From: Synechococcales cyanobacterium bin31.maxbin.ball.101
GTDB taxonomy: Bacteria > Cyanobacteriota > Cyanobacteriia > Leptolyngbyales > Leptolyngbyaceae
Assembly (NCBI GenBank): GCA_013298165.1
Contig: JAAFJU010000015.1
Span: 1-57,897, forward strand
Length of the DNA: 57,897 bases
Reading direction: 5' to 3'
Part shown: positions 1 to 57,897 of the stretch, piece after piece
Position numbering within the stretch: position 1 is the first letter of the stretch
Layout of the letters: the number at the start of each line of letters is the position of its first letter
Position numbers and translations under genes: made by a program
Notes under the pieces: generated by a model
What the model saw: only the letters and a program-made list of their open reading frames with translations
Database searches by the model: none
Told to the model about the DNA's origin: nothing

Positions 1-1
1 T

Positions 2-247
2 TTAACAGTCCTAGGACTCGGCGTTTTGCCAATTTTCATGTCGGGTTTTATGTCAGGCTTCACATCAGGCGATTTGCGCGGCGTCAATCTCAGCGTCAAT
101 CTGGGGACGCAGGTGCTACAGGCAGGCGCTTATCAACTTTTAGTGCTATTTATGTCACTGTTCGCAACATTGTTAACAACAGTATTAATAACGATCGGGG
201 TTTCACGACAGTTTTTAACGAAAGCGTGCCAATTCGTGACTTGGTGA
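2..247 (+). CDS. FetB/UPF0014-like ABC permease, C-terminal fragment (5' end outside window)
   Basis: The reading frame is open from base 2, so the gene starts before the window. The visible 80 or so residues are hydrophobic and hold two probable membrane segments separated by a polar loop. The pattern 'PIFMSGFMSG', then 'AGAYQLLVLFMSLFATLL' and a short basic end (VSRQFLTK), resembles the last two helices of FetB (UPF0014) permeases, where a proline/MMSG stretch precedes a 'YQIMVTFMLL'-like helix. FetB works with the ATPase FetA, which in E. coli is linked to iron export. The loop after MSG looks longer than in E. coli FetB. The assignment rests on this short stretch only; another small permease is possible. 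Confidence 0.5.
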   Translation, partial: LTVLGLGVLPIFMSGFMSGFTSGDLRGVNLSVNLGTQVLQAGAYQLLVLFMSLFATLLTTVLITIGVSRQFLTKACQFVTW

Positions 248-393
248 GGCACAGTAGGAATAGGATTTTATTGATTTCTATTGATTTCTATTTTTGTTGA
301 GTTGAGTTTTAGGTGAATTTGAGTTGAGTTGGGTTTTAGGTAAGATTTTAGTTAAGAACAGTGCGCAGCTCGTGCGCAGTAGAATAGAGAACT

Positions 394-1233
394 ATGCAAT
401 TGCTGTCTCCTTTTAAGGCGATCGCCTTGTTTACTCCCGGTGGCGATGTGGCCTATTGCATCGATACCGACAAGCGTAAACATTGGCACGTTCATCTCTG
501 TGCCGAACTCCAGGAAGCCCTGAATTTATCAGAGTCTCCTCACTTTTTGTTGCACTATTACAAGGCCACCGTCGATGCCTGGTGGGATAGCGAACAAAAT
601 GCATTACAAATCACCGCTACAGCAATGCCCGCCGTGATTCAATATCGAGCATTGTTAAATCATTTGTTTCAGATCCCAGGAACCCTATGGCAGCTTGATA
701 CCATTCAGTCGGAACTCTGTGAGACGAGTTTACTGAATCAATATCAACAGGATTTTCCGGAGCTTTGGGCCTTTCACGACTTGATTTTACCCGTAACCCA
801 AGGCACTTCCTCCCATTTCCCCCTACAGGAGAAGACTCAGATGCCTACTATCGAGAGGTCGAGAATCATGACCTCCAACCCTCTACAAGGTTTGAAAAAG
901 AACCCGATCGCCAGCGCTGCACTTCCATCGGAGGAGACCGATCGCACGGGTCGCTATGTCTTGCGTCTCTTTGTGTCCTGTCGCCATACCTCCACCGAAG
1001 CTGCATTGCGAAATCTCCATCGGGCCTTAGAACGATCGATGCTTCAGCCCTATACCTTGCAAGTGATCGACATTTCCAAATATCCAGAACAGGCGGAGTT
1101 CGACCAAGTGACCGCAACGCCCACCTTATTGCGAGTGCATCCCCTTCCCCACCGCCGTCTTGTAGGCGATCTAGAAAATGAGGATCAATTGCTCCATTTA
1201 TTGGCAGAAGTGGACCTAGATACTTATCATTAA
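394..1233 (+). CDS. KaiB-fold (circadian clock KaiB family) protein with extra N-terminal domain
   Basis: A 279-residue protein of two parts. Residues from about 190 to 275 match the KaiB/SasA thioredoxin-like fold: 'YVLRLFVSCRH' opens the first strand, followed by 'LQVIDISKYPEQAEFDQVTATPTLLRV' in pieces and 'RRLVGDLEN' near the end. In KaiB and in the SasA sensor domain this fold binds the KaiC clock ATPase. Residues 1-140 form a separate domain with several Trp and aromatic residues that I recognise only as cyanobacterial; a low-complexity linker joins the two. No histidine kinase domain follows, so it is not SasA, and it is much longer than KaiB (about 100 residues). It may be a clock-input or clock-output partner or a KaiB paralogue. 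The fold is well supported; a clock role is inference. Confidence 0.75.
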   Translation: MQLLSPFKAIALFTPGGDVAYCIDTDKRKHWHVHLCAELQEALNLSESPHFLLHYYKATVDAWWDSEQNALQITATAMPAVIQYRALLNHLFQIPGTLWQLDTIQSELCETSLLNQYQQDFPELWAFHDLILPVTQGTSSHFPLQEKTQMPTIERSRIMTSNPLQGLKKNPIASAALPSEETDRTGRYVLRLFVSCRHTSTEAALRNLHRALERSMLQPYTLQVIDISKYPEQAEFDQVTATPTLLRVHPLPHRRLVGDLENEDQLLHLLAEVDLDTYH

Positions 1234-1276
1234 GAATTGAGAGTGTTGAATGTTGAATTGAGAATTTTCTTGAGGC

Positions 1277-2413
1277 ATGGTGGTGATGGTTGATTCTCTG
1301 ATGGAGACCTTGGCGATCGCACGTCAGGGTCAGGACATAACGCCGGAAATGGGGTTGGAACTTTTAGCGGTGAAGGATGGGGCGGCGATCGAGCAGATTC
1401 GGGCGACGGCGGATTTTTTAAGACAGCAGCAATCCGGCGAGACGGTCACATATGTGATTAATCGCAATATTAATTACACCAATATTTGCGAACAGCATTG
1501 CAGTTTTTGTGCGTTTCGCCGAGATGAAGGTGACGAGGGCGCTTATTGGTTGGACTTCGACAAAATCTTAGAAAAAGCGACACTAGCCGTATCAGCCCAG
1601 GCAACAGAAATCTGTATGCAAGGGGGTCTGAATCAAAATGCAAAACTGAATGGACGATCGATCGATTACTACATCAAACTCGTCAACACCATCAAGTCAG
1701 CATTTCCCCATCTCCATATTCACGCTTTTTCACCCCAAGAGGTGCAATTTATTGCTCGTGAGGATGGCTTGAGTTTTAGTGAGGTGATTCGGGAGTTGCA
1801 GGCGGCGGGCGTGGGTTCGCTTCCGGGGACAGCGGCGGAGGTGTTGGACGATCGCATCCGACAGATCATTTGCCCCGAGAAGATCAGTGCCCAAACCTGG
1901 TGCGAAATTGTCGAACTAGCCCATGCCGAAAACCTGCCCACAACAAGCACGATGATGTCTGGGCATATCGAGTCACCCTTGCAACAAATTCAACATTTCG
2001 ATCAACTGCGGGAACTACAAAAACGATCGAAAGCAAATGGGACGATCGGTATCACGGAATTTATTTTATTGCCCTTCGTTGGCCAAGATGCCCCTGCGCC
2101 CTTACGTAAGCGAGTCGGTCGAGATCAGCCTGATTTAAATGCAGCGCTTCATCTGATGGCGGTAGCGCGGATTTATCTGGGCAATTGGATTCCTAATCAT
2201 CAACCCAGTTGGGTCAAGCTCGGGTTAGCGGGTGCTACGGAGTCTCTGAAATGGGGCTGCAATGACCTTGGCGGGACGTTAATGGAGGAACATATCACGA
2301 GCATGGCGGGGGCGATCGGTGGCACTTGTCAGACGGTAGAAGCCCTATCAGGCGCGATCGCTTCGATCAATCGGCCTTTTGCTGAACGAACAACGCTGTA
2401 CGATCGGGTTTGA
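1277..2413 (+). CDS. cofH: FO synthase subunit CofH (radical SAM)
   Basis: CofH acts with CofG to make 7,8-didemethyl-8-hydroxy-5-deazariboflavin (FO), the chromophore of coenzyme F420 and an antenna pigment of some cyanobacterial photolyases. The protein (378 aa) carries the radical-SAM cluster motif CEQHCSFC, with cysteines at residues 71, 75 and 78. Before it stands '[11 protein letters not shown]', typical of CofH and its MqnE/MqnC relatives. 'CMQGGLN' and '[13 protein letters not shown]' also fit CofH rather than the menaquinone enzymes. Length is normal. Start codons at 1277 and 1286 are both possible. It lies 43 bp after the KaiB-fold gene on the same strand and may share its transcript. 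No cofG is present in the window. Confidence 0.9.
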
Positions 2414-2542
2414 AGCAGATTATCTGTGTAGTAGGGGTTGCAATGCCTTCTGCGACGGTGAGGCTGTATGCCAATAATCAAATTGTGGCATTCTCAACCA
2501 AGCGGTGAAACGAGTCACGATCGCTGCCGTCTTGCCAAGGCA

Positions 2543-2770
2543 TTACCGATGATCGGAGGTCGGTCGGAGACCATCGGCTTCCAACCACTGAACTAAATCA
2601 TCTAACTGCGTAAAATCTAATAAGGCTTCAGCTAAGGACTCCAATTGTGTGGTCGGCAATTGTTCAATGCGATCGGTCAGAGACTTTGGAACATCGCCAA
2701 CCTGACGAGCGAGAAGGCGAAGGATGAGCGATCGCTTTCTTTGGGAGGAAAACGATCGTCTGTCTAGGCA
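2543..2770 (-). pseudogene. DUF4351 domain remnant (Rpn-family nuclease tail)
   Basis: No start codon is visible, but one reverse frame reads 'RSLILRLLARQVGDVP', then 'RIEQLPTTQLESLAEALLDF' and 'LDDLVQWL' before a stop at 2543. This is the DUF4351 helical repeat that normally ends Rpn-family PD-(D/E)XK nucleases. The intact Rpn gene just upstream on the same strand stops at 2792 without this domain. The stretch is therefore either the detached tail of that gene or of a lost neighbour. Confidence 0.65.
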
Positions 2771-2791
2771 TAGAAACGATCGCTCTCATGG

Positions 2792-3676
2792 TCAATTCAC
2801 CTGAGCTTGCATCTCTTGAAGTTGAGTCATAGTCAATCCTGTTGCCTGTGCGATCATCTCCACAGCAATTCCTTGTCTCAGTAGATTAAGGGCGATCGTC
2901 TTTTTCTCTTCCTCTCGTCCCTGCTCAATTCCCATGCGTTCGATCGAAGTAATATAAGGCATCTGCTTCTCCTGTTCATAACGTTTAAGATCAGCCTTGA
3001 ATTCCTGCTTCAGCCCGTCTGGTAACTCAAGGATCCAGTCGAGGAACCGGAACAGATTCATTATATCCTGCCGCTCATAGTCTCGCTCGTAAAGCATCCG
3101 AGTCAGTCGAAATTTCCATTCTTTACGCGCTGGAAGGTCTTTCTTGGTTTCCTTCGTCTTCAAATGAGCCATAACCACAATGGCGAAGGGGTTTTGACTG
3201 GCTTCTAGCTCGTCCCAGCGTGATTCATAGTCTAACAATTTGACGATCGGAAACCGAAAATCTACTTCACAGCCCCATTGAGCCGATCGAAACAGTCCAG
3301 GTCGCCAGTTTGCACGTTCATCACCGAGAATGACAAGATTAACGATCGGCACATCATAACGATCTTTTAAGCGGTAATAATGGGTGAAAATTCGAGCGTC
3401 GAAGTTTGATTCTTCTTGGCTTTGAACTTCGATATTGAGAAGTACCCAAGTTTCATTGCCTGCTCGGGTCCAGACCTTGACGAGTTTATCCACCACTCGT
3501 TTTCCCAGTTCCGCATCACGGACCACTTGACTGAGTTCCTGATCCAGAAATTCATACCCCCGAGACCAATCAATTTCTGCATGGATTTCAGGAAAGAAGA
3601 ACTGCATAAAAGCCTCGAAATAAGCTTCTATAATATCTTTCCACGGTAGATCATACTCATCTCTAAATTCAGTCAT
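2792..3676 (-). CDS. Rpn-family PD-(D/E)XK nuclease/putative transposase
   Basis: A 294-residue protein of the Rpn (recombination-promoting nuclease, YhgA-like) family, common in many copies in cyanobacteria. The N-terminus 'WKDIIEAYFEAFMQFFFPE' and the core 'WVLLNIEVQSQEE' carry the acidic and Glu-x-Gln positions expected of the nuclease fold; the 'HYYRLKDRY' helix follows. The C-terminus ends with 'QGIAVEMIAQATGLTMTQLQ', the helix-turn-helix-like tail seen in this family and again at 21.8-22.2 kb in this window. A DUF4351 remnant lies just downstream. Rpn proteins are thought to cut DNA and promote recA-independent recombination; related forms act in phage defence. The cellular role here is unknown. 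Confidence 0.8.
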   Translation of the reverse strand: MTEFRDEYDLPWKDIIEAYFEAFMQFFFPEIHAEIDWSRGYEFLDQELSQVVRDAELGKRVVDKLVKVWTRAGNETWVLLNIEVQSQEESNFDARIFTHYYRLKDRYDVPIVNLVILGDERANWRPGLFRSAQWGCEVDFRFPIVKLLDYESRWDELEASQNPFAIVVMAHLKTKETKKDLPARKEWKFRLTRMLYERDYERQDIMNLFRFLDWILELPDGLKQEFKADLKRYEQEKQMPYITSIERMGIEQGREEEKKTIALNLLRQGIAVEMIAQATGLTMTQLQEMQAQVN

Positions 3677-3826
3677 AGCAGTAGTTTCAGACGATCGGGT
3701 TCAGTTTAACACTAATGATAGGGATCGGAATGATGCTCAGTTACTAGGAATGACGGAAAGACTGATGCGATCGTCTCTTTGCTGGGCGGACGACACTATA
3801 CGATCGGGTTTAACTCAAAATTTCAA

Positions 3827-4720
3827 TCAAACCTGATGTAACCATTCCAAACGTCGATCGATGCGGTGACTTCGATCGACGCTGGGGTGTTGGTCTTGTA
3901 GGATCATTGCCCAAATCAACGCCACAAAAGTTCTCGCTTCAACGCATTGATCCAAGAATACTGGATCAAAGTCAATGCCATAGCCCTGCAAGACTAAATC
4001 AATTCGATCGCAATCAACACCAAACACTCTAGAGGGCGCAATCATAGACGCTAAGTCCCATTCAATAGGACCCATAAACGCATCTTCCCAATCCGTCCAC
4101 AGTACGCCGAGATTTGTATTTAAAACATTGCCTAAATGAGGATCGCCGTGAATCGCTTGGTGGGGCATTTGCAGCAGCCGATCGACCGATCGTGCCCCAA
4201 CTTGAACCAACATCTCTGCATCTTTTAAAGTAAATCTCGACGCTTCAATCCATTGATTCAAGACCTCCTGAGCCTCAGTCAATAGACCCAACACAGGCAA
4301 GATCTCTGGAAAACCCTTTAAAATCTCATGACAGTGCCGCAGCCGCTGACCCGCTTGTCGCAAGTCCCCCGCCATGGGCAACACCTCCACATACTGCCAA
4401 AAACTCATCACCAATCCCAAATGAGAATAGGGACCGGGATCGATCGCATCACTCACCGGAATGATCGACGCCCCCGCCGCTGTCAAATAGCGGGCGATCG
4501 CAACTTCCCGCACAAACCACCGATCGCCCGGTCGCAGAGTTCCCGTGGTAGTAGCAACTCGGGCCACGACCTCTGTGGGTTCTAAACGGAAAATCGCATT
4601 GCTGACATCTTGGATGAGGACGGGACGATCGAAGCTCAAGCCCTGCGATCGTGCCACTTCAGATGCCGCCTGAACTGCAAGCTGCAACCGCGATTCGGCG
4701 CTATCAACAGAGCTAACCAT
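3827..4720 (-). CDS. Aminoglycoside phosphotransferase (APH)-family kinase
   Basis: A protein of about 297 residues with the APH/choline-kinase fold. The catalytic loop 'HGDPHLGNVL' is followed by 'LWTDWEDAFMGPIEWDLA', giving the Mg-binding Asp and the conserved end of the family. The frame is open further upstream, but those residues overlap the cysW coding region, so the ATG at 4720 (MVSSVDSAES) is preferred; it begins 3 bp after the cysW stop codon. The gene is therefore probably cotranscribed with the sulfate transporter. Substrates of such kinases are small hydroxylated molecules, and the true one cannot be read from the sequence. A drug-resistance role is not implied. Confidence 0.8.
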   Translation of the reverse strand: MVSSVDSAESRLQLAVQAASEVARSQGLSFDRPVLIQDVSNAIFRLEPTEVVARVATTTGTLRPGDRWFVREVAIARYLTAAGASIIPVSDAIDPGPYSHLGLVMSFWQYVEVLPMAGDLRQAGQRLRHCHEILKGFPEILPVLGLLTEAQEVLNQWIEASRFTLKDAEMLVQVGARSVDRLLQMPHQAIHGDPHLGNVLNTNLGVLWTDWEDAFMGPIEWDLASMIAPSRVFGVDCDRIDLVLQGYGIDFDPVFLDQCVEARTFVALIWAMILQDQHPSVDRSHRIDRRLEWLHQV

Positions 4721-4722
4721 GC

Positions 4723-5550
4723 TTATCCATCCTGATGGGTCCTGCGTTCTACGATCTCTTTCACCACCAACGTCACAACCGCTAAACAAGCTAACAAAAC
4801 CGCCGCTGAATAGGCCGCTTCAGTTAAATATTCACGATAGGTATCTTCAACATACAGCGATAGGGTTTGGGTTCTGCGGGTGATGTTGCCGGAGACGACG
4901 GACACCGCCCCAAATTCACCCATGACGCGGGCATTCGTCAAGATTACCCCATACAATAACCCAAACCGGATGTTTGGCAAGGTAATATGCCAAAAGGTCT
5001 GCCATTCGCTGGCTCCTAGGGTTTTAGCCGCTTCCTCTTGATCGGCTCCGGTTTCTTCCAGGATGGGAATGACTTCTCTCGCCACAAACGGCATACTGAC
5101 GAACATCGACGCTAAGAGCATTCCTGGAAATGCAAAAATGACCTTGATATTGACGGCCTCTAAAGCCGAACCAAACCAACCATTCCGGCCATACAGTAAC
5201 ACCAACATCAATCCGGCAACCACAGGTGAAATGGAAAAGGGCAAATCCAAAACACTCAGTAAAAAGGCTCGACCGGGAAATTTATGTCGGGCGATCGCCC
5301 AAGCCGCACAAAGCCCAAAGACAATATTAATCGGCACCGCAATCAACGCTAAAAGCACCGTCAGCCGCACAGCATCCAGAAAGACCGGATGGGTCATATT
5401 CTCAAAAAACGGTCCCGCCCCTTTTCTGAAGGCTTGAGCAAAGACATTAAAAGCGGGAATGTAAACAATCAAACTCAAGTAGAGCAGCGTGATTCCAATA
5501 AAAATCGTGGGAACCCAGCTTTTTTTCAGGGGTGCTGTGGTCTTCTTCAT
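4723..5550 (-). CDS. cysW: Sulfate ABC transporter permease CysW
   Basis: Inner-membrane permease subunit of the sulfate/thiosulfate importer. It has 275 residues and about six hydrophobic segments. The cytoplasmic EAA loop that contacts the ATPase reads 'EEAAKTLGASEWQTFWHITL'. 'GEFGAVSVVSGNI' is the conserved CysW signature near the C-terminus. Its ATG overlaps the cysT stop codon (TAATG at 5548-5552), indicating translational coupling. It should form a heterodimer with CysT; the ATPase CysA is not encoded here. Confidence 0.93.
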   Translation of the reverse strand: MKKTTAPLKKSWVPTIFIGITLLYLSLIVYIPAFNVFAQAFRKGAGPFFENMTHPVFLDAVRLTVLLALIAVPINIVFGLCAAWAIARHKFPGRAFLLSVLDLPFSISPVVAGLMLVLLYGRNGWFGSALEAVNIKVIFAFPGMLLASMFVSMPFVAREVIPILEETGADQEEAAKTLGASEWQTFWHITLPNIRFGLLYGVILTNARVMGEFGAVSVVSGNITRRTQTLSLYVEDTYREYLTEAAYSAAVLLACLAVVTLVVKEIVERRTHQDG

Positions 5551-6410
5551 TAGCTATATCTCCGGCCCCAAGCTTGCAAGACATTAATGGTTAATAGAAT
5601 CACTAACGAGATCATGAGCAACACCACACCAATCACCGTAGCACCCACATAGTCATACTGCTCTAACCGTTGAAAAATCAACACAGGTGCAATCAGATCT
5701 TTAAACGGCGTATTAGAGGCCACAATCACCGTCGAACCGTATTCTCCCACCGCCCGCGAAAATCCCAACGCCACCCCCGTCGAAATCGCTGGAAACAACG
5801 GTGGCAAAACAACATGCCAAAAGGTTTGCCAAGGGGACGCGCCTAGACACCAAGCGGCTTCTTCGATATCAGATTCCATTTCCTGAAGGACGGGCTGCAC
5901 GGTGCGGACTACGAAGGGAAGTGAGATAAATAGCATCGCAATGGCAACCCCTAGGCGGGTGAAGGCGATTTTGATACCAAAGGGTGCGACGAAGGACCCG
6001 ACCCAGCCGTTGTCGCTATAGACAGTGGCGAGGGTGAGTCCGGCGACGGAGGTGGGGAGGGCGAAGGGCAAGTCTACGGAGGCTTCGATAATGCGTTTTA
6101 GGGGGAAATCGTAGCGCACTAAGGTCCAGGCAATTAAGGTGCCAAAGAGGCCATTAAAGAGCGCTGAGATCAGGGCCGTGGTGAAGGTGACATCGTAGGT
6201 GGAGAGGGCGATCGGACTGGTCGCAATTTTCCAAAAGTCGTTGAGGGGAAGCTGGCTGGCCTTAAGAAACATGGCTGTGACAGGCAGGACCAGCATCATA
6301 AAGAGATATCCGATCGTCACTCGCCATGGCCAAGATGAGGCGCTGAGAAATTGCCAGACTTTTAGGAAGGGCAATCGTTCTGGGGTTGGCGGGTGGGTGG
6401 AGGGGGCCAT
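5550..6410 (-). CDS. cysT: Sulfate ABC transporter permease CysT (CysU)
   Basis: The first permease subunit of the sulfate/thiosulfate importer, 286 residues. Hydrophobic segments begin near residue 30. The EAA loop is '[20 protein letters not shown]', and '[15 protein letters not shown]' is the typical CysT C-terminal signature. The gene follows sbpA by about 70 bp and runs into cysW with a one-base overlap. The three genes give a periplasmic binding protein and two membrane subunits. Confidence 0.93.
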
Positions 6411-6478
6411 GGAAACAGGGAATTGAGTGAGGGACGATGCGTTAGAAAGCGTAGCACTTTAGGCGCTATTTCTAGGCG

Positions 6479-7582
6479 CTATTTTTTAGACATTGAGGCT
6501 TCGATCGTATCGAAGTCTCCGCCGGAGTCAAAGGCTTTTTGAGCTTTTTTCCAGCCGCCGTATTCTGCAATTTTGCCCAATTGTTTGACAGTGGGATATT
6601 GCTTTACAAAAGCGGGTTCTTTAGCAACGTCACCTAAAGGCCGAAACCCGACTTTTGCAAACTCTCGCTGGGCTTCTGGAGTGAATAAAAACTGGACGAA
6701 TGCTTCTGCAGCAGCGCGATTGCCATGTTTTTCGACGTTGCGATCGACCACTGCAACCGGGGTATCAATCGAGATATTGATTGCAGGAGCTGTAATATCA
6801 AATTTCTCGCCTTTTTGTTTGGCAAGAATGGCTTCATTTTCATAATTGACTAAGGCATCGCCTTGACCTTGATTCACAAATGCATCGGTGGCTTCTCTGG
6901 AGTCTTTAGTGAGGACAGCAACATTTTTGAAGGCTTGGGTGACGAAGGCTTGAACGTCGGATTGATTGCTTTTTTTGGCATAATTCAGCAGCGCATAATA
7001 GTTCCACCGGGCGACACCGGAGGTTTTGGGGTTGGGTGTGACCCATTTGACATCCGGGCGCGCTAGGTCTCCGAAGCTTTTAATATTTTTTGGGTTGCCG
7101 GGGCGGGTGGTGATAGCCGCGATCGTTTCTCCCACAATGCCTTGATTCGGAACCCGTTCGGTCCAGTCTTCTTTCACAAAACCTAAACTAACCAGCCTGT
7201 TCATATCTGAGCCGATCGCCAAATGCACAATGTCAGCATCCAATCCATCAATGACGCCACGGGTTTGGCTCCCGGAACCGCCATAGCTCTGACTAAAAAT
7301 GACGGATTGGCCATTGTGATCTTTTTCCCACTGTTTAACAAATTTGGGAATAATGGCGTCGTGAGCCACTTTGGGGACCGAATAGCCAACCAGCAGGAGT
7401 TCGATGTCCTTTTGACCGGAGGGATTGCTGTTGCAGGCGACGATCGTAAAACTGATCATCAGACTCATCACGCTCAGCACAAGCCACCGAAACCACTGAC
7501 GGCGAGGCATCACCGATCGGATGACCGTTCTTAGTGTTTCACCCAATCTTTCACCCATCAGGCCGATCGTCCCAAGCATCAT
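6479..7582 (-). CDS. sbpA: Sulfate-binding periplasmic protein (lipoprotein)
   Basis: Periplasmic sulfate/thiosulfate-binding component. The family signature is clear: 'LLVGYSVPKVAHDAIIPKF' near the start of the mature protein, 'SYGGSGSQTRGVIDG' and 'NPKTSGVARWNYYALLNYA'. The N-terminus has a hydrophobic stretch ending in 'ISFTIVACNSN', a lipobox, so the mature protein is probably lipid-anchored. The longest frame begins at 7582; an in-frame ATG at 7510 (MPRRQWFRW) would give a more normal signal peptide and may be the real start. It is the first gene of the operon sbpA-cysT-cysW-kinase. The 258-bp spacer upstream separates it from a divergent gene and should hold its promoter. Confidence 0.92.
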   Translation of the reverse strand: MMLGTIGLMGERLGETLRTVIRSVMPRRQWFRWLVLSVMSLMISFTIVACNSNPSGQKDIELLLVGYSVPKVAHDAIIPKFVKQWEKDHNGQSVIFSQSYGGSGSQTRGVIDGLDADIVHLAIGSDMNRLVSLGFVKEDWTERVPNQGIVGETIAAITTRPGNPKNIKSFGDLARPDVKWVTPNPKTSGVARWNYYALLNYAKKSNQSDVQAFVTQAFKNVAVLTKDSREATDAFVNQGQGDALVNYENEAILAKQKGEKFDITAPAINISIDTPVAVVDRNVEKHGNRAAAEAFVQFLFTPEAQREFAKVGFRPLGDVAKEPAFVKQYPTVKQLGKIAEYGGWKKAQKAFDSGGDFDTIEASMSKK

Positions 7583-7840
7583 AAGTCCAACCCTGCTTTC
7601 ATCTTTTTAGAATTCACCCGAACCATTTAATCTACGGCAAACTAGTCGGGATAGCCTGTTACCAAACCTGGGGACATCCTACTAAGAAGGGCTACAAAAA
7701 GCAACTCACGCTCTTTTTAATCTTGACTTCATTACCGTAGATTACAGAAAGGAGGAAATAAAATCTGGGAGGGTCAATAATAGATCTGTTACCATTGCTT
7801 TTACCATTGCCCCCATTTAATTCAGCCCCTAGCAAGCACG
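7583..7840. promoter_or_regulatory. Divergent intergenic region between sbpA and the TIGR03643 gene
   Basis: This 258-bp spacer must carry promoters for the leftward sulfate operon and for the rightward gene at 7841. I see no recognisable operator, riboswitch or coding frame. The part at 7740-7800 contains a purine-rich run followed by A/T-rich sequence. Confidence 0.4.
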
Positions 7841-8098
7841 ATGAAACTCCCCGACCTAGACTCCGAAACCCTCGATCGTGTCCTAGAAATGGCCTGGGAA
7901 GATCGCACGCCCTTCGACGCGATCGAAGTTCAGTTTGGTCTCAATGAATCTCAGGTGATTGAGGTGATGCGGCGAGAGATGAAGGCGTCTAGCTTTCGCA
8001 TGTGGCGCAAGCGCGTCACTGGACGATCGACCAAGCACTTACAGCAGCGAGACTTCATCGCAGGCCGCTTTCACTCCCAGAACCAAAAAGGCTCTTAA
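7841..8098 (+). CDS. TIGR03643 family (DUF2805) protein
   Basis: A small basic protein of 85 residues. It begins 'LDSETLDRVLEMAWEDRTPF' and continues 'IEVQFGLNESQVIEVMRREM' and 'SSFRMWRKRVTGR', all typical of the TIGR03643/DUF2805 family found in cyanobacteria and other bacteria. The first half looks like a helix-turn-helix that might bind nucleic acid; the family has no established function. Its stop codon overlaps the end of the convergent gene at 8095. Confidence 0.85.
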   Translation: MKLPDLDSETLDRVLEMAWEDRTPFDAIEVQFGLNESQVIEVMRREMKASSFRMWRKRVTGRSTKHLQQRDFIAGRFHSQNQKGS

Positions 8099-8328
8099 AA
8101 ATCGTCCGGAATCACCCACTTCGGTGGCTCAGATGCGCGTTCCAGTCGCCGCCGCTGGACCGCAGCTTCAGCCATCTGCAAGATCTGATCGAGCGAGGTC
8201 TCTTGAATAAATTTGGAAGCCTGGGCCTTAAATTCTAGGTTCGGGCATTCATCCCCCAACACACAACCCCTGACACATTCCACTTCACAGTTCACCGACT
8301 TACCGTTCACCGATCCTGTCTCAGCCAT
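8095..8328 (-). CDS. Conserved cyanobacterial small protein, unknown function
   Basis: A 77-residue protein. I use the ATG at 8328 (MAETGSV) because a good ribosome-binding sequence (GAGGTGGGG) lies just before it; the longer frame to 8412 looks spurious. The protein has an N-terminal Cys cluster (C, C, C, C in 'NCEVECVRGCVLGDEC'), then 'SKFIQETSLDQILQMAEAAV' and the end 'EPPKWVIPDDF'. The second half resembles small conserved proteins I know from other cyanobacteria. The four Cys residues could bind metal, but that is a guess. It converges on and overlaps the TIGR03643 gene by a few bases. Confidence 0.65.
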   Translation of the reverse strand: MAETGSVNGKSVNCEVECVRGCVLGDECPNLEFKAQASKFIQETSLDQILQMAEAAVQRRRLERASEPPKWVIPDDF

Positions 8329-8468
8329 ACCCCACCTCAAACAACAACCTGAATAACGGTATCCATCATAACCCCATCTCAAGTCACCCCCAATTATCCT
8401 GAAAGCCTGCATAAAAGATTGAAGACAGAACTACATAACCCTTGTGAATCCTTCCCCCCTCACACATC

Positions 8469-9161
8469 ATGTCCTACCGACTTGTTGAAGATCTGTCCTT
8501 CGTTGAGCTATCACCCAAAAGCTCTCCCATCACCGACGACACCACCACCCAAACCATCGATCGGATCCTCAACGCCGCTCACCTCAATCACAGCGTCAAA
8601 TATCACCTCGCTCGGCTTCAGCGCCCCACCGAACTCACCGCCAGTTTCATTCAAAATTACATCCAACAATTTCAGTTTCATGCCCTACAGGATGCTCACC
8701 GAGAAGCTTCCTCTAAATCGCTTCAGTCTGCACTACAACTCTTTGTGAGCCAAGACGATGAGATGCGATCGACCGTCGATGACTGCCATCCCATTCTTTG
8801 CTATTTACTGGGGTTTGAAATCATTACCATGCTGTTTGAAATGAGCTGGCAACAACATGAGCGCCTGTACTATCTACAACATAATCAAGAACACTTCTTC
8901 CATCACTATATCAAACCCGTTCAACTCGCCCATCGCCTCAACGATAAAATCATTCCCCGAGATGCCAAGCTCTTCTTCGCAAAACGCACCTACTTCGTTC
9001 AACGTCCCCACCTCCGACCTCAACAGCTCAAAGCCCTCGCCCTCGCCACCTTCCCCGCAGAAACCATTCTAGAACTCGGCTTTGAAGTGATTCGTCATCC
9101 TCAATCCTTTATCTTTGATCATGCCGCCATCTTCGAGGCCCCAGAAATGGCGATTCACTAA
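8469..9161 (+). CDS. Hypothetical protein, 230 aa
   Basis: I do not recognise this protein. It is largely helical by composition, rich in His and Gln, with no signal peptide or membrane segment. 'LGFEIITMLFEMSWQQHERL' is its most hydrophobic part. Codon use matches neighbouring genes, which supports a real gene. Its stop overlaps the end of the convergent potC gene by four bases. Confidence 0.6.
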   Translation: MSYRLVEDLSFVELSPKSSPITDDTTTQTIDRILNAAHLNHSVKYHLARLQRPTELTASFIQNYIQQFQFHALQDAHREASSKSLQSALQLFVSQDDEMRSTVDDCHPILCYLLGFEIITMLFEMSWQQHERLYYLQHNQEHFFHHYIKPVQLAHRLNDKIIPRDAKLFFAKRTYFVQRPHLRPQQLKALALATFPAETILELGFEVIRHPQSFIFDHAAIFEAPEMAIH

Positions 9162-9970
9162 ATGGCGCGTTTTTGTTCCGATCGGTATCGGATGAATTCT
9201 GCCAACAGCACCGCAAAGGCCGAAGCCAAAATCAACAACACACTCAACGCATTCAGATCGGGCGTGAGATTGGTCCGAATCCGACTGTAGATTTCCATCG
9301 GCAGCGTATTGATACCGCCCCCCGCCGTAAAGCTGGCAATCAAAAAGTCATCCATACTGCACACAAAGGCCAGAAGACAGCCAGAGACGATCGCCGGAAA
9401 AAGCTGAGGCAACAGCACCAATCGAAACGACTGAAAGGGGGTTGCCCCAAGATCCTGTGCCGCTTCTTCCAGATGGCGATCCAGCGAATTAATCCGGGTC
9501 GAAACCGCGAGAGAAACATAGGAGAGACAAAACACCACATGGGACGCCACGATCGTCCCCATACTCAACGGCATCGAAATCGCCGCCAAAAATACCAAGG
9601 TCGCCACTGCGATCGAAATATCTGGAATGATTAAGGGCAAATACACGGCATTTTGATAGAGATCTCGACCGAGGAAACGATAGCGAGAGAGACCCACCGC
9701 CATAAGCGTGCCGAAGACGGCGGCGATCGACACTGAACCCAAGGCCACTTTTAAACTGTCCAATAATGCCTGTTGAATGCGTCCATCATGGAAAAAACGA
9801 GCGTACCACTTTAAGGAAAATCCCGTCCATTGGGCACTCACGGCAGATTCGTTGACGCTGTAGAAGGCGAGAACGAGGATGGGCAAGTACATGAAGCTGA
9901 ACATGAGTCCGGTGAACCAGGCTTGCCAGGAGATTTGGAGTTTGGGGAGTTTGGGTGAGGTGGGTGGCAT
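9158..9970 (-). CDS. potC: Spermidine/putrescine-type ABC permease PotC
   Basis: The second permease subunit of a polyamine-type importer, 270 residues from the ATG at 9970 (MPPTSPKLPK). The open frame extends far upstream, but that part is the shadow of potB and is Pro/Arg/His-rich nonsense. The family start 'FMYLPILVLAFYSVN' and the EAA loop 'EEAAQDLGATPFQSFRLVLL' are clear, with about six membrane segments. It is the last gene of the potA-D-B-C operon, 32 bp after potB. Confidence 0.9.
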   Translation of the reverse strand: MPPTSPKLPKLQISWQAWFTGLMFSFMYLPILVLAFYSVNESAVSAQWTGFSLKWYARFFHDGRIQQALLDSLKVALGSVSIAAVFGTLMAVGLSRYRFLGRDLYQNAVYLPLIIPDISIAVATLVFLAAISMPLSMGTIVASHVVFCLSYVSLAVSTRINSLDRHLEEAAQDLGATPFQSFRLVLLPQLFPAIVSGCLLAFVCSMDDFLIASFTAGGGINTLPMEIYSRIRTNLTPDLNALSVLLILASAFAVLLAEFIRYRSEQKRAI

Positions 9971-10002
9971 GGTGGGTGATGGGGTGGGTGGGTGACGGAG
10001 GG

Positions 10003-10863
10003 TTAGAGGGTGCGGGCGTTTTTGTCGCCGTATTTGAGGAGGAGGACGATGCTGAGGGTGACGAACATGATCAGCAGCGCACTCAGGGCAGAACCCATGC
10101 CCCAGTCGGGGGAGGCACCGAGGAATTTGCTGTAGACCAGGCGGGCGGCGGTCATGCTGGAGGGTCCGCCGAGGAGTTCGGGGTTGACGAAGTCGCCGAT
10201 CGCATTGATAAACACCAGTAGGACTCCGGCAGCAATCCCGGGTAGCACTTGGGGAACGGTGACTTGGAGGAAGGCTTCTAGGGGTTTTGCTCCGAGGTCG
10301 GCGGCGGCTTCGAGGAGACGACGATCGAGTTTTTCCAGGGAGGCATAGAGGATCAGGACCATGTAGGGCAAGAGGCTGTAGGTCATGCCGATCAGGACCG
10401 CAGGCAGTTGGTTCATCAAGTCCAATGTGGGGAGATGAAGAAAGCTGAGGATGGTGTTGAGCACTCCAGTCGGTCGGAGAATGCTGATCCAGGCATAGCT
10501 GCGCAGGAGCGAAGAGGTCCACAGGGGCAGCACAAAGGCCAGCAATAGCAGGTTTTGCCAGCGACGGGGAGCAAGCAGGGCGATCCAATAGGCCACGGGG
10601 AAGCCGAGGAGAAGACAGAGAACGGTGGTGGCGATCGAGAGTCCGATCGATCGAGCAACGATCCACAGGACGATCGGATCAAAAATTTCCAAGTAGTTTC
10701 CCAGACTGGACGGATTGACCAGATCACCGGGCTTAATGTCAGGCACTAAGCTGATTTGGAAGATCATCAGCGTCGGTAAGATCAGCAGCAAAAACAGCCA
10801 AACCCCAGCGGGAGCTAGCATTAGGTAGGGTTCTAGGCGTTGGGTCCAGGACGATCGGGGCAT
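10003..10863 (-). CDS. potB: Spermidine/putrescine-type ABC permease PotB
   Basis: The first permease subunit of the polyamine-type importer, 286 residues with six hydrophobic segments. 'YLMLAPAGVWLFLLLILPTL' is the typical first helix of PotB. The EAA loop reads 'LEAAADLGAKPLEAFLQVTV', followed by 'PQVLPGIAAGVLLVFINAIGD'. A five-copy heptanucleotide repeat lies immediately before its ATG, where a ribosome-binding site would be expected, so its translation may be unusual. It should pair with PotC. Confidence 0.92.
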   Translation of the reverse strand: MPRSSWTQRLEPYLMLAPAGVWLFLLLILPTLMIFQISLVPDIKPGDLVNPSSLGNYLEIFDPIVLWIVARSIGLSIATTVLCLLLGFPVAYWIALLAPRRWQNLLLLAFVLPLWTSSLLRSYAWISILRPTGVLNTILSFLHLPTLDLMNQLPAVLIGMTYSLLPYMVLILYASLEKLDRRLLEAAADLGAKPLEAFLQVTVPQVLPGIAAGVLLVFINAIGDFVNPELLGGPSSMTAARLVYSKFLGASPDWGMGSALSALLIMFVTLSIVLLLKYGDKNARTL

Positions 10864-10867
10864 GGGG

Positions 10868-10902
10868 ATTTTGGATTTTGGATTTTGGATTTTGGATTTT
10901 GG
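10868..10902. repeat. Heptanucleotide tandem repeat, five copies, in the potB leader
   Basis: Five exact copies of ATTTTGG (CCAAAAT on the coding strand) stand 4 bases before the potB ATG. They fill the place of a Shine-Dalgarno sequence. Such short tandem heptamers are known in cyanobacterial genomes and can change copy number by slippage. A 12-bp repeat adjoins them downstream. Confidence 0.9.
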
Positions 10903-10904
10903 AG

Positions 10905-10940
10905 GTGAGTTAGTTGGTGAGTTAGCTGGTGAGTTGGGTC
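10905..10940. repeat. 12-bp tandem repeat over the potD stop codon
   Basis: Three adjacent 12-base units begin GTGAGTTAGTTG, GTGAGTTAGCTG and GTGAGTTGGGTC. The potD stop codon at 10922 falls inside the second unit, so copy changes here would lengthen or shorten the spacer between potD and potB or alter the last PotD residues. Confidence 0.75.
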
Positions 10941-12103
10941 CAGTATTTGGCGTAGAGTTTTTCGGCTTCGGGGGTGAGGGCGGTCATGCTTTCGCAACGG
11001 GCCATGATGTCGGGCGGGGGATAGCTGACGGCGTTGGTTTGGAGTTCCGAGGGGAGGAGGGGGATGGCGGCGGCGTTGGGGGTGGTGACGGCTAGGCGCT
11101 GGGAGACATTGGCGGCAACTTCGGGGTTCAGCAGATAGTTCATCCAGGCGTAGGCGGCGTTGGGGTTGGGGGCGGACTTGGGGATGACCATCCAGTCACT
11201 CCAGCGGGTGCCGCCTGGTTTTGGGATGATGTAGCGCAGTTTTGGATTTTCTTTTAAGAGGCCGATCGCATCGGAGGAGTAGGCCATGGCAATCCACAAA
11301 TCCCCCGCCGCCAGTTTCGTCCGCCAGCCGTCGGTGGTAAAACTTGAAATAAAGGGCTTGAGGCGAGAGAGTTTTTCGTAGGCTTCCTTGATCCGATCGG
11401 GCTGGGTTTCGTTGATGCTATAGCCCAAGGTCTTGAGGCAGAACCCAATGACTTCGCGGTAGTCGTCCAGGAGGCTCATTTTACGCAGCAGTTTTTCCTT
11501 GTTTTTCCAGAGATAGTCCCAGTCCTGGATCTCATCAGAAACCTTCTCCTGGTTATAGATCAAGCCCGTCGTGCCCCAGGCAAACGGAATGCCGTAGTGA
11601 TTGTCGGCATCGGCGATCGATCGACGGAATTGGGGCATCAGATTGTTGAGTCCATTGATTCGATCGTGGTCAAGCTCTGCTAGGAGTTTTGCTTTGACCA
11701 ATTTAGGAATGAAATATTCACTGGGATAGAGCAAACTGAAGGAATCACCTTTCCCAGCTTGCAGGGCGGCGATCATCTTTTCATTGGAATCAAAGAGTTC
11801 TCGAATGGTCTTGAGTCCACTTTTAGCCTGAAAATCCCGCAGCAGATCGTCATCCACATACTGCGCCCAAGTGTACAAAAACAGTTCATCGCTGGAGGCT
11901 TTCACAGGTCCCGATCGGACATTACCCAACCGCCAGCCACAGCTCGACAATCCCTGAGTCAATCCCAATCCCAAGGCAACCTGGCCTGCTTGCTGCAAAA
12001 AACGTCGCCGCGATCGACGGGTCAGTCCCGGGGGCAGTCCTTTATCTGTAGAGCCAAACTGTTGAGAGTCCATCGCTAGCAACCCATAAAAAATAGTATC
12101 CAC
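10922..12103 (-). CDS. potD: Spermidine/putrescine-type periplasmic binding protein PotD
   Basis: Substrate-binding component of the polyamine-type importer, 393 residues from 12103; an ATG at 12073 (MDSQQFG) is an equally plausible start. The N-terminus has a twin-arginine-like signal 'RRSRRRFLQQAGQVALGLGL', suggesting export in folded form by the Tat system, and 'SSCGW' may be a lipobox. 'LFLYTWAQYVDDDLLRDF' is the PotD start of the mature protein and 'GIPFAWGTTGLIYNQEKV' its usual core motif. The ligand could be a polyamine or a related cation; the sequence alone does not fix it. Confidence 0.9.
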   Translation of the reverse strand: MDTIFYGLLAMDSQQFGSTDKGLPPGLTRRSRRRFLQQAGQVALGLGLTQGLSSCGWRLGNVRSGPVKASSDELFLYTWAQYVDDDLLRDFQAKSGLKTIRELFDSNEKMIAALQAGKGDSFSLLYPSEYFIPKLVKAKLLAELDHDRINGLNNLMPQFRRSIADADNHYGIPFAWGTTGLIYNQEKVSDEIQDWDYLWKNKEKLLRKMSLLDDYREVIGFCLKTLGYSINETQPDRIKEAYEKLSRLKPFISSFTTDGWRTKLAAGDLWIAMAYSSDAIGLLKENPKLRYIIPKPGGTRWSDWMVIPKSAPNPNAAYAWMNYLLNPEVAANVSQRLAVTTPNAAAIPLLPSELQTNAVSYPPPDIMARCESMTALTPEAEKLYAKYWTQLTS

Positions 12104-12121
12104 CCCAATCCCAAACCGCTT

Positions 12122-13273
12122 CTACTCCGGCAACGCCAAGGCCAAACAGTCCTGAGGACTCCACAGCACATACACCGGACCCGCAATCTTCGAGACGGTT
12201 TCGGGGGAGGGCTGACGAACCAGAAGCGTTCGACCCGACTGGAGACGAATGACGCAGTTGACGTGGGTTCCCAAGTACAGCGTACTCACCAAGGACCCTT
12301 CAAAGCAGTTCATCCCTTCTAAAGCCATGCCGTCCTGACGCGGATCCGATCGCAGAAGCTGAATCTTCTCAGGTCTGAGATTAATCGCGACCCGTCCTGC
12401 GGTTAAGAGCCGTTGCCCGCTCATGGTCGGCTGAACCTGGATTTTTTCGCCATCATCACTTTTAACCCAGAGCATGGCCGGATGAGAGCCTTCGATTTTG
12501 CCGGAGATAATATTGGTATCACCGATGAATTCTGCGACAAATTGGCTTTGGGGCCGATCGTAGATTTGGCTGGGAGTGCCGACTTGCTCCAGTTTGCCGC
12601 CGTTCATCACGGCGATGCGATCGCTCATGGTCAAGGCTTCTTCTTGATCATGCGTCACCATAACGAAGGTAATATTCAGTTGCTGGTGGAGACGCTTTAG
12701 CTCCAGTTGCATTTCTTTACGAAGCTTGAGATCCAAGGCCCCCAAGGGTTCATCTAGGAGCAGCACCGTGGGACGATTGACTAAGGCCCGAGCCAGGGCG
12801 ACGCGCTGCTGCTGTCCCCCGGAGAGCTGACTGGGAAAGCGCTTTGCCAGGGGTTCGAGTTGAACTAGACGGAGGGCCTCAAAGACTCGCGCTTGGATTT
12901 CTCCTCGACTCATTTTTTGAATTTTTAAGCCAAAGGCGATGTTATCTTCCACGGTTAAGTGGCTAAACAGCGCATAGCTTTGAAATACGGTATTGACCGG
13001 ACGACGATAAGGCGGAATGCCCACCATCGAGGTCTGACGAATCAGTAAGTCCCCAGCCGTCGGGGTCTCGAAGCCTGCAATCAGGCGCAGAAGCGTGGTT
13101 TTGCCACAGCCTGAGGGACCTAAAATGCTGAAAAACTCGCCTTGCCGGATATCCAAGTCCACCCCGCGCACCGCCGCCTCACCATCAAAAACTTTGAACA
13201 CCTTGCGGAGTTCAATATCTAGGGCACCCTGCACGTTGGTGTCCGAAGAAGTTTGGGAAAGGAGTTGAGCCAT
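12122..13273 (-). CDS. potA: Spermidine/putrescine-type ABC ATPase PotA
   Basis: ATPase subunit, 383 residues from the ATG at 13273 (MAQLLSQTSS); the frame is open for 46 more codons but these do not match the family. It has Walker A 'GPSGCGKTT', the Q-loop 'NTVFQSYALFSHLTV', signature 'LSGGQQQR', Walker B 'VLLLDEPLGALD' and the H-loop 'VTHDQEEA'. The C-terminal TOBE domain begins near 'INLRPEKIQLL'. It is the first gene of potA-D-B-C, followed by potD after 18 bp, so the whole transporter is encoded in one leftward operon. Confidence 0.93.
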   Translation of the reverse strand: MAQLLSQTSSDTNVQGALDIELRKVFKVFDGEAAVRGVDLDIRQGEFFSILGPSGCGKTTLLRLIAGFETPTAGDLLIRQTSMVGIPPYRRPVNTVFQSYALFSHLTVEDNIAFGLKIQKMSRGEIQARVFEALRLVQLEPLAKRFPSQLSGGQQQRVALARALVNRPTVLLLDEPLGALDLKLRKEMQLELKRLHQQLNITFVMVTHDQEEALTMSDRIAVMNGGKLEQVGTPSQIYDRPQSQFVAEFIGDTNIISGKIEGSHPAMLWVKSDDGEKIQVQPTMSGQRLLTAGRVAINLRPEKIQLLRSDPRQDGMALEGMNCFEGSLVSTLYLGTHVNCVIRLQSGRTLLVRQPSPETVSKIAGPVYVLWSPQDCLALALPE

Positions 13274-13512
13274 AAACGCGGGAGACAGCTTGCGGGAAGC
13301 CTGACTAAAGACAAATTGACTAGATAATTTGGGCAGTACAGCCTTCAATACTAAGCTATTGTACCCAAGACACCGAGATTGGTCCCAAATTCTCCTGAGA
13401 CGGAAGACCAACGTTACAGTTTTCTGTAATACTGTGATTTGCTTCAGGGCGATCGCTTGAGATTATTTTTTAAGATGACTATTTAAGACTGATTTTTGCT
13501 CAAAACTGATTT

Positions 13513-13576
13513 TGTTCAACATTTATCCTGTTCAACGTTAACTCTGTTCAACATTAGCTCTGTTCAACATTGGCTA
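13513..13576. repeat. 16-bp tandem repeat, four copies, upstream of PBP2 gene
   Basis: The octamer TGTTCAAC recurs at exact 16-base steps (13513, 13529, 13545, 13561), each followed by an A/T-rich half such as ATTAGCTC. The last copy contains the TTG codon at 13570 that opens the longest frame of the next gene. The array sits where a promoter or leader is expected. Confidence 0.9.
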
Positions 13577-13620
13577 AGTCATCAGCTAAGTCGTCACTCG
13601 GAATTTTAGAACTTAAACCC

Positions 13621-15486
13621 ATGCAATCTTCCCCGCCTCGCGATCGCGCAACCTCTCGCAAAGTCGGTCGTGCCAAGCAATCCATCTTTCTGATGTTGTT
13701 CTGTGCAGCGGCCATTTTGGGAGCCTTGGGATCTCGGTTGGTCTATCTTCAGGTGCTAGAAGGCAGCCAGAACCGCAGTCGCGCCGACAATAACCGCATT
13801 CGGGTGATTGCGAGGATGCCGGAACGGGGCAAGATTTTGGACCGCAAGGGTCGTCTGTTGGCGGGCAGTCGTCTGACCCATTCGGTGTTTCTTTGGCCGA
13901 TGGCGCACAAAAAGGAAGACTGGCCCAAGGTCTTTGAAAAGCTCGCCCCTATCTTAAAAACAACCCCCCAAGAACTTGAACAAACCTTGGATAAGGCTGG
14001 GTATGATTCGGTGCAGCGGGTCAAGGTGAGTCGCGGCGTCAGTCCGGCGCAGATTACGGCGATCGCTGAAAATATTACAGATTTGGGCGGCGCGCAGGGC
14101 GTTCAGGTGGATGGTGAGACGACGCGGGAATATCGCTACGGCGATCTGGCGGCGCATGTCTTGGGCTATACGGGAGAACTGACCGATGAACAGTATGAAA
14201 AGCTGAAGTCGAAGGGCTATCGGCTGGGGGATGTGATCGGGAAGATGGGCATCGAGGCCAGCTATGAGGAGCAACTGCGCGGCGAGGGCGGTGGTCAGCA
14301 GATGGTGGTGGATGCCTCGGGGAATCCGGTGCAGATTTTGAAGGATAAGCCGAGCCGGACGGGGAAGGATCTGACGTTGACGTTGGATTTAGATCTGCAA
14401 AAGGCGGCGACGGATGCATTGGGCGGGATTACGGGTTCTATTGTGGCGATCGACCCCAATAATGGCGCGATTTTGGCCATGGTGAGTAATCCAGGCTTTG
14501 ATCCGAATATTTTTGCGAAGCGGCTCAGTCCGGACGTATGGGACCGTCTCCAAGCGCTAAATGACCCCTTTTTGAATCGAAATCTCCAGACCTTTCCGCC
14601 CGCGAGTACATTTAAGATTATTACGACCGCAGCGGCGATCGAAAGTGGCAATTTTACGGGGGATGAGGTGTATCAGACCTATCCGTCGTTGACGATCGGT
14701 GGGACGACCTTTGGGGAATGGAATCATGCGGGATTTGGACCGTTGGGGTTTCAGGGGGCGATGGCCCATAGTAGTGATACGTTTTTCTATCAAGTGGCTC
14801 AGAAAATGGGCGGCGATCCGATTATTGATTGGAGTCGGCGGTTTGGATTGGGTTCTTTGACGGGGATTGATTTGATTGATGAGGTTGATCCGGGGTTGGT
14901 GCCGGATGCGGCTTGGAAGTTAAAGAATGAAAAAATTGAATGGTCGATCGGGGATGCGGTGAATATGTCCATTGGTCAGGGGGCCTTGTTAACCAGTCCC
15001 TTGCAGGTGGCGGTGATGTTTGCGGTGTCGGCGAATGGGGGGTATCGCGTGAAACCGCATTTGTTGAAGGACAATGAGGAATCTCGCAATTGGCGCGAGG
15101 ACCTGAAAATGAAACCCACGACGATCGCGATTATTAATGAAGGATTGCGGGGGGTAATTGAGTATGGAACGGCGGAGGCTTTGAATGGGGGAGCGGTGCC
15201 GATCGCGGGGAAAAGCGGGACGTCGGAGGATTTGGGAGATGGCTCGAATACTTGGTTTGGGGCCTTTGGTCCGGTGAAGAAGCCGGAGATTGTGGTGGTG
15301 GCGTTTGGGGAACGGACGGGTGGTGGCGGTGGATCGCTGATGGGACCGAAGGTAAAACAGGTGATCGATGCCTATTTTGCGTTAAAAAATGCGCCGAAGG
15401 ATGCTTTAGACAAGAAGCTACGTGAGGAAAAGAAACTTAAGGAAAGCCAGACTACTGAAGTCGAAACTCCAGCGTCTCCGCAATAG
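13621..15486 (+). CDS. mrdA: Penicillin-binding protein 2 (class B transpeptidase)
   Basis: Peptidoglycan DD-transpeptidase of the elongation machinery, anchored by one N-terminal membrane helix (IFLMLFCAAAILGALGSRL). I choose the ATG at 13621 (MQSSPP); a TTG start at 13570 would add 17 residues but lies in a tandem repeat. The dimerisation domain with 'RGKILDRKGRLLA' comes first. The catalytic serine is in 'STFK' (about residue 329), the second motif is 'SSD' and the third is 'KSGT' (about residue 531). The total of 621 residues is normal. The C-terminal 'KKLREEKKLKES' tail is charged. It stands alone, without the usual mreBCD or rodA neighbours. Confidence 0.92.
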   Translation: MQSSPPRDRATSRKVGRAKQSIFLMLFCAAAILGALGSRLVYLQVLEGSQNRSRADNNRIRVIARMPERGKILDRKGRLLAGSRLTHSVFLWPMAHKKEDWPKVFEKLAPILKTTPQELEQTLDKAGYDSVQRVKVSRGVSPAQITAIAENITDLGGAQGVQVDGETTREYRYGDLAAHVLGYTGELTDEQYEKLKSKGYRLGDVIGKMGIEASYEEQLRGEGGGQQMVVDASGNPVQILKDKPSRTGKDLTLTLDLDLQKAATDALGGITGSIVAIDPNNGAILAMVSNPGFDPNIFAKRLSPDVWDRLQALNDPFLNRNLQTFPPASTFKIITTAAAIESGNFTGDEVYQTYPSLTIGGTTFGEWNHAGFGPLGFQGAMAHSSDTFFYQVAQKMGGDPIIDWSRRFGLGSLTGIDLIDEVDPGLVPDAAWKLKNEKIEWSIGDAVNMSIGQGALLTSPLQVAVMFAVSANGGYRVKPHLLKDNEESRNWREDLKMKPTTIAIINEGLRGVIEYGTAEALNGGAVPIAGKSGTSEDLGDGSNTWFGAFGPVKKPEIVVVAFGERTGGGGGSLMGPKVKQVIDAYFALKNAPKDALDKKLREEKKLKESQTTEVETPASPQ

Positions 15487-15532
15487 TTTTCACGCCTAAT
15501 ATCCAATCAATTTGTCATTGCGATACATCAGG

Positions 15533-15607
15533 CCCCCTAACCCCCAATTCTGGGGGGACCGGAAATGAAGTCCCAATCTAGCTCCCCCAGAATTGGGGGC
15601 TGGGGGG
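15533..15607. repeat. GC-rich inverted repeat between convergent genes (dispersed repeat copy 1)
   Basis: Arms rich in C and G (CCCCCTAACCCCCAATTCTG and CAGAATTGGGGGCTGGGGG) can form a long stem about 25 bp from end to end. It is followed by CGGTTCGCC. It lies between the ends of the PBP2 and moaA genes and could end transcription from both sides. A related copy ends the amidase gene near 47.7 kb. Confidence 0.8.
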
Positions 15608-15625
15608 CGGTTCGCCAGGACATTT

Positions 15626-16624
15626 TCAACCACCAATCTGGGACATCGATCGGGCATAGCCTTCCGTACTGCCGGAGTCGCGCAATTTATAATTAATCTC
15701 CGGCTTCCATTCCACCAGACGAATCACCCGATCGCGAATCTCTGCTAAATCAGTACCTTGTCGGAGTTCTGTTTTTAAATCAATCTGTCCTGTTTCGTTG
15801 AGCAGACAGGGTCGCAGCATTCCGTCTGCTGATAGCCTCATACGATTACACCGATCGCAGAAGCATTCTGACATTTGACTGATAAAACCTAGGGTCCCTT
15901 TTGCATTAGGGATTTTAAAAATATCAGCGGGTCCGTTGCCTCTCACCGTACTTTCTTCAATCCCATAGCGTTGACCAATCTGTTCTCGTAAGTCTGCTGA
16001 ACTGACCCAACCCGCTTTTTCAAATAGATCACCATTCCCGATCGGCATAAATTCAATAAACCGCACATGCCATTCCCGATCGATGCTTAACGCGGCCAGG
16101 TCGAGAATTTCCCGATCGTTCACCCCCGGAACCACGACCACATTGAGTTTCAAGGGATCAAACCCAACGGCATGGGCGGTTTGGATTCCGGACCAGACTT
16201 TATCCCAATTGGTTTTTGAACCAGTCGATCGGCGTCCAATCAATTGGTCAAAGGTCGCCGCATCCAAAGAATCCAAACTAATATTAACCCGCCGAAGTCC
16301 CGCATTGTAAAGCGCTTGGGCTTTTTCGGGCAGTAGAAAGCCATTGGTAGTGAGGGAGAGATCTTGAGTTTCGGGTAATGCTGCGATCGCATCCACAATT
16401 TCGACAATATCCGATCGAATCAATGGCTCCCCACCTGTGAGTCGAAACCGCGTAAACCCCGCCGGAATGAAGACTTCACGCAGCAAGGTCAGGAGTTCTG
16501 ATTGGGTTAATAGGTCCTGCTTAAGAAGATAATCAATCTCCGCGTCTTCCGGCATACAGTAAGTACAACGAAAATTGCAGCGATCGATCAAGCTAATCCG
16601 AAGATAGTCAATCCGGTTCATCAT
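15626..16624 (-). CDS. moaA: GTP 3',8-cyclase MoaA
   Basis: First enzyme of molybdopterin cofactor synthesis, turning GTP into 3',8-cyclo-7,8-dihydro-GTP (with MoaC). The 332-residue protein begins '[18 protein letters not shown]', with the SAM-cluster cysteines at 16, 20 and 23. 'FRLTGGEPL' is the SAM-binding GGE motif. The second iron-sulfur cluster motif is '[15 protein letters not shown]' followed by 'RPCLL'. The normal C-terminus has Gly-Gly; here the protein ends 'SQIGG', which fits the conserved GG tail. It is divergent from the amidase gene. Confidence 0.95.
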
Positions 16625-16699
16625 AGGATTATTTCAGTACCATAGATATTATTCAACATTCAAAACTCTCCATTCTAAATTCCATTATAAGCTGCCACC

Positions 16700-18100
16700 A
16701 TGAACTCCGCCGATCTCGCCTACACCTCTGCCCTAGACCAAGCTCGACTGATTCGCGATCGGGAGGTGTCTCCCCTAGATCTCACCCAGGTTTACCTCGA
16801 TCGTATCGAGCAACTCAATCCAAATCTCGGCGCATTTTTCCATGTGGCAGCAGAGCAAGCGATCGATGACGCAGTTCAAAAAACCGAAGCCCTCATAAAA
16901 CTAGACCACATCCCCCCCTTTTACGGCGTCCCAACTGCCATTAAAGACCTCAATCCCGTGGCCGGAATGCCCTGCTCCTACGGCATCAAAGTCGCTAAAA
17001 AACGCATGGCCGATCGGGATGACTACGTCACCACACGCATGAAACAAGCAGGATTTGTCATCTTAGGCAAAACCGCAACGTCCCAGCTCGGATCACTGCC
17101 CTACGTCGAACCCAGCGGCTTTCCCCCGGCCCGAAATCCTTGGAATTTGGACTATTTAGCAGGGGGATCGAGTGGTGGATCTGCTGCGGCAGTGGCGGCG
17201 GGGCTTTGTTCGATCGCTCAGGGTTCCGATGGGGCGGGTTCGATTCGGATTCCGGCGGCTTGCTGTGGGTTGGTCGGGCTGAAACCGTCGCGAGGTCGAG
17301 TGTCAAATACGCCTGTGGATGAACTGTTTTCCGGTTGCGTTGTGAATGGTGGACTGTCGAGAACGGTTGCGGATGCGGCGGCATTTCTCGATACGATCGA
17401 AGGCTATCAACTCGGCGATCCCTTCTGGCTTCCCAGTCCTGAAACCAGTTTTCTAGCCTTATCCCAACAGCAACCAAAACGCTTACGCATTGGATTTGCA
17501 ACGTCGATTCCGCCAGTCGGTGAATGTGATGATGATTGCAAGGCTCCTGTAATGGCAGCGGCAAAACAGTTGGAAACATTCGGGCATGTTGTAGAACCGA
17601 TCGACTTTGGCACGTTTGATTTTAGTGAATTGATTGCGCCGTTTTCGATCGCTTGGCAGACGCAGACGGATGTGGGGGTGCCGGGATTTTTCTTGGATAG
17701 CATCAACCGTCAACTGTGGCTTAAGGCCCAAGTATACCGCGCTGGGAAATACGTAAAAGCCCGCCAACGACTGTACCGCTTTGCACGATCGGTAGTAGAA
17801 CTCTGTCATCCCTACGATGTGATTTTGTTGCCGACGGTGATGCGTCCAGCATTGAAGGTCGGTGAATTTAAGGGATTGGGTCTCGATCGCTTACTCGATC
17901 AAATTGTGAATTGGTTTGCACCTTGTCCAGCGTTTAATGCGAGTGGTCAACCTGCGATCGTGCTTCCCTATGGCAGGAGTCGATCGGGCCTTCCCGTTAG
18001 CATTCAACTGGTGGGCCGTCCTGCAGATGAAATGACGATATTGCAATTGGCCTCACAGTTGGAAAAGCCATTCAAATTTCCGGCGTCCCAGAAGGGTTAG
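16700..18100 (+). CDS. Amidase (amidase-signature family)
   Basis: A 466-residue amidase of the Ser-cisSer-Lys type. The catalytic lysine is K82 in 'AIKD', the cis-serine S157 in 'GGSSGGS', and the nucleophile S181 in 'GSIRIPA'. 'LGKTATSQLG' and 'ARNPWNLDYLAGGSSGG' are typical of the GatA/AmiE-like superfamily. The substrate is unknown. It is not GatA, as the context lacks gatB/gatC and the middle region differs. Possible roles are hydrolysis of indole acetamide, acyl amides or cell-wall fragments. A second amidase of the same superfamily occurs at 46.4 kb. Confidence 0.9.
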   Translation: MNSADLAYTSALDQARLIRDREVSPLDLTQVYLDRIEQLNPNLGAFFHVAAEQAIDDAVQKTEALIKLDHIPPFYGVPTAIKDLNPVAGMPCSYGIKVAKKRMADRDDYVTTRMKQAGFVILGKTATSQLGSLPYVEPSGFPPARNPWNLDYLAGGSSGGSAAAVAAGLCSIAQGSDGAGSIRIPAACCGLVGLKPSRGRVSNTPVDELFSGCVVNGGLSRTVADAAAFLDTIEGYQLGDPFWLPSPETSFLALSQQQPKRLRIGFATSIPPVGECDDDCKAPVMAAAKQLETFGHVVEPIDFGTFDFSELIAPFSIAWQTQTDVGVPGFFLDSINRQLWLKAQVYRAGKYVKARQRLYRFARSVVELCHPYDVILLPTVMRPALKVGEFKGLGLDRLLDQIVNWFAPCPAFNASGQPAIVLPYGRSRSGLPVSIQLVGRPADEMTILQLASQLEKPFKFPASQKG

Positions 18101-18112
18101 GGGACTTGGCAG

Positions 18113-18320
18113 CAATTCCAAATTCAAAATTCTTCGCTGCGTTGCCAGTCCGCACCGGAATGAATTCGGTGCTCTAGAGTGCGAAGTCAGTTGAAACTGA
18201 CTAAAGAAAAACCTAAATTCCTCTTTCTAGTCTACTTCGAGTAGACTTCGCCCTAAGAGCGCCAACTTTCAGTTCGGCGCGGATCAAGATTGCGACGATC
18301 GAACTTTGAATTTGGAATTG
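18113..18320. mobile_element. MITE-like element with 20-bp terminal inverted repeats
   Basis: The 208-bp spacer segment begins CAATTCCAAATTCAAAATTC and ends with its near-perfect inverse (GAACTTTGAATTTGGAATTG, 19 of 20 matching). Inside are several short palindromes, for example AGTCAGTTGAAACTGACT, AGTCTACTTCGAGTAGACT and GCACCG...CGGTGC. GGGGACTTGG before it and GGGGACTGG after it could be remains of a target duplication. No coding frame is seen. The structure suggests a non-autonomous miniature transposon. Confidence 0.7.
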
Positions 18321-18421
18321 TTGGGGACTGGAAACGAATGTTCGCGTCGCGTTTAGAATAATTCTATAATGAGGTCACTTGTCACTCCTGTACGCCTCTG
18401 CCTTACCCATCAGGTTTAGCC

Positions 18422-18985
18422 ATGGTTCAAACCCCCATTCAAGCACCGCCACAAAAAATCACCCTTGCGACGTTTCTAGAACGTCCCGAAACAAAGCCTG
18501 CCTCAGAATACGTCCAAGGAGAAGTCACGCAAAAACCAATGCCACAGGGAGAACACAGCACGCTACAGGGAGAATTTCTCTTCTTTTTGAAGGTATTGTT
18601 CAAGTCAACGGGTGGCTTGATGGCCTATCCCGAGTTGCGCTGTACCTTTGGCGGACGATCGATCGTCCCAGATATTACCGTATTCCTGGCAAACCGAGTT
18701 CCCCGGACGATCGAGGGGCGAGTGGAAAATGTCTTTTCGATCGCACCGGACTGGACCGTTGAAATCTTGTCGCCCGATCAAAGCACCACGAGAGTGACGA
18801 AAAATATTTTGCATTGCCTGGAACATGGCACTCAAATGGGCTGGTTGATAGACCCTGCTGAGGAAACGGTATTTGTCTATCGTCCAGGGATGGGAGTCGA
18901 TTGCTTTGATACCCCAGAACAACGGTTGATCGCACCGGAATTTGTGGAAGACTTTTCGCTGTCGATCGGTGAGCTATTTAGTTAG
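18422..18985 (+). CDS. Uma2-family (DUF820) endonuclease-like protein
   Basis: A 187-residue protein of the Uma2/DUF820 family, expanded in cyanobacteria. The restriction-endonuclease fold is marked by 'YVQGEVTQKPMP' (Glu), 'GRSIVPDITVF' (Pro-Asp) and 'WTVEILSPDQSTTRVTKNI' (Glu-x-x-Ser-Pro). The end 'FVEDFSLSIGELF' is also usual. Its cellular role is not settled. Many copies sit alone in accessory patches as here. It precedes a run of toxin-antitoxin remnants. Confidence 0.85.
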   Translation: MVQTPIQAPPQKITLATFLERPETKPASEYVQGEVTQKPMPQGEHSTLQGEFLFFLKVLFKSTGGLMAYPELRCTFGGRSIVPDITVFLANRVPRTIEGRVENVFSIAPDWTVEILSPDQSTTRVTKNILHCLEHGTQMGWLIDPAEETVFVYRPGMGVDCFDTPEQRLIAPEFVEDFSLSIGELFS

Positions 18986-19232
18986 TTGAACACATAGGGT
19001 ACTCCCATCCTACAGAAGACCGATTCCCGTTCCTAGAGGCGATATATTCGAAGGCAACGTTGCGACCTTTCGCGATCGGAAGCGCATCGTAGACATCGCT
19101 TTGGTTCGGTGAATGGGCGAGGACTTCGCCGCGAACGACAATCATGTTTTCGTCCAGTTCGGTGTAGGCAATCAATAGCCATTCGCCGTTGTAGCGATCG
19201 GACATTTCTTGTAGGGTCAGAATATTATCCAT
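18978..19232 (-). CDS. Small conserved protein, paralogue of the gene at 56.2 kb
   Basis: An 84-residue protein from the ATG at 19232 (MDNILTL). 'RYNGEWLLIAYTELDENMIV', 'GEVLAHSPNQSDVYDALPIA' and 'GRNVAFEYI' align with the small gene at 56158-56397 ('RHDGEWVLIAYTEIDRN', 'GEVLAHSTDRDEVYRAVSKA', 'GRDIAIECF'). At 56 kb that gene is coupled to a retropepsin-like gene; here no such partner follows, and the C-terminus after residue 65 diverges. Function unknown. It converges with the Uma2 gene, overlapping by a few bases, so the end may be frame-shifted. Confidence 0.6.
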   Translation of the reverse strand: MDNILTLQEMSDRYNGEWLLIAYTELDENMIVVRGEVLAHSPNQSDVYDALPIAKGRNVAFEYIASRNGNRSSVGWEYPMCSTN

Positions 19233-19309
19233 AAGGAAAATCTGGTTGTTTCGATAATTATGACATGGACGATCGGTCGTAGACCATCCATTCATTTATT
19301 GCAGGCACG

Positions 19310-19519
19310 TCAAGCCCATTCCAAAGAAGGTTTACGATTAGACTTGGCGCAGTCTTGTAGATACAGATTGATTAGGGTTTGGTAGGGAATTCCAGTTTCA
19401 TCAGCCAAGGCTTTAAAATAGCCAATGACGTCTTCCTCTAAACGAATCGTGATTTGTTTTTTTAGGTTTTTGACGTAAGGATTCGGTACAGAATTAGAAA
19501 AATCGTATTCATCTCTCAT
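19310..19519 (-). CDS. brnA: BrnA-like ribbon-helix-helix antitoxin (orphan)
   Basis: A 69-residue protein whose 'KKQITIRLEEDVIGYFKALA' and 'GIPYQTLINLYLQDCA' form the ribbon-helix-helix DNA-binding core of BrnA antitoxins. BrnA neutralises BrnT, a ribonuclease encoded just upstream, and represses the pair. Here the upstream brnT is reduced to its first 23 and last 9 or so codons, so the antitoxin appears to be without a partner. The ribosome-binding site AAGGAG for brnA lies inside the retained brnT tail. Confidence 0.85.
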   Translation of the reverse strand: MRDEYDFSNSVPNPYVKNLKKQITIRLEEDVIGYFKALADETGIPYQTLINLYLQDCAKSNRKPSLEWA

Positions 19520-19618
19520 ACTAAAAACTCCTTGTATTGACGACGTTCATCTTTTGTGGTGTTTTCGGAAGTTATAGTCCGCCTTACGCGGATCCCACTC
19601 AAAATCAATCTCGTCCAT
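19516..19618 (-). pseudogene. brnT: brnT toxin remnant with internal deletion
   Basis: From the ATG at 19618 the frame reads 'MDEIDFEWDPRKADYNFRKH', the start of BrnT, then stops after 23 codons. The next frame gives 'DERRQYKEFLV' and a stop that overlaps the brnA start (ATGA), exactly like the end of a BrnT gene. About 50 codons between these two parts are missing compared with the usual length near 90 residues. The ribonuclease core is absent, so the toxin should be dead. Confidence 0.8.
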
Positions 19619-19750
19619 ACATACATTGTAGTTACAGAGGGGACGATCGGCAACCTGGGAGACCCATTGATTCGATCGCATTCCCATCCCACCTAGAACG
19701 ATCGACCCAGTTAGTGATCACCCACTCATTCGTCAGTGCAGTAGAAATCC

Positions 19751-19840
19751 GATCGACCGTGCCGCTTTCGGTGTCGCGTCGGGAAGATGTGGAGCATTTA
19801 CGATCGATCGCTAAGGAGCGGTTTGTGAGTGTGAGGTAGG
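19751..19840 (+). repeat. 90-bp repeat copy A, coding-like remnant
   Basis: This segment and copy B at 20645-20734 differ at 8 of 90 positions. In the frame that reads 'STVPLSVSRREDVE' and ends 'AKERFVSVR' followed by a stop, seven of the eight differences are silent third-position changes and one is His to Tyr. The two are therefore tails of a once-selected protein family. I do not recognise the protein. No convincing complete gene surrounds either copy. Confidence 0.75.
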
Positions 19841-19886
19841 AAAAGATATTTCAAATCGATCGAGAATAGTCCTTCTGACGATTTGG

Positions 19887-19937
19887 CACTTCTAAATTCA
19901 AACTCTGGAACTTTAGATACTTTTGAATTTAGAAGTG
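19887..19937. terminator. 16-bp perfect inverted repeat after the MazF-like gene
   Basis: The arms CACTTCTAAATTCAAA (19887-19902) and TTTGAATTTAGAAGTG (19922-19937) are exact inverses with a 19-base loop. The stem lies 23 bp past the leftward toxin gene's stop and could end its transcript. It is A/T-rich, so it may instead be a small repeat element. Confidence 0.6.
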
Positions 19938-19959
19938 TTGAAGACGATCAGTTGGTCAT

Positions 19960-20304
19960 TTATAAATCAATTTTTAGCACTAGAGATAGCGCTTGAGTAA
20001 TCGATCGCATCGTCATAACATCAACAGTTCCCAATTGCCGAATAAGACGTTGTTGGGAGACTGATCTCACTTGAAAGGTGTCAGCGGCTGAAGTTTTAGT
20101 CAGTTGGTTTACAGGTGAGGGCGCGAGACGAACCATCCAGGGGACTTCTGCGAAGGCATTATTCCATCCTGTGATCGGGACAATGACTCTTAACCGAAGT
20201 GTTCCAATGTCATCGCTGTTGACAATAATGGCAGGACGAATTTTGCTAAGTTCGTCACCAAGAGTGGGGTTGGCATTGTACAGCCAGATTTCACCTCTAC
20301 GCAT
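19960..20304 (-). CDS. MazF/PemK-type toxin
   Basis: A 114-residue endoribonuclease toxin of the MazF/PemK family. 'RRGEIWLYNANPTLGDELSK' is the conserved start, 'IRPAIIVNSD' the core strand, and 'VRSVSQQRLIRQLGTV' the C-terminal signature. The toxin cleaves mRNA at short motifs. It overlaps the upstream antitoxin gene by 8 bp, and both lie on the same strand, so the pair looks complete and functional. It is the only full toxin-antitoxin pair in the window. Confidence 0.9.
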   Translation of the reverse strand: MRRGEIWLYNANPTLGDELSKIRPAIIVNSDDIGTLRLRVIVPITGWNNAFAEVPWMVRLAPSPVNQLTKTSAADTFQVRSVSQQRLIRQLGTVDVMTMRSITQALSLVLKIDL

Positions 20305-20527
20305 AGTCTTGGTACTCTTGGAAATCTTCTGGATCTTCGTCAGTCCATTGAGTCAGTTCGCTTCCAGGTTCATAGAAGGAATGCATTCGATCGGCAGCTT
20401 GGACTAGGCTTAGGTGTTTTGAGGGCGTAATTGTTTGACGCAGGAGACGAGAAGCCGCTTCGATGACTTCTAGGGTTTCTTCTGGGGTGAAGTGTTCTAG
20501 GGCTGCGAGGACTTCGATTTTACTCAT
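20297..20527 (-). CDS. Antitoxin partner of the MazF-like toxin
   Basis: A 76-residue acidic protein directly upstream of, and overlapping, the MazF-like gene. 'EEVL'-like helices at the start ('LEHFTPEETLEVIEAASRLL') are followed by an acidic tail ('WTDEDPEDFQEYQDYA') that could occupy the toxin's RNA-binding face. I do not see a standard MazE or AbrB motif. The function is inferred from position. Confidence 0.75.
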   Translation of the reverse strand: MSKIEVLAALEHFTPEETLEVIEAASRLLRQTITPSKHLSLVQAADRMHSFYEPGSELTQWTDEDPEDFQEYQDYA

Positions 20528-20896
20528 GAGTGTGGACGATTTCTCATCGGTAAACTGATACGTCTATTCTAATGTAAAACCAGATCCGATCGCAGATACC
20601 CTTCGATCGAATTCAATTGAATTGCCATACGGTTAGCATAGCCTGATCGACCGTTCCCCTTTCAGTATCACGTCGGGAAGATGTGGAGTATTTACGATCG
20701 ATCGCGAAAGAGCGGTTTGTGAGTGTGAGGTAGGGGCGATCGGGCTGAGTTCCTCTTCTTGGGGAGAGGAACTTTGAATTGGAGAGTAGAGGCGATTGTA
20801 TTGAATAATTCAAAGTGGAGCCAAATCAGTATCCAAGGATGAACTTGAATTCTCAGGTGACTACATCCTCGGTAGTAGATATGAAATGTAAGGTTG
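20528..20896. other. Spacer with repeat copy B and a small hairpin
   Basis: This 369-bp spacer holds repeat copy B (20645-20734), an A/T-rich palindrome (AATTCAATTGAATT near 20609) and an 8-bp stem-loop with arms GTTCCTCT and AGAGGAAC at 20749-20772. I see no complete gene. Confidence 0.6.
20645..20734 (+). repeat. 90-bp repeat copy B, coding-like remnant
   Basis: Second copy of the segment at 19751, preceded directly by an in-frame stop (TGA). It ends with the same 'AKERFVSVR' and stop. Differences from copy A are almost all silent in this frame. With its stop just upstream it cannot be the tail of an intact gene here. Confidence 0.75.
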
Positions 20897-21616
20897 CTAA
20901 ATATTTTCGATATAGGAATCGACTATGTCCCATGTGCTTAGGAAGAGAGTTTTCCTATCCTCTGACGTCATGTCAATAACATCACCGTGCCGTACAGCAT
21001 CGGCTGACTCTTTTATAGCTCTAATAACTTCTTCTTTACACTGAGCTATTTCTCTTAGTTTCTTCCATTGCATCGATTTGTTCTCTGGTGGGATTTGGAA
21101 TTTTATTATGCAGTGTTGCCGTAACGATTCAATTGCTCTATAGCAATAGAATCCTGTGTCATCAGGACTTTTCATGGCCATAACAAGATCATTGAAGCAT
21201 CGATGTAATAAACGGCCTTCCATTCCAAAGGTTTTTTCTCGGATAGCTGTGATCCTTTCCTCAAAATCAATAGACTTATTTCGTTCTGCAATGCACGGAA
21301 TATCAATTCCAAAGACTTGATCTATGCCCAGTTCATGGTGAAGTACACGTCGTATTTCAACTTCATAAGCATATCCTTTCAAATACCCTATAACGGCAAC
21401 TTGATTTTGAAGTATGCTTTTCACAATATTTCTTAGATCATAAATATTCCATTCCACATCAGAGTCGATCCAGACAGCAATTTGATTTAGTAAGATGCTA
21501 ACGCGTGCCACAGCAATAGCATCTGAGGTGAAATGCTTGAAGCCTACTTCAAATTGAAGTGTCAGTTGCGCTCGCTCAGGAAGAATAAGTCCTTCATAAA
21601 GATACGGTGTCATCAC
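20897..21616 (-). CDS. Hypothetical protein, possibly HEPN-like
   Basis: A 239-residue protein without signal peptide or membrane segments. The second half, 'YCYRAIESLRQHCIIKF', 'MQWKKLREIAQCKEEVIRAI' and 'ADAVRHGDVIDM', resembles the helical HEPN-like regions of defence and toxin proteins, where an Arg-His-Gly near the end is common. That is a weak, pattern-based suggestion. The base composition is richer in A/T than nearby housekeeping genes. It lies among nuclease and toxin remnants, suggesting an accessory or defence role. Confidence 0.5.
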   Translation of the reverse strand: MMTPYLYEGLILPERAQLTLQFEVGFKHFTSDAIAVARVSILLNQIAVWIDSDVEWNIYDLRNIVKSILQNQVAVIGYLKGYAYEVEIRRVLHHELGIDQVFGIDIPCIAERNKSIDFEERITAIREKTFGMEGRLLHRCFNDLVMAMKSPDDTGFYCYRAIESLRQHCIIKFQIPPENKSMQWKKLREIAQCKEEVIRAIKESADAVRHGDVIDMTSEDRKTLFLSTWDIVDSYIENI

Positions 21617-21763
21617 AAGCCCTTATGAATCATTTTATGAGTACAATCGTATCATCAGCCGCATTGAGTTGATTTTGAACAAATCTAAAATTTGGTGAAC
21701 GAGTGTTGCGGAGATCGATCGCACCCCTTGCAATGTCGCGTCGGATGGGAGCTACGATCGACT

Positions 21764-21946
21764 TCAGCTTTGTGCCGATTCGTTGATTTGTTGCTGAAGC
21801 TGCTGGACCTCTTCGATCGATAAACCAGTACAAGAGGCAATGATATCGATCGATACCCCTGCTCTCAGACAATTGAGCGCGATCGTCCGACTGCTTTCTT
21901 CTTGAGCTTCTCTTACGATCGATCGGTAAACGGTGGATTCTTGCAT
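21764..21946 (-). CDS. Rpn-family C-terminal fragment (copy 2)
   Basis: A 60-residue frame beginning 'MQESTVYRSIVREAQEE' and ending 'GLSIEEVQQLQQQINE', which is the tail of Rpn/YhgA-like proteins. It duplicates the second half of the adjacent fragment at 22001. There is no nuclease domain, so it is a gene piece or a translated small helix-turn-helix protein. Confidence 0.6.
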   Translation of the reverse strand: MQESTVYRSIVREAQEESSRTIALNCLRAGVSIDIIASCTGLSIEEVQQLQQQINESAQS

Positions 21947-21952
21947 GATGTG

Positions 21953-22021
21953 CCTTCCGGTGTCGGGTGTGTGGCGTTTACGATCGATCGTTGCAGCTTG
22001 TTAGTGTGAAGCAGCGTCTGA
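21953..22021. repeat. Degenerate third copy of the 90-bp repeat
   Basis: GTGCCTTCCGGTGTCGGG, then TGTGTGGCGTTTACGATCGATC and GTTAGTGTGAAG, align with the 90-bp repeat after short deletions. It sits between the two Rpn fragments. Confidence 0.5.
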
Positions 22022-22273
22022 CTGCTGTTGGAGTTGTTGCACTTCTTCGATCGATAAGCCTGTAGAAAAAGCAATAATATCGATCGCTACTCCTCTACGT
22101 AAGAGATTGAGCGCGATCGATCGTTTTTCCTTTCTCCGCTCATCTCGTGCGATTGAACGATACACAGTGGATTCTTGCATGATATCTCTCCGCAGTATGC
22201 GATAAATAACTTCATTGTCTAATCTCAAACCAGCTAAAATCCCTGACGCTGCCATTAGATTTACCTTTGTCAC
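22001..22273 (-). CDS. Rpn-family C-terminal fragment (copy 1)
   Basis: A 90-residue frame whose 'MAASGILAGLRLDNEVIYRI' and 'LRRDIMQESTVYRSIARDE' match the middle-to-late part of Rpn-family proteins, followed by 'RSIALNLLRRGVAIDIIAF' and 'GLSIEEVQQLQQQ'. The nuclease-bearing first 200 residues are lost. The following fragment repeats its last 60 residues, so a partial tandem duplication occurred. Confidence 0.65.
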   Translation of the reverse strand: MTKVNLMAASGILAGLRLDNEVIYRILRRDIMQESTVYRSIARDERRKEKRSIALNLLRRGVAIDIIAFSTGLSIEEVQQLQQQSDAASH

Positions 22274-22322
22274 AGGATCATCAACCGGATCGTCTTTTTG
22301 AATTTTACATTGACATCTCTAG

Positions 22323-24029
22323 CTAGCTATCGACGCTCTTGCGCATGATTTGGTGTCGCTGCCAATACTGACCTAGAGCGCCCCTAAGCTGTGGTTCTTG
22401 TTTACCAATTCCGGCTAGGGACACTTTCGTCGTCTTGGCCCCAAACCGCCCTTTTTCCGGGTGAGTAATTACCAGACTATCGCTACCCCACTCTCCCGAC
22501 TTGTAGGTCATGTCAGCCACTTGATCCCATGATAGGAGTGCAGACTCTTTAGGCAGCATCAGACCCTCATAGCTGATCACCAGTGGTCGATCGCCTTTCA
22601 GTACAAATTCCACAGGGGGGAAATATTTGAGGACAATGGCGCGTTCGGCTTCCGTCGCAGGCAAGTACTGGTAGGCAAGTTGCTGTTCATGGGCGGTTGC
22701 AAACTGTTGCTCGTAAACCGACCATAAGCTTTGTTCAATGGTATCGGCATTTTGAATATCAGAGATCCAGGTGGATTGAACCGATCGGGTGACGATGTGG
22801 CGATAGTCCGATGCGCTGACTTCATAGCCAACATTGCGCATCCGATCGCTCAGGGCAGGGTGAGAATCAAAGGGATGAGGAATACTGGACGCCTGCATGG
22901 CATCGAGAAATTCGGCGGATTCGGCGTAGGGTAAGAGACCATGGGCAATGCGATCGGCAATCCCAATCTGGGCATTGTGCGGACCTGTTTCGGCAAATAG
23001 GCGTTCTTCAATGACGTTGCGGTAATGGGCATAGGCTCCTATTTTGATCAAAGCCCGAATGATGCCCTGAGATGAAACCAATGTTGCCGCCGCACGATCG
23101 GCAATGAACTCCCGATCGCGGCTATCCCGCTTCAGCGCAAACTCGAAAATCACACGGTACAAGCGCAGCACATAAAATACCAAGATCGTCGTTCCAGCCT
23201 CTTGCATCATGGCGCAATAGAAATCATATTGAACTAGCTTCGGTCCGAGCATGGCGCTATTCGTCGTGTCTCCGCCGCGAAAGTGTGCCAGCTCATGCAT
23301 CAGGACGGCATTGGACTCCTCCCGATCGAGCAAACGTAGCAAAGGTAGGCTGACAAATAGCGATCGTCCGTTTAAGACTCGTTCCTGAACACGCAGAGGG
23401 GATTCCGTGACAAAGAAGTTGGTATCAATCCCCGCAATAATATGATCGGGCGGTGTCGTCCCAGCTTTTGCGGACAGATCTCGAATTCGTGCCCAAAGTT
23501 CTGAGGCATTGCTTGCATCGATCGTTTCGCCTTCAACGTTCATCGTCTGTGGGACAGGTTTGAAAATACAGACGATCGTATAAAACACACCCAAGGCTGC
23601 AAGAATCGCGGCAATGCCAATTAACTTTGGATAATAGACATTACCGAAAAATGCAGTCAGCCAGAATGCCAACCAAACTAGCAATACCCCTTGCACCAAA
23701 ACTTCCAAGGCACAGAACGCGGTGAGGAGTCGCCAGCCAATTACGAAACTCACGTACTGAGTCCGACGGTTTCTAAAAGCAGCGATCGCCAAAGCACAAA
23801 TCACCGCCAGTATGCCAACACCCGAAATGAGCGCCAACCCCGAGACCTGACCCACCACCTGAAACTGCCACAACGTTGTAAACGGTTCCGCATCCAGTCT
23901 GGCCGCCGCTGGGGGAAGGGCATGGCGGATAAAGGACCATGCAATCAGGGGGACTAGGAAGAGCGACATCAAAGCCGCAAGGACGATCGTGGCTAAATCT
24001 TTGATTAGGGGTTGGGTGGATGGCATCAC
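22323..24029 (-). CDS. M48-family membrane metallopeptidase
   Basis: A 568-residue protein with several N-terminal membrane segments (residues about 10-35, 60-85, 100-155) and a zinc protease domain. The zinc site is 'HELAHFRGGD' (H245, E246, H249) with the third ligand probably E307 in 'SRDREFIADRAAA'. M48 proteases such as HtpX and Ste24 cut membrane or misfolded proteins. 'FDSHPALSDRMRNVGYEV' is the usual downstream motif. The last 150 residues are an extra domain ('VLKGDRPLVISYEGLMLPK') that may act as a substrate-binding or PH-like module. Stress-related quality control is a reasonable inference. Confidence 0.85.
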   Translation of the reverse strand: MMPSTQPLIKDLATIVLAALMSLFLVPLIAWSFIRHALPPAAARLDAEPFTTLWQFQVVGQVSGLALISGVGILAVICALAIAAFRNRRTQYVSFVIGWRLLTAFCALEVLVQGVLLVWLAFWLTAFFGNVYYPKLIGIAAILAALGVFYTIVCIFKPVPQTMNVEGETIDASNASELWARIRDLSAKAGTTPPDHIIAGIDTNFFVTESPLRVQERVLNGRSLFVSLPLLRLLDREESNAVLMHELAHFRGGDTTNSAMLGPKLVQYDFYCAMMQEAGTTILVFYVLRLYRVIFEFALKRDSRDREFIADRAAATLVSSQGIIRALIKIGAYAHYRNVIEERLFAETGPHNAQIGIADRIAHGLLPYAESAEFLDAMQASSIPHPFDSHPALSDRMRNVGYEVSASDYRHIVTRSVQSTWISDIQNADTIEQSLWSVYEQQFATAHEQQLAYQYLPATEAERAIVLKYFPPVEFVLKGDRPLVISYEGLMLPKESALLSWDQVADMTYKSGEWGSDSLVITHPEKGRFGAKTTKVSLAGIGKQEPQLRGALGQYWQRHQIMRKSVDS

Positions 24030-24481
24030 TCAGATCTCTCTCGTTTTGTTAGGGTTCAGTCCTACATTTAGAAATCAGTATTCCCAACCAGCCGCCCTAT
24101 CTCTAACCTCAGGACTATACGTACGACTTTAGAGAGGCGATCGAGTCTATCCAAAGCTTTTCTACGATCGCTTAGAGGTAGATCTAAAGACAGGTTTTGC
24201 GATTGTACTATTCCTATGGACCTATTTAAATTCATTCATTTCTGCATTGACCTCAGCATTACGAAAGACATTTTGAGCGGTTTAAACAATCAATACGCAA
24301 ACTTAGTGCAATATAAATCACTGGTAAATACACTTAGTTTTTATGGTCACTCTAAAAACCCGATGACATGATGAATACATGAAAACACGGAGACAACAGA
24401 CTGAAGTTTGACCGCGTTCCTAATGCAGTCTCCACTGGAGAATCCAGATCTACACTCATTCATTTTATTGCGAGTTTTTCC
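24030..24481. other. 452-bp A/T-rich intergenic region upstream of the PEP-CTERM gene
   Basis: Divergent spacer between the M48 protease and the PEP-CTERM protein, noticeably A/T-rich from 24200 to 24400. It should hold both promoters. An imperfect inverted pair, GGAGAC at 24390 and GTCTCC at 24428, lies ahead of the PEP-CTERM start. I see no gene, tRNA or recognisable riboswitch. Confidence 0.4.
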
Positions 24482-25261
24482 ATGAACGTTAAAGCATTCT
24501 TTCTTGTTGCTAGCACTGTTGCACTTTCTACTACGATCGCAAATCCCGCTCAAGCCGTAGACTTCGGCACATCATGGGATAGCAACTGCGTCGGCGGTCA
24601 AGGGGCTAGCTCCTGCTCATTGCAAAATATTCTCAATAGCATCACGACCGCAGGTCCACATATCGACACAACCAAGGATAGCGGCATTCAAACCTTTAGC
24701 AATGCAGGCAACAGCACCGCAGGCAGCTATCTCTTCTCTGTTGCTGGCTATGCGCCCCACAACACCTTTGGTATTTACAAACTCGGCGATCCCAATACTA
24801 AAATTGAATTGTTTGGGGGTGTGACCTCTGGAATTACGCAGGGGGCGGGGACGTTGGTTAATTTCCTGGCGGACGGTTCTGTGAAAGTGGGATCGAATAC
24901 TGTCAAAAACTTTGGTTCGCAGTTTGGTTTTTATCTCGATCGCAAAGGTCCCGATCCGCTAACGGTTTATTCTGAAAATGCTCGCAATGACAAAGGTGCG
25001 CAGCAAGTGGTCGCCTACAGCGGCAATGGTCAAACCCAATTGAATATTGGTGGTAAAAACACGTTGTTCAGTAAGGATTCTGTTCTGTTGGGTTTTGAAG
25101 ATTTGCGCTTGGCGGGTAGCGATCAGGACTATAACGATTTGACGGTGTTGGTGTCTGGTGTGCGCAGTGGTGTAACGGCTGTGCCTGAACCGACGGCATT
25201 ACTGGGTTTGGCTGCGATCGGTGGAGCCTTCGCCGCTCGTCGTCGTAAGCTCGCTCAGTAG
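24482..25261 (+). CDS. PEP-CTERM exported protein with DUF4114 domain
   Basis: A 259-residue secreted protein. The signal peptide 'FFLVASTVALSTTIANPAQA' is cleaved after AQA. The mature part is rich in Gly, Ser and Asn. 'SKDSVLLGFEDLRLAGSDQD' followed by 'YNDLTVLVSG' is the DUF4114 core, thought to be a beta-sandwich that binds calcium. It ends 'VPEPTALLGLAAIGGAFAAR' plus a basic tail, a PEP-CTERM sorting signal handled by exosortase. Such proteins decorate the outer surface or exopolysaccharide of cyanobacteria. A stem-loop follows the gene. Confidence 0.92.
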   Translation: MNVKAFFLVASTVALSTTIANPAQAVDFGTSWDSNCVGGQGASSCSLQNILNSITTAGPHIDTTKDSGIQTFSNAGNSTAGSYLFSVAGYAPHNTFGIYKLGDPNTKIELFGGVTSGITQGAGTLVNFLADGSVKVGSNTVKNFGSQFGFYLDRKGPDPLTVYSENARNDKGAQQVVAYSGNGQTQLNIGGKNTLFSKDSVLLGFEDLRLAGSDQDYNDLTVLVSGVRSGVTAVPEPTALLGLAAIGGAFAARRRKLAQ

Positions 25262-25274
25262 ATATCATTATGAC

Positions 25275-25319
25275 CCATGGATTGCTAAAGACCTGATTTG
25301 GGACTTTGGCAATCCATGG
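25275..25319 (+). terminator. Stem-loop after the PEP-CTERM gene
   Basis: Arms CCATGGATTGCTAAAG and CTTTGGCAATCCATGG pair over 16 bases with one mismatch, 13 bp after the stop codon. No T-run follows, so it may stabilise the mRNA end as much as stop transcription. Confidence 0.6.
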
Positions 25320-25626
25320 ATGGAATGGGAAAACCGATCGATAGAAAGGAGCATTTTGAAGTCAGGATTCTTCCGGCGACCCTTTAGAGCACCATATCAT
25401 ACTCATCGGTTAGATGAGCTTAAAGCTCTGGTAAGTGATAGTATCTTTGGGTTATCTGAGTGGTGACGCTCGTTCGTTAGGCTGCTATCAAATATTCTGG
25501 AGACCTGGGATTTCCGGGCTTGGATCAAGGTTCGATTCGATCAAACGTCCCCTGTAAGCACTCCTTCATTTTCTCATATATCAAATCGGATTGCTGTACT
25601 ATGCCTTGTGCTGTGCCTACAAAACT
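25320..25626. other. Intergenic stretch without recognised feature
   Basis: The 307 bp between the stem-loop and the leftward VOC gene contain only short unsupported frames. I see no RNA gene or repeat. Confidence 0.4.
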
Positions 25627-26298
25627 TTACCAATGAATAGTGAATGGCAACTCTGGTCTGAGGTCAATACATGTCCCTTCAGATTCTCCATCAAATCCCA
25701 GTTCGAGCCAATAAGCCTCTCCAAAGCGTAACTTCAGGTGACTCGTTTTTATCACCGATCGCAGTTCCAGTGATGGCTGATCTGCCATGGGACTCACCAG
25801 TTCAATGCGTGTGATTTCCCGTAGCCCGATCGGATGGACAAAGGGTTGTCTTTTTTCGATCGGCTGTTGATCCGGGCGTGTGCCAAAAGGCGTTTGAAAC
25901 AACATCGGTTCCGCTAAGATTTCGCTATTATTGCCAATCGCAATACTGAGGTTTTCTGGCAAATAGGGCGGATGGTAGTCCCAATGCTCAAAGGCGATCG
26001 AACCCAAAGATTCGGCAGTGGGGCGCAGACAAATACCAAAGGGACAGATACCAGCGTTCCGATCGCGCCAGCGTTCCCAGAGATGGGTTCTTTGGATTAC
26101 GGCAGACTGGGCTTCTGCGGGGTCATGAATCCAGAGGAATTCCAACATCGCATTGTGAAAAAAGAAACATCGATTGGTGGTGCCTTGTCCCGGATGCACT
26201 CTAGAGCGACCTTCGACAAACCCAAGCGAGAGGAGTCGATCGGCGGCACTGGCCCCCTGGTCCGTCATGATAAAAAAATGATCTAGTTCAAAAGCCAT
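25627..26298 (-). CDS. VOC-superfamily (glyoxalase-like) protein
   Basis: A 223-residue protein beginning 'FELDHFFIMTDQGASAADRL', with the first metal-ligand-like His and the typical beta-alpha-beta-beta opening of glyoxalase/VOC proteins. 'HNAMLEFLWIHDP' carries a second conserved Glu. A second repeat starts near 'REITRIELVSP'. The catalytic metal set is not complete enough to name a reaction. Substrate unknown. Confidence 0.75.
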   Translation of the reverse strand: MAFELDHFFIMTDQGASAADRLLSLGFVEGRSRVHPGQGTTNRCFFFHNAMLEFLWIHDPAEAQSAVIQRTHLWERWRDRNAGICPFGICLRPTAESLGSIAFEHWDYHPPYLPENLSIAIGNNSEILAEPMLFQTPFGTRPDQQPIEKRQPFVHPIGLREITRIELVSPMADQPSLELRSVIKTSHLKLRFGEAYWLELGFDGESEGTCIDLRPELPFTIHW

Positions 26299-26419
26299 GG
26301 AACGTCACCTTGAGATTGACTACTCAGTCCGATCGACATAATCGTTATTCCAGATTCTAACGTCTTGTCGCCCGATTGACAGCCTACAATGGGGAAGCAA
26401 CACTGGATGATAAACTGCA

Positions 26420-28156
26420 ATGGAACGATTTAACCTGGTTATCTTCAGACAGTTTTGGTCGATCGCAAATTCCTACTGGTCTAGTGAAGAAAAGTGGCGG
26501 GCAAGAGGCTCACTGCTGTTGGTGATTCTTTTGTCGCTGGGCTATACGGGGCTGAGCGTGCTGCTCAATAATCAGCGAGGGGAATTGATTTCTGCCCTGT
26601 CTGCCCAGGATGAAGCTCGGTTTTGGCAGACGATTATGATTTTTACAGGGACATTGGTGGTTTATGCGCCATTGTATGCGGGGTATGTGTATTTGCGGGA
26701 TAACCTGGGGTTGCATTGGCGCAGTTGGTTGACGAAGTATTCCCTCGATCGCTACTTTGAAAATCGCGCATTTTATCACTTGAATCATTCTGATATTGAT
26801 AATCCCGATCAACGGATTTCAGAAGATATCAAAAACTTTACGCAAGAATCGCTCACGCTATTACTAGCTGTGGTGGATTCACTATTAGCGATCGTTGCCT
26901 TCAGTAGTGTGCTGTGGGGGATTTCTCAGCCATTGATTATATTTTTAGTCGTCTATGCCTTGATCGGGACTTTGACGACGATTGGTGTTTTTGGCAAACC
27001 GTTAATGAAGGTGAACTTTGACCAGCTTAAGAAAGAGGCTGATTTTCGATTTAGCTTGGTGCGGGTGCGGGAGAATGCCGAGGCGATCGCCTTTTACCAA
27101 GGAGAGGAATGCGAATCCGATCGGATTAAAGGCAGGTTTGTTGAGGTGTTTAATAATTTTAAACGGTTGATTATTTGGGAACTCAATCTCAATGTTTTGA
27201 CCAATGCCTATGAATTTATTCCGTTCATTTTGCCCGCGATCGTCGTGGCACCGGGCATCTTTGCCGGGGAGTTAGAGGTCGGGAAAGTCACAGAAGCACA
27301 AGGGGCCTTTATTCGCGTCTTTTTCTCACTGAACTTGATTGTGGCACGCTTTCAGTCTTTGACCAGTTTCGGTGCAGGTGTGGAGCGGCTGTATACTTTC
27401 CTCGATTCGCTTGAAAACGATCCTTTGAATCCTGCAACGCAAAACAAAACTGAATTGACAACGATTACGATCGCCCCTGCAACAGATGAACCCGCCGCCG
27501 CTCGCCTTGCCCTCGAACACCTCACGCTTCAGACCCCGAACCGTGAACGGACCTTGGTGCAGGATTTATCGATCGAACTGAAGCCGGGGGAAGGGTTGCT
27601 GGTGCGGGGAACGAGTGGCTGCGGCAAGAGTTCATTGCTGCGGGCGATCGTTGGGTTGTGGGATGCGGGAGAGGGGACGATCGTTCGTCCGCCGTTGGAG
27701 CAAATGCTGTTTTTGCCGCAGCGACCCTATATGATTTTGGGGACGTTGCGGGATCAATTGTTGTATCCGGGGATGGATGAGATGATCGAAGATGCGCAAC
27801 TTCGGGAGATCTTGATTCAGGTCAATTTACCCGATCTAGAAGAGCGTCATGAGGGTTTTGACAGTGAGAAAAATTGGGCAGAAGTGCTGTCTCTCGGGGA
27901 ACAGCAGCGTTTGATTTTTGCGCGGTTACTGCTGAATAAACCGAAGTATGCCATTTTGGATGAAGCAACGAGTGCGCTGGATTCTAAAAATGAAAAGCGG
28001 CTTTACGAACAACTTCAGCAATCAGGCATGACCTTTTTGAGTATTGGGCATCGAGAAAGTCTGGTCAACTATCATCAATCAATTTTGGATTTGGCGGTTT
28101 TGGATTTGGCCGTCGATGTAGACCAATCCTCAGCGATCGACGGATCTTCAATGTAA
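26420..28156 (+). CDS. ABC exporter, SbmA/YddA (ABCD-like) family
   Basis: A 578-residue half-transporter with the membrane domain first and ATPase last. The N-terminus ('YWSSEEKWRARGSLLLVILL') and 'HLNHSDIDNPDQRISEDI' are typical of the ABC_membrane_2 family that includes E. coli YddA and eukaryotic ABCD proteins. Walker A is 'GTSGCGKSS', the signature 'LSLGEQQR', and Walker B 'YAILDEATSALD'. It should dimerise. Relatives move vitamin B12, peptides or acyl-CoAs; the substrate here is unknown. The last 20 residues ('ILDLAVLDLAVDVDQ') include a small internal repeat. Confidence 0.88.
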   Translation: MERFNLVIFRQFWSIANSYWSSEEKWRARGSLLLVILLSLGYTGLSVLLNNQRGELISALSAQDEARFWQTIMIFTGTLVVYAPLYAGYVYLRDNLGLHWRSWLTKYSLDRYFENRAFYHLNHSDIDNPDQRISEDIKNFTQESLTLLLAVVDSLLAIVAFSSVLWGISQPLIIFLVVYALIGTLTTIGVFGKPLMKVNFDQLKKEADFRFSLVRVRENAEAIAFYQGEECESDRIKGRFVEVFNNFKRLIIWELNLNVLTNAYEFIPFILPAIVVAPGIFAGELEVGKVTEAQGAFIRVFFSLNLIVARFQSLTSFGAGVERLYTFLDSLENDPLNPATQNKTELTTITIAPATDEPAAARLALEHLTLQTPNRERTLVQDLSIELKPGEGLLVRGTSGCGKSSLLRAIVGLWDAGEGTIVRPPLEQMLFLPQRPYMILGTLRDQLLYPGMDEMIEDAQLREILIQVNLPDLEERHEGFDSEKNWAEVLSLGEQQRLIFARLLLNKPKYAILDEATSALDSKNEKRLYEQLQQSGMTFLSIGHRESLVNYHQSILDLAVLDLAVDVDQSSAIDGSSM

Positions 28157-28186
28157 CTTTACGGTGCTTCCTGGGTATTGAGGGGA

Positions 28187-28939
28187 TCAGTTGGGCGACA
28201 ACGTTTTTTCTAACTCGGTTAAATTGACCAATTGCATCAAGCGTTCCCATTCTGTGGCTTGACGCCGATCGATCGTGGTGTTGATTGCATCAAGCCAGAG
28301 ATTGTTGCTGATATAAAACTCGACTTGTTCGCGGGAGTTCGCGGGGATCTGGGCTAATTTGTGACTATTCGTGCTATCGAGCGTCACGCGACGGAGGCTG
28401 CCTTCTAGCTCGATTGGGGGCTGGGGTGCGTTTTTAGCGTCGGTTTTTGAGGTGCTGCAATCGATCGAAAGAAACCATTGATAGGACTGGTTAACTTGTA
28501 GTGGGGTGGATTCGGGGAGTGCAATGTTCAGCAGGCCCGAGGTCTGGGGGAGAGGGACTGTGATGGCATTTGCGATCGGTTTACCATTCTGTTGGAGCGT
28601 GAATTTAGCCGACAGATTTGTGCCATTGTAGGGGCTGTAAAACCAGAAGGTGGGCCGATCGGACAGGGTCTTGGCTTCTGATAAAGGGACGATCGCCGTG
28701 ACGCCTGTTTCCACTGAGGGACATTGGCCTCGACTGCCGCCCGCGATTCGAGGATCGCGGGTTCTTACGGTTTTTGGAACCTTTAGAGGGCGTTTTTTAG
28801 GCGTTGAAGCGATGAGTTGCGACTGGGTTAGCTGTGGTAATGTCGTGCTGATTGCGGATGGGACTGCTAAGGCGTTAGCGATCGTCAGAGTGAATGCGAT
28901 CGCTAATGTAGTGGTTTTTGAATAGTGAATGCGTTGCAT
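28187..28939 (-). CDS. DUF928 exported protein
   Basis: A 250-residue protein from the ATG at 28939 (MQRIHYSKTTT); the open frame upstream is a shadow of the neighbour. It has an N-terminal hydrophobic segment (TLAIAFTLTIANALA), so it is exported. 'RTRDPRIAGGSRGQCP' and 'RPTFWFYSPYNGTNLSAKFT' are the DUF928 signatures, and 'NLWLDAINTTIDRR' ends the domain. DUF928 genes in cyanobacteria often follow CHAT-CHASE2 genes as here (5 bp gap). Probably periplasmic, possibly a partner of the CHASE2 sensor. Function unknown. Confidence 0.85.
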   Translation of the reverse strand: MQRIHYSKTTTLAIAFTLTIANALAVPSAISTTLPQLTQSQLIASTPKKRPLKVPKTVRTRDPRIAGGSRGQCPSVETGVTAIVPLSEAKTLSDRPTFWFYSPYNGTNLSAKFTLQQNGKPIANAITVPLPQTSGLLNIALPESTPLQVNQSYQWFLSIDCSTSKTDAKNAPQPPIELEGSLRRVTLDSTNSHKLAQIPANSREQVEFYISNNLWLDAINTTIDRRQATEWERLMQLVNLTELEKTLSPN

Positions 28940-28944
28940 AATAG

Positions 28945-31395
28945 TTAGTCCTGCTGATCTGACGGGCTTAGTGAGTTCTGAGAATTGAATTTTAACGAGG
29001 ATTTTAAGAAGTTGGGCTGGGTCGTGATGGATAAGATGCTGCTGGTCAGGACGATCGTGATCACGCTGGGAATCCAGGGAATCCAAGCGCCTTGGAGGAT
29101 CATGCCATAGCAGACGAGTGCGGTACCACTTGATAATAGACCGATCGTGAGTGCAGCACGGGTCCAGATTTGGCTCACTTTTTGGGGCTGTCCGAAGCCT
29201 AGGAGTAGCGCCGTGGCCCAAGCACTGAGCAGTATCCAAGCCATTTCCGCCACTTCAGGAACACTCCACAGGAGCGATCGATTGGTTTCCACAGCGCTGA
29301 GAATCTGGCTCACCATATGGGCATGAATCACAACGCCCGGTAGACTACCATAGGGCGTCGCGGAATAGTCGTTAATTCCTTTCCCTGTGTAGCCAATCAA
29401 AACAATCCTATTTTTAATGGAACTTGTAGGCACTTCTCCATTGAGCAGTTGGCGGAGGGTAACTTGGTCAAAGGCTTGTGCAGAGGGTTGTGTAGAAGTC
29501 GGTACAGCGGCGCGGTAATTGAGCAAAATTTGATTTCCTCCTGTGTCAATGCCGGAGTAGCCTCCCGATCGGTTATGGATCTGTCTAAACACCTGTGAAC
29601 CCAATTTCAAATCACCCTCCGGCGTAAAGCTCCATTCAAATCCTGCATTGCTCAAATAGGTCGCCGCTAACTGAACACTAAAGGCATAGTTGGCCACGCA
29701 AGGGGATGCGGATTCAGGGTCCATAAAGAGGAGATGCCGCCGGACTACCCCATCGGGATCGGCGACAAAATCCGAAAACCCCAGCCGATCGACATCGATG
29801 CCAGGGGGCGGTTTGACGCCGGGATTTTCATTTTGGGTGTCACTGCTGCGGCAAATGGCAATCAGGTTGGGGAGGGTTTGGAATTGTTTTACGATCGTGG
29901 GTTGGTCATTGATGGGAAAATCTCGATAGATATCCAATCCAATGAGGCTCGGCTCGGCCATCGTGAGCTTTTTTAAAAGTTTCTCTAGGGCTGCATTGGA
30001 GATTGATCCACGTCCTCGCTGCTGAATTTTAAAGGTATCTTTTTCAGCTTCGTCGAGTTTGATATCCGTGTTGTCAATTCCGACGATTAGCAATCGTGAA
30101 TCTGGTGCTTCTGACGGGCGCGATCGCAGGACTAGATCCAATGCTTTTAATTCCAAGGGTTGTAACCAACCTAGTTCTCTTACTGCAATCACACTGGTTG
30201 CAACTATTGTGCCTACGGCCAGTGATTTAAGAAGTTTGGGAAGTTTGGGAAGTTTGAATTTAGAGGTGGGTTGAGCAGTTGACGATCGGGCGGTTAAACG
30301 TTGCCAGGTCAGCGCTCTGGACGCTGGGATTTGGTAGAGAATCGGCAGCCAAGTGGCACAGGGATAATGATTTTCTAAACTTTGCAGTTGTTCTCGGGCT
30401 TGGCGGACAGATTGATGGAGGGAATGACCCTGGGAGAAGGTCTGTAGAAAATAGGTCAGAAAGGTCTGCGCCACGGCATCCGGGACCGATTCACGCATGA
30501 CAATGAGATTTGGAATGTGTAAATCCGATAAGGCATGAGCCAGTCCTAGGCCATCACAAGAATTAAAAATAGCGAGTTGCAATCCTCCGTCGATCGCATG
30601 ACGCAGAGCATACTTCAGATCCGCGATCGACAGACTCTCCTCCTCATTGATCGCAATCTCTCCAGATTTGAGACCAGTGCCACTCCGACTATGCCCCGCA
30701 AAAAACAAAATTCGCCAAGGCTGTTGCCAAAGTTCGTCCATGAGATCTTTGCGTTCGGGTGTAGACAAATACTTGACGCTTGTGCCTGCGATCGTTGAAA
30801 GGGTGGCTCGATCGTTCATCGTATCAATGCCATCACTATTTCCCAGAATGGCCAAAATATTGACATCCGGCGAGACTGCCGTTTTAACCGTCGTTTTGAC
30901 ATCTGGTGAGACGGAACTCTGGGTATCGTAATTGGACGAACTCAGGGCCAACTCAGCCTTGGGATAGGTTGAAAATAGCTCCCAGAGGTGCCAGGGGAGT
31001 TTTTGAAGTTGGCGATCGTCGGTTTGAAGCAAAACATCCAGATCATCCGTTGGGCTGATTTTGGCGAGCCAGGTATGCCAAATGGGCAGAAAGCTGGGCG
31101 ATCGGAGCCATTGGTTCAGAGCTTCACCGACGACTTTCCCCGCCTGCTGGCAATCGTCAGGACTGCTATTGGAAGAGGCTTTTGGAAGGCAGATGGGGCG
31201 GGATGGGGTTTGGCTGAGAAGGTTAAGGTAGTGCGATCGCCATTGCTCATAAGCGCGAGGCAGCGCGAGGTTGGGCGGAAGTTTTCCTGTGATGTTTGTG
31301 TGGATGGGCGCACCCATATCGCCGATGCGTAGGGTAATGCTAAACCCTTGCTCGAAGCTGCCGTCATTAAATTCTAGCGTTGCAATTTTGCCCAT
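28945..31395 (-). CDS. CHAT protease-CHASE2 membrane sensor fusion
   Basis: An 816-residue fusion. Residues about 180-370 form a CHAT (caspase HetF-associated, TPR) protease: the catalytic dyad is H235 in 'FFAGHS' and C280 in 'NSCDG'. A membrane helix near 390-410 leads into a CHASE2 domain ('LLIVGIDNTDIKL', 'GLDIYRDFP', 'VKPPPGIDVDRLGFSDF'), an extracytoplasmic sensor, ended by three membrane helices near 710-790. The likely layout is cytosolic protease, periplasmic sensor. In other bacteria CHAT proteases are activated by partner signals and cut specific targets. Its start lies 93 bp from the divergent sigma-factor gene. Substrates are unknown. Confidence 0.88.
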   Translation of the reverse strand: MGKIATLEFNDGSFEQGFSITLRIGDMGAPIHTNITGKLPPNLALPRAYEQWRSHYLNLLSQTPSRPICLPKASSNSSPDDCQQAGKVVGEALNQWLRSPSFLPIWHTWLAKISPTDDLDVLLQTDDRQLQKLPWHLWELFSTYPKAELALSSSNYDTQSSVSPDVKTTVKTAVSPDVNILAILGNSDGIDTMNDRATLSTIAGTSVKYLSTPERKDLMDELWQQPWRILFFAGHSRSGTGLKSGEIAINEEESLSIADLKYALRHAIDGGLQLAIFNSCDGLGLAHALSDLHIPNLIVMRESVPDAVAQTFLTYFLQTFSQGHSLHQSVRQAREQLQSLENHYPCATWLPILYQIPASRALTWQRLTARSSTAQPTSKFKLPKLPKLLKSLAVGTIVATSVIAVRELGWLQPLELKALDLVLRSRPSEAPDSRLLIVGIDNTDIKLDEAEKDTFKIQQRGRGSISNAALEKLLKKLTMAEPSLIGLDIYRDFPINDQPTIVKQFQTLPNLIAICRSSDTQNENPGVKPPPGIDVDRLGFSDFVADPDGVVRRHLLFMDPESASPCVANYAFSVQLAATYLSNAGFEWSFTPEGDLKLGSQVFRQIHNRSGGYSGIDTGGNQILLNYRAAVPTSTQPSAQAFDQVTLRQLLNGEVPTSSIKNRIVLIGYTGKGINDYSATPYGSLPGVVIHAHMVSQILSAVETNRSLLWSVPEVAEMAWILLSAWATALLLGFGQPQKVSQIWTRAALTIGLLSSGTALVCYGMILQGAWIPWIPSVITIVLTSSILSITTQPNFLKSSLKFNSQNSLSPSDQQD

Positions 31396-31488
31396 GGCTT
31401 CGCCAATCTGGACCCAGAAGTCTGGATCACTTTTAATAATAGTATGTGAATATACGGATGGATTGGCAAGGGGAGTCGTGGGCGATCG

Positions 31489-32655
31489 ATGCAGTCAAGA
31501 AAAGATGTAGTGGAAATATTTTCGACGTTTTTGCGCCTTGAAGCCGATCGTCCGGCGGGGTGGCTTGTGGACGGTCGCTTGCGGCGACGGATGACCGAGA
31601 TGCAGGACCTAATCCCCGATCGCTCTAGCCGGGATTGGTCGCTGTATTGGCATGAAGTCTGGCAGACGGATCAAGCTTCCGGCGCAGAACCCCATCTCAC
31701 GGCCTATCTTCAAGAAACCTGCTACTGGGTCGCCCGACGCATCGCCACAAATCAGCGAAATCTGAGTTGGCTAGCGGATTTTTTTCAAATTGCGATCGTC
31801 CGAGTCCCCAGGCTGCTGCACTATTTCAAACCAGAGTATAGTTCCAGCCTCAAGAAATACGCTGAATTGGGATTTGAAAATAGCCTCAAAGATTGGCTCA
31901 GAGTGCAGCAGCAGGTGGAAGTCTGTAGTGACTGGACGTTGCTCCATCGGCTCAGTCGAAGGCGCTTGCAGAACGCTTTAACGCAGTCAGGCAGGACTGC
32001 CACGGCCATTGCCCAGTACACCCTCGCCTGGGACTGCTATCAAGAACTCACGGCTACTCTCAAAGCTAACGCTCGTCCGATGGATGACACTTGGAGTGCG
32101 ATCGCCGATGCCTACAATGCCGATCGGCTGGCTCAAGTGGGACCCGGAACCCCGATCGCCACCGCCGCCGAGCTTGAACAATGGCTCCTCACCTGCGCCA
32201 CCGCCGTCCGCCAATTTCTAAAACCTGCGATTCTGTCTGCCGATGCCCCTTTTTCCGATGAGTCGTCATTTCATCCCCTAGATTTCATCGCAGATCCCCA
32301 TCCATCTCCGATCGATCAATGGATCATCCAGGATGAAGAAACCCTCCGATCGCAGCAACATCAACAGTTACAAGCTGTATTAGCGGAGACGATCGCGAGT
32401 CTGAGTGAACCGGAAAAGAATCTTCTACAGGATTACTACAGCGGTCAAATGACCCAAGTAGATATGGCCAAAAAGCTGGGGATTCAACAATATCAAGTCT
32501 CTCGGCAGCTTGAACGGGTTCGCCGATCGATCTTGAAAAAAATAATCCTGTGGGTTCAGAAAAATCTGCATACTTCACCCACGCCCTCAGTAGTGGAGTC
32601 CATGAGTCACAGCTTAGAGGTTTGGTTGAAGGATTATGGGAGAGTACCGTCATGA
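31489..32655 (+). CDS. Sigma-70-like RNA polymerase sigma factor
   Basis: A 388-residue protein. The C-terminal 'ASLSEPEKNLLQDYYSGQMT' and 'AKKLGIQQYQVSRQLERVRR' are a region-4 helix-turn-helix that contacts the -35 element. The N-terminal half is divergent, with 'SGAEPHLTAYLQETCYWVAR' in the place of region 2, so the protein belongs to a cyanobacterial atypical sigma group. Its ATGA stop overlaps the DUF1822 start, coupling the two. It is divergent from the CHAT-CHASE2/DUF928 pair and upstream of secreted proteins, so it may direct transcription of this locus (inference). Confidence 0.82.
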   Translation: MQSRKDVVEIFSTFLRLEADRPAGWLVDGRLRRRMTEMQDLIPDRSSRDWSLYWHEVWQTDQASGAEPHLTAYLQETCYWVARRIATNQRNLSWLADFFQIAIVRVPRLLHYFKPEYSSSLKKYAELGFENSLKDWLRVQQQVEVCSDWTLLHRLSRRRLQNALTQSGRTATAIAQYTLAWDCYQELTATLKANARPMDDTWSAIADAYNADRLAQVGPGTPIATAAELEQWLLTCATAVRQFLKPAILSADAPFSDESSFHPLDFIADPHPSPIDQWIIQDEETLRSQQHQQLQAVLAETIASLSEPEKNLLQDYYSGQMTQVDMAKKLGIQQYQVSRQLERVRRSILKKIILWVQKNLHTSPTPSVVESMSHSLEVWLKDYGRVPS

Positions 32656-33767
32656 GTTTTAATCGCATTGTTTTGGACTATCCCAGCAATCCAACCCCTA
32701 CGGCAGCATCAATGCCTGGTGCGATCGTTCGATCGCATCTCAATCAAGCCTGCACCCAAGCCTTCATGGATTGGGTCAGCGCCGAATTTGACTGTAGTTC
32801 CCAACCGTTTCCAAACGCCGCGACCTTGCCAAGTATTTGGGAGGTGGTGAATGGGACAGCGGTGATTTTAAAATCAGGAACGGCATCATTAAAAGTGGTG
32901 TTAATTCCAACGATCGCGATCGGCCTGGACGAATTGCGCGTCCCTCAAGAATGGATTGATATTCCCGAATGGACCGCAGACTATTACATTGCAATGCAGA
33001 CGGATTCAGAAATCGAACTAGTCGGCTATGCCAGTCATCAGGACTTAAAAACAACAGGCCGTTTTGATCCAATCGATCGGACTTACACCTTAGAACTGGA
33101 CAACATTGGACAAGATTTAACAAGCCTCTTCCTCTCCTGGCAACTTGCATCCTTACCGATCACCCAAGCCCCGATCGCCGCACTCCCCTCATTACCCCAA
33201 ACCCAAGCCCAAACCTTAATCGATCGGCTCGGCAATCCAAGCGTCACATTTCCACGTCGTGCCATTCCCTTTGTCCAATGGGCGGCGTTAATGTCCCATG
33301 GCGGTTGGCGACAGCAGTTGTGCGATCGGAGACAAGGCCGCGAATCACAATCGGTCCAAACCTGGATTCGATCGGGCCTATTCAGCGCTGCGCAATCCTT
33401 GGGTTGGCAGCCGAGACAATGTAGTTTAGCGGGATCGCGAAGCCTACAATCGGGCCTTGCAAAACCTTTGACGATCGTTGGAAATCCCTATGAATTACGA
33501 GTGTTTCCATTAGATGAATTGAGAGATGAATCCAGTGCAATGACCTGGCGATTTGAATTACGGAGTGCAGTTAACGATCGGATCCCAGCAGGCTTTAAGC
33601 TCCGACTGTTAACAGAAGATTTGCAGCCCATGGACCACAACGAAGATGTTGCGGTCGGTGAACCTGAGACTTTATTTATCGATGTGATGTTAGAGGCGGG
33701 AGAGGGCTTGGTATGGGAGGTTGAGCCTGCTGCGGAAGCCTTCGATCGGGAAATTCTTCGATTTTGA
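32652..33767 (+). CDS. DUF1822 protein coupled to the sigma factor
   Basis: A 371-residue protein from the ATG at 32652 (MSFNRIVL), overlapping the sigma-factor stop. It has no signal peptide or membrane segment. 'VVLIPTIAIGLDELRVPQEW' and 'WTADYYIAMQ' in the first half, and 'GFKLRLLTEDLQPMDHNEDV' near the end, fit DUF1822, a cyanobacterial family found beside such sigma factors. By its place it could be an anti-sigma or adaptor protein. That is inference only. Confidence 0.82.
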   Translation: MSFNRIVLDYPSNPTPTAASMPGAIVRSHLNQACTQAFMDWVSAEFDCSSQPFPNAATLPSIWEVVNGTAVILKSGTASLKVVLIPTIAIGLDELRVPQEWIDIPEWTADYYIAMQTDSEIELVGYASHQDLKTTGRFDPIDRTYTLELDNIGQDLTSLFLSWQLASLPITQAPIAALPSLPQTQAQTLIDRLGNPSVTFPRRAIPFVQWAALMSHGGWRQQLCDRRQGRESQSVQTWIRSGLFSAAQSLGWQPRQCSLAGSRSLQSGLAKPLTIVGNPYELRVFPLDELRDESSAMTWRFELRSAVNDRIPAGFKLRLLTEDLQPMDHNEDVAVGEPETLFIDVMLEAGEGLVWEVEPAAEAFDREILRF

Positions 33768-33858
33768 GATCAATCTAAATATTTGTTTTCCTTAAACTGC
33801 ATAATGTCCGATCGGATTAGTATGAGATTATTATTCATCAGGGATCAAGAGTAGACCT

Positions 33859-34971
33859 ATGCCATTCAACCGATTGTTCCGCCGCCTGACTTGCTTCACC
33901 CTGTTCCTGTTGGGGTCAAGTCAGCTTTCCCAGGTCGCAACCGCTCAGAGTGTCCCGCCTGTCAGTCAGCCCCTCAGTCAGCGAACCCAACGGGCAGTCC
34001 TGCGCCAATGTCCCTTTCGCTTTCCGACGAATCAAACCAGTCCCGCTGTAATTTTAAGCCTTCAGCAACAAATCGCAGCCGCTCAAACTGCTGGAGATCT
34101 AGCGCAAGTGGCTGGGTTGTTGAATCAATTGGGCAACATTTATCTAGTGTTGGGACAGTATGATCTATCCATTCAGGCTTATCAACGATCGATTGACCTT
34201 GCCCGCTCAACCCAGTCGCTGGGCACAGAAGCCGCTTCTTTAGGTGGACTGGGGCACAGCAACGTTGAATTAGGACAATATGTTCAAGCTACAGCTCAAT
34301 TCAACCGATCGTTTCAAATTCGGCAATCTTTGAACGCAATCTCTCTTACATCCCTGTCCCTCAACAATTTGGGGATTGTCTCCAACTTACAAGGGAAGTT
34401 TAGTGTCGCTGACAATTACTATCAACAGGGATTAACCCTTGTCCGCAGCAATGATCCAGCCCAAACCTCATTCCCCAGTCCATTATTACAAGGGAATCAA
34501 GGGAATACCCAGTTCTTCACTCAGAATGCCGTAGTTGCCACTGCAACCTACGATCGACTCCTCGCCTTGAGAGCGCTGGATGTCTCCAATGAAGGAGCAT
34601 TGCTGAATAATCGTGGCTTAGCTTATCAAGCGGTGGGTAAGTTGGATCTGGCCTTACAGTCCTATGACCTGGCATTGCAAAAGCTAGAACCCCCCAATAA
34701 TCGCAGTTGTCAATGGAAGACCTTAAGCAATCGTGGACGGTTACTCGTGCAGCAAGGTCAATCGGCAGCAGCGATCGTCGCCTATCGCAAAGCAACCGAT
34801 ATCACCACTCAAATCTGGCGGGATTCCATTTTAAAACTCTCACCTGAGCAGAGAGCCTCCTATCGCAAAATGATTCGCCCTATTTATACAGAATTCGCTG
34901 TTCTGCTGATAGGACAAGGAAAATTTGAGGAAGCAGATCTCCTGCTAGCCACGTTGAGACGTTCCACATAA
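33859..34971 (+). CDS. Secreted TPR protein, CHAT-less
   Basis: A 370-residue exported protein with signal peptide 'CFTLFLLGSSQLSQVATAQS'. At least four TPR units follow ('LNQLGNIYLVLGQYDLSIQA', 'SLGGLGHSNVELGQYVQATA', 'LNNLGIVSNLQGKFSVADNY', 'LNNRGLAYQAVGKLDLALQS'). The last part, 'EQRASYRKMIRPIYTEFAVL', resembles the segment that joins TPRs to the CHAT domain in the protein at 43690, but a stop comes just after. It may be a truncated CHAT protein or a dedicated scaffold. Confidence 0.8.
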   Translation: MPFNRLFRRLTCFTLFLLGSSQLSQVATAQSVPPVSQPLSQRTQRAVLRQCPFRFPTNQTSPAVILSLQQQIAAAQTAGDLAQVAGLLNQLGNIYLVLGQYDLSIQAYQRSIDLARSTQSLGTEAASLGGLGHSNVELGQYVQATAQFNRSFQIRQSLNAISLTSLSLNNLGIVSNLQGKFSVADNYYQQGLTLVRSNDPAQTSFPSPLLQGNQGNTQFFTQNAVVATATYDRLLALRALDVSNEGALLNNRGLAYQAVGKLDLALQSYDLALQKLEPPNNRSCQWKTLSNRGRLLVQQGQSAAAIVAYRKATDITTQIWRDSILKLSPEQRASYRKMIRPIYTEFAVLLIGQGKFEEADLLLATLRRST

Positions 34972-35021
34972 ATCATTTTTTTGGTTTCTGGCGCAGCAAC
35001 CTGCATAGTCTTCCAGACTCG

Positions 35022-35092
35022 CAGTAGGAACAGTACAGATGGAGAAAAGCCAGTCGTTATCTGCTTTCCTCCACTGTTCATCGTTCCTACTG
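35022..35092. promoter_or_regulatory. Long imperfect hairpin before the subtilase gene
   Basis: Arms CAGTAGGAAC and GTTCCTACTG pair exactly, and inside them GGAGAAAAGC pairs with GCTTTCCTCC save for one mismatch. The stem ends 14 bp before the subtilase ATG. It could be a terminator for the TPR gene or a structured leader that tunes subtilase expression. Confidence 0.6.
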
Positions 35093-35105
35093 TCAGGTCA
35101 AACCA

Positions 35106-37286
35106 ATGGTATTCTCAACGGTCTCAGAGCGCCCTCTCTCTACTAGTCTCGGCGGAAACCCAGTTGATGTCGCCAGTCTCACTACATCGTTGCAATCTGA
35201 ATTCATAGCCAATTCTGCGAGTCCGCTATCTGTCTCGTCCGGTGTTAGAGTGACCACCACGGATTTTATTGGAGACTCCTTACGGACAGCGCATAATATC
35301 GGCGATATCAATGCCTCAATGTATCGGTATTCCGATCGGGTCAGCACGATCGATCCCCAAGATTTTTATCGCTTTCAACTCAACACAGCGGGCAGCATTA
35401 GCATTGGTTTAACTGGATTGAGTGCGGATGCTGATCTTTATTTGCTCGATAGTAATGGTCTCACCACAGCTCTATCCATTGGTTCTGGAAGCCGAAATGA
35501 ATCGATTGATCGATTCCTCTCAGCAGGCGTCTATTACGTGAATATTCGATCGTTTTTGGGTTCACAAAATACAGCTTACAGCCTGAGCATCAATGCGGGT
35601 GGTACTGCTATAGAACCGGGAGAAACGATCGCCACCGCTCGAAATTTAGGAAATCTTAGCCGAGATTCTTGGACCGTTGAAGACTCCGTTGGACGATCGG
35701 ATTTAAATGATTATTACCGCTTTGATCTCAGTGAAAATAGTAACTTTCACTTGAGCTTGACGGGTTTGAGCAATGACGTTGATGTGGCTTTGTACGATCG
35801 AGCAGGTCGATTTGTTGCAAGTTCCTTGAATGCAGGGAGCCGATCGGAAGCGATCGATCGGTATTTGGAAGCGGGGTCCTACTCGGTTCGGGTGTATTCA
35901 TGGCTGGGGAGTAGCAGTAACTATACGATTCGAGCTTACAGTGATACGCCGTCCTACTCTGGAACTCGGACCCTCACAGGAACACTGGGAGCCGATAGTT
36001 TTGACGTGATTGGCAACTTTACTCGCACCATTATTTCGGGGAATGGGAATGTAGATTTTGGTCTGGAACGGTTTGATACCTTGGACCTCTCCAGTTTAAG
36101 TTCAACAAGCGTAAGATTCAATCTTGCCAACACAACAGGCAGCGGTGTTTTTTATGATCCGGGGAATGGCACTCGGGTGTTTGATTCCATTCTCTTGAGT
36201 GATGGTCGTCAGGTTTTATTTGAAGGGATCGATCGGATTCACTTTAGCGATCGGTGTATTGATCTAGCTATCACTCCCAATGACCCGCGCTTCGCTCAGC
36301 AGTGGAATCTCGGTATGATGAATGTCCAGAATGCATGGCGTTTTACAACCGGGTCAAATCAAGTCTTAATCGGTGTAGAAGATACCGGACTGGCATTGAG
36401 TTCTAACGGTACGATTGCGGAGGATCTGCGCTGGTCTTGGTTTGATATCGGCAATGATTATGATGACGATTTTGGTGATCTAGCCGCCTCCCATGGAACA
36501 TTTGTCCAGAGTGTGATTGCGTCGATTAGTAATAATGGAACGGGCATGAGTGGCATTAACTGGAATTCTGAAACCTATGTCATGGACGTATTGGGTGATG
36601 ATATCGGAGACTACTCATTGGCGCAGGCGACCCGGGTGATGGCGGACTATGCCACCCAGCGTGGACAGCGATTGGTGATCAATATGAGCCTTGGAACGAG
36701 TGGATTCAATCAAACGGGTCTGAATCCTGAGTTTGAAGCCGTGGTTGCCGCTAATCCGAATGTATTATTTGTCATTGCGGCGGGAAATAACGGGGCGATC
36801 GGAAGGGAAGGGTTAGCCTATCCCGCGACTTTGGCCCGATCGTATCGCAATGTCATGGCGATCGGCGCATCCTGGGGACGATCGGATGCCTATGGTGCGA
36901 CGAGAACGCCAGGGACCCGCATTGAGTATCCAGCGGACCGTTATCCTGGTCGTCCCTGGGGATCCCAGTATGGTGATGGCTTAACGCTGATGGGTCCCTC
37001 TGAGGTCGTTGCGCGGGAAGCAGAGCGATCCGATCGGGGCAATGTGGAATTCAGCTACACCACGACATTTGATGGGACGTCGGCTGCGGCACCGAATGTG
37101 ACGGGCGTGGCCTCTCTGGTCTGGAGTGCGAACGCTAATTTGTCAGCGACGCAGGTGAGAGAGATTATGTCTCAGACCGCGACTGACCTAGGTGCTGCGG
37201 GTTACGATCGCTACTACGGGAACGGTTTCGTCAATGCGGATGCGGCAGTACGACGGGCGATCGCGATCGGAGCTGGGTATGCCTAA
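35106..37286 (+). CDS. S8 subtilisin-like protease with N-terminal PPC domains
   Basis: A 726-residue protein. Two PPC (pre-peptidase C-terminal) beta-sandwich domains come first ('DPQDFYRFQLNTAGSISIGL', 'LNDYYRFDLSENSNFHLSL'), then a short RTX-like linker ('LTGTLGADSFDVIGNF'), then the protease. The catalytic triad is D426 (VEDTG), H463 (SHGTF) and S659 (GTSAAAP), with the oxyanion Asn in 'IAAGNNG'. No signal peptide is visible, so export, if any, would use another route. Usually PPC follows the protease; here the order is reversed. It may process the adhesins encoded downstream (inference). Confidence 0.9.
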   Translation: MVFSTVSERPLSTSLGGNPVDVASLTTSLQSEFIANSASPLSVSSGVRVTTTDFIGDSLRTAHNIGDINASMYRYSDRVSTIDPQDFYRFQLNTAGSISIGLTGLSADADLYLLDSNGLTTALSIGSGSRNESIDRFLSAGVYYVNIRSFLGSQNTAYSLSINAGGTAIEPGETIATARNLGNLSRDSWTVEDSVGRSDLNDYYRFDLSENSNFHLSLTGLSNDVDVALYDRAGRFVASSLNAGSRSEAIDRYLEAGSYSVRVYSWLGSSSNYTIRAYSDTPSYSGTRTLTGTLGADSFDVIGNFTRTIISGNGNVDFGLERFDTLDLSSLSSTSVRFNLANTTGSGVFYDPGNGTRVFDSILLSDGRQVLFEGIDRIHFSDRCIDLAITPNDPRFAQQWNLGMMNVQNAWRFTTGSNQVLIGVEDTGLALSSNGTIAEDLRWSWFDIGNDYDDDFGDLAASHGTFVQSVIASISNNGTGMSGINWNSETYVMDVLGDDIGDYSLAQATRVMADYATQRGQRLVINMSLGTSGFNQTGLNPEFEAVVAANPNVLFVIAAGNNGAIGREGLAYPATLARSYRNVMAIGASWGRSDAYGATRTPGTRIEYPADRYPGRPWGSQYGDGLTLMGPSEVVAREAERSDRGNVEFSYTTTFDGTSAAAPNVTGVASLVWSANANLSATQVREIMSQTATDLGAAGYDRYYGNGFVNADAAVRRAIAIGAGYA

Positions 37287-37397
37287 TCCCAAATAAACTC
37301 GAAGGTTTGGACGATTACGCATGATTTTGCCTGCGCGATCGTCCTATACTTTCAATCAAGTCAGTGTGTTCTCCTAGTTTTACGAATCATAGAAGTT

Positions 37398-40300
37398 ATG
37401 TTGCATTCCCAGTTTCAATCTTCTTATATTTCTACGATCGCACTGATATTTGGTTTAACGATCGCTTCTCCTGTCAATGCTGAAATCATTCCTGATCGGA
37501 CCCTACCTAATAATTCGATTACCGTCCCAAACTGCACAGTCTGCACGATCGAAGGCGGAACAACCCGAGGAAGCAATCTTTTTCACAGTTTCGATCGGTT
37601 TTCAGTTCCCACGCTGGGCAGCGCTTACTTCAATAATGCTCCTCAGATTCAAACCATTTTCACCCGCGTAACAGGCAACCAAATCTCGACCATTGACGGG
37701 TTGCTTCGGACGAATGGCAATGCCAGTTTGTTTTTAATGAATCCGAACGGAATTGTATTTGGACCCAATGCGAGTTTGAATTTGGGTGGATCGTTTGTTG
37801 GAACTACTGCAAATGCGATCGGGTTTGGCCGGAGCGAAACCTTTAGTGCATCTAATCCCGATGTCCCGCCACTGTTGACGATCAACCCTTCAGCATTGAT
37901 TTTTAATCCAGGGAATCAGGGACGTATTGTCAACCGATCGGTCACACCGTTAGGAATGACTGCACCGGATGGGATTGAACTATATGGATTACAAGTCAAG
38001 CCTGGGAAAGGGTTTGCTTTAATCGGCGGAGATGTCGGGATACTGGGTGGGGGCATCAATGCACCGGGTGGACGAGTGGAATTGGGTGGAATTGTTGCAC
38101 CGGGGACGATCGGCGTGAGTCGAGAACCCGATGGATTTCAATTCCAATTTCCCGCTGGCGTCGATCGGGCAGATGTTGTATTGAATGATGAAGCGCTGAT
38201 TAATGTGGCATCAGCAGGCGGTGGAATCGTCTCGATCAACGCCCGAAACGTCGAAATCACAGAGAAGAGTTCCCTTCGCGGGGGTCTTGAAACAGGGGCG
38301 ATCGCCGATCGTCCAGCCGGAGACTTGAGGATTAATGCAACTGGAGTACTCAGAATGAGTCAATTGGGTGCCATTAAAAGTATCTTAAATGCTGGCACCG
38401 TTGGCACTGGGGGCAATATTATCGTTCAAGCAGATTCTCTGGCTGTGACCAGTGGTGGACAAATTGCCAATGTCACGGCCTTGAGTCAAGGCAAGACCGG
38501 AAATATCTCCATCAATGTGGTGAATACAGCAAGCTTTGACGGTACAGATCCAACTGAAGCGCTGGGTTCAGGAATTACCAGTAGTGCGGCGTTCTCCCTG
38601 AGTGATTCAGGAAAAATCAATATCAGCGCAGGTTCACTCTTTGTAACAGGGGGAGCTAATTTTTCGTCATCTTCGATCATTACACAGGGTAGTGCAGGTG
38701 ACATTACGATGAATGTTCGCGATCGAACGGTTTTTGATGGTGTCAGTAATTCAGGGACCTTACGCAGTGGCACAACGAGTCAAAATCTTTTTGGACTTCT
38801 TGGCAATAGTGGAAAAATTCGGATCAATACTGGATCACTCTCTGTACTCAATGGCGCACAGTTAAATACTAGTAAAAGCTACCTCACAGGAGATTCAGGA
38901 GACATTGAGATCAATGCCCGTGATTCAGTCCTGGTTAGTGGAACGAGTCAATCAGGATTGCCAAGCTTCATTACCACTAATTTAGGTGAGTTGACAGTCG
39001 GAAAAGCGGGAAATATTGATATCAAAACGGGATCGATCGCAGTGACTAATGGTGCAATTATCAACTTGCAAACATCAGGATTAGGAAACAGTGGAAACTT
39101 GACGATCGATGCTCGGGGTCAGGTTTTGTTTGAGAGTAGTGGGGATGATCCAAATCGAAGAACGTTTATCTCAACTTCAGCGGTCGAAGGGGCGATCGGG
39201 AATAGCGGAAATATTATTATTAGCGGAGATTCTTTACTAATTAAAAATGGTGCAGCCCTTGGTTCAATTAATTCTGCAAGTGGAAACGGCGGTAATATAA
39301 CACTCAATATTTTTGCGTCGGCTGTTATTGATGGAAAAGGAAGCAGCATTACTAGTAGCGTATTTGGCACAAAAAATAATATTAAATCAGGAAATATCAA
39401 CATCTTCGCAAAGTCTCTTCAGCTTAAAAATGAAGGAATATTGCTCTCCAGCGGCTTCTTTGGAGGAAGTTCAGGAAACATTACAATAAATGCACAAGAT
39501 ACGGTTGAATTATCCAGTGGTGCTGGACTTTCGACGCTTATATTTGGACAAGGACGAGCAGGGAAAGTCGATATTCGAGCAGGAAACGGGATTGCTCTGA
39601 ACAATACTTCAATCTCTGCTGGATCGTTCTCCCTAGAAGATGCTTTAATTTTTCTAAGGATGAATGGATACCCTTTAAAAGACATTCCGGCTATATTTTT
39701 CCAATCCGGTCAAGGAAGTGCCAATGATATTGAAATTACAGCTCCTTCTTTGCGTCTAGATAACAGCCAAATTTCCACAACGACAACCTCTGGAAATGGC
39801 GGCAATATTCAGTTGCAGCTCGATAAATTATTAGTTCTTCGTCGAGAGAGTAGCATTTCAACGTCTGCTGGTCTCTCGCTGAAAGGTGCTGAGCAAGGGG
39901 GGAATGGCGGTAATATCAATATTAGAATTCCTGACGGGTTTGTCGTGGCGGTTGCGTCTGAAAATAGTGATATTTTTGCCAATGCGTTTAGTGGGAGTGG
40001 TGGCAGAGTGAATGTGACCACGCAAGGACTCTATGGCATTCAATTCCGTCCTCGTCTCACCCCTCTGAGCGATATTACTGCCAGTTCTGAATTGGGGGTG
40101 AGTGGCGTCGTAACCCTGAATTCACTGGGTCTGGACCCCAGTAATAGCTTAGTCCAACTCCCCGTGGGACTCATCGATCCATCCAACAAAATCGATCGGC
40201 AATGTTCAGCAAGAAGCTCACAACGATCGAGCAGTTTTACCATTACGGGAACAGGCGGCATTCCAGCCAGTCCGATCGAAACGCTTCAGCAGCAGAATGC

Positions 40301-40523
40301 CTTACTGGACTTGATTCCATTACCACAAGAAGAGCAGGCCACAGCACAACCTACTCAATCCCCGATAACGATGTCATCGCATCCTTCCCTCGAAGAAGCC
40401 CAAGGCTGGAACATTGACGATACTGGAGGCATTTGGTTAGTTGCCAGTCACCGATCGCAGCGAAGCCCACTTAATTCTCTGGATTGTCCAGGCAATGCTG
40501 TAACGCTAGGAGGTCAATCATGA
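37398..40523 (+). CDS. TPS-type filamentous haemagglutinin-like adhesin 1
   Basis: A 1041-residue secreted beta-helix protein. Signal peptide 'STIALIFGLTIASPVNA', then the two-partner-secretion domain with 'SLFLMNPNGIVFGPNASL' (the NPNG motif) and 'GGSFVGTTANAIGFG'. The long middle repeats 'GNSGNI'- and 'INARD'-like turns every 60-70 residues, typical of a right-handed beta-helix. It ends with a Cys-containing segment 'NKIDRQCSARSSQRSSSFTI' and 'GTGGIPASPIETL', as in many cyanobacterial haemagglutinins. An outer-membrane TpsB (FhaC-like) pore should export it; none is in the window. The stop overlaps the start of adhesin 2 (ATGA). Confidence 0.9.
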   Translation: MLHSQFQSSYISTIALIFGLTIASPVNAEIIPDRTLPNNSITVPNCTVCTIEGGTTRGSNLFHSFDRFSVPTLGSAYFNNAPQIQTIFTRVTGNQISTIDGLLRTNGNASLFLMNPNGIVFGPNASLNLGGSFVGTTANAIGFGRSETFSASNPDVPPLLTINPSALIFNPGNQGRIVNRSVTPLGMTAPDGIELYGLQVKPGKGFALIGGDVGILGGGINAPGGRVELGGIVAPGTIGVSREPDGFQFQFPAGVDRADVVLNDEALINVASAGGGIVSINARNVEITEKSSLRGGLETGAIADRPAGDLRINATGVLRMSQLGAIKSILNAGTVGTGGNIIVQADSLAVTSGGQIANVTALSQGKTGNISINVVNTASFDGTDPTEALGSGITSSAAFSLSDSGKINISAGSLFVTGGANFSSSSIITQGSAGDITMNVRDRTVFDGVSNSGTLRSGTTSQNLFGLLGNSGKIRINTGSLSVLNGAQLNTSKSYLTGDSGDIEINARDSVLVSGTSQSGLPSFITTNLGELTVGKAGNIDIKTGSIAVTNGAIINLQTSGLGNSGNLTIDARGQVLFESSGDDPNRRTFISTSAVEGAIGNSGNIIISGDSLLIKNGAALGSINSASGNGGNITLNIFASAVIDGKGSSITSSVFGTKNNIKSGNINIFAKSLQLKNEGILLSSGFFGGSSGNITINAQDTVELSSGAGLSTLIFGQGRAGKVDIRAGNGIALNNTSISAGSFSLEDALIFLRMNGYPLKDIPAIFFQSGQGSANDIEITAPSLRLDNSQISTTTTSGNGGNIQLQLDKLLVLRRESSISTSAGLSLKGAEQGGNGGNINIRIPDGFVVAVASENSDIFANAFSGSGGRVNVTTQGLYGIQFRPRLTPLSDITASSELGVSGVVTLNSLGLDPSNSLVQLPVGLIDPSNKIDRQCSARSSQRSSSFTITGTGGIPASPIETLQQQNALLDLIPLPQEEQATAQPTQSPITMSSHPSLEEAQGWNIDDTGGIWLVASHRSQRSPLNSLDCPGNAVTLGGQS

Positions 40524-43500
40524 GGGGTTTTGACTTGCTATGCTGGACTCTATTTGTGGGATTATTTCAAACAATTAATTCAGACTATTCAGCAAACGCT
40601 CAAATTATTCCCGATCGGACCTTGCCTGTTAATTCCACTGTAGTAGCGGGCTGTACGACTTGCACGATCGATGGGGGCACCACAAGAGGAAGCAATCTTT
40701 TTCATAGCTTCAGCAGTTTTTCGGTTCCCACGCTGGGTAGCGCTTACTTCAATAACGCACCCCAGATTCAAACCATTTTCACCCGCGTAACAGGCAACCA
40801 AATCTCAAATATTGACGGGTTACTTCGGACGAATGGCAATGCAAGCTTGTTTTTAATGAATCCGAATGGAATTGTATTTGGACCCAATGCGAGTTTGAAT
40901 TTAGGTGGATCGTTTGTGGGGACGACTGCAAATGCGATCGGGTTTGGGAAAGAGATCTTTAGTGCTTCTGATCCTGATGCCCTGCCGCTGTTGACGATCG
41001 ACCCTTCGGCGTTGATTTTTAATGCGGGGAATGTGGGACGAATTATCAACCGATCGGTCACGCCTTTAGTCAATGTCCCAGATGCGATCGATCTGTATGG
41101 TTTGCAGGTTGGTATTGGGAAAAGTATTGGGCTGATTGGTGGTGATGTGTTGCTAGAAGGTGGTGGCATCAGTTCGCCCGGTGGACGAATTGAACTCGGT
41201 GGTTTATCAGCACCAGGGACGATCGGACTGATACTTCAAAACAATGATTTGCAACTGCAATTTCCCTCAGAAGTTCTGAAATCAAATGTTTTACTAACAA
41301 ATGAAGCTCGGGTCAGCGTGCCATTTACGGGGGGTGGTTCAGTTGCTATCAATGCTCGAAATCTGGAGATGTCCGGCGGCAGCACCATTCGCGGGGGGCT
41401 TGAACTTGGACTAATATCCGATCGTCCGGCAGGAGATATCGTTATAAATGCCGCTGAAAATATTCGCTTAACTGGAAGCAGTACCGAGATTAATAATAAT
41501 ATTCGTCCAGGCAGTGTAGGGAATGCTGGCACGATCGTCCTAAATACTGGTTCTCTATTCGTTAGCGGCAAGGCTGTTTTGCGAAGCGTTACATTTGGGA
41601 AAGGGAACTCTGGAACGATCGAAATTAATGCACGAGATTCGATCGTATTTGACAGCAGCTATCTATTGATGGGTGTGCTTTTAGAAGGAGTTGGAAATGG
41701 TGGGACAGCGAAGATTAATACTGGTTCACTTTTACTGAGAAACGGTTCAGGCTTTGATATAGGGAGTCAAGGACAAGGTAATGGTGGAAATATTAGCGTT
41801 AGGGCAACGGGTGCTGTAGAACTAAGTGGGACAGAGAAGAGTAGAAGTTATATGCTTTCTGGAATTGATGAGAAGGGTATCGGAACTGGAGGTGATATTA
41901 GCATTACTGCCGAATCTCTATCGCTTAGAAATGGGCTATTGCAATCTAGCGTCTTTGGATCTGAAAATAATCAAATAAGAGGCCAAGGTAATGCAGGAAA
42001 CATTGTATTGAATATTCGCGACAAGGTTTCGATCGATGGCTTTGGTACTGGAATAACAAGTTCGCTTGGATTTACTGCCATAGGTAATGCTGGGAAAATA
42101 ACGCTCAATGCTAGATCATTAGCAATCAGTAATAGAGGTAGAATCACTAGCAATTCCTTTGGAATCGGAAATGCTGGTGATATTAATATTCGAGTTGACA
42201 ATGATATTGTACTATCCAGTAGTGCCATAGGAAGTAATGTACTTACCCCAACTGGTTTAGAAACTGCGATCGGGAATAGTGGTGAAATTCAGATTCGATC
42301 GCAATCCTTAATCCTTAATGAAGCAAGCTTTATTGATGCCTCAATTAGTGGACAAGGCAATGCTGGAAATCTAGAAATTAATGTTAATATACTACAACTC
42401 AATAATTCATCTATTGGAACAAATCCAACGAAGGGAGGAAATGGTGGATCAATAAAAATTAATGCCCGTGACAATGTTAATATCCAAGGAAAAGGAGCTT
42501 CCATATCAGCTTCTTTATTTTCTGGCAATGGTCGTGGTGGTGATATTCTCATTAACACTCAAGATCTTTCACTCATTGATTCTTTAGGGATTAGTTCCTA
42601 TGCCCAGGGAAACGGTAACTCAGGTGATATCAAATTGAATATTGGTAGTCGATTACTAATCAATAATAGTCTAATACTGAGTATTGCAGTTCCCAAACTC
42701 CAAGCTGATAGCAACGGTAATGGGGGTGACATTAATATCATCACTGGGTCTTTTTTGTTGATCGATGGTGGGCAGTTAAGTTCCTCAACTTATGGAAAAG
42801 GAAAAGCAGGAAATATTAACATTGATGCAAGAGAATTTATTCTACTAGCTGGAAACAACCCTAGTTCTATTTCTGTCGAGTCAGGCTCAACTGGGTTGAC
42901 GGGAAATCTTACGATTACTTCACCACGTCTCACAATTATTGATAAAAGTACTATTAGTGGTAATTCCAGAGCAGTAAATGGCGGAAATATTAAATTGAAT
43001 TTAGATGCCGTATTACTGTTACGTCGTGGTGGAAATATCACAACCAATGCAGGGACGGCAGAAGCTGGGGGAAATGGAGGAAATATCACCATCAACACAC
43101 CCAATGGATTTATAGCTTCTGTCCTTTCCGAAAATAGTGATATCTCAGCCAATGCGTACAGTGGTAATGGTGGTAAGGTCACGATCGCAGCCCAAGGTAT
43201 CTATGGAATTCAATTTCAATCTCAACTAACACCATTCAGTGATATCACGGCCAGTTCGACTTTAGGTGTGAATGGAGTCGTGAATTTAGCAACCCCAGAT
43301 GTTGATCCGAGTCGAGGACTATCGCAACTCCCCGTGAGCCTCGTAGATCCTGCTAACAAAATCGATCGGCAATGTTCAGCAAAATCCTCACAACGATCGA
43401 GCAGTTTTACCATCACCGGAACAGGTGGCATTCCAGCCAGTCCGATCGAAACGCTTCAACAACAAAGCAGTCTGATGGAACTCGTCCCGCTGCCCAGTAA

Positions 43501-43687
43501 CGAACCCGACAGCGATCGCCAAGCTCAAGCGCTGCCGACCTCTAATCAAACCCCATTGATAGAGGCCCAGGCGTTGCGAAGGGATTCGCGGGGGGAACTG
43601 TGGCTGGTGGCAAATGCTGAAGGTCAACCAACCAGACCGATCGCACCACCAAACTGTTCTACAATGGCACTTCAGGGGAGTCACTAA
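40520..43687 (+). CDS. TPS-type filamentous haemagglutinin-like adhesin 2
   Basis: A 1055-residue paralogue of adhesin 1, starting at the ATG at 40520 (MRGFDLLCW). The signal sequence 'FVGLFQTINSDYSANAQ' is less regular. The TPS domain (NPNG at about residues 110-120) is nearly the same as in adhesin 1, even in nucleotides, and so is the end 'NKIDRQCSAKSSQRSSSFTI'. The middle differs and has its own 'GNAGNI', 'GNGGNI' repeats. The two genes are probably a tandem duplication later kept alike at both ends. The CHAT protein begins 2 bp after the stop. Confidence 0.9.
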   Translation: MRGFDLLCWTLFVGLFQTINSDYSANAQIIPDRTLPVNSTVVAGCTTCTIDGGTTRGSNLFHSFSSFSVPTLGSAYFNNAPQIQTIFTRVTGNQISNIDGLLRTNGNASLFLMNPNGIVFGPNASLNLGGSFVGTTANAIGFGKEIFSASDPDALPLLTIDPSALIFNAGNVGRIINRSVTPLVNVPDAIDLYGLQVGIGKSIGLIGGDVLLEGGGISSPGGRIELGGLSAPGTIGLILQNNDLQLQFPSEVLKSNVLLTNEARVSVPFTGGGSVAINARNLEMSGGSTIRGGLELGLISDRPAGDIVINAAENIRLTGSSTEINNNIRPGSVGNAGTIVLNTGSLFVSGKAVLRSVTFGKGNSGTIEINARDSIVFDSSYLLMGVLLEGVGNGGTAKINTGSLLLRNGSGFDIGSQGQGNGGNISVRATGAVELSGTEKSRSYMLSGIDEKGIGTGGDISITAESLSLRNGLLQSSVFGSENNQIRGQGNAGNIVLNIRDKVSIDGFGTGITSSLGFTAIGNAGKITLNARSLAISNRGRITSNSFGIGNAGDINIRVDNDIVLSSSAIGSNVLTPTGLETAIGNSGEIQIRSQSLILNEASFIDASISGQGNAGNLEINVNILQLNNSSIGTNPTKGGNGGSIKINARDNVNIQGKGASISASLFSGNGRGGDILINTQDLSLIDSLGISSYAQGNGNSGDIKLNIGSRLLINNSLILSIAVPKLQADSNGNGGDINIITGSFLLIDGGQLSSSTYGKGKAGNINIDAREFILLAGNNPSSISVESGSTGLTGNLTITSPRLTIIDKSTISGNSRAVNGGNIKLNLDAVLLLRRGGNITTNAGTAEAGGNGGNITINTPNGFIASVLSENSDISANAYSGNGGKVTIAAQGIYGIQFQSQLTPFSDITASSTLGVNGVVNLATPDVDPSRGLSQLPVSLVDPANKIDRQCSAKSSQRSSSFTITGTGGIPASPIETLQQQSSLMELVPLPSNEPDSDRQAQALPTSNQTPLIEAQALRRDSRGELWLVANAEGQPTRPIAPPNCSTMALQGSH

Positions 43688-43689
43688 TC

Positions 43690-46320
43690 ATGAAAATTAA
43701 GCTTGAGAATAAGGTCATAACCGCGATCGTTCTGTTTCTATTCACCATCAGTTTAACGATCGGATTTGCCATTGTCCCGACGATCGCTCCTGCATTGTCG
43801 ATCGTCTCCCAACCCAATGCCCAAAGTTATTTTGAGCAAGGCACCCAGTTTTATCAGAGTGGTCAATATACCGCTGCCGCCCAAGCCTTTCAACAAGCGG
43901 CCAAACTCTACCAATCTCAAAATGCACCACTCAAACGATCGGCAGCCCTCAGTAATTTGTCATTAGCCTATCAAAAACTCGGATCTTGGAAAGAAGCCCA
44001 GCAAGCGATCGCCGAAAGTTTGCAGAGTTTAGAAACTGTAAAGGGTGACAACCGATCGGTTTTGGCGCAGGCGTTGGAGATTCAGGGCGGACTGCAACTC
44101 TCTACGGGGCAGAGCGATCGGGCGTTGGACAGTTGGCAACAGGTCGAAAAACTGTATACCCAAACTGCCGATCGAGCCGGACTTCGCCGCACCCAATTAA
44201 ACCAAGCCAAGACCTTACAAGTCAAAGGATTCTATCGTCGCGCCTTGGCCATTCTAGAGGCCCTAGAGCCAACTTTAAAAGCAGAACCGGACTCTGTAAC
44301 CAAAGCCGTGGCCCTTCGATCCCTGGGCGACACGCTTCAACTCACAGGCGATCTAACGCAAGCCGATCGGGTTTTACAATCCAGCCTAGAAATCGCACAA
44401 CGCCTGAATCTTCCAGAACAGATTAGCGCCGCCCAGTTTAGTTTAGGCAACATCGCCCGATCGCAGCAAGATCCCAAACGTGCGATCGGCTTTTACACCC
44501 AAGCCGCCACCACCGCACCGACTCTACTCGCAAAACTACAGGCCAAAATCAACCACTTCAGCCTGCTCAGAGAACCGAAAGATCTCTCCACTGCAATGAA
44601 CCTATTCCGAGAGATTGAAACTCAACTTCCGCAGCTCAACGTCAGCTACGCCAGCGCCTACGCCCATATCAATCTTGCCCAGACTGTCATCACTCGCCTG
44701 CGGGATTGGAAGCTTGATCCTCCAGATAAACGCTTAGTTCAATTGCTAGAACGATCGACCGAAACACTTCTGACCACCGCCACCGAACAATCAAAACAAC
44801 TCAACGACGAATACCTCCATGCCTACGCCCTAGGAACATTAGGCTATCTGCAAGAAATACAGGATAAGCAATCATTAGCTCAACGATCGACCGAACAAGC
44901 CTTATTGATTTCCCAAGCCCTCAATGCATCAGAAAGTACCTATCGCTGGCAATGGCAACTCGGACGACTGCTGAAGGCTCAAGGGAAGATACAGAGCGCA
45001 AAGAGCAGCTATGAGGGGGCGATCGACACCTTGCGATCGTTGCGCAGTAATCTGGCCGCCATTAATCGCGACGTGCAGTTTGATTTTCGCGACAGTGTCG
45101 AACCTGTCTACCGCGAAACGGTGGCATTGCTATTGGATATTCAAAAAACCAATCCCAGCGATCGAAACCTAGAGCAAGCCAGAACTTTAATCGAACAACT
45201 TCAACTCGCAGAACTCGACGACTTCTTTCGAGAAGCCTGTCTCAACGGGACTCAAATTGTTCTAGACCAACTCGTGGACAAAGACAACCCCAGCACGGCC
45301 ATCATCTATCCCATCATTCTCGATCAACAGATCCAAGTCATCGTCAAAATCCCCAAGCAACCCCTTCAAAGTTACGCCATTAACCAGCCCCACACCACCA
45401 CCGAAACGTTGCTTAAACAACTGCGATCGCAACTCGTCTCCTCCAGCGATGAAGACTCGACTCAAGAGCTATCGCAACAAGTTTACCAATGGTTAATCCA
45501 ACCGATCGATCGTCGCTTAGAAACCGCAAAGGTCAACACGTTAGTCTTTGTCTTAGATGGTGAATTTAGAAACTTGCCGATGGCCGCACTCTATGATGGC
45601 AAACAGTATCTAATTGAAAAATACGCGGTTGTATTAAGTACAGGATTACAGCTTCTACAGCCCCAACCTCTCAACCCAGACAGTACGCTGAGTGCGGTCA
45701 TGGCAGGACTCACGGTTCCCCCCGTTGAGTTTCAAGCTCAATATGCCTCCCTCCCCGAAATCAATACTGAATTTAACCTCATCCAACAAACAGGCATCAA
45801 CACCAAAATCCTCCTAGAACAAGACTTCAATCACAAAAATCTCGCCCAGACGGTCCAATCAAAACCCTCGAAAATCGTTCATTTAGCCACCCATGGAACC
45901 TTCAGTTCACGAGCAGATGAGACCTATATTTTGGCATCGGATGGCCCCATCTATGTGAATGAATTAGATACCTTACTCCGCGATCGTGAACAGGTCTCTG
46001 CTGATCCGATCGAACTGTTAATCCTCAGCGCCTGCCAGACCGCAGCAGGCGATTCACGGGCCACCCTAGGACTTGCGGGCGTCGCCATCCGGGCAGGCGC
46101 ACGGAGCACCTTAGCCTCACTTTGGCAGGTGGACGATCGGGCTACAGCTCTATTCATGGGAACCTTTTATCAGGAACTCGTTAACTCAAAAGTTTCCAAA
46201 GCCGAGGCTCTCCGTCGCGCCCAAGTTGCGCTGCTGAAACAAGATTTTCAAGACGAAAATCCAGGCTTCGTGCGCCCTCGGTATTGGGCCGCTTACGTAT
46301 TGATTGGAAATTGGCTTTAA
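43690..46320 (+). CDS. TPR-CHAT caspase-like protease
   Basis: An 876-residue protein. An N-terminal hydrophobic segment (ITAIVLFLFTISLTIGFAIV) is a signal peptide or anchor. TPR repeats cover about residues 40-450 ('ALSNLSLAYQKLGSWKEAQQ', 'QFSLGNIARSQQDPKRAIGF'). The CHAT domain occupies the last 320 residues, with H735 in 'HLATHG' and C782 in 'LSACQTA', then 'GLAGVAIRAGARSTLASLW'. The active-site set is complete. In other bacteria such proteins are caspase-like and cut effectors on signal. Because it is last in the adhesin operon and has a signal-like N-terminus, it may act in the periplasm or at the membrane (inference). Confidence 0.92.
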   Translation: MKIKLENKVITAIVLFLFTISLTIGFAIVPTIAPALSIVSQPNAQSYFEQGTQFYQSGQYTAAAQAFQQAAKLYQSQNAPLKRSAALSNLSLAYQKLGSWKEAQQAIAESLQSLETVKGDNRSVLAQALEIQGGLQLSTGQSDRALDSWQQVEKLYTQTADRAGLRRTQLNQAKTLQVKGFYRRALAILEALEPTLKAEPDSVTKAVALRSLGDTLQLTGDLTQADRVLQSSLEIAQRLNLPEQISAAQFSLGNIARSQQDPKRAIGFYTQAATTAPTLLAKLQAKINHFSLLREPKDLSTAMNLFREIETQLPQLNVSYASAYAHINLAQTVITRLRDWKLDPPDKRLVQLLERSTETLLTTATEQSKQLNDEYLHAYALGTLGYLQEIQDKQSLAQRSTEQALLISQALNASESTYRWQWQLGRLLKAQGKIQSAKSSYEGAIDTLRSLRSNLAAINRDVQFDFRDSVEPVYRETVALLLDIQKTNPSDRNLEQARTLIEQLQLAELDDFFREACLNGTQIVLDQLVDKDNPSTAIIYPIILDQQIQVIVKIPKQPLQSYAINQPHTTTETLLKQLRSQLVSSSDEDSTQELSQQVYQWLIQPIDRRLETAKVNTLVFVLDGEFRNLPMAALYDGKQYLIEKYAVVLSTGLQLLQPQPLNPDSTLSAVMAGLTVPPVEFQAQYASLPEINTEFNLIQQTGINTKILLEQDFNHKNLAQTVQSKPSKIVHLATHGTFSSRADETYILASDGPIYVNELDTLLRDREQVSADPIELLILSACQTAAGDSRATLGLAGVAIRAGARSTLASLWQVDDRATALFMGTFYQELVNSKVSKAEALRRAQVALLKQDFQDENPGFVRPRYWAAYVLIGNWL

Positions 46321-46384
46321 AATGTCTCCTGAATCGGAGCAAGGGACTCAAAAAAGTTCAGTTATGGCTGGATTATGGATTTAG

Positions 46385-47704
46385 ATGATGACTTTTATAA
46401 CATCCTTAGGACAGGAGTTTCGATCGGGTTCACTCACGATCGAAGCACTCATAAAGCTAAAACTTAAACGCATTGCTGAACAAAACTCTCAACTTTCAGC
46501 CTTCATCACCGTGAATGCTGAAAGTGCTCTTCAGCAAGCAAGATATCTGGATGTAGACTTGCGATCGAACGGTGATCGTGGGGATCTTCACGGCATCCCG
46601 ATCGCGATCAAAGACAATATCGATACAGCAGGACTCTTAACCACGATCGGATCGCAGTATTTTCTCGATCGGATTCCAACGGAGGATGCCGCGATCGTTG
46701 AATGTCTGAAAGCGGCGGGTGCGGTGATTATCGGGAAAACCAATTTGAGTGAACTGGCAGCGGATATTTCGGGACGGAATGCGACCTATGGCGACATGCC
46801 CAATCCTTGGAATTTGGCGCACTCTGCCGGGGGATCGTCCGGGGGACTGGCGAGTGCGATTGCAGCGAACCTCTGTGTGGCAGGCATTGGGACCGACATG
46901 GGTGGGTCCATTCGGGTTCCGGCGAGTTGGACGGGCGTGGTGGGGTTGCGTCCGACGCAGGGGGCTGTGAATGGGGCAGGAGTGTTTCCGCGATCGCCGA
47001 GTTTTGATACGGTGGGATTGATGGCGAAAACCGTCGCAGAGGTAGCACTCCTTTGGGACGCGATCGCCCCAGTGCGGCAGGCGAGTTCGACGAGTGCCAA
47101 TCTGTCTTCTTTGCAGGGATTGCGATTGGGGGTGATTCGGGATTTTACGTTTCGGGATGTTGATCCGGCGGTGGCACAAGCGGTCCATCACGCGATTCAG
47201 CAGGCGAAACAATTGGGGGCTGAGGTAATCCCGATCGATTCCCTGTTCCTGAGCCAACTGTTTGATGCCCGCTTGTACTCGACGATCGGGCTGTATGAGT
47301 TCTATCAAGTACTGGGGGATGCTTGGGAACGATCGCCGGATGGGTTTGGGTTAAAAGTGCAGCAAGATTTGCAATTTGGGCGTCAGGTTTCGATCGCAGA
47401 CTATACCAAAGCTCAAACGCTGAGAGATCACCAAATCCAATATTTTCGAGAAATTTTCAAAACCATTGATTTGATTCTCACACCAACGACACCCCGCACG
47501 GCACCACTATTGAGTGAACCCGTGATGCAACGCGATCGGAAATTTGTTCAACCCTTTAGCTGGCTGGGATTACCTGCCCTGTCGGTACCCTGTGGAATGA
47601 GCCAAGGATTACCGATCGGATTGCAATGGGTGGGCGATCACTATTCAGAAGCACTCCTGTTACAAGCCGCAGGCATCTCAGAATCATGTCCCCCCAGAAT
47701 ATAG
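46385..47704 (+). CDS. Amidase (amidase-signature family), end altered by a repeat
   Basis: A 439-residue amidase. Catalytic residues: K76 in 'AIKDNID', cis-S151 in 'GGSSGG' and nucleophile S175 in 'GGSIRVPAS'. 'HGIPIAIKDNIDTAG' is close to GatA/AtzF-type amidases, but no gatB or gatC is nearby. The last residues 'CPPRI' are read from a dispersed repeat element, so the natural C-terminus (about 10-20 residues) seems lost or replaced. The active site is intact. Substrate unknown. Confidence 0.88.
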   Translation: MMTFITSLGQEFRSGSLTIEALIKLKLKRIAEQNSQLSAFITVNAESALQQARYLDVDLRSNGDRGDLHGIPIAIKDNIDTAGLLTTIGSQYFLDRIPTEDAAIVECLKAAGAVIIGKTNLSELAADISGRNATYGDMPNPWNLAHSAGGSSGGLASAIAANLCVAGIGTDMGGSIRVPASWTGVVGLRPTQGAVNGAGVFPRSPSFDTVGLMAKTVAEVALLWDAIAPVRQASSTSANLSSLQGLRLGVIRDFTFRDVDPAVAQAVHHAIQQAKQLGAEVIPIDSLFLSQLFDARLYSTIGLYEFYQVLGDAWERSPDGFGLKVQQDLQFGRQVSIADYTKAQTLRDHQIQYFREIFKTIDLILTPTTPRTAPLLSEPVMQRDRKFVQPFSWLGLPALSVPCGMSQGLPIGLQWVGDHYSEALLLQAAGISESCPPRI

Positions 47705-47750
47705 CCCTTCGGGCATCTAAGAAAGGGGGCTAGGGGGCGGTTCGCCCGGA
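47689..47750. repeat. Dispersed GC-rich repeat, copy 2
   Basis: The segment TCCCCCCAGAAT, a short GCCC-TTCG-GGGC-type hairpin (GCCCTTCGGGC), then GGGGGCTAGGGGGCGGTTCGCC and a final CGGA match the end of the repeat at 15533. It contains the stop codon of the amidase and ends just before the convergent SsuD-like gene. Confidence 0.75.
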
Positions 47751-47751
47751 T

Positions 47752-48861
47752 CTACCGCGCTAAATAGCCCTCTCTCACCAATGGAAGAACATATCGCCCA
47801 ACATTTTCGCATTCTTCTAAGTGCGGATAGCCCGATAAAATAAACACCGAAATTCCTAAATCCACGTAGGCTAATAACCGATCGGCAACCTGTTGATAAC
47901 TACCCACGATCGCCATCCCCGCACCACTCCGCACCACCGAAATCCCCGCCCACAGTCCCGGTTCCACATACCAGTTTTCATCCGCTTGTCCCCGGAATTC
48001 CCATTGTCGTCCCTGTCCCACACTTTCGCGTCGGGTGTTGGGAAATTCGGTTCGTCTCGCTGTTTCTAATATTTTAGGATCGACTTTACTGAGCATTTCA
48101 GAGGCGGTTGCGATCGCTTCAGCTTCGGTCGATCGGGCGATCAGATTAATTCGTAACCCATAGCGAATCGGTTGCGATCGACCCAGTTTTTTCACCTGTG
48201 CATTCACCGTTTGAATCCGATCGCGAATCTGAGCGATCGGCTCTCCCCACATCAAATAGACATCCGCCCAAGCCGCCCCCACCTGCACCGCCATCGCACT
48301 CGCCCCACCAAAATAGAACAGTGGACCATTAGGATTGACAGGCAAGGTTTCGAGACGGGTTTGGGTAAGCTTGTGAAACTCGCCGTCGTAATCAAACTTT
48401 TTCGTACTGCTCCAAAGTCGCCGACAGATTTCCATAAACTCCTGAGTCCGTCGATAGCGGGCATCATGGTCGAGATAATCGCCGTACATCGCCTGTTCGT
48501 CCGGCTTTCCGCCTGTGACAATATTGAGCGAGAGTCGTCCTTGACTAAACCGATCGAGCGTCACCGCCATTTTCGCCAACACAGGCGCAGATACAAACCC
48601 CGGACGCACGGCAACCATTGCGCCAATGCGCTGCGTTAAGGTAAGGAATGCTGTGGCTAAAGTCCAGGCTTCAAGTTCGTGATGGGTAAAGCCCATGCCA
48701 ATTAACACCTGCTGGAACCCAAAGCGCTCTGCCATTTGACCAATTTCAACGGCGTAGCTAAGGCTGGGCGATCGTTCCCAGGTCGGTAATCCCAAGTAAA
48801 AGCCATCCCCTGCAACCGGGACACACCAATGGAATTCTAATCGGGGGGATGGCGTTGGCAT
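47752..48861 (-). CDS. ssuD: LLM-class flavin monooxygenase, SsuD-like
   Basis: A 369-residue enzyme of the bacterial-luciferase-like family. 'FHWCVPVAGDGFYLGLPTWE' at the start and 'GRLSLNIVTGGKPDEQAMYG' are close to SsuD, the FMNH2-dependent alkanesulfonate monooxygenase that frees sulfite from organosulfonates. 'FYFGGASAMAVQVGAAWADV' is another family motif. No ssuABC transporter or ssuE reductase adjoins it, so the substrate is a sulfonate only by family likeness. It would fit with the sulfate-uptake operon at 5-7 kb as another sulfur source. Confidence 0.85.
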   Translation of the reverse strand: MPTPSPRLEFHWCVPVAGDGFYLGLPTWERSPSLSYAVEIGQMAERFGFQQVLIGMGFTHHELEAWTLATAFLTLTQRIGAMVAVRPGFVSAPVLAKMAVTLDRFSQGRLSLNIVTGGKPDEQAMYGDYLDHDARYRRTQEFMEICRRLWSSTKKFDYDGEFHKLTQTRLETLPVNPNGPLFYFGGASAMAVQVGAAWADVYLMWGEPIAQIRDRIQTVNAQVKKLGRSQPIRYGLRINLIARSTEAEAIATASEMLSKVDPKILETARRTEFPNTRRESVGQGRQWEFRGQADENWYVEPGLWAGISVVRSGAGMAIVGSYQQVADRLLAYVDLGISVFILSGYPHLEECENVGRYVLPLVREGYLAR

Positions 48862-48939
48862 AATAACCCTGTACTTAGATGGATAATATCTACAGTTTTG
48901 AAGTCTACAGTTTTGAAGTCCACAGTAAAGCAGGATTCG

Positions 48940-50202
48940 TTAGTCAATATCGTCATATTTCCCCTCGTGAATTAGCTTTTCTAAAATGGCTTCACGGACC
49001 CATTGTTCTGGATTGTCTTGCTCATTTATGATACTTTGTATTTTTTCAGCTAGATTCACGCTAAACGGCAAATGACTATTGGGATCGGACTCTTTGATTT
49101 GTTTTCTCAACCAGACTGAGTTAAATACAACTTCGTAGATGCGATTTTTGACCTGTGGTTTGCTGTTTTTGATCTCAATTAATCCAGACAAGAGTAGAAC
49201 GTGATCGGTGACAATTGGAGTATGAATATTTGAGCTAATAATTGCCTGATATTTTTTTAATAATACTTGAGATTGCGGATGATACAAGAGACGATCGCGA
49301 ATCGTGCGGAGATGCTCTGGATCATCCTGTGACTCCCAATTTTCAATAATCTGAGTATTGATCAATTGTTCAATCCAATAGCCTTCCGTTCCAGTGGGCA
49401 ATACAATTTTACCTCTCGGTGTTGACCAACTGAGTTGTACGATCATTTGACATAATTTTTGAGTTAAAAAGGGCTGTCCCCCTGTCCAATCCAAAATCGC
49501 TCTCAGGATTCCAGCCGGATTACTGATACTGCCCACAAGCCCCTGAGTCAGAGCCAGAGACTCATGAAATTGAAATCCTTGTAGTTCGATCGATCGGCCT
49601 ATATTGAAAGGCGTTCGAGTCCGATCTTGAATGAGTTCAGAAGGGGTCGTGACTCCAAACAAGGCCCAATTCAAATGATGATAAATAGGATCAATCGATC
49701 GACGTTCATAACAATTTCGAATGAGTGCGAAAAAGTCATGAACGGGAAAGGGAAGACTCAAGATACTATCAATTTCATCGACAAAAATCAGTAAATCTTG
49801 ATTAGGGCAGGCTGTTAGTAAAACCTCTTCTAAAAATAAGCTAAAGCATTGAATCACAGATAGATCTTCATGCTTAGACCACCAGTCTTTAAAGTCAAAG
49901 GTCCGCCAAAGATTGAGCGATCGTAAGAGTTCGACGGCAATGCCGCGATACCACTGGATCGGTTGAATCGCTTCATTGCCAATACAACTCATATCTAGGT
50001 AGGCACATCGGACATTCGATCGTTCAAGCTGCTGTCCAACATGAACCCGAAGACTTGATTTGCCCATCTGACGGGAATTAAAGACGTAACAAAGATGCCC
50101 CGCTTTGAGTGCTGAATAAAGTTCTAAATCTGCCTTTCGGACCACATAACTCGGCGCATTTTGGCGTAGGCTTCCGCCCACTTGATACTCATAATCACTC
50201 AT
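48940..50202 (-). CDS. AAA-like ATPase (PF14516 type)
   Basis: A 420-residue cytosolic ATPase. The N-terminus '[20 protein letters not shown]' is typical of cyanobacterial AAA-like proteins. Walker A is 'NSRQMGKSS' (42-50) and Walker B 'LLIFVDEID' (D142, E143). '[11 protein letters not shown]' is the conserved later motif of this family. Fusions of this domain to WD40 or CHAT modules are common; here it stands alone. Its C-terminal acidic tail may recruit a partner. Divergent from another AAA-like gene, with a 297-bp spacer. Confidence 0.85.
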
Positions 50203-50499
50203 TACAGTATTCTTTGTTGATTAAAGCCAAGTTTCGGGAGATTATTTTAAAATTATACAGAGAATTCTATGGAAAATCAAAGGAAATCAATGCCCTTCAA
50301 AATGGCCCTCAATTAAGTGGGATAAGTAAGATAAGTGGGTATTTCATCGCCAAAATTAGATTAAGTATGCTCAATTAGGTAGAAAAAGAGGGAGACTATA
50401 AAAATGACTAGACAATGGTGAACTAATCCGTCACAATCTTGTTAGATTAAACTTGTTAGATTAAAAAGTGACGCCTCCTGCTTGACTTAATTTTTATCT
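50203..50499. promoter_or_regulatory. Spacer between divergent AAA-like genes with 14-bp tandem repeat
   Basis: CTTGTTAGATTAAA occurs twice in direct tandem at 50438-50465. The pair is framed by CGTCAC (50430) and GTGACG (50468), inverted to each other. It lies 27-70 bases before the rightward gene's ATG and looks like an operator. The rest is A/T-rich without a gene. Confidence 0.5.
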
Positions 50500-51804
50500 A
50501 TGTATCATCCCATTATCACAAAAGTAAATGATCTAATCGCTCCCGATCGTCTAAGTTACATTCAGGAACTCGTTCTCCTTCGATCGTACGAAGGAAAGCG
50601 ATACCAAGAAATTGAGACAGAGTCTGGCTATGATTACGATTACATTAAGGAAGTTGGGTTTCAGCTTTGGAAGGCGCTTTCACAAATCCTCGGGTGTAAG
50701 GTCGGCAAGAAAAATATCCGACTAGTCTTAGCAGAAATCGCGGACCCTATCCTTCTCGATTTACCTGTGGCAGCACCCTTTAGCCGTTCCACAACGATCG
50801 AATTCCCCAGTAGTCCACTATCGATCGAATCTAGTTTCTATGTGCAGCGATCGGCTTTGGAGTCACTGGCCTATCGTGAAATCTTAAAGCCAGGGGGGTT
50901 ATTGCGGATTAAAGCCCCACGCCAAATGGGGAAGACCTCCTTAGTTCTGAGAATTATTGCCCATGCTCAGTCACAAGGCTTGTTGCCCGTTCTGTTAGAT
51001 CTACAAAGTGCCGATCGACGGGTCTTTGAAAATCTCAACGATTTCTTGCGTTGGCTCTGTATTCATATCAGCCGACAGGCTAATCTTGAGCCACAGTTGG
51101 ATGAATATTGGGATAAAGAGAGTGGCAGTAAAATCAGTTGCAATCTATATTTTCAGATGTTTTTGTTAGAGCAGGTTAAGAGGCCGATCGTTCTCATTTT
51201 TGATGAAATTACGCCTCTATTTGAATATCCTGAACTCGCGAAAGATGTCTTACCGCTCTTTAGAATTTGGCATGAACTCGCTGCCCAGCAGACGAGTTGG
51301 CAAAATCTGCGATTAATTGTCGTACATAATATCGAAATTTACGTGCCGCTCAAAGTGAATCAGTCTCCCTTTAATGTCGGATTTCCGATCGAACTAGATC
51401 CCTTTAATTTAGAGCAGGCTTCTCAGCTCGCTCAACATTATCAATTAGATACAATCAGTGAATCTGAATTACAGGAATTGAATCATTTAGTGGGTGGAAA
51501 TCCCTATCACTTACAGTTAGCCTTCTATTGGTTGCGCAATAACTTACCCATGGAGCAGCTTCTCAGAGAAGCCGCAACCGAGTCAGGCATCTACCGACAA
51601 GACTTACATCGACAATGGGACAGACTCCAGCAAAGTCCTAGTTTGCTCTACTCTCTACGAGAGGTGATCAGCAATACTGACCTTACAACCTTAGAAATTA
51701 TTACTGCATACCGACTGGAGAGCTTAGGCTTGATTAAGCGCACAGGAAACCAAGCGACGATTTCCTGTCCACTCTATAAACTTTATTTCGAGGATCGCTT
51801 ATAG
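50500..51804 (+). CDS. AAA-like ATPase with vMAP-type N-terminal HTH
   Basis: A 434-residue protein. Residues 1-80 ('YIQELVLLRSYEGKRYQEIE', 'YDYIKEVGFQLWKALSQILG') match the winged-helix-like domain found before NTPase modules in cyanobacterial signalling proteins (vMAP-type). The AAA-like part has Walker A 'APRQMGKTS' (139-147), Walker B 'VLIFDEI' (D235, E236), and 'LNHLVGGNPYHLQLA'. The ending 'LESLGLIKRTGNQATISCPL' is a winged helix. It resembles the ATPase encoded divergently at 48940. Its 3' end overlaps the convergent REC-PAS gene by 22 bp. Possibly a switch in stress or conflict signalling. Confidence 0.82.
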   Translation: MYHPIITKVNDLIAPDRLSYIQELVLLRSYEGKRYQEIETESGYDYDYIKEVGFQLWKALSQILGCKVGKKNIRLVLAEIADPILLDLPVAAPFSRSTTIEFPSSPLSIESSFYVQRSALESLAYREILKPGGLLRIKAPRQMGKTSLVLRIIAHAQSQGLLPVLLDLQSADRRVFENLNDFLRWLCIHISRQANLEPQLDEYWDKESGSKISCNLYFQMFLLEQVKRPIVLIFDEITPLFEYPELAKDVLPLFRIWHELAAQQTSWQNLRLIVVHNIEIYVPLKVNQSPFNVGFPIELDPFNLEQASQLAQHYQLDTISESELQELNHLVGGNPYHLQLAFYWLRNNLPMEQLLREAATESGIYRQDLHRQWDRLQQSPSLLYSLREVISNTDLTTLEIITAYRLESLGLIKRTGNQATISCPLYKLYFEDRL

Positions 51805-53063
51805 TGATGGTTTAATTCATCTTGAAGTTGACCTTTAAGCTGACTCTCCTCAACCTTATTTTTGTTGATTTTATCGTGGGTAATATCTTGAACCGTTCCC
51901 TCATAATATTTTAAGTTTCCCTCTGAATCTCGAACCGATCGGGCTGTTTCCTTAATCCAAATTCGATCGCCATTTTTACAATAAACCTCCACCTCAAAAT
52001 CTTTGACTTGGCCAAACTGTTCCAAATACAGAATAAATTGCGATCGACGCTGGGGAATTGTATAAAGGTGAAGTGCAATATCTTGGACTGCATCCATCAA
52101 CTCTTGCGGAGAGTCATAGCCCAGCAAACTGGCTAAAGACTGATTAACATTTAAATATTGACCACTGATGCTGGTTTGGAACATGCCTTCAATCGCATTT
52201 TCAAAAAATTCCCGATAGGGTCGTTCAGCTTCGAGGAGCGCTTGTTGCTGCTGTTGAAGCTGATGAAGTTTGAGTTGGTATTCAATTCTGGCTAAGACTT
52301 CTTCAAGCTGAAAGGGTTTGGTTACATAGTCTACGCCACCTAACTCGAAGGCTTTGACTTTGTTGGGAGAAGCGTCGATCGCACTCAAAAACAAGACTGG
52401 AATATTGCAGGCTTTCGGATCGAGCTTCAATCGTTCACAGACCTCGTAGCCATCAATTCCCGGCATCATCACATCCAACAAGATCAAATCAGGCTGCACT
52501 TGCCGAACATAGTCGATCGCACTGCTGCCATTCGGCAACTGATCGACAGCGTACCCTTGATTAATCAGCGTGGCGGTCAGGAGACGCAGCGTATCAGGGG
52601 TATCGTCAATGATTAAAATTTTAGCTTGAGTCGTGATCTGGTTCCGCTTTAGAGCAAAGCAGTTGAAAATTTGCTCTTCAATTCGACTGAGTTCAGCCTG
52701 ATATTTCCTACCGTCTGTGCGGAGAGTTTGATGCTGTAGGACGAGCGCTTCGAGAGATTCAGCGACGATCGTAAGGGAGTCGTGAAGTCTACGCAGGCGA
52801 TCGAAGAGTGCAATTGAACTATGACAGAGACTCGTTGAAAAAGCTTCGTTCAGCAAGGGGTCGATCGAAGTGAGTTGTCCCGCATTCTGCTGAAGAAGCT
52901 TCCGAACGTAGTAATCGGTAATGGGGGAAAGCCGTTCAGCATCGCCAACTTGAGGAGTATCACTGACCCGACGCATGGAACTTTGAGATTGAGATGAATT
53001 AAGAAGGAACATTGTATTTAAGCTATTTAAATTGAGAGCTATATAAAAGATAATACCAGACAA
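51783..53063 (-). CDS. Response regulator with REC and PAS domains
   Basis: A 426-residue protein; an ATG at 53012 (MFLLNSSQ) is a likely alternative start. A helical N-terminal part (about 130 residues) precedes the REC domain: 'KILIIDDTPDTLRLLTATLI', phospho-acceptor Asp in 'DLILLDVMMPGIDGYEVC', and Lys in 'GGVDYVTKPF'. A PAS domain follows ('FFENAIEGMFQTSISGQYLN') with a PAC part ('IWIKETARSVRDSEGNLKYY'). It ends soon after without GGDEF, HisKA or DNA-binding domains. It starts 25 bp after the hybrid kinase gene, which is probably its kinase. Confidence 0.88.
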   Translation of the reverse strand: MSGIIFYIALNLNSLNTMFLLNSSQSQSSMRRVSDTPQVGDAERLSPITDYYVRKLLQQNAGQLTSIDPLLNEAFSTSLCHSSIALFDRLRRLHDSLTIVAESLEALVLQHQTLRTDGRKYQAELSRIEEQIFNCFALKRNQITTQAKILIIDDTPDTLRLLTATLINQGYAVDQLPNGSSAIDYVRQVQPDLILLDVMMPGIDGYEVCERLKLDPKACNIPVLFLSAIDASPNKVKAFELGGVDYVTKPFQLEEVLARIEYQLKLHQLQQQQQALLEAERPYREFFENAIEGMFQTSISGQYLNVNQSLASLLGYDSPQELMDAVQDIALHLYTIPQRRSQFILYLEQFGQVKDFEVEVYCKNGDRIWIKETARSVRDSEGNLKYYEGTVQDITHDKINKNKVEESQLKGQLQDELNHHYKRSSK

Positions 53064-53088
53064 AATAAATTTACTAGTGAGAGTAAAT

Positions 53089-55575
53089 TTATTTTAAGCT
53101 TTCGTAGCAAACTTCCAGATATTGGCCGATTTTGGTCAATATTGTCCCTTCTCTGAAGGGTTTCCAAATCACATCATCAAATCCCGAAGCAAAAATAGTG
53201 GACAGCGGGATTTCGCTGTTGGCGGTCATGGCGATCAGGATGGTATCCCGTTTGTCGATCGCCGTTGTCATTAGGTCATTTATCGAATCGAGTTCGTAGG
53301 ATTGTTCGGTGGTGCGGATTTGTTGGGCGATCGTATGGCCGTCTAGGTCGGGCATTTGTAGATCGAGCAGGATTAAGTGAGGCTGCCAGGCTTGCCACTG
53401 GGCGATGCCTTCTCGTCCATGGGAACTGGCTCGGACCTCGAACCCGACTTGAGACAACAGTTGCACGAGGAACCGACCGATCGAGACTTCATCGTCGATG
53501 ATCAGTATTTTGTGGCGAGGCTGATCGACAGCGAGTTGCCAGGTGGTTTCGGGGATGGGGTCGAGGTGGGGCGGGGCATCACAGGGGGTGAAGGGAAGAT
53601 TTAAGGTGAAGATGCTGCCCTCTGCGATCGTACTTTGTACAGATAGATGGCCACCCATGATCTCTGCAAATTGACGACTAATGGCGAGTCCTAGTCCGGT
53701 CCCTTGCTGAGAGTCACGTCCAGCTTCTGTCTGGAAAAAGGGCTGAAAGATGTGAGGCAGTTCGCTAGACGAGATGCCTGATCCTGTATCGGTCACTTGA
53801 AATAAAAGCTGGTTTTCTTCTAATTGAACCTCTAGGCGAATAGAGCCTTCTGCGGTAAATTTCACGGCATTGCTCAGTAGGTTAATCAAAATCTGCCGAA
53901 GCTTTCGTTGATCCAGTTGTACGAAAAGGGGCAGACTGGGATCATAGTCCGTCACAAAGGTCAGTTGTTTATCTAAGACGCTACCCTGAATGATTTGTTC
54001 GACTGTGTTGAGTAATGTTGGTAAATGGGTTATTTCTAATTCAAGGCTCATTGCCCCTGCTTCGACTTTAGAGAGATCGAGTACGTTGTTCACTAGATCT
54101 AATAGGTGATTCCCACTGCGATAAATTACGGCAAGATCTTCTTTCTCGGTTTCATTCAAATTTTTCGATCGCCTCAGCAGTTCACTAAATCCTAAAATAG
54201 AGGTCAGCGGTGTTCGCAATTCATGGTTCACGCTTGCGAGAAATAGACTTTTAGCTTGATTTGCGGCATCTGCTGCTAGCTTTGCCTTCTCAAGGTCAAT
54301 GTTTTGCTGTTGGAGTTCTTGTGTTCGTTGTAAAACTTTGAGTTCTAGTGATTGATTAATTTGTTTAAGCGTGTACCAGACCCAATATCCTCGACTGATC
54401 AAACCTGCACTCAAAAATGCAATCAAGGGTGAAATGACGATCATCCACCACCCGACTAAAAACAGATTATAGGCGACGATCCCGAGAACTGCGATCGAAA
54501 GGGGAATCCAAATCAGGCTTCGTAGCGACTGAATACCCCACCCAAGGAGGGTTCCGACGCTTGCCCAAAGTAAGATCACAAACCATTCCGAGCTTTCCGG
54601 CAAGCATTGCAGCGTGGTCCGCCCATCCAATGCACCGCTAATCAGTTGAGCGGCAAGATTGGCATGAATTTCGACACCGAACCAGATGGTATGGACATTG
54701 GTGGTGTAGGGGACGAGGAAGCGATCGCCTCGGGAGCTTTCGGAGGTGGACCCGATTACGACAATCCGATCGCGCAGCAATCCCGGTGGAATTCGACCCT
54801 TCAGGACATCCTGAATAGAAATCTTAGGAATCCCGCCTGGGATTCTCAAATAGTTAGATAGAACTTGAAATCCACCGATATCCGTCTGAGCGTACCCGCC
54901 TGAATTTCGAGATAAGGCGGAGTAGGTTGTTCGGCCCAGTTGAATTTCACTTTTGGAATGTCGTTGAGGCGTAATACCCATGGTCTTGAGGTAGGCCAGG
55001 GCGAGTTGAGTGCCGAGGGCCTGCTCTGTTTCCCCATTTTTCTGGACGGATAACAAACTTCGCCGGATTTTGCCATCGAAGTCCCCGACTAAATCATTAA
55101 ATGCAACTTGATCTCGATCGCGCAATATCGGGGGCGGTCTCACTCCGCGCCCTGCTGAGTCTTTAACAAACTTTTCAACGCCAATGAGGTTAGGGGTGGA
55201 ACGAAAGGTCTGTAATAATTCCGGGTAGCCCGGTTCAACGGGAAGATCGCGATATAGATTTAGCCCAATCACTGTGGGATTTTCTTGCTTGAGCCGTTCG
55301 ATTACTTTTGAGAGTGTCTGGTCAGAAATTGGAAATTGATTCAGTCCAACGAAATCGGCTTCGGAAATCGTGACGATGACGATCGGAATTTTTTTGGTTT
55401 CTAATGGACGCAATCGAAAGGCCAAGTCCAAGACTGATAATTCCAATCCCTGAAAAATTCCAGCTTCCTGTAATCCAACGATCGCAAGGGTAATCCCGAC
55501 TGCAATGGTCGTCAGGGGGAAGTACCGGGATAGCCAAGGTCTTAAAGGGCGCGATCGAAACAGTGGAATAGCCAT
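53089..55575 (-). CDS. CHASE2-domain hybrid histidine kinase with receiver
   Basis: An 828-residue sensor. A first membrane helix leads to a CHASE2 domain ('VIGLNLYRDLPVEPGYPELL', 'VRPPPILRDRDQVAFNDLVG') similar to that of the CHAT-CHASE2 protein at 28945, ended by three membrane helices (about residues 330-400). A coiled coil ('KVLQRTQELQQQNIDLEKAK') leads to HisKA with H451 in 'NHELRTPL', then HATPase ('LINLLSNAVKF', 'DTGSGI', 'GTGLGLAI'). A receiver domain follows with D738 in 'LILLDLQMPD' and a Lys in 'VIWKPF'. Autophosphorylation should be relayed to its own receiver and to the REC-PAS protein. Confidence 0.92.
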   Translation of the reverse strand: MAIPLFRSRPLRPWLSRYFPLTTIAVGITLAIVGLQEAGIFQGLELSVLDLAFRLRPLETKKIPIVIVTISEADFVGLNQFPISDQTLSKVIERLKQENPTVIGLNLYRDLPVEPGYPELLQTFRSTPNLIGVEKFVKDSAGRGVRPPPILRDRDQVAFNDLVGDFDGKIRRSLLSVQKNGETEQALGTQLALAYLKTMGITPQRHSKSEIQLGRTTYSALSRNSGGYAQTDIGGFQVLSNYLRIPGGIPKISIQDVLKGRIPPGLLRDRIVVIGSTSESSRGDRFLVPYTTNVHTIWFGVEIHANLAAQLISGALDGRTTLQCLPESSEWFVILLWASVGTLLGWGIQSLRSLIWIPLSIAVLGIVAYNLFLVGWWMIVISPLIAFLSAGLISRGYWVWYTLKQINQSLELKVLQRTQELQQQNIDLEKAKLAADAANQAKSLFLASVNHELRTPLTSILGFSELLRRSKNLNETEKEDLAVIYRSGNHLLDLVNNVLDLSKVEAGAMSLELEITHLPTLLNTVEQIIQGSVLDKQLTFVTDYDPSLPLFVQLDQRKLRQILINLLSNAVKFTAEGSIRLEVQLEENQLLFQVTDTGSGISSSELPHIFQPFFQTEAGRDSQQGTGLGLAISRQFAEIMGGHLSVQSTIAEGSIFTLNLPFTPCDAPPHLDPIPETTWQLAVDQPRHKILIIDDEVSIGRFLVQLLSQVGFEVRASSHGREGIAQWQAWQPHLILLDLQMPDLDGHTIAQQIRTTEQSYELDSINDLMTTAIDKRDTILIAMTANSEIPLSTIFASGFDDVIWKPFREGTILTKIGQYLEVCYESLK

Positions 55576-55744
55576 GATCGAAGGGGCGGTGCGGGCGCTT
55601 AGAGGAACTTAATGCTAGACACACCTGCCGCTTCAAAGACTTTCGACTAGGGTGTTGAAGATGCGGCTGAATGAGAACGTTTTGGGTCGATCGATACACT
55701 CAGTGCTATATTACCAGAGATTGGATTAGAGATAGAATTTTGTT

Positions 55745-55804
55745 CGATCGTCTCTCCCTTTCTTCACCCACCGATCGCACTGTCCCTCGTGTAGCCATTT
55801 GTCA
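55745..55804. repeat. Direct repeat left of the retropepsin cassette
   Basis: About 60 bases that match 56453-56514 with roughly ten differences, including the shared core CACCGATCGCACTGTCCC. It lies just past the end of the leftward retropepsin-like gene. Confidence 0.65.
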
Positions 55805-55816
55805 CAGCGACCATTT

Positions 55817-56161
55817 CTAGAACTTCTGTGGAACGATGATTTGCATTTTTTCAATGTTGACGATCGCGCCGATCTCGGTGAGAAAATCCATACCTAATAG
55901 TCCGTCTGTTCCTGCACTATGGGGAAGATCGAGGGCGATCGCTTGGAAGGCTTGCAGTTTGGTTCCTAGGCAGTTAAACCATGCTATTTCCATGATGGGC
56001 ACATGAAGGATTCCACCTGCGGCGGTGACGCGGGCTCGACGAATGGGATTGTTGATGTTGTACCCACATTCTTGGAGCCGATCGTCTTTTCCTCCAATGG
56101 CGGCACGGACATAGAACAGATAATCTTTCCGTTCGACTTGGTAAGTGATGAACTTACTCAT
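55817..56161 (-). CDS. Retropepsin-like aspartic protease family protein
   Basis: A 114-residue protein from the ATG at 56161 (MSKFITYQ). 'TDGLLGMDFLTEIGAIVNI' is the family end motif of single-domain clan AA (retropepsin-like) proteases. The first half, where the catalytic Asp-Thr/Ser-Gly would stand, has no clear DTG in my reading, so activity is doubtful. The ATG overlaps the stop of the upstream small gene (ATGA), so the two are coupled. Short direct repeats lie on both sides. Confidence 0.7.
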   Translation of the reverse strand: MSKFITYQVERKDYLFYVRAAIGGKDDRLQECGYNINNPIRRARVTAAGGILHVPIMEIAWFNCLGTKLQAFQAIALDLPHSAGTDGLLGMDFLTEIGAIVNIEKMQIIVPQKF

Positions 56162-56397
56162 AGAATGAACACCATGTCTTCGGGTGTTTCGACGAAGCAT
56201 TCGATCGCGATGTCTCGTCCTTCGGCTTTGGAGACGGCGCGATAGACTTCATCACGATCGGTTGAGTGCGCTAAGACTTCGCCTTTGAGCGGTTGGAGGT
56301 TGCGATCGATTTCGGTGTAGGCGATTAAGACCCACTCTCCATCGTGGCGTTGACGGATTTGTTCTAGGGTCAAAATGGTGGGGCTTGGGAGGTCCAT
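56158..56397 (-). CDS. Small conserved protein coupled to the retropepsin-like gene
   Basis: A 79-residue protein: 'TILTLEQIRQRHDGEWVLIA', 'LKGEVLAHSTDRDEVYRAVS' and 'GRDIAIECFVETPEDMVFIL'. It is a paralogue of the gene at 18978. Its stop is fused to the start of the retropepsin-like gene. The family is typical of cyanobacteria and often sits before such protease-like genes. Function unknown. It could be an adaptor, a substrate or an inhibitor. Confidence 0.75.
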   Translation of the reverse strand: MDLPSPTILTLEQIRQRHDGEWVLIAYTEIDRNLQPLKGEVLAHSTDRDEVYRAVSKAEGRDIAIECFVETPEDMVFIL

Positions 56398-56452
56398 AGG
56401 ATTGTTGGCTCCTTGTGATCGTCTTTCTATTCTAACGCGATCGGTCCGCCGC

Positions 56453-56562
56453 CGATCGCTCCTCCATTTCTTTGCCCACCGATCGCACTGTCCCCCCTGT
56501 AACCATTAGATCACGTCGGCACAATTGAACAGCGATCGATCGCAAGGCTTCATTTGTCTATG
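56453..56562. repeat. Direct repeat right of the retropepsin cassette, with 90-bp repeat relic
   Basis: The first 62 bases repeat the sequence at 55745. The next part, ATCACGTCGG and then GCGATCGATCGCAAGG, resembles the 90-bp repeat of the 19-20 kb region. No gene is seen in this spacer. Confidence 0.55.
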
Positions 56563-56619
56563 ACTATACGGAATGTATCGACTTTAGAATTCGGATGCTC
56601 ATCTCCTAAGAGTTTTGCT

Positions 56620-56718
56620 CTAATCCAAGTTCAACCAAAACTTCAGCCGATCGCTAATCTCTTCCATTTCTTGTTCCGTTAATTCTCCCAATTTCCGAAT
56701 CAATTTGACGGATGGATT
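56620..56718 (-). pseudogene. Remnant of a toxin C-terminus after the small antitoxin
   Basis: One frame past the antitoxin reads 'KLIRKLGELTEQEMEEISDR' and 'LKFWLNLD' then stop, like the C-terminal helix of MazF/PemK toxins. It overlaps the end of the antitoxin gene in another frame, and the rest of the toxin is missing. A deletion has apparently joined the antitoxin to the last codons of its partner. Confidence 0.5.
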
Positions 56719-56863
56719 CTGCACAGAGGATTAGCTCATCGTCCATTAACTCACTGATCTCCACGGGTGAAACGCGGCGGAGCAGGGCTAGGACAAGCTG
56801 GTGTTGTTCGGGTTCGGGAAGGTTGTCGATCGAATTTAGAATGTCGATGGCGGTGGCTGTCAT
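56654..56863 (-). CDS. Small antitoxin-like protein (orphan)
   Basis: A 69-residue protein. 'ILNSIDNLPEPEQHQLVLAL' and 'LLRRVSP...LMDDELILCA' resemble the small acidic antitoxins that pair with PemK-type toxins in cyanobacteria. The normal end, after 'CAES', seems replaced by out-of-frame toxin sequence ('IRQIDSEIGRINGTRNGRD'). It therefore looks like an antitoxin with an altered tail. Confidence 0.6.
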   Translation of the reverse strand: MTATAIDILNSIDNLPEPEQHQLVLALLRRVSPVEISELMDDELILCAESIRQIDSEIGRINGTRNGRD

Positions 56864-56938
56864 GGGGCAACTCCCAAAGGTTTCATGCGTTTATTATATC
56901 GCACTCGATCGTTGGCCAACCTGTCGGAGCAGGAATTG

Positions 56939-57217
56939 CTAGGCTGCTGCCACAATTTCGACTTGGACTTTCATTCCACCATGGGTCAACATTGTAATCA
57001 GTTGTTCGACTTGAAATTGATCGATGTCGCCTGCCATGAGGTTTTCCACACAATCGATCGGTGTTCTGAGGTTTGCAGCAGCGGTTTCTAGATTCCATTG
57101 ATTCGATCGAATGAGTTTGCGCAGGCTAATCATCAGGTCCGATCGGATGCGTAGATTTTCTGCTTCTTCGGGTAAGAAGCCCAGCTCTTCAAAAACATGG
57201 GTATTGGATTGAGTCAT
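56939..57217 (-). CDS. HigA/XRE-type antitoxin (orphan)
   Basis: A 92-residue protein with the helix-turn-helix of HigA-like antitoxins: 'NLRIRSDLMISLRKLIRSNQ', 'WNLETAAANLRTPIDCVENL', 'MAGDIDQFQVEQLITMLTHG'. HigA antitoxins bind a HigB/Gp49-like ribonuclease whose gene normally lies just upstream and overlaps. Here only a possible tail of such a toxin is visible. The SD-like GGAAGG stands at the right distance before the ATG. Confidence 0.75.
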   Translation of the reverse strand: MTQSNTHVFEELGFLPEEAENLRIRSDLMISLRKLIRSNQWNLETAAANLRTPIDCVENLMAGDIDQFQVEQLITMLTHGGMKVQVEIVAAA

Positions 57218-57300
57218 GGTGTTTCCTTCCGTTGTTGAATCATCTATTGATAGCGTTGTTGCCCCAGTTCAATGTCGTTGCGGGATGGGTTTGTAAAGCA
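57214..57300 (-). pseudogene. Possible HigB/Gp49-like toxin tail
   Basis: A frame overlapping the HigA start (ATGA) reads 'RNDIELGQQRYQ', a stop, then 'MIQQRKETP'. HigB/Gp49-like toxins end with an EIELA-x-x-R-x-x-like helix, so this is compatible with a decayed toxin end. The evidence is short and could be chance. Confidence 0.35.
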
Positions 57301-57571
57301 TTTTGTGTCAAAGGTCATAATTTAGTTAGGCATTCGCCCTTCAAATTCAATTGCAAAGCAATTGAGTGCGCTTTTTCATTCTCGAATGGGCATCGTCCAT
57401 TTTTGGGAAATATTCTGTAAAGCAAGGAAGATTATTTTCATCGCTGATTCATCCGTTGGGAACGTCCGATGATTTCGCAAGACTTTTCGCAGGGCTTAGT
57501 CCAGGACAAAAGTTTGAAAGCTTTGTGGAGAGGGATTCCTAGAGGTATCTAGACTCAGGAAGGAACCGCTC
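57301..57571. other. Intergenic stretch before the transposase fragment
   Basis: No gene is supported here. A short inverted pair TCAATTGCAAAGCAATTGA is centred near 57355. The rest may include IS4-element sequence that has lost its coding frame. Confidence 0.35.
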
Positions 57572-57777
57572 ATGCAAGAGCTTACCCGAATTCAAGAAAT
57601 ATGGCCAAACCCAAATCCCGATTCACATGAGGGGGTGGCAATCCCGGTGATTTGGTGGATGCTCGATAAACGAGGCAATTCCAATACCACCGAGCGCATT
57701 CTACTGTTAGAAGAGTTCCGGGACTGGTTTCCAGATGTCAAAATCGCAGCTATCACGGCAGACCGGGAGTGTAATTG
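57572..57777 (+). pseudogene. IS4-family transposase fragment
   Basis: The frame contains 'GVAIPVIWWMLDKRGNSNT' and 'LLEEFRDWFPDVKIAAITAD' followed by 'RE', a classic IS4-family DDE core ending in the Tyr/Arg-Glu region. The preceding ~100 residues with the first Asp are missing, and after 'DRE' the match breaks off. It is a double-truncated transposase. Confidence 0.8.
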
Positions 57778-57897
57778 CTCAACTGGGGGTAGTTGACAGC
57801 AGGATAAAAATTGGTAAATTGGAGAAATGAAAGACCTTCCCGACCTACAAGCACTCACCCCTGAGGCCAAGGATGCCTTGATTGCATTGCTGTGGGA
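57775..57897 (+). mobile_element. IS66-type element, left end (runs off window)
   Basis: At 57827 an ATG opens 'MKDLPDLQALTPEAKD' and 'ALIALLW', the usual start of IS66-family transposases, and the frame is open to the end of the window. The bases before it (from about 57775, CTCAACTGGGGGTAGTTGAC) look like an insertion-sequence end. The element seems to have landed in the IS4-type transposase. Confidence 0.7.

Follow-up and report, generated by a model that had tools for sequence, protein, structure and literature searches.

Does a membrane-bound CHAT protease control a sigma factor and the DUF1822 protein encoded directly behind it? The question is raised by a contig of 57,897 nucleotides (the window, that is, the whole stretch of DNA analysed), which belongs to a genome of 5.39 Mb in 356 contigs whose relatives are cyanobacteria. 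The sigma factor and DUF1822 genes share one strand, and a gene for a protein combining CHAT and CHASE2 domains is divergently oriented next to them, as follows.

28187..28939, minus strand: DUF928 protein with an N-terminal hydrophobic segment, 3′ of the CHAT-CHASE2 gene (PF06051, 1.7e-36; the start, ATG at 28939, was picked by eye)
28945..31395, minus strand: EACC2-like/CHAT/CHASE2 membrane protein, 816 aa (CHAT, 9.1e-16; CHASE2, 5.8e-60)
30556..30558, minus strand: codon of the CHAT catalytic Cys280 (FNSCDG)
30691..30693, minus strand: codon of the CHAT catalytic His235 (FFAGHS)
31396..31488, no strand: divergent intergenic region of 93 bp between the starts of the sigma factor and CHAT-CHASE2 genes (direct sequence)
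31489..32655, plus strand: sigma-70 family factor of class S1, 388 aa (TIGR02937, 3.8e-28)
32652..32655, plus strand: ATGA common to the sigma stop and the DUF1822 start (direct sequence)
32653-32655, plus strand: TGA stop of the sigma factor open reading frame (direct sequence)
32652..33767, plus strand: DUF1822 protein, 371 aa, proposed anti-sigma factor (PF08852, 2.8e-72; ATG at 32652)

The first-pass annotation had read this layout as a regulated-proteolysis circuit, in which a sensor triggers cleavage by the CHAT domain and the sigma factor is released. That proposal, part of which had been made before, is plausible and partly supported by the present analysis, and we consider the prospects evenly balanced for the explanation as a whole, namely, that the sigma factor and DUF1822 form a sigma/anti-sigma pair switched by the CHAT-CHASE2 protein. 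The structural observations on which it was built proved accurate: the overlap of the two genes is present in the sequence, the open reading frame coordinates confirm a gap of 93 bp between the sigma gene and the start of the CHAT-CHASE2 gene on the opposite strand, and hydropathy analysis detects no membrane segment in DUF1822, nor any in the sigma factor of the window. The DUF928 gene is located 3′ of the CHAT-CHASE2 gene in many relatives as well. Immediately downstream of the trio, positions 33859-43687 encode a TPR protein whose start resembles a signal peptide, an S8/PPC protease and two TPS-domain proteins of the haemagglutinin type, and TPS-domain genes are also found near the trio in some relatives. 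These are followed at 43690-46320 by a gene for a TPR-CHAT protein whose N-terminal part contains a hydrophobic segment; this protein is probably exported, and a cytoplasmic sigma factor is an unlikely target for it.

The TIGR02937 (sigma70-ECF) match of the sigma factor spans residues 72-351, and the Pfam matches to region 2 and region 4 each fall below their cut-offs. For a relative (L038), the sigma factor and its DUF1822 partner were modelled with AlphaFold2 as a single read-through chain, and the sigma half of this model resembles solved sigma factors with both ends covered (Z 9-11), superimposing on sigma domain 2 of MtbSigA at 1.8 Å over 93 residues. Taken together, the TIGR02937 and structure matches place the window protein in the sigma-70 family, with regions 2 and 4. 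ECF (group 4) sigma factors consist of regions 2 and 4 only, joined by a short linker; in the window protein, about 145 residues (from 141 to 290-302) lie between the matches to these two regions. The genes located 5′ of DUF1822 fall into two classes: S1, to which the window gene belongs, comprises clear sigma factors of about 390-500 aa, and S2 comprises shorter, divergent proteins of about 210-260 aa, which we term sigma-like given that their matches to sigma families are only weak.

To what extent are the two genes bound to each other? DUF1822 loci were collected from 244 cyanobacterial genomes; a DUF1822 match is present in roughly two thirds of the genomes sampled, and many have several copies. 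We read 140 loci, most with 11-18 kb of context, which together with the window yielded 141 DUF1822 genes. The nearest same-strand upstream neighbour is a sigma-like gene in 125 of these, and in a second set, consisting of the 80 closest DUF1822 loci from GTDB species genomes (all cyanobacterial), a sigma gene lies directly 5′ of DUF1822 in 79. The class of the upstream gene, S1 or S2, switches only once along the DUF1822 tree. Tree distances of DUF1822 and the sigma factors correlate at 0.73 (S1) and 0.65 (S2), against a largest value of about 0.2 in 300 shuffles; for DUF1822 and adjacent EACC2-CHAT proteins, the correlations are 0.75 (S1 class) and 0.62 (S2 class), and for nearby TPR-CHAT genes, the trees of which do not track that of DUF1822, just 0.26. 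Because species kinship feeds all of these correlations, the contrast with TPR-CHAT is their informative part. The exact ATGA overlap occurs in only 11 of 146 S1 sigma-DUF1822 pairs, so that the conserved feature is tight adjacency, not the ATGA. The view that sigma factor and DUF1822 constitute a coupled pair is thus upheld by adjacency in 125 of 141 loci, congruent trees and the single class switch, and the sigma-DUF1822-CHAT arrangement as such is not a product of chance.

The genome that contains the window carries three further DUF1822 genes, on contigs C82 (L114), C105 (L133) and C25 (L134). Contigs C82 and C105 hold a second S1 sigma pair without an adjoining CHAT gene and an S2-DUF1822-CHAT-CHASE2 operon, and on C25, DUF1822 directly precedes a CHAT gene, and no sigma gene is recognised there. 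A further CHAT-CHASE2 gene, on C125 (L176), has no DUF1822 beside it and adjoins what by eye is a chalcone-synthase-like gene.

Many S1 sigma genes are preceded by a promoter-like element, GTGAACTTCTCTGC-ATATCACTCTTTACGACGRCTTTTAGTTTTTATGCACT (an ECF-like GAACTT, about 16-17 nt, and TTACGAC). Copies of this element are found in L184 (5661-5723 and 6474-6536), L210 (4848-4910), L211 (4752-4814), L219 and L227, and no recognisable copy is present in the 93-bp region of the window (31396..31488). Extra copies are located 1-4 kb away, and several of these have a terminator-like hairpin behind them but lack a consistent open reading frame, a pattern suggestive of a short RNA; these putative short-RNA regions yielded no Rfam match.

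The strongest pointer to what DUF1822 does comes from distant members of the family. These do not belong to the photosynthetic class: they were found in a family of relatives with small genomes (f30) and in a genome of another class (G016). Their N-domain is homologous to that of cyanobacterial DUF1822 (E 2.2e-15), and in 11 of 36 basal members it is followed by the H-x3-C-x2-C motif, compared with 0.07% in shuffles. The N-domain is combined with this zinc anti-sigma motif in seven f30 proteins (L266, L269, L271, L276, L277, L285 and L297), those examined extending into a long acidic stretch, and in two proteins of G016 (L273 and L275). One protein, L266, matches zf-HC2 (1.3e-6) above the Pfam cut-off right after the DUF1822 domain; in L269, a hydrophobic segment was seen by eye; and in G016, one motif-bearing DUF1822 gene lies 9 nt after a weakly sigma-like gene. 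Other members of the distant family have lost the cysteines and kept a similar helix. None of the 221 cyanobacterial DUF1822 proteins examined, that of the window included, contains H-x3-C-x2-C, and the window protein accordingly lacks the ligands that define zinc anti-sigma (ZAS) factors. A direct sequence comparison of the helical middle of DUF1822 with the zinc region gave no significant similarity (E 0.084). Given the domain context in the distant relatives, the likeliest role of DUF1822 is that of an anti-sigma factor that has dispensed with zinc, and binding and inhibition of the window sigma factor by its DUF1822 partner appear probable.

The DUF1822 protein of the window, modelled with 141 sequences, yielded a structure (pLDDT 88.6, pTM 0.83) in which an alpha/beta N-domain is followed by a helical middle part and a C-terminal beta-sandwich of Ig-like type. 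No tetratricopeptide (TPR) domain match was found in the protein, and as modelled, the mixed alpha/beta fold is not TPR. A Foldseek search with the model produced no match at E<=0.001, and the DUF1822 profile identified no meaningful relative by sequence among proteins of known structure. Residues 30-166 (32739-33149) resemble archaeal Hjc/restriction-endonuclease folds (Z 7.7, 2.9 Å, 114 residues), a value short of what the tool considers meaningful, and visual inspection of this domain revealed no evident nuclease motif; the C-terminal end weakly resembles Ig-like domains (Z 6.5). As for physical contact, which the first-pass annotation had proposed to assess by predicting the complex, the fused L038 chain gave well-folded parts and no confident interface (pTM 0.61); this is a weak test with alignment rows mostly unpaired, and it speaks neither for nor against binding. 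Likewise, in an analysis of residue co-evolution between sigma factor and DUF1822 (mutual information, 146 pairs, Neff 94), the signal is dominated by conserved columns.

We then come to the protease. The His235/Cys280 dyad of the window CHAT domain is intact, and hydropathy places membrane segments at residues 387-405, between CHAT and CHASE2, and in a C-terminal cluster from residue 715 on. Its N-terminus is common to CHAT proteins encoded beside DUF1822; the EACC2 label is taken from a published description (PMC8195603). An EACC2-type CHAT gene is the nearest downstream neighbour of DUF1822 in 77 of the 141 loci. Among the 79 closest loci with a window-type pair, 37 have an EACC2-CHAT gene within 8 kb of the pair and 42 have none in the sequence analysed; the divergent layout of the window, with CHAT at <=600 bp, recurs in 11 of the 79, and 13 carry CHAT just 3′ of the pair, at <=700 bp. 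The CHAT-CHASE2 proteins encoded near window-type pairs and that of the window form one clade (27 rows, support 97), which is free of any S2-associated CHAT and in which the sister of the window protein, L183, has the same divergent layout. Since these loci were fetched via DUF1822, nearness to an S1 pair is built into the clade, whereas its being a single clade is not. Two earlier ideas were abandoned on the basis of the closer loci: that CHAT genes are never found beside window-type pairs (the first tree had 0 of 25), overturned by 24 of the 80 closer loci, and that the window CHAT had strayed in from the S2 lineage, dropped given the single dedicated clade.

That the association is kept even though the orientation of the CHAT gene varies argues for a functional link. 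CHAT adjacency switches 23 times over the whole DUF1822 tree and many pairs are without CHAT, so that the link is frequent rather than obligate, or can act at a distance. Control of the pair by CHAT is favoured by the recurrence of this third partner, its own clade, the intact dyad, and the sensor and membrane segments; the claim that the layout implies a circuit is too strong, given that an EACC2-CHAT gene is missing from the 8 kb around 42 of 79 window-type pairs in the sequence analysed. In our estimate, it is about an even call whether the CHAT-CHASE2 protein acts on the sigma-DUF1822 pair, and putative cutting of DUF1822 as its mode of action is a conceivable, somewhat less probable assumption.

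The same observations bear on three other readings of the locus. DUF1822 might assist an unusual sigma factor as its positive cofactor or chaperone, an activator rather than an inhibitor. Obligate pairing and congruent trees would suit any tight partner, and the zinc motif is missing from all 221 cyanobacterial copies; nevertheless, its presence in distant relatives, together with the fact that co-transcribed partners of sigma factors are usually inhibitors, renders this reading unlikely. There is similarly little to recommend the notion that DUF1822 is chiefly a partner, adaptor or substrate of the EACC2-CHAT protein, with the sigma factor merely transcribing the module and not being inhibited by DUF1822. 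This would agree with the DUF1822-CHAT pair without a recognised sigma gene on C25 and with the finding that the DUF1822 trees agree with those of adjacent CHAT as well as with those of sigma, but the window-type clade is usually devoid of an adjacent CHAT, and 79 of 80 loci nevertheless retain the sigma gene; the anti-sigma zinc motif of the distant members also speaks against it.

The CHAT-CHASE2 gene of the window could, finally, be a chance neighbour of the pair. Deeper in the tree, its lineage is found among CHAT genes of the S2 DUF1822 class, and other window-type pairs have no CHAT-CHASE2, but the recurrence of the divergent and downstream layouts in close relatives (11 and 13 of 79, respectively) and the placement of the relatives’ CHAT genes in one clade with that of the window had already disfavoured this explanation, which we regard as highly improbable.

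Under the preferred reading, a sigma/anti-sigma pair would be produced from one transcript, and the soluble DUF1822 would bind the sigma factor and keep it off RNA polymerase. The extracytoplasmic CHASE2 part of the membrane protein would sense a signal and activate the cytoplasmic CHAT protease domain, which would then cut or displace DUF1822 and thereby free the sigma factor. There is a precedent for relief of sigma inhibition by a CHAT protease in type III-E CRISPR systems, where the CHAT protease Csx29 cleaves Csx30, a sigma-factor inhibitor (PMC10028731). The two systems (Craspase/CASP, with Csx29, Csx30 and CASP-sigma, in the latter case) are alike in outline, each combining a CHAT protease, an inhibitor that is, or would be, its substrate and a sigma factor, ECF-type in Craspase/CASP and putatively so in the window, that is, or would be, released. 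They differ in that the protease of Craspase is a soluble TPR-CHAT protein and the trigger is target RNA via Cas7-11 (PMC10028731), whereas the window CHAT is membrane-bound and carries a CHASE2 sensor; furthermore, the DUF1822 profile detects, by sequence, no meaningful relative of known structure. The resemblance to ZAS (zf-HC2) factors is confined to the distant members, in which the DUF1822 N-domain is joined to H-x3-C-x2-C, and does not extend to the zinc ligands in the window protein or the 221 cyanobacterial ones. Another CHAT-domain membrane protein is HetF of heterocystous cyanobacteria, the active site of which is needed for function (PMC8406250); the window CHAT matches its family weakly (NF045509, 2e-8; 33 bits against a cut-off of 1200), and HetF differs in having CHAT, TM and TPR domains, not CHASE2 (PMC8406250).

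The neighbourhood itself has been described before. In the portions of the paper available to us, Kaur et al. 2021 (PMC8195603) report an EACC2-caspase gene whose C-terminus varies and can be CHASE2, with genes for an ECF sigma factor and DUF1822 as neighbours, and suggest peptidase activation with a transcriptional output through the sigma factor; the circuit of the first-pass annotation is, to that extent, a version of a published proposal. The window corresponds to this system both in the CHAT domain with a His-Cys dyad and a CHASE2 C-terminus and in the sigma factor and DUF1822 gene neighbours. The two accounts differ in that the same portions refer to DUF1822 as a TPR protein, in contrast to the alpha/beta, helical and Ig-like composition modelled here, and they do not name DUF1822 an anti-sigma factor, as we do. 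New in the present work are the association numbers, the two sigma classes, the co-diversification and the dedicated CHAT lineage, as well as the non-TPR fold predicted for DUF1822 and the anti-sigma motif in its distant relatives.

DUF1822, for which no function is known, is widespread in Cyanobacteria. It is possible, if on balance rather unlikely, that it represents a large and so far unrecognised cyanobacterial family of anti-sigma factors that derives from zinc anti-sigma factors, has lost the zinc and has come to be targeted by a membrane CHAT protease equipped with a CHASE2 sensor; the family would then embody a caspase-like, transmembrane route to sigma factor release. Should DUF1822 be an anti-sigma factor under the control of CHAT-CHASE2 proteins, a whole set of unnamed cyanobacterial sigma factors would gain a regulator and a signal input, and the caspase-like proteases of cyanobacteria would gain a role in transcription.
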